Below are positions 1 through 20,751 of a stretch of 20,751 nucleotides of DNA, in pieces. Made by a program: the position numbers and the translations under genes. The notes beneath the pieces were generated by a model. That model was given only the letters and a program-made list of their open reading frames with translations, did not search any database and was not told the origin of the DNA. The stretch is from the IMG/VR virus record IMGVR_UViG_3300037189_028300, positions 1 to 20,751 of that record; one strand, written 5' to 3'. Origin of the DNA: a virus. Numbering within the stretch: the first letter of the stretch is position 1; each line of letters begins with the position of its first letter.

Positions 1-870
1 ACCACTGGGGATCTTGTGGGCTGGGGCGCTGCTTCCGGCGAAACCAACATGGGCATTAACAACGACGTCTTTATCATTACTGGCGGCTTAGATCAGACGT
101 ATACGTTCTGGGTCAGGGCTGACAATGACACGCTAGGCGTTTACTCACCAGCCTCAGTAGCTGTTTCCGTGTTTGTTCCGGCCCCACCACCGCCAACCCC
201 AAGCCCTACACCTGAGCCAACTCCAACGCCGACCCCAGAGCCAACCCCAGAACCGCCAACACCAAGCCCTAGCGTGGCTCCTACCCCTACGCCAGAGCCT
301 TCTATAGAGCCGACCCCGACGCCTACGCCGGAACCAACTCCGACGCCGTCGCCAAGCCCAGAGGTGACCTATGAGCCGACACCGGACCCGACTGCCACAC
401 CCGAGCCGTCGCCCGAGCCAACAGAGACCCCTACGGACTCTCCTGCCCCTTCTGTTGATCCCAGCCCTGTACCTACTGACACACCTGGACCAATTGATCC
501 GGGCGCTGCTGTAGAGGCCGTTACGGAGGCCGTGGGAGAGGCTGTTGCAGCAGTTGGGGAGGCAGTAAGCGCTGCTGTTGACGCTGTTGCCAATCTTGGT
601 AACGAGATTACCGAGGAAGAGCGCAAAGAGGCACGAACGGTTGTTGGGCCAGCGGTCATCATGACCGTAATTGCTCAAGCCGCTGCATCTGCGGCTGCCA
701 TTAGATCAAGCAGCGGCGGCGGTGGGTTCAGCGGCGGCGGTGATGGTCCCAAGAAGCGCCCGGGAGGCGGGCGTGGAAAGTCGTCGGCACGAAACGCAAC
801 AAAGCCATCGCCGGCCAAGGCGCAAGATAGCAAGTCCACCAAAGGTGGACAGAGGAGAAACCTGAAGTGA
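1..870 (+). CDS. Fn3 / Pro-Thr stalk / membrane-anchored protein, 5' end missing
   Basis: The reading frame is open from the first base, so the gene starts upstream; a GTG at 16 is in frame but lies inside a domain. Window codons 1-59 look like the end of a fibronectin type III domain, including the YTFWVRADN strand. Codons 60 to about 160 are a Pro/Thr/Glu-rich stalk of PTPEPTPTP-type repeats. An Ala/Val/Glu-rich amphipathic helix follows (about 166-198), then a probable membrane segment (bases 637-702). The end is a Gly-rich patch and a strongly basic tail. No catalytic motif is seen. If the missing N-terminus holds a signal peptide, the topology would be Fn3 and stalk outside, basic tail inside; this is inference. 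It could instead be a virion protein. It overlaps the next gene by the sequence GTGA. Function unknown. Confidence 0.8.
184..471 (+). repeat. Pro/Thr/Glu low-complexity coding repeat
   Basis: Degenerate tandem units of about 6-12 bases encode PTP, PEP and PTPEP motifs. The units differ at third codon positions, which suggests selection on the protein rather than recent slippage. An extended, rod-like stalk is the likely result. The long reverse-strand frames opposite this stretch are a by-product of its composition. Confidence 0.85.
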
Positions 871-1064
871 GCAAGTGGAAGAGCATTCTTACTCAAGCAA
901 TCAACGACGTAGTTGGACAATCTTGGACAATATTTGGACTTCTTGTTGGGTGGATCGTACTGCCCGATGGTGATACAAGGAACTTTGTGGGAACAACCCT
1001 TGCTATCTTGACTATTGCCTGGTTTGTCACAATGCCCCTGCGCGTCTCTGCCGAAGAAGAGTAA
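867..1064 (+). CDS. Small two-pass membrane protein
   Basis: A 65-residue protein with GTG start. AGAGGAG at 851-857 lies 9 bases before the start, and the start overlaps the TGA of the previous gene, so the two are probably translationally coupled. Two hydrophobic segments are visible, about residues 18-33 ([13 protein letters not shown]) and 40-58, joined by a short polar loop (PDGDTRN). The N-terminus is basic and the C-terminus ends AEEE. The two-helix form resembles small holins, but a better holin candidate lies next to the lysin at the other end of the window. It may act with the membrane-anchored protein upstream. No family is recognised. Confidence 0.75.
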
Positions 1065-1069
1065 TCAAG

Positions 1070-1087
1070 AACCTTTTCTTTAAGGTT
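1070..1087 (+). promoter_or_regulatory. Inverted repeat upstream of the HNH promoter
   Basis: AACCTT, a six-base loop, then AAGGTT form a perfect 6-bp inverted repeat between the stop at 1064 and the -10 element at 1092. It could be an operator or a weak hairpin. There is no T tract after it, so it is not a good terminator. Confidence 0.3.
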
Positions 1088-1088
1088 A

Positions 1089-1097
1089 TGGTATGCT
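1089..1097 (+). promoter_or_regulatory. Extended -10 promoter, leaderless HNH gene
   Basis: TGG-TATGCT is an extended -10 element (TGn plus hexamer 1092-1097). Six bases separate it from the ATG at 1104, where transcription would be expected to start. No convincing -35 is seen 16-18 bases upstream. No Shine-Dalgarno sequence precedes the ATG, which fits a leaderless transcript. Confidence 0.5.
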
Positions 1098-1103
1098 CCC
1101 TGT

Positions 1104-1556
1104 ATGGAGCAGATTACCAAGCGCGGCAGACCTAAAACCGACCCTTTAGTTCGGTTTATTAACCATGTCTCAAAGGCGGAAAATGGCTGCTGGGAGTGGG
1201 CTGGCGCAAAGGACCCGTCTGGGTATGGGGCGTTCAAAGACCAGCACGGCAAGAAAATCAATGCCCACAAGTGGCACTACGAGCACGTAAACGGCCCCAT
1301 CCAAAAAGGCCTCCAGGTGGACCACTTGTGTAGAAATCGCAAATGCGTTAACCTTGAACATCTCGAGGTCGTGACTCCGAGAATGAACACCCGCAGGGGT
1401 GATGCCGGGAAGCTTCGGGCGACCCATTGCAGGCACGGTCACGAGTACACGTGGGAAAACACGTACTGGAGAAGGAATGGTGATCGGGAATGCCGAACCT
1501 GTAAGTATTACGGCGGCAGGCTTGACCCAGCGATTAGGGGGCTAAACCAAAGATAG
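1104..1556 (+). CDS. HNH endonuclease
   Basis: A 150-residue HNH nuclease of the kind common as free-standing genes in phages. The core is at about residues 53-92: D73-H74 (H74 the likely general base), C76 and C81, N83 and H86, within the motif VDHLCRNRKCVNLEHL. The N-terminal part has the usual GCWEWAG...GYG segment. A C-terminal putative zinc-binding group follows, C109-x3-H113 and C130-x2-C133. Such enzymes nick or cut double-stranded DNA and often act in homing; some assist packaging. It has no ribosome site; its ATG sits 6 bases after a -10 element, so it looks leaderless and separately transcribed. It is placed between membrane-protein genes and the tail module, consistent with an acquired cassette. 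The nuclease call is firm; its role is not. Confidence 0.92.
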   Translation: MEQITKRGRPKTDPLVRFINHVSKAENGCWEWAGAKDPSGYGAFKDQHGKKINAHKWHYEHVNGPIQKGLQVDHLCRNRKCVNLEHLEVVTPRMNTRRGDAGKLRATHCRHGHEYTWENTYWRRNGDRECRTCKYYGGRLDPAIRGLNQR

Positions 1557-1560
1557 CCCC
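1538..1560 (+). promoter_or_regulatory. Hairpin over the HNH stop codon
   Basis: GGGGCTA (1538-1544) pairs with TAGCCCC (1554-1560) across a 9-base loop. The TAG stop is inside the right arm and the ribosome site of the next gene starts 3 bases later. There is no T tract, so intrinsic termination is unlikely. It may affect translation of the next gene or mRNA stability. Confidence 0.35.
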
Positions 1561-1575
1561 GGAAAAGGAGAAAAA

Positions 1576-2013
1576 GTGAGCGAGGTAGCAAGGGAGACAA
1601 AGTTCTGGAAGAGCCTAGCCCCAAGTGGTCCATGGAGGGAATTCCAGTACCTAACCGAGACAAAGTGCGAGGGCAAGAGCCTTGGCGAATTTGTTGATTT
1701 CTGGTCCTCTGAGCTGGGGTACAGCAAGTCCTCTGTGTGGTCTTGGCTTCGCGGCGAGCGATCTATCCCAGCAAGCGCCGTGCGTAAGGCGGGGATTCAA
1801 GTTGACATTCAGGCTAGGGCGGTAAAGATTATCTCTTCCGAGTCCAACAGTGGGCTCCTGGCTCGTCAGTCAGCAATTGAAATGATGTGCAACGGCTGTA
1901 CGCTGGGGGACCGCTTTTGCCGAATTAGCGACTGCCCGCTTCGTCCATTTAGCCCTAAGCCGCTTCATCCGAAGGCAAATCCGATGGGCTGGAATAGGGT
2001 AGAAGCCGAATAG
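1576..2013 (+). CDS. Putative HTH protein with a C-terminal Cys cluster
   Basis: A 145-residue protein with GTG start; AAAAGGAG at 1563-1570 lies 5 bases upstream. Residues about 35-72 resemble a Cro/CI-type helix-turn-helix (SLGEFVDFWSSELGYSKSSV, then WLRGERSIPASAVRKA). Residues 105-125 carry a Cys cluster, C105-x2-C108-x6-C115-x4-C120 followed by PLRPF. A similar C-x2-C...C...CPLxPF element occurs in many small phage proteins and probably binds zinc. Putting the two together as a DNA-binding regulator is inference; no family name is assigned. It follows the HNH gene closely and precedes the tail promoter, whose upstream palindrome it might bind. Confidence 0.7.
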   Translation: MSEVARETKFWKSLAPSGPWREFQYLTETKCEGKSLGEFVDFWSSELGYSKSSVWSWLRGERSIPASAVRKAGIQVDIQARAVKIISSESNSGLLARQSAIEMMCNGCTLGDRFCRISDCPLRPFSPKPLHPKANPMGWNRVEAE

Positions 2014-2023
2014 TAGAATCTAC
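2013..2023 (+). promoter_or_regulatory. Palindrome upstream of tail-module promoter
   Basis: GTAGA-A-TCTAC is a perfect 5+1+5 palindrome. It begins on the last base of the stop codon of the HTH gene and ends 5 bases before the TTGCCC -35-like hexamer. An operator is possible, but an 11-base palindrome can arise by chance. Confidence 0.3.
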
Positions 2024-2028
2024 ACACC

Positions 2029-2056
2029 TTGCCCATAGAGTCAGATAGCGTATTAT
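2029..2056 (+). promoter_or_regulatory. Tail-module promoter, leaderless start
   Basis: A TTGCCC hexamer (2029-2034) and a TATTAT hexamer (2051-2056) are separated by 16 bases, a good match to a vegetative promoter. Only 7 bases (2057-2063) lie between the -10 and the GTG start of the tail terminator gene, so the transcript should begin at or next to the start codon. There is no ribosome site. Confidence 0.6.
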
Positions 2057-2063
2057 CCTCTTT

Positions 2064-2459
2064 GTGAAGGGAATCTATGAATCGCTATTCAGTAAACTTG
2101 GCGGGGATGCAACCTTGCAGACCTCGCTCAGCGGCACTGCTGGCGACAAGAAGATTTACCCGATCACTGCAACGGTCCGGACTGCCTTGCCAGCGATAAA
2201 GATTTCGGTGGAGAGCGGAACGTCTGACGCGGGTTTTGGGATCAATCGCCCAGAGGTGGAGTTGTTGGTGGTTTCGGCCACTGGGTCTCCGCAATTAAGC
2301 GAAATCTCAAACCGCATTGACGCTCTGATTAACACCAAGAACTTTCTCGGGTCGGGTATAACCGTTCATTTCGTTAAGAAAGTTGCCGAACGAGATGAAT
2401 ACGACGAGGCAACATTGGAGTATCGAAGGCGCCTTCGGTACAAATTGATAGTAGTTTGA
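2064..2459 (+). CDS. Tail terminator / tail completion protein (DUF3168-like)
   Basis: A 131-residue protein whose pattern fits the DUF3168/gpU-type tail terminator family: an N-terminal helix with ESLFSKLGGDATL, then DKKIYP, the ALPAIKISVESG strand, VELLVVSATG, a helix with ISNRIDALI, and a C-terminal strand RRRLRYKLIVV. Such proteins cap the tail tube and form the joint to the head. Position directly before the tube protein supports this. The GTG start is chosen because it opens the domain correctly. It lacks a ribosome site but has a -10 element 7 bases upstream, so leaderless translation is inferred. The assignment rests on pattern and gene order rather than on a unique motif. Confidence 0.72.
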   Translation: MKGIYESLFSKLGGDATLQTSLSGTAGDKKIYPITATVRTALPAIKISVESGTSDAGFGINRPEVELLVVSATGSPQLSEISNRIDALINTKNFLGSGITVHFVKKVAERDEYDEATLEYRRRLRYKLIVV

Positions 2460-2471
2460 GGAGTATATAGC

Positions 2472-3029
2472 ATGCTAACTCTAGGATCGGGTACCCTTTC
2501 GGTCGCCCCATGGGTCGCAGGTGTTGACCCAGCAAATGTCGCGGCAACGTATTCCACGATTTACACCATTGGTGAGGTCGGTGGCGATGTTGAGCTGAAC
2601 ATCGAGTTCCAGGAAGCCGAATTCCGCGGCCAGTCGAACTTCGTCATCGCCCGCGGCTACTACGGTGGCAACGTCACCGCAGCTGCCCGTTCGGTCGAGC
2701 TGAACTTCGAGAACCTTGCTCGCTTCTTCACGGTCGCGAAGACAACGGTAAGCACCGGCGCTGGCAACAGCAACATCATCAGCACGACACATAACGTGTT
2801 CACGACTGAGTATGATGACAAGCCAACGGCCATGTATGTGCGCTTTGTGCACACCCGAACCGACGACCCAGATAAGAAGGTTGTCGTTCACCTTTGGAAG
2901 GCGTTCTCAACCGCTCTGAACTTCCCGTTCATGCGTGAGGACATCTCGACGACGGACATTGACTTCAATGCCATCGTCGACACAACCCTTACCACGGATG
3001 CGATCATTCGAGTCGAAATCCAGAGCTAA
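2472..3029 (+). CDS. Major tail (tube) protein
   Basis: A 185-residue, mainly beta-strand protein with no membrane or catalytic motif, of the size usual for siphovirus tail tube subunits. It lies between the tail terminator and the chaperones, where the tube gene is expected. GAGGAG at 2458-2463 lies 8 bases before the ATG and overlaps the preceding stop. Codon use is distinctive: all eight Arg codons are CGN and many codons end in C (TTC, ATC, GTC, AAC), unlike the AGA/AGG-rich tape measure. This fits very high expression. A strong terminator follows, which would raise its transcript level over that of the downstream genes. The tube role is inferred from context, size and expression signs. 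Confidence 0.82.
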   Translation: MLTLGSGTLSVAPWVAGVDPANVAATYSTIYTIGEVGGDVELNIEFQEAEFRGQSNFVIARGYYGGNVTAAARSVELNFENLARFFTVAKTTVSTGAGNSNIISTTHNVFTTEYDDKPTAMYVRFVHTRTDDPDKKVVVHLWKAFSTALNFPFMREDISTTDIDFNAIVDTTLTTDAIIRVEIQS

Positions 3030-3056
3030 AACAGCTTTGGACCAGTGAGTCCACAG

Positions 3057-3086
3057 AACCCCCGAGGCTTGTCCTCGGGGGTTTTC
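3057..3086 (+). terminator. Intrinsic terminator after the major tail protein
   Basis: AACCCCCGAGG (3057-3067) pairs perfectly with CCTCGGGGGTT (3073-3083) across a 5-base loop, followed by TTC and a T-rich stretch to about 3092. The stem is 11 bp and GC-rich, a textbook factor-independent terminator. It lies 28 bases after the major tail protein stop. Partial read-through plus the promoter at 3119 would supply the downstream genes at lower levels. Confidence 0.93.
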
Positions 3087-3095
3087 TGCTTTATA

Positions 3096-3124
3096 AATAC
3101 ATATGGCGCTGGTTGCGCTATGAT
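3096..3124 (+). promoter_or_regulatory. Promoter for chaperones and tape measure
   Basis: TATGAT (3119-3124) is a good -10 element. AATACA (3096-3101), 17 bases upstream, is a weak -35 candidate matching TTGACA only in the last three bases. It lies between a terminator and the next gene, where a new promoter is expected. Transcription would start near 3131. Confidence 0.5.
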
Positions 3125-3126
3125 AT

Positions 3127-3151
3127 CCACACGGCGACTTGCCGTGATTGG
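3127..3151 (+). promoter_or_regulatory. 5'-UTR hairpin before the tail chaperones
   Basis: CACGGC (3130-3135) pairs with GCCGTG (3141-3146) across GACTT. CCA/TGG can extend the stem past a two-base bulge. The hairpin is upstream of the ribosome site and near the predicted transcript 5' end, so it could stabilise the mRNA; a protein-binding role is possible but not shown. Confidence 0.4.
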
Positions 3152-3174
3152 AATGTAGGGAGATAGAAGGAAAA

Positions 3175-3474
3175 ATGGCAAATCTAGTAGAAATTAGCCC
3201 TAAGAAGGCGCTTAACCTCAACGACCTGGCGGACCTTGAGGAGAAGTACGGTTCGGTCGACAAGATCGACTTTAACAAGTTTAACGTGCTCCGCTATGTA
3301 CTTTGGCTTGCGATCAAGCGCAACGAGCCAGAAGTTTCCGAGCGGGAAGTGGGCGATCGATTCGACATCAAGAGCATGCAGGACACCGTCACGAAGGTTC
3401 TTCGCGACAGCGGACTTTTGCCTGAAGAGCCTGAGGAGGGCGAACAGGCGGGAAAAGCACAAAATCCGGCGTAA
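3175..3474 (+). CDS. Tail assembly chaperone, G-type (unshifted product)
   Basis: A 99-residue acidic, helical protein (MANLVEISPKK...) made when no frameshift occurs. ATG at 3175 is preferred over a TTG at 3148 because a GGGAG/AGAAGGA ribosome region precedes it, although AGAAGGA is only 3 bases away. By analogy with lambda gpG, it coats and folds the tape measure protein and recruits tube subunits. The C-terminus (GEQAGKAQNPA) is read only by ribosomes that do not slip at 3450-3456. Placement between the tube protein and the tape measure, and the frameshift signal at its 3' end, identify it; its sequence alone would not. Confidence 0.88.
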   Translation: MANLVEISPKKALNLNDLADLEEKYGSVDKIDFNKFNVLRYVLWLAIKRNEPEVSEREVGDRFDIKSMQDTVTKVLRDSGLLPEEPEEGEQAGKAQNPA

Positions 3475-3788
3475 GTTGGTCAGATATTGATTGGGGAGTA
3501 ATTATGGGGTCATATGCAGATGCCTTTGGATATACGCCAACGGACTTCATGCATATGACCCTTCCCCAGATCGCCTCTTTCGGGCGCTACATGGAAGAGC
3601 GCGATAAGAAGAGTAAGTCTTCTTCAACGCACTCGAAGACTGGCGCAGGAAAGAAGATCCTTGATGCACCGGATAAGCAATCTTCTCTTGAAGCATTGGT
3701 CATGCAGTTTGGCAGCCCAGAAGCAAAGCAAAAGCTTCTGAACGAGCGCATTGAAGCGCTCCGCAAGCGATCCGAGGAAAAGAAGTAA
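3175..3788 (+). CDS. Tail assembly chaperone G-T fusion via -1 frameshift
   Basis: Predicted 204-residue product. Residues 1-94 are read in the G frame to the AAA at 3454-3456; the ribosome then slips back one base on GGGAAAA and continues with AGC at 3456, adding 110 residues to the TAA at 3786. The second frame is open from 3435, right after a TGA at 3432, so it covers the slip site. The joined sequence runs STKSGVSWSDIDWGVIMGSY and looks like continuous protein upstream of the internal ATG at 3504. By analogy with lambda gpGT, the T part binds the tube protein while the G part binds the tape measure. The stop is directly followed by the tape measure ATG. Confidence 0.87.
3433..3456 (+). 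promoter_or_regulatory. Programmed -1 frameshift signal
   Basis: The slippery heptamer GGGAAAA (3450-3456) is in the correct phase, G GGA AAA, so both tRNAs can re-pair in the -1 frame. GAGGAGGG (3433-3440) is a strong internal Shine-Dalgarno-like element ending 9 bases upstream. That distance is close to the arrangement that stimulates -1 slippage in E. coli dnaX. No strong downstream hairpin is obvious. The G-frame stop is at 3472-3474. Confidence 0.9.
3504..3788 (+). CDS. T-region open frame with its own possible start
   Basis: From ATG 3504 this frame gives 94 residues (MGSYADAFGYTPTDF...). GGGGAG at 3493-3498 is 5 bases upstream, so separate initiation is possible. However, the frame is coding-like further upstream (WSDIDWGVI) and the frameshift explains its translation, so a standalone T protein is the less likely main product. 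The second half is charged and rich in Lys, Ser and Glu, suggesting a flexible, helical C-terminus. Confidence 0.5.
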   Translation: MGSYADAFGYTPTDFMHMTLPQIASFGRYMEERDKKSKSSSTHSKTGAGKKILDAPDKQSSLEALVMQFGSPEAKQKLLNERIEALRKRSEEKK

Positions 3789-6700
3789 ATGGCCAAAGGT
3801 TTTGTTGAAGAAAACGTCCTTCTCGGATTAGTCGAATCTGTCGTTATTGCGGTAGAAGACGCTGGCCTTGCAAGAAACCCAGAGTCCGCTCGGGCATACA
3901 TAAAATCAAAATTTGGCGTTGATACATTTGCAATTGAGAACGATATTGACGAGGGCAAAAGGGTAGATGTCTCCGGCATAGAAGCAGCCATTAAGAGAAT
4001 CTATCAAGACGCAAGAATCCAGCCACATCTTTCCGCCGCAATCAAAGAACAGGGCGATGTTTATTCAAAAGGCACAGTTGATCAGATGCTCAGGGTCGTT
4101 AGCGGCTCTGCGCGTAGGGTAACTGCTTCCCCAACAAAACTTAGCGATGATGAGGTTAAGGGGCTTAGAGACGAGTTTATTAAAACCCTAAGCGCAATGG
4201 GTTACAGAAAGAGCTCCGCAGCAATTGATCGTTTCATTAAGGGACAAGCAAAAAAGGGAACACTTCGCGGGCAACTTACGCTAGAAGAGAGCAAGGTCAA
4301 AGGCGGGGAACCATATAAAGTTGTTGTCAAAGACCTTGTTATGCAGTTTGTTGCATCTCAAGCAAGAAAAAGCGTCATCACAAGAACGGTTAATAAAAGA
4401 GAAAACCCAACAAGGTATGCTGAAGAAACTGAAAAAATAAAAGAAATTCAATCGGCACTTGGCAAGCTAGGTTTTCCGACTAAGAAGGAAAAAAGCGGCG
4501 GAAGAGTAACCGGTACCGCAAGGTATATTCAAGAAATCAGTCTTAAAGATCCGCAAACCGCATCGTTTTTGATGGGCTTGCTTTTTTATGATGATAAAGG
4601 TAGACCAAGAAAAGATATTGCAGGCTTTACTGGGGACTGGTCATCTGTTGTTAGGGCAATTCGAGACACCCCAAGGGGAACTCCACTTGAAAGACTTCAG
4701 TCGGCAATAGATGCGGGAGAAATAGATAAAGGGATTCTAAGAGTTCTTAGCAGAAATCTTTCTGGGGCTACAAATCAAATCGTTGTTAAGCCCGGAAAAG
4801 ACGGAGGATTTGATCTTTCTGCGCTGCTAGAAACTTATAGCGATTCGACAGGACTCTTTGAGCGCCTATTCTCGACAATGACCGGCATTAAGGTTTCAGA
4901 AATTAAAAAAATTGCCAAGGAAACGCAAGGAGATCTTCAGCAAAAAGATGACGCAAAAGCGGCAAGGCAGTTAAAGAAGGTCACCGCACAAAGAAATCGT
5001 GCTGATAAGCAGGCTAAAGTTGCAAGGGCGCAAGAACTCGCGGCTGTTGAAGTGGTTGTTGCAAAAGATCTTCGTAAAGAACTTAAGCTTGGAAAAACAA
5101 CACTGAAAGATCACCTAGAAAAAAACCTTCTTAGAAGACTTGACGATATTATTGCAAAATTAAAGCAAACAGATCCCGCCAGCGGATTTAATATATACAA
5201 AGGAGAAAAAAGAGAAGAGCTTGTTGCTGATTCATTAAGAATTCAGTCAGAAATTAATCGAATTACTGGTGTTTTTACAAGGCTATCTGAGATTGATGGC
5301 CTTACGCAAAAGCAAAAGAAGGAGCTTAAAAACCTTGGATTAATTGTTGGCGTTTCTAAAACTCTTTCGAAAAAAATAGAATCTAAAGTTTCTTTGGCGA
5401 CCAATCGGCAGACGGGCTCTACGCAGCTGTCTACGCAGGCATTGAGCGCCATAGAAGAGGAAGCCAGAAAGATAGTAAGAGAAGGAAAAGTTGGCAACCA
5501 GGTTTTTAACACATTAGTAGCTAAGCTTTATGAGCCCGGATCAATTTATGAAGTAAAAAAAGATGATTTTACCGCCTTACTTACGGGGGCAGATCTTTCC
5601 GCAAAGCTTGAAAAAGAAACAAAGGATCAGCTTAAGGCTCTCTTCGGTGGAACAAGGGGGCTATTAGCAGCAGCAAAAAAGGAGCTAAAATCCTCAATCC
5701 AAGGGGTGCTAAATGAAAAGGGGGCCAAGGGAGTAAGTCCGGCCCATGATAGTTTTGTAAAACTAGTTATGGGCTACATTGCCCATGCCCAGAAAACCTA
5801 CGCCTCCGCAGACCCAAGGACCCGAGGCGAAATGATTGTTCCCTTTGCTGCTTCAATGCATCAGTTTCAAGAAGTAGAAAGATTCCTTATTGCAAAACAC
5901 TTGGGCGTGGACCCGTCGGCACTAAGGCCAAATACGTTTGAAAGATACTCACGCATATTGTTAATTTCTGCCCCTTTTATGGACTCAAAAACAGGGTCTT
6001 TGAAAAAGGAAAAAATGATAACGCTCAGGGGAAGAATTACGGGCGTTCCGGATGCTCACAGTGGTCAAGCTTACACTGAATTTTCTTTCCTTTCACAGCT
6101 TTTGTCTGGAACAATTAAGGATGTTTCGCTTTCAGGCAAGGCGGATTTTTTTAGAACTGTTGTTGGTCTTGCTGACATTGCTGAGCAGGAAGATGAAGTA
6201 AGAAAACTTACAAATCAAGCAGCTGCCGCCTTGGAGGCTGGAAAAACAAAAAAGGCTGAAGAAAAAACTTCGCGGGAAAAAGAGGCGCTTGAAGCAATTA
6301 GAAAGATTCTAGCTGGCGACAGGGCTGCATTTACCGATCCGGCAGAAATGCTCAAGCTTGTTTCGTATATCTCAAGCGCAAGGGGCGGAAAGCTTACTGC
6401 AACTAACTTTATTCAGTCGCTGCTCCAGAAAGCATCTGACCAGGGAAATCTCAACGCATCTAAGGCTGATCTTTCCAAGCTTGCTGGTCTATTCAAGATG
6501 GGCGCAGATGGCCAAATTGTTGGCCCTGGAACAAAGGCGCTTGTGGGTGCTGGCGGGCTTCCGCTTGCGAAACTTGCAGACGATCTTAGAAAGGCACTTG
6601 ACCCCAAGGCTGGCGATACGTCAGACATTGGAAAGGCCCTTGGCGAGACACTTAGAACATCTTTCCTAAAGGGTGGGGAACTATTTAAAAAGGTTGCAAC

Positions 6701-9700
6701 TAAGGGTCTAGAAAAAGATCTTACAAAAGCCGCTGACGAGACAGGTAAAAAGCTTGAAGCGGCACAGGCGGCAAGGGCAAAGAGAGAAGAGCGTGCGGCT
6801 GCTGGCCCAAGAACTACGTCAGCTCGTGGAAAGCTTGGTGAGCTGACAAAAAATGAAGCCGGAGAATTTGTAGATGCAAAAGGACGACCCCTTGGCTTTA
6901 AGGGTAAGGGATTTGCAAATCAAGGTACACCAAAACAAGGTGAAAAGGCTTTGGGTGAATACCTAGTCAATCAAGGACTTACTGCAAAGCCAGGAGACCT
7001 TGTGATGAAGCCCGGCGAGGGCCGTGGCTCTAAGCCGATTATTGACCTTGAGAAGACCAAGTTTGTAAGCGAAGCCGCCAAGGAAATTGCCCGTATCGTT
7101 CAGGACGTTCGCGCAAAGGCAATGAAGATTGACCCAGCCACTGGGGCGAAGGTTACGAGTCAAGTTGCAGACTCTCTTGCTGGGCTTCTCAAGGGTCCGT
7201 CAAAGGGTGGGGTTGGATCTAGCGGCCCAATAGGAAAAGCACTTGCATCCGCCATCGATGAAGCAATGGCAGATCCGACCGTTAAGCGCACGTTTACAAG
7301 GGGCGGAGTCAAGATGGAACAGACGGCTCCTGAATTTGTAAAAGAGCGACAGGATATCGCTGCTGAAAAGGGGAAAAAGCTTACCCCCGCGGCGCTAAGA
7401 AAGCGCTTTCTTAAGGACTTCAAGGGGACGGCGGCAACTGCCGTGGCTGCTCGCCTTGGTGTTGATGTGGCCCCTGGCGTTGATCCGGCGAAGGCAATCG
7501 CTGAAAACCTTGCCGCAGGAAAAGCATCAAAGGAACAGGCCGCGCAAGAAAAAAATCAGGCTAAAGAGGTTGCCAAAAGAATAAGGGCTCTTAGGAGAGA
7601 GGTTCGTTTCCGCCAGGGGGCTCTTGCCGATCAAACCAAAGTCGGTGGCGAGCTTGCAAAAGATCAGCCAGGCGTAGCCACAACCGCTGCAATTCGGTCC
7701 AAGCTTGCAATGCAGCGTGTCCGCTCAATGCCGCTTCACGAGAGACGCGCAGCCTACGCGCAAATGGGACTTGGCGGCGCTCCGGCTCGGGCGGCTGGTG
7801 GTGCGCCACAAGGACAGGCTTTCACGGGGCAGGGCATGCAGTTTGTTCCGGGCGCGACTATTGCCATCCCGCAAGTGGACATTGGCCCACTTAAGGAACT
7901 TGCTTCACAGATGTCCGAAGTCGGGAAGATGCTTGCGCTTATTCCAAAGGCGACTATTCCAAAGGGGATGTCCGCTTCCCTAAAGGAAATCGCCAGCCTG
8001 ATGCAGGTGCTTGCAACAGTCAAGACGCCACCAAAGGGTGCAAACGTTTCTGCGTTCAAGAAGCTGATTCAGGACCTTAACAGTCTTGCTGCTTCGTTTG
8101 GCGGTAAGGCGCCAAACACAAAGAACGTTGGAAACATTATTGCCGCCCTAAAATCCGTCAATAAGATCCTAGACGCGCTTTCAGCCATCAACACAAAGAC
8201 GCCTGCCAAGACCCTTCTTGCCAACATGCAAGAATTCAAGAAGTCGCTTTCGTTTATTCCAAAAATGTTCAGTGCGCTTGGGAACATGGACTTTGCCGCC
8301 ATCAGCAATGTTGGCGCAACGATTGCCTCGACTAAGTTCCCAAGCCAGCAGCGACTAGCGGGTATTAACGAAGCCCTGCTAATGATCAAGCAGATCCTGG
8401 AGACCGCCAATGGCATGAAGGGCGGGAGAATGCCAACCATCACTGGTGGGGGCATGGTTGGCGGTGGCGGAGCCCTTGGTAGGGTAAGGAGTCGAGTTTA
8501 CGCGCGGCAAGAGGCACTCGCGCAAAGAGTTCAGGGCCCTGGGTTTGGTCGCTATGGAAGAAACGATAGATTTGGGTCAAGATCTATTGACGCGGTTCGC
8601 GCAATGCCACTCCAGCAAAGGCTGAATTACTACGATCAGATCCGCGAAGAGGCTGCGGCGGGAGGTGGACGGCGACCACCACGCGAGCGACCTGTCAGAA
8701 CGGGTGGCGGCGGTGGTGGCAATAGATTTGGTGGTAGAGACAGGGGCTACAACGCGCCGGCTGGTCAGTTTGGCGTTCCGCGACAAATTGGTGGTCCGAT
8801 GGGCCCACAGATCTCGACTGGAGGCGTTCAGAAGTTTGCAAATGATTCAATGGGAATCCTTGGGAACCTTGCGCAACAAATCAGATTCGGATTCACTCAG
8901 GAAATAACACGGGAAATTGCGCAGTCCTTTGGTCGCATTCTTGCTCACCTCAAGGACGGTATTATCAAGTTCAACTCTACCCTTGAGACGGCAACGGTTG
9001 CCTTCCAAACGCTCTTTGAAAACGAGCAAAAAGCTCAAGGTATGGAAGTTAACTTTGAAAAGGCGAAGGTTGAAGCTGAGGGCCTTGTTGAGGCAATTAA
9101 AAAGTTTGCTAACGTAACTCCGTTTAGATTCCCACAGCTTGCAGAATCTGCAAGAAGAATGCGTGCGTTCGGATTTGAGACCGCCGAAATCATGCCAAAC
9201 ATGCAGGCAATCGGAGACGCGGTAGCAGCGCTCGGCGGCGAAGACGACAAGATCTTTAGAATTACCTACGCACTTGGTCAAATGCGCCAAGCTGGTCGCG
9301 TCTATCAAAACGACATGATGCAGCTGGCAAACGCGGGTATTGCTGGTTACGACATTCTATCTAAGGCTCTTCTCCAAGACTTTGTGAAAATGGGTGATCT
9401 AAGCATTAACCATAACGGAAAAGTGATTGATGATTCAACAATTCAAACGGAAAAGGGATACAACGAGCTTGTCACCGCGATAAATGCCGCAACCCAAGAC
9501 GCAACAAGAAGCCAGGTTACAATCGCAAAATCTTCAAGCAGTGAAATTGCCGCAATATTTAAAAGGGTGGCAGAAGATCCAATTGAAGCAATCCGAGACC
9601 TGACACAAAGTGGGCAGATTGCTGGTGGTGCGGCATCAAGCGCGATCATTGAGGGCCTTGGACAAGAATACGGCGGAGGCATGAAAAAGCTCTCAAAGAC

Positions 9701-12700
9701 GTTTGAGGGAGCATTCTCCACGCTTGCAGACGTTACGCAGGCATTTGTTTCGGACATTACAAGACCGGTATTCAACTCTATTAGAGATGAAATGATTGAC
9801 CTTGGAACCTTCCTTCAATCTATGTTTGTTGGAAGAATAGTTAAAAATGTTGCTGCTGGTTTTGAGAAGATTGTAGGTCCAGTACAGGAAGTTATTGGCT
9901 CAATATACCAGGCCATCACTGCTGTCCTTACTGGAATCATTCAGCTGTTCGGTGAGTTTAGCGGCGCGTTTAACCTGATGGACAACGGAGTCATTAGATT
10001 TGTCAATGGAATTGCAGAGATAAGAAGAACTTTTGAAAAGACAACAGGGGCAGGGCAGGAGTTCATTGCAAGAATTGGCAGTGGCATTAAGGTTGTCGCG
10101 GACCTATTGCAATTCCCACTTGCAAAAGGCCTAGCCGCAGCGGCAATTGGGTTTAAGGTGCTATCTGTTGCATGGAATATGAATCCTTTGCTTCTTGGCC
10201 TAACCGCCATAACAATATCACTATCTTATCTTAAGGATATCCTCTCAAGCGATGAGGGTTCTGGATTTGCGAAGGGGATATCTGGAATTGCTGCATCTCT
10301 AACGGATCTTGCAAGAAGCTTTAAGCAGAAAATTATGCCACTTCTTTCAAAAATTATGGAAGGAATTGGCTCGCAGTTCTTTGTGTCGCTACTTGCCACG
10401 TTTGGTCTAATGATTCCAATTCTCCAAAAACTCCTTGCTCTTGTTAACACCCTCTTAGAATTGATTAATTCTCTGCCGTTTGTACCAGACGTGCTCGGGC
10501 TTGTTGCTGGATTCCTGCTTATGAAGAAAATGCTTGGCCCGCTTGGGCAAATGATGCTAGGAAAGCCGGCCTCCCTTGACGCTAGGGGAAATCCAATTGC
10601 AGCAACAAAGGGACTCATTGGGACGCTAGAGTCCGGAATTAACAAGATTACGGCAAAACTTCTTCCATACTCAACGCTTGTTGAGAGAGCCCCGTCAATT
10701 GTTACGCAGAGGGGAATGCCTCAGGTTCCAGTTGGCACTCTTGGAAGGCCGGGTGCCCCAACTGGTTTTGGTGCAGTTGCGGGTAATCTGCAAAAAGTAG
10801 TTGTTCCAGCAGCAGAGAAGAAGATGCTTTCAAGTCAGATGCTGAAGCAACTCCTTGCAAGTGGGGCTATTAGATTTGATGAGTATAAATTGGCCATGGA
10901 AGCTCGCAGGGCCGCAATGGAGGCAGCTGCAAATTCCGGTACCGGACCTGGCGGCATTAGTGGGCTAAGGAGACTTGCGCAAACTGGTGGTGGCAGATCC
11001 GCTGCGCTTAAGGCGCTCGGTGGCGGATTTACGGAATCTCCGCTTGGGGCCATAATGAAGTCAGAGGGACTTCGCGATGCATTTAATCGCCTTCTTTTGG
11101 TGCTTAGAAACCTAAAAGCACTTACGTTTGGGGTAAGCAAGATAAAGGCCTCATCAGATGCAATCAAATCGCTCTTTAAGGCAATTTCGGCTGGGGCAAG
11201 GGCTATTCCAAGGTCCGCAGTAAGCGCAATCAGCAAGTTGATGAAGTCATTTGTTCTTGCCTCTGCACTAAAGTTTAACTCTACTATCTTTAGTATTGTT
11301 CCAAAAGTATTTGTGCCGTTTATGGATGCAGTCAAGGCAACTGGAGTAAGCGGAACTGGTGGAGATATTGTCGGAAGCGTAAGGAGAGCCGCTGCCGCCG
11401 GGATGAATAGGGCGGGCAGGCTTTCGCTGGCTGGCGCCCAGGTTCCATTTGCAATGCCAAAACAGGGGGTTACTGGCGGGCCTATTGGGTATCTTGTTCG
11501 GGCAATTCGTGGGCTTCGTCCAAACAGACTTCCGTTTGAGGCTCCCGGTAAGGCGGCGGCTTCCGTGGGCCAAAGAGTTGGTCCAATTAATCGAATAATA
11601 GAAGCTGTTGTCCAAAGAACGGCAACGCAAGTACCGGTTGGAACTCTTGGCGCCCCCGGCGGTCGTTCTGGATTTGGCGCTATTGCCGGGGCGATTGAGA
11701 AGGTGTTCCTGCGGTTCTCGGGCGGGGCAGCGCCAACGGCGCAGGGCCTACCAAGGGCGCAGGTTCTTGGCGGATCTCCTTCGATGTACGGGGTTTCAAT
11801 CTTTAAGGTAATCCAGGAAAGAATTAAATATCTGACTGGGAAGGTTGCTGATACGGCTGGTCTTTACGCTGCAAGAATAACAACGGCGTTTGAGAAGTCA
11901 TTTATGGCATTCCACAGGATGATGATCCGCCTAGCGGGCGCCCCAGCAAGAATCTTTACCATGCAGAACTTTGACAAAATTATTACAAGATACGCAGAGA
12001 TGATGGTTAAAGCCTTTACCCCAAAGACTGTCCCTATGGCGGGGTTCCTTGCTGGCGGCACCAAAAAGGCTCCTACAGAGCTGTTTGCCGGGCTAAAGGA
12101 TGCTATTGCCAGAAGGGTAATACCAAACACTCTTGTTGGTGCTCCTGGGCCAACCTTTACAGACAAGATATTTGCTGGGGCAGACAAGCTTGCAAAGGTT
12201 TCTGAGCGCTTTGCGGAGATGATGGTCAGGGGCTTTGCCCCAAAGACTGTCCCGATAGAGAAGTTCCTTGCCGGAGGAACGGTCCGAGCCCCCAAGGAAT
12301 TGTTTGCGGGGCTGAAAGACGCAATTGCAAGAATTGTAATTCCAGATAAATTCACACAGCCAATAAGCATCTTTGACCGGGCAGTAGCGTTCTTTAAGGG
12401 GGCAATTACAAGATTTGGCTCCTTTGTTGGCGCAATAAGAACGGCCCTTGCCGCTGCCGGGGGTGGAATTGGAGGCGTAGTTGGCAGGGCTGCTGCGTCA
12501 GTTGGCGGAGGCGCACTTGGCCTAGCGGCAGCATTTAAGGGATCAAGAGGAGTGCAGGCCCTGACTGCGGGACTTAAGACTGCCAGCTCTGGGATTAAGT
12601 CACTTGTTGGTAAGATTGGCCTTCTTACACTTGGATTCCAGGGATTTACTACTGCGATGACAATTCAAGAAAGAATGAAATCAGAGAAAAACAATGAGGG

Positions 12701-14915
12701 CGCGATTATTGCCCAAGAGGGTGCCGGTTTTGCTGGTTCTGTTGGCGGATTCTTTGGAGCCAAGGCATTGGGCGCAAGGGTTGGCGGCGGAATTGGGACA
12801 TTCCTTGGTGGGTCAATTGGTACCATGTTGGGAATGATGATTGGTGGCGCCATAGCCTCTATTGTTGCAAGCTTTATTTTCCCGAATAGAGAAGTTACTC
12901 CGGCAGAGCAAGATCGAGAGGGCAAGCTAGGGGCAATTGATGAATACTACTCTGACCAAAGAATGCAGGGGCAAGAATTTTTCCAGCTGTTGCAAGATTT
13001 TGATTTTACCCCAATAGAACTTCTTGACATTGGAAAAATGCCGGAATACCACAGGTCAGTAGAAAATTTCTTTGATCTAATAAAGTCAGGGACCAATACG
13101 ATTATTCCAACAATGGGAGAGTCTTTGGACTTTGCGCTTCAGGGTCTTGGCAATGAGGTTTTCAAGCCAAGGGACAAAAAGGGAACAACATTTATGGCTT
13201 ACCTAACTGATTTGACTGATCAAATCAGAGGGAAAATGGCCAAGTTCTACCAGAATCAGGGCAAGTCGCCAATGGAAGCACTCATTTTGGCCCAGGCAGA
13301 ACTTGCAATGAAGATTGCAGATATGGGTCAATTTAAAACACTAGAGGATGCGATGTCCGCGTTTGCCCAACTAGCAAGAGGTGAGGGAATCAACCCAGAA
13401 GCAGTAGATGGGTATGGGCTATTTATCGGAAACCTAAACTCTGGCCTTGAAAAATTGCAATCTAACCTAGAGAAAGTTAGAAGCGAGTTCCAGAAACTTG
13501 CGGGAAGATTGCAGTCAAGAATCAACGCGGTATTTGAGCAGCAAATGGCTAAAGCTCTGGAAAAGGCAAAAGACGCGTTCCTCGCGACTCAAATGGTTAT
13601 GGTTGACGGGGCAGAAACAAATATCCTTGCCTTGCGGGAAGAGATTGAGGCAACCGAAAAGAGAAACAAGCTTCTTGCCATTGAAAAGCGACTTCGAGAA
13701 GCCGCCAGAAGCGTTGAGATGGCAAAGCTTGGTCAGTATGACGCGTCTATGGACCCGCTTGAGGCAGCGGCAAGAATGAGAGACGCCCAAGAGGCTCAAA
13801 CGGAAGCCGTTAAGGAGGCTGCTCTCGAAAGGAAGAAGATCGCCCTTGAAGAGGCCATGGCCAGCGATCCTGTGGTCGCTGGACTTGAAGATGTCGACGA
13901 AAGATTTGAGGCTGCAAGAATGAAGTTCCAAGAGGGCATGGAAGACATCCTTGATCTTGTCGAGCAGGGCAAGCTTACTGGTACGCAAGCTGCTGCAAAG
14001 ATTAAGGAGCTTTACACAACAACTCTTGGTGAAGTTGGTGTTCTTGATGCAAACCTTGATGTTGATGCCAAGAACTTTGGGGACTCATTCCTTAACACAT
14101 GGGATACAATCCTCAAGAAGTTTACCGCTATTGTTACAAAGCTTAAGGCGGCAATAGCGGCAGTTGCAAACTATAAGCCGCCCGCAAATCCTCCCGGGAT
14201 TTCGACAGATGATGGGCTTGATACTGCCGGCCTGCCAAATAGCGAAAGCGTTCTTGGCGGAAAAGCAAAAGACAACTACCTGGGCTTTGGAATTAATTTT
14301 GACAAAACCTTAATGTCAAGATTAATTGAAGGCAGAATGAAGGCAATCATTCAGGTTCTAAACCTTGAGAGGGATAAGAACATGGCTGGGCAAGTATATA
14401 CCGACCCAGATAGGCAGTTGGGGTACGCAACTGCGATCAATAAAACATTAAACTCACTTACATCAACGGGTGGAGAGCTGTACAAAATGACCGTTGCGGC
14501 AAAATCAAGCGGAAACGGGCAGGATTCCTTTACTTCCAACTGGAAGAGCTGGATTAAGAGGACCTTTACATATATGGACACTTACTCAGGAAAAGTTTTG
14601 CCGCTAAAGCAAGATCATCTTGCAAGGCTTGCAAGCGGCGGTGAGGTTATGGGTGTCGGTGGCATGTTCCAGGTTGGCGAGACTGGCCGAGAGACCCTTC
14701 AGGTGGTTCCTGGCGGCGTTGCAAGGATCTTCCCAAGAAGAATCCGACCAATCAACCAGATTGGCATGGCTGGCGGCAGTGGCGGTGGCATCAACGCAAG
14801 TGTTATAATCAACAACCCAACGGTCAGGAGCGATCAGGACATCCGCAAGCTGGCTGATGCCGTTGGTAAGGCGCAGTCGTCGTTGTTGAGGTCCGCGGGC
14901 ATCGGGAGAATATAA
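3789..14915 (+). CDS. Giant tail tape measure protein (3708 aa)
   Basis: The protein sets tail length and is ejected with the DNA. ATG directly follows the chaperone stop; AGGA at 3775-3778 is the ribosome site. Residues 1 to about 1300 are a Lys/Arg-rich, mostly helical extension with no known domain. About 1320-1700 has helical segments split by Gly/Arg-rich disordered linkers. The tape-measure core (TIGR02675-like) spans about 1700-1861 (FANVTPFRFPQLAESARRMR, QMRQAGRVYQNDMMQLANAG) and continues to about 2020. Hydrophobic stretches are at about 2107-2152 and 2196-2250, and a Gly-zipper at about 2995-3031. A coiled coil covers about 3218-3358. The C-terminus (3616-3708) is the typical GGEVMGVGGMFQVGETGRE element, Gly linker and INNPTVRSDQDIRKLADAV. 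No lytic domain is seen. Length predicts a tail of up to about 550 nm. Confidence 0.97.
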   Translation: MAKGFVEENVLLGLVESVVIAVEDAGLARNPESARAYIKSKFGVDTFAIENDIDEGKRVDVSGIEAAIKRIYQDARIQPHLSAAIKEQGDVYSKGTVDQMLRVVSGSARRVTASPTKLSDDEVKGLRDEFIKTLSAMGYRKSSAAIDRFIKGQAKKGTLRGQLTLEESKVKGGEPYKVVVKDLVMQFVASQARKSVITRTVNKRENPTRYAEETEKIKEIQSALGKLGFPTKKEKSGGRVTGTARYIQEISLKDPQTASFLMGLLFYDDKGRPRKDIAGFTGDWSSVVRAIRDTPRGTPLERLQSAIDAGEIDKGILRVLSRNLSGATNQIVVKPGKDGGFDLSALLETYSDSTGLFERLFSTMTGIKVSEIKKIAKETQGDLQQKDDAKAARQLKKVTAQRNRADKQAKVARAQELAAVEVVVAKDLRKELKLGKTTLKDHLEKNLLRRLDDIIAKLKQTDPASGFNIYKGEKREELVADSLRIQSEINRITGVFTRLSEIDGLTQKQKKELKNLGLIVGVSKTLSKKIESKVSLATNRQTGSTQLSTQALSAIEEEARKIVREGKVGNQVFNTLVAKLYEPGSIYEVKKDDFTALLTGADLSAKLEKETKDQLKALFGGTRGLLAAAKKELKSSIQGVLNEKGAKGVSPAHDSFVKLVMGYIAHAQKTYASADPRTRGEMIVPFAASMHQFQEVERFLIAKHLGVDPSALRPNTFERYSRILLISAPFMDSKTGSLKKEKMITLRGRITGVPDAHSGQAYTEFSFLSQLLSGTIKDVSLSGKADFFRTVVGLADIAEQEDEVRKLTNQAAAALEAGKTKKAEEKTSREKEALEAIRKILAGDRAAFTDPAEMLKLVSYISSARGGKLTATNFIQSLLQKASDQGNLNASKADLSKLAGLFKMGADGQIVGPGTKALVGAGGLPLAKLADDLRKALDPKAGDTSDIGKALGETLRTSFLKGGELFKKVATKGLEKDLTKAADETGKKLEAAQAARAKREERAAAGPRTTSARGKLGELTKNEAGEFVDAKGRPLGFKGKGFANQGTPKQGEKALGEYLVNQGLTAKPGDLVMKPGEGRGSKPIIDLEKTKFVSEAAKEIARIVQDVRAKAMKIDPATGAKVTSQVADSLAGLLKGPSKGGVGSSGPIGKALASAIDEAMADPTVKRTFTRGGVKMEQTAPEFVKERQDIAAEKGKKLTPAALRKRFLKDFKGTAATAVAARLGVDVAPGVDPAKAIAENLAAGKASKEQAAQEKNQAKEVAKRIRALRREVRFRQGALADQTKVGGELAKDQPGVATTAAIRSKLAMQRVRSMPLHERRAAYAQMGLGGAPARAAGGAPQGQAFTGQGMQFVPGATIAIPQVDIGPLKELASQMSEVGKMLALIPKATIPKGMSASLKEIASLMQVLATVKTPPKGANVSAFKKLIQDLNSLAASFGGKAPNTKNVGNIIAALKSVNKILDALSAINTKTPAKTLLANMQEFKKSLSFIPKMFSALGNMDFAAISNVGATIASTKFPSQQRLAGINEALLMIKQILETANGMKGGRMPTITGGGMVGGGGALGRVRSRVYARQEALAQRVQGPGFGRYGRNDRFGSRSIDAVRAMPLQQRLNYYDQIREEAAAGGGRRPPRERPVRTGGGGGGNRFGGRDRGYNAPAGQFGVPRQIGGPMGPQISTGGVQKFANDSMGILGNLAQQIRFGFTQEITREIAQSFGRILAHLKDGIIKFNSTLETATVAFQTLFENEQKAQGMEVNFEKAKVEAEGLVEAIKKFANVTPFRFPQLAESARRMRAFGFETAEIMPNMQAIGDAVAALGGEDDKIFRITYALGQMRQAGRVYQNDMMQLANAGIAGYDILSKALLQDFVKMGDLSINHNGKVIDDSTIQTEKGYNELVTAINAATQDATRSQVTIAKSSSSEIAAIFKRVAEDPIEAIRDLTQSGQIAGGAASSAIIEGLGQEYGGGMKKLSKTFEGAFSTLADVTQAFVSDITRPVFNSIRDEMIDLGTFLQSMFVGRIVKNVAAGFEKIVGPVQEVIGSIYQAITAVLTGIIQLFGEFSGAFNLMDNGVIRFVNGIAEIRRTFEKTTGAGQEFIARIGSGIKVVADLLQFPLAKGLAAAAIGFKVLSVAWNMNPLLLGLTAITISLSYLKDILSSDEGSGFAKGISGIAASLTDLARSFKQKIMPLLSKIMEGIGSQFFVSLLATFGLMIPILQKLLALVNTLLELINSLPFVPDVLGLVAGFLLMKKMLGPLGQMMLGKPASLDARGNPIAATKGLIGTLESGINKITAKLLPYSTLVERAPSIVTQRGMPQVPVGTLGRPGAPTGFGAVAGNLQKVVVPAAEKKMLSSQMLKQLLASGAIRFDEYKLAMEARRAAMEAAANSGTGPGGISGLRRLAQTGGGRSAALKALGGGFTESPLGAIMKSEGLRDAFNRLLLVLRNLKALTFGVSKIKASSDAIKSLFKAISAGARAIPRSAVSAISKLMKSFVLASALKFNSTIFSIVPKVFVPFMDAVKATGVSGTGGDIVGSVRRAAAAGMNRAGRLSLAGAQVPFAMPKQGVTGGPIGYLVRAIRGLRPNRLPFEAPGKAAASVGQRVGPINRIIEAVVQRTATQVPVGTLGAPGGRSGFGAIAGAIEKVFLRFSGGAAPTAQGLPRAQVLGGSPSMYGVSIFKVIQERIKYLTGKVADTAGLYAARITTAFEKSFMAFHRMMIRLAGAPARIFTMQNFDKIITRYAEMMVKAFTPKTVPMAGFLAGGTKKAPTELFAGLKDAIARRVIPNTLVGAPGPTFTDKIFAGADKLAKVSERFAEMMVRGFAPKTVPIEKFLAGGTVRAPKELFAGLKDAIARIVIPDKFTQPISIFDRAVAFFKGAITRFGSFVGAIRTALAAAGGGIGGVVGRAAASVGGGALGLAAAFKGSRGVQALTAGLKTASSGIKSLVGKIGLLTLGFQGFTTAMTIQERMKSEKNNEGAIIAQEGAGFAGSVGGFFGAKALGARVGGGIGTFLGGSIGTMLGMMIGGAIASIVASFIFPNREVTPAEQDREGKLGAIDEYYSDQRMQGQEFFQLLQDFDFTPIELLDIGKMPEYHRSVENFFDLIKSGTNTIIPTMGESLDFALQGLGNEVFKPRDKKGTTFMAYLTDLTDQIRGKMAKFYQNQGKSPMEALILAQAELAMKIADMGQFKTLEDAMSAFAQLARGEGINPEAVDGYGLFIGNLNSGLEKLQSNLEKVRSEFQKLAGRLQSRINAVFEQQMAKALEKAKDAFLATQMVMVDGAETNILALREEIEATEKRNKLLAIEKRLREAARSVEMAKLGQYDASMDPLEAAARMRDAQEAQTEAVKEAALERKKIALEEAMASDPVVAGLEDVDERFEAARMKFQEGMEDILDLVEQGKLTGTQAAAKIKELYTTTLGEVGVLDANLDVDAKNFGDSFLNTWDTILKKFTAIVTKLKAAIAAVANYKPPANPPGISTDDGLDTAGLPNSESVLGGKAKDNYLGFGINFDKTLMSRLIEGRMKAIIQVLNLERDKNMAGQVYTDPDRQLGYATAINKTLNSLTSTGGELYKMTVAAKSSGNGQDSFTSNWKSWIKRTFTYMDTYSGKVLPLKQDHLARLASGGEVMGVGGMFQVGETGRETLQVVPGGVARIFPRRIRPINQIGMAGGSGGGINASVIINNPTVRSDQDIRKLADAVGKAQSSLLRSAGIGRI
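7719..8642 (+). repeat. Two copies of a VRxMPLxxRxxYxQ motif in the tape measure
   Basis: The motif begins at residue 1311 (VRSMPLHERRAAYAQ, base 7719) and again at residue 1603 (VRAMPLQQRLNYYDQ, base 8595). Both lie in Arg/Gly-rich parts flanking a helical block, and both are followed by Gly/Ala-rich linkers. The span given includes the sequence between the copies. This looks like an old internal duplication. Confidence 0.6.
10722..11720 (+). repeat. Two copies of a QVPVGTLG...GFGA motif in the tape measure
   Basis: QVPVGTLGRPGAPTGFGAVA starts at base 10722 and QVPVGTLGAPGGRSGFGAIA at base 11628, 302 codons apart. Each is followed by a related helical start (GNLQKV and GAIEKV). Codons differ between copies, so the duplication is not recent. 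The span given runs from copy 1 to the end of copy 2. Confidence 0.75.
11988..12346 (+). repeat. 73-codon direct duplication in the tape measure
   Basis: Copies start at 11988 and 12207. About 46 residues are strongly conserved: R-[YF]-AEMMV-[KR]-x-F-x-PKTVP, then FLAGGT, and AP-x-ELFAGLKDAIAR-x-VIP. The DNA has diverged at many third positions while the protein is kept, pointing to an older duplication under selection. Confidence 0.88.
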
Positions 14916-17900
14916 ATGGCTGATGTACGAGTATACGTAAAGCTTAAATACGAAGGTACGACTGAGGCCTTCTATGACATCAGCAAAAGGGTCAACTACG
15001 AAAACCTGAACTGGGAGAGCAACAGCGAGGGGACTAGCGCCAACGCCACAATTGACCTATGGACAATCCTGCCAAAGTCACAGACTGCGGTACAGGACTA
15101 TGCTGGCGCCACTGAGGCAAGCAAGATCAATGCGGCGATAGCCGACGAATCTTTTGTTATTGAGATCCCAAGCAAGACCGAGATTCGGATTCTTGACATC
15201 GCGACAAGCCCGGATACTGTGCTGTTTGCAGGATACGTAACACGAGTCTCAACAAGAAAAGACGGCGGAGCAATTACCCAGGAAGTTGAGTGCGCAGACA
15301 ACACTGCACTCCTGGAAGAGCTGATCATTGCTGACTTCTACGGGGCAAGGGATTCTAGGGATATCGACATCATCAACGGTGGCGACGGGATCTCGACCAG
15401 CGCGGCATCTCTTCCGTCGATTGTTGGCCAGGTTGACGGGCTGCAAGTATCCTCTGAGGCCGTTGGCGGGAGCCTTTCTGATGGGGTATACAGCGTAAGA
15501 ATTCAGGCAAGAAGCACGACGCTCCTGGGCAGAGACGCCGCCGCCCCACAATACTCGCAGGTAACCTCTGCTATCAGCATAACCTTGAGCGCCGGAACAC
15601 TTACCCAAAGACTGAAAGTAAAATGGAAGAACGCCTCTCTTGCCAATCAGCACAGGGTATATGTTACAAAAGACAGCGGATCATCTTACCTTGGCGACAC
15701 TGCAACAACGCTTCTATCCGCAATAGATATCACCGCCGCTAACAGAGCATCTAACGTTGTTACTGTCACAACGGCTTCTCCACATGGGCTTGCGGCAGGT
15801 GATCCAATTATTGTTTCAATTCCGCAAACTGCCGGGTTCTCAGTAACGCTGGAAGACTATGTTATGGCAACCGCAACAACAACAAACACTATTTCGTATG
15901 CAAGCGTTGGCAGCGATGGATCTGCAACCATTACTGGCGCAAAGCTAACGTCTGGCTCATCTGCTTATGTTTCTAGTCTTGTAACGGCAGAATCTCCCAC
16001 AACGCTGACATCCTCCTCTGCTCGTGGCTGGATTGACGGTGAGTTTTATGTCGTTGCCGGAAACACGTACAGACTTGGAGTTGGAGACGACAACATTCGT
16101 GGGTGGCAATACCCAATATCCATTTTTGACTCGTTGTTTGACAAGAGCATGATTACAGCCGGAACCCTTGACGTGGAGACATACGTCAATGCCGTAGACA
16201 CGCAGTATCGCTTTAGCCCATATCTCCCAGAAAGCGACACCGCAAATTACGAGCAGTATGGTGGCAGAAGCGCAAGAAACGTTCTTGACTATATCTCCCA
16301 GAAGACTGGCGGCGAATTCTGGGTAGACAAGGGGACCATTGACGGTTCGGGAAACTACAAGGCGTATCTGCACTATGGCGCCAAGACCCCGAAGGAGCTC
16401 ACCGCAAATGGCATCTACGACGGGAATATTGACGGCTGGACAACGGCAAGCGGATTTGCCATTGGCTCCGCAAGCAGCGGCCCATACGGGGCTGGATACA
16501 GCGTTGTTTCAAGCACTAGCAACACGAAAATAGAAACAGCCTCTGCGAGCAGGGTTGCAACTGTTCCCGGAAGAAAATACTTCTTCTCTGTGAGGGGAAA
16601 GGTTAGCGCCCACCAGGCAAGGTGGGGAGCCAATATTGTTTGGTACAACTCTGGAGGTGCAGAGCTGTCTACTGTTTCCATGGGGAGCCTTCCTGGCTCC
16701 CCAGTAGGAACCTGGCATAGGGTATGGAAAACGGCAACGGCGCCAGCCTCTGCCGCGTACTTTGGCCTGAGGGGCCTTTGCACAAACCTACAAAGCGGAT
16801 CTGCCTCATTCACCGATTGGAGCGCCGTACAGATCACCGGAGCCATGGGCTACGGCGACGTAGAGGACTCCGCAACGCATGCCGTGCCTGTTTATGAGAT
16901 GGAAATCCCAAGCAGCCCTGTGGAGTCGGGAAACTCGGCAAATAGACTGCATCTGTACGCAGTCTTCCGCACTAGGGACGCAGACGGAAATAAAGTCGCC
17001 CTAACTGACGAAAGCGGTAATCCAGTTCAGTATGTTGATTACGACTTTGTCCCTGGTATTTGGGCGACAAATGGAAAGATTATTGAGACCGCAAAAACAG
17101 ACGACAAGGTGGAAACGCTTGCTGACGCGCAACTTGCTGCTCAGGGTTTCTGGAAAGAGAACGGCCTACCAATTGAGTCGTATGAGTTTGATATCCGGCC
17201 AAGAGATGCATACGACGCGGTATATCCAGTACCAAACGTTGGCGACATCATCCCATTTATCTGGGATACGATGGACGTTGCAAAGCCACTTATCGTCAAG
17301 TCCGTTAAGGCAAAGATGCTTGGCATGGACGTTGTTTACAGCATTACGGTTGGTGGAGATATAAGGCTGCAAAGAAACTCGTTTATTCTTGTTAGCGAGC
17401 GGCTCAGGGAGCTTGATAAAATTAACCCTGTACCACCGACGCCTGCGCCCCCATCAGAGATTCACGCGGTCGCAAGCATCCAGTCCGCCACTGTCAGCTG
17501 GGGATTTAATGAGGATATTGAGCGCAACAAGAACCTCTCGTCGTTTGAGGTTCAGCGCCAGGACGGGATATTTAAAGCAATTACAAATGTGGCAAGGGCG
17601 CTTACTACCGTAACAATCACAACCTCTGGCGCCCATGGAATGGTCAATGGTGACAAGGTCCGCATTGAGATGGACAACGACATCTACGGTCAGGCGGCAA
17701 ACAAGATTGAGGGAGAGTGGACCGTTACCGGGACCACAACAACCACCTTTACCTACACGTCCGTCGAGAGCGGTCTCATTACCTCCGTTGCGGCAACTGG
17801 ATGGGCAATCTACAACTTTACTGAGTTCAGAACAATACAGAACACTAAGGCAAATTACATCAACGACAACGGGCTTTCATACGCCCTAAACTATAGATAT

Positions 17901-19595
17901 CAAGTTCGGGCAATGAGTACAGATAACACCGCAAGCGAAATGAGCGATGACTCAGAGATTGTCAGCCCGGTTCAAATCAAGAGCGAGGACCTAAGCAATA
18001 ATGCCATTACGGCCAGCAAGTTGGCGTCAACACTTAAGGCAATAGAGATCATATCCGAAGCAACCCTGCCCACAGTACCGTCTTCAAGCTACCCAGAGGG
18101 GACCATTGTCTACCACCTTGGCGGGACTCCTGCGGGACTCAGGAAGGTTGCCGCTGGCGGCGCGGCCTGGGAAAACGCAGTTGGAAGCAATGACATTGTC
18201 GCCAACTCTATTACCGCTGGTCTTATTAGCACAGCTGGAATTGACGCTGGAGTTATCAAGGGTGGGCAGCTTTATCTAGACGACCGATGGGGCTCCGAGG
18301 GGGCGACTTTTTACATTAAGACAAAGCAAAGAACTGGATACACGGTAACCCTGACAACCTCTAACGCTGAGGGAACCCTTGTTTCCCACAACGTTGCGGT
18401 AGGCGAAAGGGTCAGAATCGCAAACGCAGACGCAACAGTTGGCCAGGGGTTTGACGGTGTCTTTACAGCGATATCTGGGACAACTGGGTCGACGCTAAAG
18501 TACACCTCCCTTGTTACCGGCACTGTTGCGGCCACAACGCTCTCGCCATTCGGAACCGGAAATGAGAAGAACGACTACTACTCCATAACCTCACCAAACT
18601 TTAAAGTTGGCTCAAACGGGGCAGTTGAGGCAACGGATGCATTCCTTTCAACAGTGACTGCATCTGGTTCAAGCTCAAAACCAGGAGTCCTAATTAGCAA
18701 GAATTCAAACATTGGCGACCTTGCCGTCCTTACCGGAGAGGTCCTCAGCGTTGGGCACTACACGCAAAGCCCAGCAACATTCACGGAGAGAATGAGACTT
18801 GATGCCTCCGGCCAGCTTAGACTCTACGATGGGTATTTCGCAGTAGGCCGATCTTCAGACATATTTAAGGTTAACTACAGCGGGCTTGTTACCGTCGGCA
18901 ACGGAACAAGCGTTGCTGGCGATCTTAGGGTTTACGGTAACGGAAGCGCCGGTAGCGATGGGGCGATTAGGATTTACGGCGGAACCCCAGGAACCACAAA
19001 CGGAGCAACGCTATCATTTGACGGAGCAAATGGGCGGTTTAACATGAATAACGACCTTAATGTTGTAGGCAGTATAACCTCGACAACAAAAGTAACCGTA
19101 GATGACACTATCGCAGGCGGTATTGTTTTTGACAGTACAACGGATGGGCAAATTTGGTATACCTCAGGCCTATTTTATGTGACTGAGGATCTACGTGTCA
19201 GCGTTTCCATCACTTCAAGCTCATCTGATCTTTACATTAGTACCACTTCGGGGGCTGGAACGATTTCGAGATTTAGTTCCGCAAGAAGGTACAAGCAGGA
19301 TATTGAAGATTTCACTGTTCCGCTAAGTGATGTTTTGCAATTGCGCCCAGTAACATTTAAATGGAACCCAGAAACAACTAAGAGCGAGGAGACTGGCTCA
19401 ATGACCGGACTGATTGCTGAAGAGGTTGAGGCAATTAGCGATGACATGAAGCGTATTTGCAGATACAACGAAGAGACTGGGGAGATTGAAAGTGTTCAAT
19501 ATTCCCAACTACCAGTCTTCCTTATTGGCGCAATTAAGGAGTTGGCCCAGAAGAACAGCGCCCTTGAAGCCCGAATCGCAGAACTAGAAGCCTAG
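14916..19595 (+). CDS. Tail-tip hub and fibre protein with S74 chaperone (1559 aa)
   Basis: Probable tail-tip and host-recognition protein. ATG follows the tape measure stop directly; GGGAGA (14904-14909) is the ribosome site. Residues 1-150 look like a baseplate-hub start (VLFAGYVTRVSTR, EVECADNTALLEE). Hub-like parts return at about 425-490 (SARNVLDYISQKTGGEFWVD) and 690-830. Inserted are a beta module (276-345) and a carbohydrate-binding-like module (about 499-645). After a PPTPAPP linker comes an Fn3 domain (about 845-1020) containing a second beta module (892-966). A stalk with repeated NAITASKLAS/NSITAGLIS-type segments and a third module (1137-1200) follow. Residues 1455-1559 are an S74 intramolecular chaperone with the likely Ser1455-Lys1460 dyad (SARRYK), ending in a coiled coil. 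No separate distal-tail or hub gene is present, so the functions seem fused. Receptor unknown. Confidence 0.92.
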   Translation: MADVRVYVKLKYEGTTEAFYDISKRVNYENLNWESNSEGTSANATIDLWTILPKSQTAVQDYAGATEASKINAAIADESFVIEIPSKTEIRILDIATSPDTVLFAGYVTRVSTRKDGGAITQEVECADNTALLEELIIADFYGARDSRDIDIINGGDGISTSAASLPSIVGQVDGLQVSSEAVGGSLSDGVYSVRIQARSTTLLGRDAAAPQYSQVTSAISITLSAGTLTQRLKVKWKNASLANQHRVYVTKDSGSSYLGDTATTLLSAIDITAANRASNVVTVTTASPHGLAAGDPIIVSIPQTAGFSVTLEDYVMATATTTNTISYASVGSDGSATITGAKLTSGSSAYVSSLVTAESPTTLTSSSARGWIDGEFYVVAGNTYRLGVGDDNIRGWQYPISIFDSLFDKSMITAGTLDVETYVNAVDTQYRFSPYLPESDTANYEQYGGRSARNVLDYISQKTGGEFWVDKGTIDGSGNYKAYLHYGAKTPKELTANGIYDGNIDGWTTASGFAIGSASSGPYGAGYSVVSSTSNTKIETASASRVATVPGRKYFFSVRGKVSAHQARWGANIVWYNSGGAELSTVSMGSLPGSPVGTWHRVWKTATAPASAAYFGLRGLCTNLQSGSASFTDWSAVQITGAMGYGDVEDSATHAVPVYEMEIPSSPVESGNSANRLHLYAVFRTRDADGNKVALTDESGNPVQYVDYDFVPGIWATNGKIIETAKTDDKVETLADAQLAAQGFWKENGLPIESYEFDIRPRDAYDAVYPVPNVGDIIPFIWDTMDVAKPLIVKSVKAKMLGMDVVYSITVGGDIRLQRNSFILVSERLRELDKINPVPPTPAPPSEIHAVASIQSATVSWGFNEDIERNKNLSSFEVQRQDGIFKAITNVARALTTVTITTSGAHGMVNGDKVRIEMDNDIYGQAANKIEGEWTVTGTTTTTFTYTSVESGLITSVAATGWAIYNFTEFRTIQNTKANYINDNGLSYALNYRYQVRAMSTDNTASEMSDDSEIVSPVQIKSEDLSNNAITASKLASTLKAIEIISEATLPTVPSSSYPEGTIVYHLGGTPAGLRKVAAGGAAWENAVGSNDIVANSITAGLISTAGIDAGVIKGGQLYLDDRWGSEGATFYIKTKQRTGYTVTLTTSNAEGTLVSHNVAVGERVRIANADATVGQGFDGVFTAISGTTGSTLKYTSLVTGTVAATTLSPFGTGNEKNDYYSITSPNFKVGSNGAVEATDAFLSTVTASGSSSKPGVLISKNSNIGDLAVLTGEVLSVGHYTQSPATFTERMRLDASGQLRLYDGYFAVGRSSDIFKVNYSGLVTVGNGTSVAGDLRVYGNGSAGSDGAIRIYGGTPGTTNGATLSFDGANGRFNMNNDLNVVGSITSTTKVTVDDTIAGGIVFDSTTDGQIWYTSGLFYVTEDLRVSVSITSSSSDLYISTTSGAGTISRFSSARRYKQDIEDFTVPLSDVLQLRPVTFKWNPETTKSEETGSMTGLIAEEVEAISDDMKRICRYNEETGEIESVQYSQLPVFLIGAIKELAQKNSALEARIAELEA
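15741..18510 (+). repeat. Three diverged copies of a VTVTT-HG-GD beta module
   Basis: Copies begin at bases 15741, 17589 and 18324 (residues 276, 892, 1137). The shared pattern is a strand [VT]-x-V-T-[VIL]-T-T-[SA], then HG[LM] (lost in copy 3), G-[DE]-x-[VI]-x-[VI], about 20 residues, and a closing strand such as TTFTYTS or STLKYTS. About 60-75 residues each. The span given includes the sequence between copies. Confidence 0.75.
16410..16845 (+). other. Carbohydrate-binding-like module in the tail-tip gene
   Basis: Residues about 499-645 start DGNIDGW and contain YFFSVRGKVS, WYNSGGAELS, GTWHRVWKTATAPASAAYFG and a closing FTDWSAVQI strand. This order is typical of jelly-roll CBM4/9-like modules. 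It interrupts the hub-like part of the protein and may bind host surface sugars. Confidence 0.7.
19278..19595 (+). other. S74 intramolecular chaperone domain
   Basis: The segment S1455 to A1559 has the S74 features: SARRYKQDIEDF, LQLRPVTFKWNP, GLIAEEVEAI, VQYSQLPVFLIGAIKELA and a final coiled coil. The Ser-x4-Lys spacing matches the Ser911/Lys916 dyad of endosialidase NF. Family knowledge predicts trimerisation and then self-cleavage just before Ser1455, releasing about 105 residues. Confidence 0.9.
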
Positions 19596-19615
19596 TTTAG
19601 GGGCCCTATATAGCT

Positions 19616-19621
19616 TATAAT
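19616..19621 (+). promoter_or_regulatory. Candidate lysis promoter (-10 element)
   Basis: A consensus TATAAT lies 38 bases before the lysin ATG in a short intergenic space. The -35 position (TAGTTT at 19593-19598 with a 17-base spacer) is weak. Between it and the ribosome site an imperfect hairpin is possible (CTAAGCCTC 19624-19632 with GGGGCTAAG 19638-19646, one mismatch). It would form only in read-through transcripts, because the predicted start is near 19628. Confidence 0.5.
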
Positions 19622-19659
19622 GACTAAGCCTCAACTAGGGGCTAAGTTAGGAGTGGGCT

Positions 19660-20436
19660 ATGAAGTATAAGGTTAAGTCTCAGCTCGACCACGAGGAAAA
19701 GGGTGGAATTCTAGACGACTGCGGTCCCTCATCTGTAGCCGCCTGCGTAGCGTGGGTGTTTAAGTACGCCCCAGGGAAGGATTTCTCTGCCGGCGATGGT
19801 ATCGCCGCAAAGGCAAAGGCTACTGGCTTTGTGGAAAAGCAGGGCGTGAGCGACAATGGCTCAACGCTTGCTGACCTAATTAAGACTGCAAAGGTTCTCG
19901 GTGCCGATGCTCGCTGGGCAAAGGACTGGAACGACGTTATTAACTCCGCAAAGGCGGGTGCAGCCCTAGGTGTTTGGGTTGAGCAGCCAGCTGGCTACCC
20001 TAAGGGCCTGGAGGTTTCCGCATGGCATGCAAAGTGGGAGCGCTGGTGGTGGGTCAAGCAGAAGCAGCCAACCAGAACATATGGCCATATGACCTCTGCG
20101 GTCTATGACCCAATTGATGGTTGGCAGTGGGCATGCCCAACGCGTTCCGGTAAGGGTGCCGAGCAGTTTGGCGTAAAGATTGACGAGAAGATCCTCCTCA
20201 CTCTTGCCGACTCGAAGCGCGTGTCTAAGAAGCACGTTGCCCCAGCGTTTAAGCACATCATCATTATCACAGCGCCAAAGGGTTGGGTCGCACCAGCACC
20301 AGTGGCTCAGCCAGTAGCGGCAGTGGCCCCAGCACCAGTTGCTGCGGCCCCGGTTGCTCCAGCACCGCAGCCGGCGGCACCGGCAGCAGAAATCCCGTGC
20401 CCAAGTTGTGGTGGCACCGGAAAAGTAAAGCGATAG
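19660..20436 (+). CDS. Endolysin candidate, C39-like cysteine peptidase
   Basis: A 258-residue protein; AGGAG at 19649-19653 lies 6 bases before the ATG. Residues 1 to about 205 look like a papain-fold, C39-like peptidase: C21 in DDCGPSSVAACV is the likely nucleophile, H143 in YGHMTSAVYD the base, with D150 nearby; Q8 could serve the oxyanion hole. It would cut peptide bonds in the cell wall. A Trp-rich stretch (AWHAKWERWWWVKQK) precedes the His. There is no signal peptide, so a holin is needed. An Ala/Pro linker (about 210-243) leads to CPSCGGTGKVKR, a single DnaJ-type CxxCxGxG motif (C247, C250). No standard wall-binding domain is present. Position after the fibre gene and before a holin candidate supports the lysin role; a virion-associated peptidase is the alternative. 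Confidence 0.82.
   Translation: MKYKVKSQLDHEEKGGILDDCGPSSVAACVAWVFKYAPGKDFSAGDGIAAKAKATGFVEKQGVSDNGSTLADLIKTAKVLGADARWAKDWNDVINSAKAGAALGVWVEQPAGYPKGLEVSAWHAKWERWWWVKQKQPTRTYGHMTSAVYDPIDGWQWACPTRSGKGAEQFGVKIDEKILLTLADSKRVSKKHVAPAFKHIIIITAPKGWVAPAPVAQPVAAVAPAPVAAAPVAPAPQPAAPAAEIPCPSCGGTGKVKR
20287..20388 (+). repeat. Ala/Pro/Val linker repeat in the lysin
   Basis: Degenerate units encoding APAPVA, AQPVAAV and APQPAAP separate the catalytic domain from the Cys motif. A flexible, extended hinge is the likely role. Confidence 0.8.
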
Positions 20437-20445
20437 GAGAGTAGA

Positions 20446-20751
20446 ATGTTTACAAAGATTAAGTGGATTATGGACAACACGGGTGTTGACGAGGCGCTTC
20501 TCGAGGCGTTCCGCGTTGGACTTGCAACCGGTATTGCCGTTATGCTTGCGACCGGGGCTCCAATCCTGGATATGAGCAACGACGACTTCCGAACCGTGGC
20601 GTCTGGCGCCATTGCGGCAACCCTCCAGGTCATCGTTCGTGCCCTCAACCCAGAGGATACGAAGTTTGGCGTTGGCAAGGCGAAGGCCGTAAAGGCTGAG
20701 GAGAAGGCCGCCCTGGCGGATACCTCCCACATTGCCGGCTCCGCAATCGAT
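20446..20751 (+). CDS. Holin candidate, 3' end outside the window
   Basis: The frame is open from ATG 20446 to the window end (102 codons). AGGAG at 20435-20439 overlaps the lysin stop and lies 6 bases before the start. Two hydrophobic segments are visible: residues about 21-42 (AFRVGLATGIAVMLATGAPI) and 50-67 (VASGAIAATLQVIVRAL). ALNPEDTKFGVGKAKAVK follows, then an Ala/Lys/Glu-rich tail. This arrangement, and the NPxDTxFGVG-like segment, resembles actinophage holins; the family link is from memory of such sequences. Directly after the lysin, it would form the membrane pore that lets the peptidase reach the wall. Confidence 0.72.
   Translation, partial: MFTKIKWIMDNTGVDEALLEAFRVGLATGIAVMLATGAPILDMSNDDFRTVASGAIAATLQVIVRALNPEDTKFGVGKAKAVKAEEKAALADTSHIAGSAID

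Follow-up and report, generated by a model that had tools for sequence, protein, structure and literature searches.

A conserved −1 frameshift in the tail module of a freshwater bacterial virus, with a variable Shine-Dalgarno-like element and a hairpin over the start of T

The G and T genes of the tail module

The window, that is, the whole 20,751-nt stretch of DNA analysed here, comes from a freshwater virus of bacteria which makes two forms of a tail-building helper protein through ribosome slippage. The G/T locus belongs to the lambda G/GT kind of −1 frameshift, a mechanism that is itself well known; its flanks show an instructive natural variation of a Shine-Dalgarno (SD)-like element upstream of the shift site and a hairpin with a putative role over the start of T. 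The signals setting the frameshift rate in phage tail chaperones have been little studied. Here, close relatives share the same heptamer and fusion, exist with or without a near-perfect SD-like element and all carry a codon-selected hairpin, a natural comparison in which each signal can be tested directly for its role.

The pair of short open reading frames (ORFs), G and T, directly precedes the tape measure gene, as expected for a chaperone of the lambda G/GT type. G (3175..3474, + strand; 99 aa, zero frame, stop codon TAA at 3472-3474) is assigned as a tail assembly chaperone based on its ORF, a match to phrog_2115 (“tail protein”, E 5e-9) and gene order. The T part of the G-T fusion (3456..3788, + strand; −1 frame, 110 residues after the shift) is defined by its open frame and by the conservation of T-frame codons, and the tape measure protein gene (3789..14915, + strand; 3708 aa) by its ORF and a match to Pfam TMP_3 (E 1.8e-10). 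A putative major tail protein is encoded at 2472-3029, as judged from gene position and a weak match to phrog_2175. G is 81-97% identical across 15 viral contigs from IMG/VR, and searches yielded no detectable relative of G among 50,697 annotated phage records or among 84,980 genomes of bacteria and archaea; in annotated phages, relatives were likewise lacking for the putative tail protein encoded upstream (2472-3029) and for part of the tape measure protein. Neither G nor T matched a chaperone family in Pfam. Structure prediction for G gave a moderate model (pLDDT 77), with which fold searches returned no significant match, the viral fold search producing weak tail-assembly hits, all with E >0.1.

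Several other features of the module were recorded. A strong terminator-like stem of 13 pairs (3055-3085) lies between the putative major tail protein gene and G, so that G, T and the tape measure gene may form a separate transcript. The window also contains a short inverted repeat, ATGGCGC-TGGTT-GCGCTAT, at approximately 3104-3122, which recurs in contig L020. Tail length follows a rule of approximately 0.15 nm per tape measure residue, by which the 3708-aa protein predicts a tail of roughly 550 nm, which is unusually long. A 1559-aa tail protein carries a C-terminal Peptidase_S74 intramolecular chaperone domain (18600-19592 of the window, E 1e-10). At the other end, ORF 16-870 encodes long proline/threonine-rich PTPEPTP repeats followed by a glycine-rich tail, and is neighboured by a small ORF of membrane-like character (867-1064) and by an HNH endonuclease (1104-1556).

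Comparative evidence for the frameshift

The slippery heptamer G_GGA_AAA (3450..3456, + strand) is located near the 3′ end of G, upstream of the TMP_3 tape measure gene. Its first base is the third of a G codon (GCG GGA AAA), placing it in X_XXY_YYZ phase, so that after slipping by −1 the tRNAs paired with GGA AAA in the P and A sites can pair anew with GGG AAA. Behind a TGA at 3432-3434, the −1 frame is open from 3435 as far as a TAA at 3786-3788; with this TGA closing the T frame on one side and G ending at 3472-3474 on the other, the switch is confined to approximately 40 nt, and GGGAAAA is the only canonical heptamer in this overlap. With roughly 10 possible codon positions in the overlap, chance would supply approximately 0.003 in-phase GGGAAAR heptamers. 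The first-pass annotation had described a correctly phased heptamer, a T frame open across it and a G-T fusion of 204 residues; the phase and the open frame are as it stated, and translation reproduced both the length of the fusion and its junction, GK-STKSG. The site had no match in Rfam. GGGAAAA has been reported as the −1 site of the tail chaperones in phage Bush (PMC11749239), and is named as a frameshift site of phage TM4 in a citation carried by PMC4626039.

Scans of IMG/VR identified 15 related viral contigs with G and T, and alignment-based scans gave the same 15. These fall into clade A (L008-L011 and L021, together with the window), clade B (L012-L019 and L022) and L020, and the comparison comprises only seven distinct sequences (haplotypes). 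The start codon of G is GTG rather than ATG in L020 and most of clade B (near 2672 in L014, L019 and L020, near 2120 in L022), which could reduce G synthesis relative to the clade of the window; L012 retains ATG.

GGGAAAA, including both codons GGA AAA, is invariant in 15/15 contigs and is always located 47 nt before the T ATG. No contig has the T frame without the heptamer, a combination that would have spoken against the first-pass annotation. In nine contigs, and also in L020, a stop codon 6 nt upstream of the heptamer keeps the −1 frame closed up to that point, so that no other entry site to the T frame fits. In L020, the G stop is shifted to two codons past the heptamer, and the T frame is nonetheless open. 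In the stretch separating the G stop from the T ATG (3475-3503), all 7 variable columns are third positions of T-frame codons, and the T-frame residues WSDIDWGVI upstream of the first ATG are invariant among the homologues. ATG, GTG and TTG are all absent from the T frame upstream of 3504 in the window, so that translation of 3475-3503 needs a frameshift. The comparison of homologues strongly supports the G-T −1 frameshift at GGGAAAA, and we are highly confident that it is real.

An SD-like element upstream of the heptamer varies among relatives

The SD-like element GAGGAGGG (3433..3440, + strand) ends 9 nt upstream of the heptamer, with its core AGGAGG at 10 nt. It is the strongest anti-SD match in the window (rank 1 of 20,744 octamers, −10.3 kcal/mol), exceeding the SDs at gene starts, which range from −5.9 to −7.2 kcal/mol for most genes, the best being −7.2. 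Since the starts of this phage are SD-led, the host very likely carries the matching rRNA. Both dnaX and IS elements provide precedents for SD stimulators, with stimulation of −1 slippage by SD-like sequences at a spacing of 9-14 nt (PMC5009743), and SDs at 6-17 nt have been handled as experimentally proven stimulators (PMC4066793). The first-pass annotation had placed the element 9 nt upstream of the heptamer, at a spacing close to that of dnaX-like stimulation, and both points stand: GAGGAGGG at 3433-3440 and GGGAAAA at 3450-3456 are separated by 9 nt, which falls within the known range.

The distribution of the element is more complex. GAGGAGGG is invariant in clade A, and its codons GAG GAG GGC are unchanged throughout this clade although 46 of the 78 codons for conserved G residues vary there, which we take as mild evidence for constraint on the element. 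In L020, GAGGAGGG is replaced by GGAGG at 13 nt, whereas the nine clade B contigs have ACCGATGGT instead and no SD, with the heptamer and the T frame kept. Thus, the element is not conserved together with the shift site, being absent in 9 of the 15 homologous contigs. Clade B is sister to L020 on the tree, so that an SD must have been lost in one lineage or gained in two. A candidate replacement contact in clade B, GGUGA, was rejected as weak and of a strength commonplace in the window. Given that sister phages without GAGGAGGG keep the heptamer and the T frame, the element is not a required part of the signal. The proposal that pairing with 16S rRNA, rather than an RNA structure, is the stimulator stands in part: the strength, the spacing and the conservation in clade A speak for it, and the absence of the element from 9 of the 15 contigs speaks against it. 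Moreover, a strong conserved hairpin is present downstream, although at 31 nt it is too distant to act as an ordinary stimulator.

GAGGAGGG might well be incidental, the DNA form of the acidic G tail EEPEEG, with GGGAAAA alone, perhaps together with downstream structure, setting the rate family-wide; we consider this a credible reading without leaning towards it. When LLPEEPEEGEQ, the segment containing the acidic tail EEPEEGEQ, was recoded synonymously with the codon usage of the window, an equally strong match at 8-14 nt arose in 24% of cases (p = 0.24), and the retention of the heptamer and T frame by clade B after the element was lost points the same way. So do the surveys beyond the family: SD-spacer-GGGAAAAG matches showed no enrichment of tail-chaperone sites over the control spacing (among the matches listed, 4/121 chaperone-like sites with spacers of 8-12 and 3/122 with spacers of 18-22, a comparison of low power), and ten phages found via the T protein of L144, a member of an unrelated lambda-T family, had no strong SD at 8-14 nt (best −5.9), with KS9 and Bcep176 among them carrying SD-like runs closer to the site. 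Against an incidental origin, the element is the top anti-SD octamer of 20.7 kb and lies at optimal spacing, its codons are fixed in clade A amid the variation described above, and the different SD of L020 is built from different codons. In addition, L144 and L286 of the lambda-T family (Phage_TAC_13 and Phage_tail_T) share the same GAGGAGGG-N9-GGGAAAA arrangement, although they were found by searching for that pattern. We lean towards GAGGAGGG being a plausible lineage-specific booster, which probably pairs with 16S rRNA and modestly raises slippage in the clade of the window.

A conserved hairpin covers the start of T

A strong conserved RNA hairpin (3488..3573, + strand; approximately −42 kcal/mol, 30 pairs) encloses the SD-like GGGG of T and the T ATG at 3504. 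Its stem starts 31 nt past the heptamer and approximately 14 nt past the G stop. In the window, the 64 nt immediately downstream of the heptamer are no more stably folded than shuffled sequences (z +0.8), whereas a stretch of 120 nt reaches −45.7 kcal/mol (z −4.0). The first-pass annotation had reported no strong downstream hairpin, which proved incorrect, since 3488-3573 folds strongly and is conserved in every relative. Compared with synonymous recodings, the hairpin has a z score of −2.2 in L020 and scores between −3.8 and −4.9 in the other six haplotypes, and in a scan of 253 segments of 108 nt each, the two covering the stem rank second and third. Across homologues, 97.6% of the cells of the stem are paired, compared with 36-51% in slid controls. 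Three pairs have changed on both sides, the covariation being modest as there are only seven distinct sequences. CCC accounts for 18 of the 211 proline codons in the window and is invariant where it pairs with the GGGG before the T ATG. Collectively, these comparisons indicate that the hairpin is selected at the codon level.

The footprint of a terminating ribosome ends near 14 nt past the stop codon, that is, at about the start of the stem. The hairpin is likelier to block T's own start than to stimulate slippage directly, a preference which follows from its beginning 31 nt past the heptamer and from its holding the SD-like GGGG of T and the base of the ATG. Tentatively, its foremost candidate role would be to lock initiation at T, so that T is made only within GT, at a fixed ratio.

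A possible weak hairpin (3464..3485, + strand) lies closer to the heptamer, 8-9 nt after it, with predicted energies of −3.7 to −8.4 kcal/mol across homologues; in several of them its pairing probability in context is low, and it has no covariation support, the bases being mostly fixed by amino acids. Pairing of GGCGUA (3468-3473) with the hairpin loop UACGCC would form a pseudoknot, but this candidate was rejected, as reading of the alignment showed it to be broken in L010, L011 and L020. It is unlikely, in our judgement, that the hairpin at 3488-3573, possibly stacked on the weak one, is the real stimulator in a long-range or composite arrangement. Unlike the SD-like element, the hairpin is present in all relatives and under codon-level selection, RNAalifold predicts both hairpins 2 nt apart, and conserved hairpins are common near bacterial −1 sites (PMC4066793). 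However, the stem starts 31 nt past the heptamer, so far away that a ribosome with AAA in its decoding site should not have reached it, and the nearer hairpin is the weakly paired one that lacks covariation.

It is very improbable that T is mainly a separate protein started at the first ATG of its frame (3504..3506, + strand), with the fusion minor or absent. This ATG is conserved and is preceded by a good SD, GGGGAG (−6.7 kcal/mol); yet both are sealed inside the conserved hairpin, and the codons past the G stop and ahead of the ATG have changed only synonymously, leaving every residue conserved, for which there would be no need if T started at 3504, so that the ATG is possibly an unused start. 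Least probable is that GAGGAGGG serves initiation instead of frameshift stimulation, the start codon in relatives being a GTG at 3448: a GTG does occur 7 nt past the position of the element in 6 of the 7 haplotypes, but the window carries GCG there, the in-frame product would be a peptide of only approximately 9 aa and the GTG is present without an SD in nine contigs.

A model for the G:GT ratio

In the frameshift itself, for which the comparison of homologues provides the evidence, most ribosomes would translate G through to the TAA at 3472-3474, while a minority would slip −1 on G_GGA_AAA and continue through T to 3788, yielding the 204-aa G-T fusion. If the proteins act as in lambda, G would coat the tape measure protein and GT would recruit the major tail protein. 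For the two flanking signals, we infer that in the clade of the window GAGGAGGG, located 9-10 nt upstream, probably contacts the 16S rRNA while the ribosome is elongating and modestly increases slippage, and that the hairpin at 3488-3573 may keep ribosomes off the SD and ATG of T, so that T would appear only within GT, at a fixed ratio. A scheme in which two parts control the G:GT ratio, the heptamer being tuned by an SD-like booster subject to gain and loss and a conserved hairpin beyond the footprint of the ribosome at the G stop sealing the ribosome-binding site of T so that frameshifted ribosomes alone could make T, is conceivable, although we regard this combined scheme as doubtful.

Comparison with known frameshift systems

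As in lambda G/GT, TM4 and Bush, two overlapping ORFs are located ahead of the tape measure gene, the −1 slip occurs close to where G ends, at a G_GGA_AAR heptamer, and the T domain is an extension that has no start of its own in the overlap. The locus differs in that G has no detectable relative in the 50,697 phage records, in that no Pfam chaperone family matches G or T, and in the flanks of the site, where an SD-like element is found and a conserved hairpin covers the start of T. Conserved hairpins have been found in 3 of 5 phage clusters (PMC4066793). The locus resembles dnaX of Escherichia coli in that an SD-like sequence precedes the heptamer by 9-10 nt, within the range stimulating −1 slippage (PMC5009743). 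It differs in the heptamer, which is GGGAAAA here and AAAAAAG in dnaX, and has no strong stem-loop at the classical distance (64 nt, z +0.8; the strong hairpin is 31 nt away). In addition, the SD-like element is not conserved across the phage family, and the frameshift product is longer rather than shorter. The signals of IS3-family/IS911 transposases offer a further parallel, combining an SD and RNA structure around X_XXY_YYZ with a −1 product which is an extension, although the genes and their function differ. In IS911, the RNA structure closely follows the slippery motif, whereas in the phage studied here it starts 31 nt after it.
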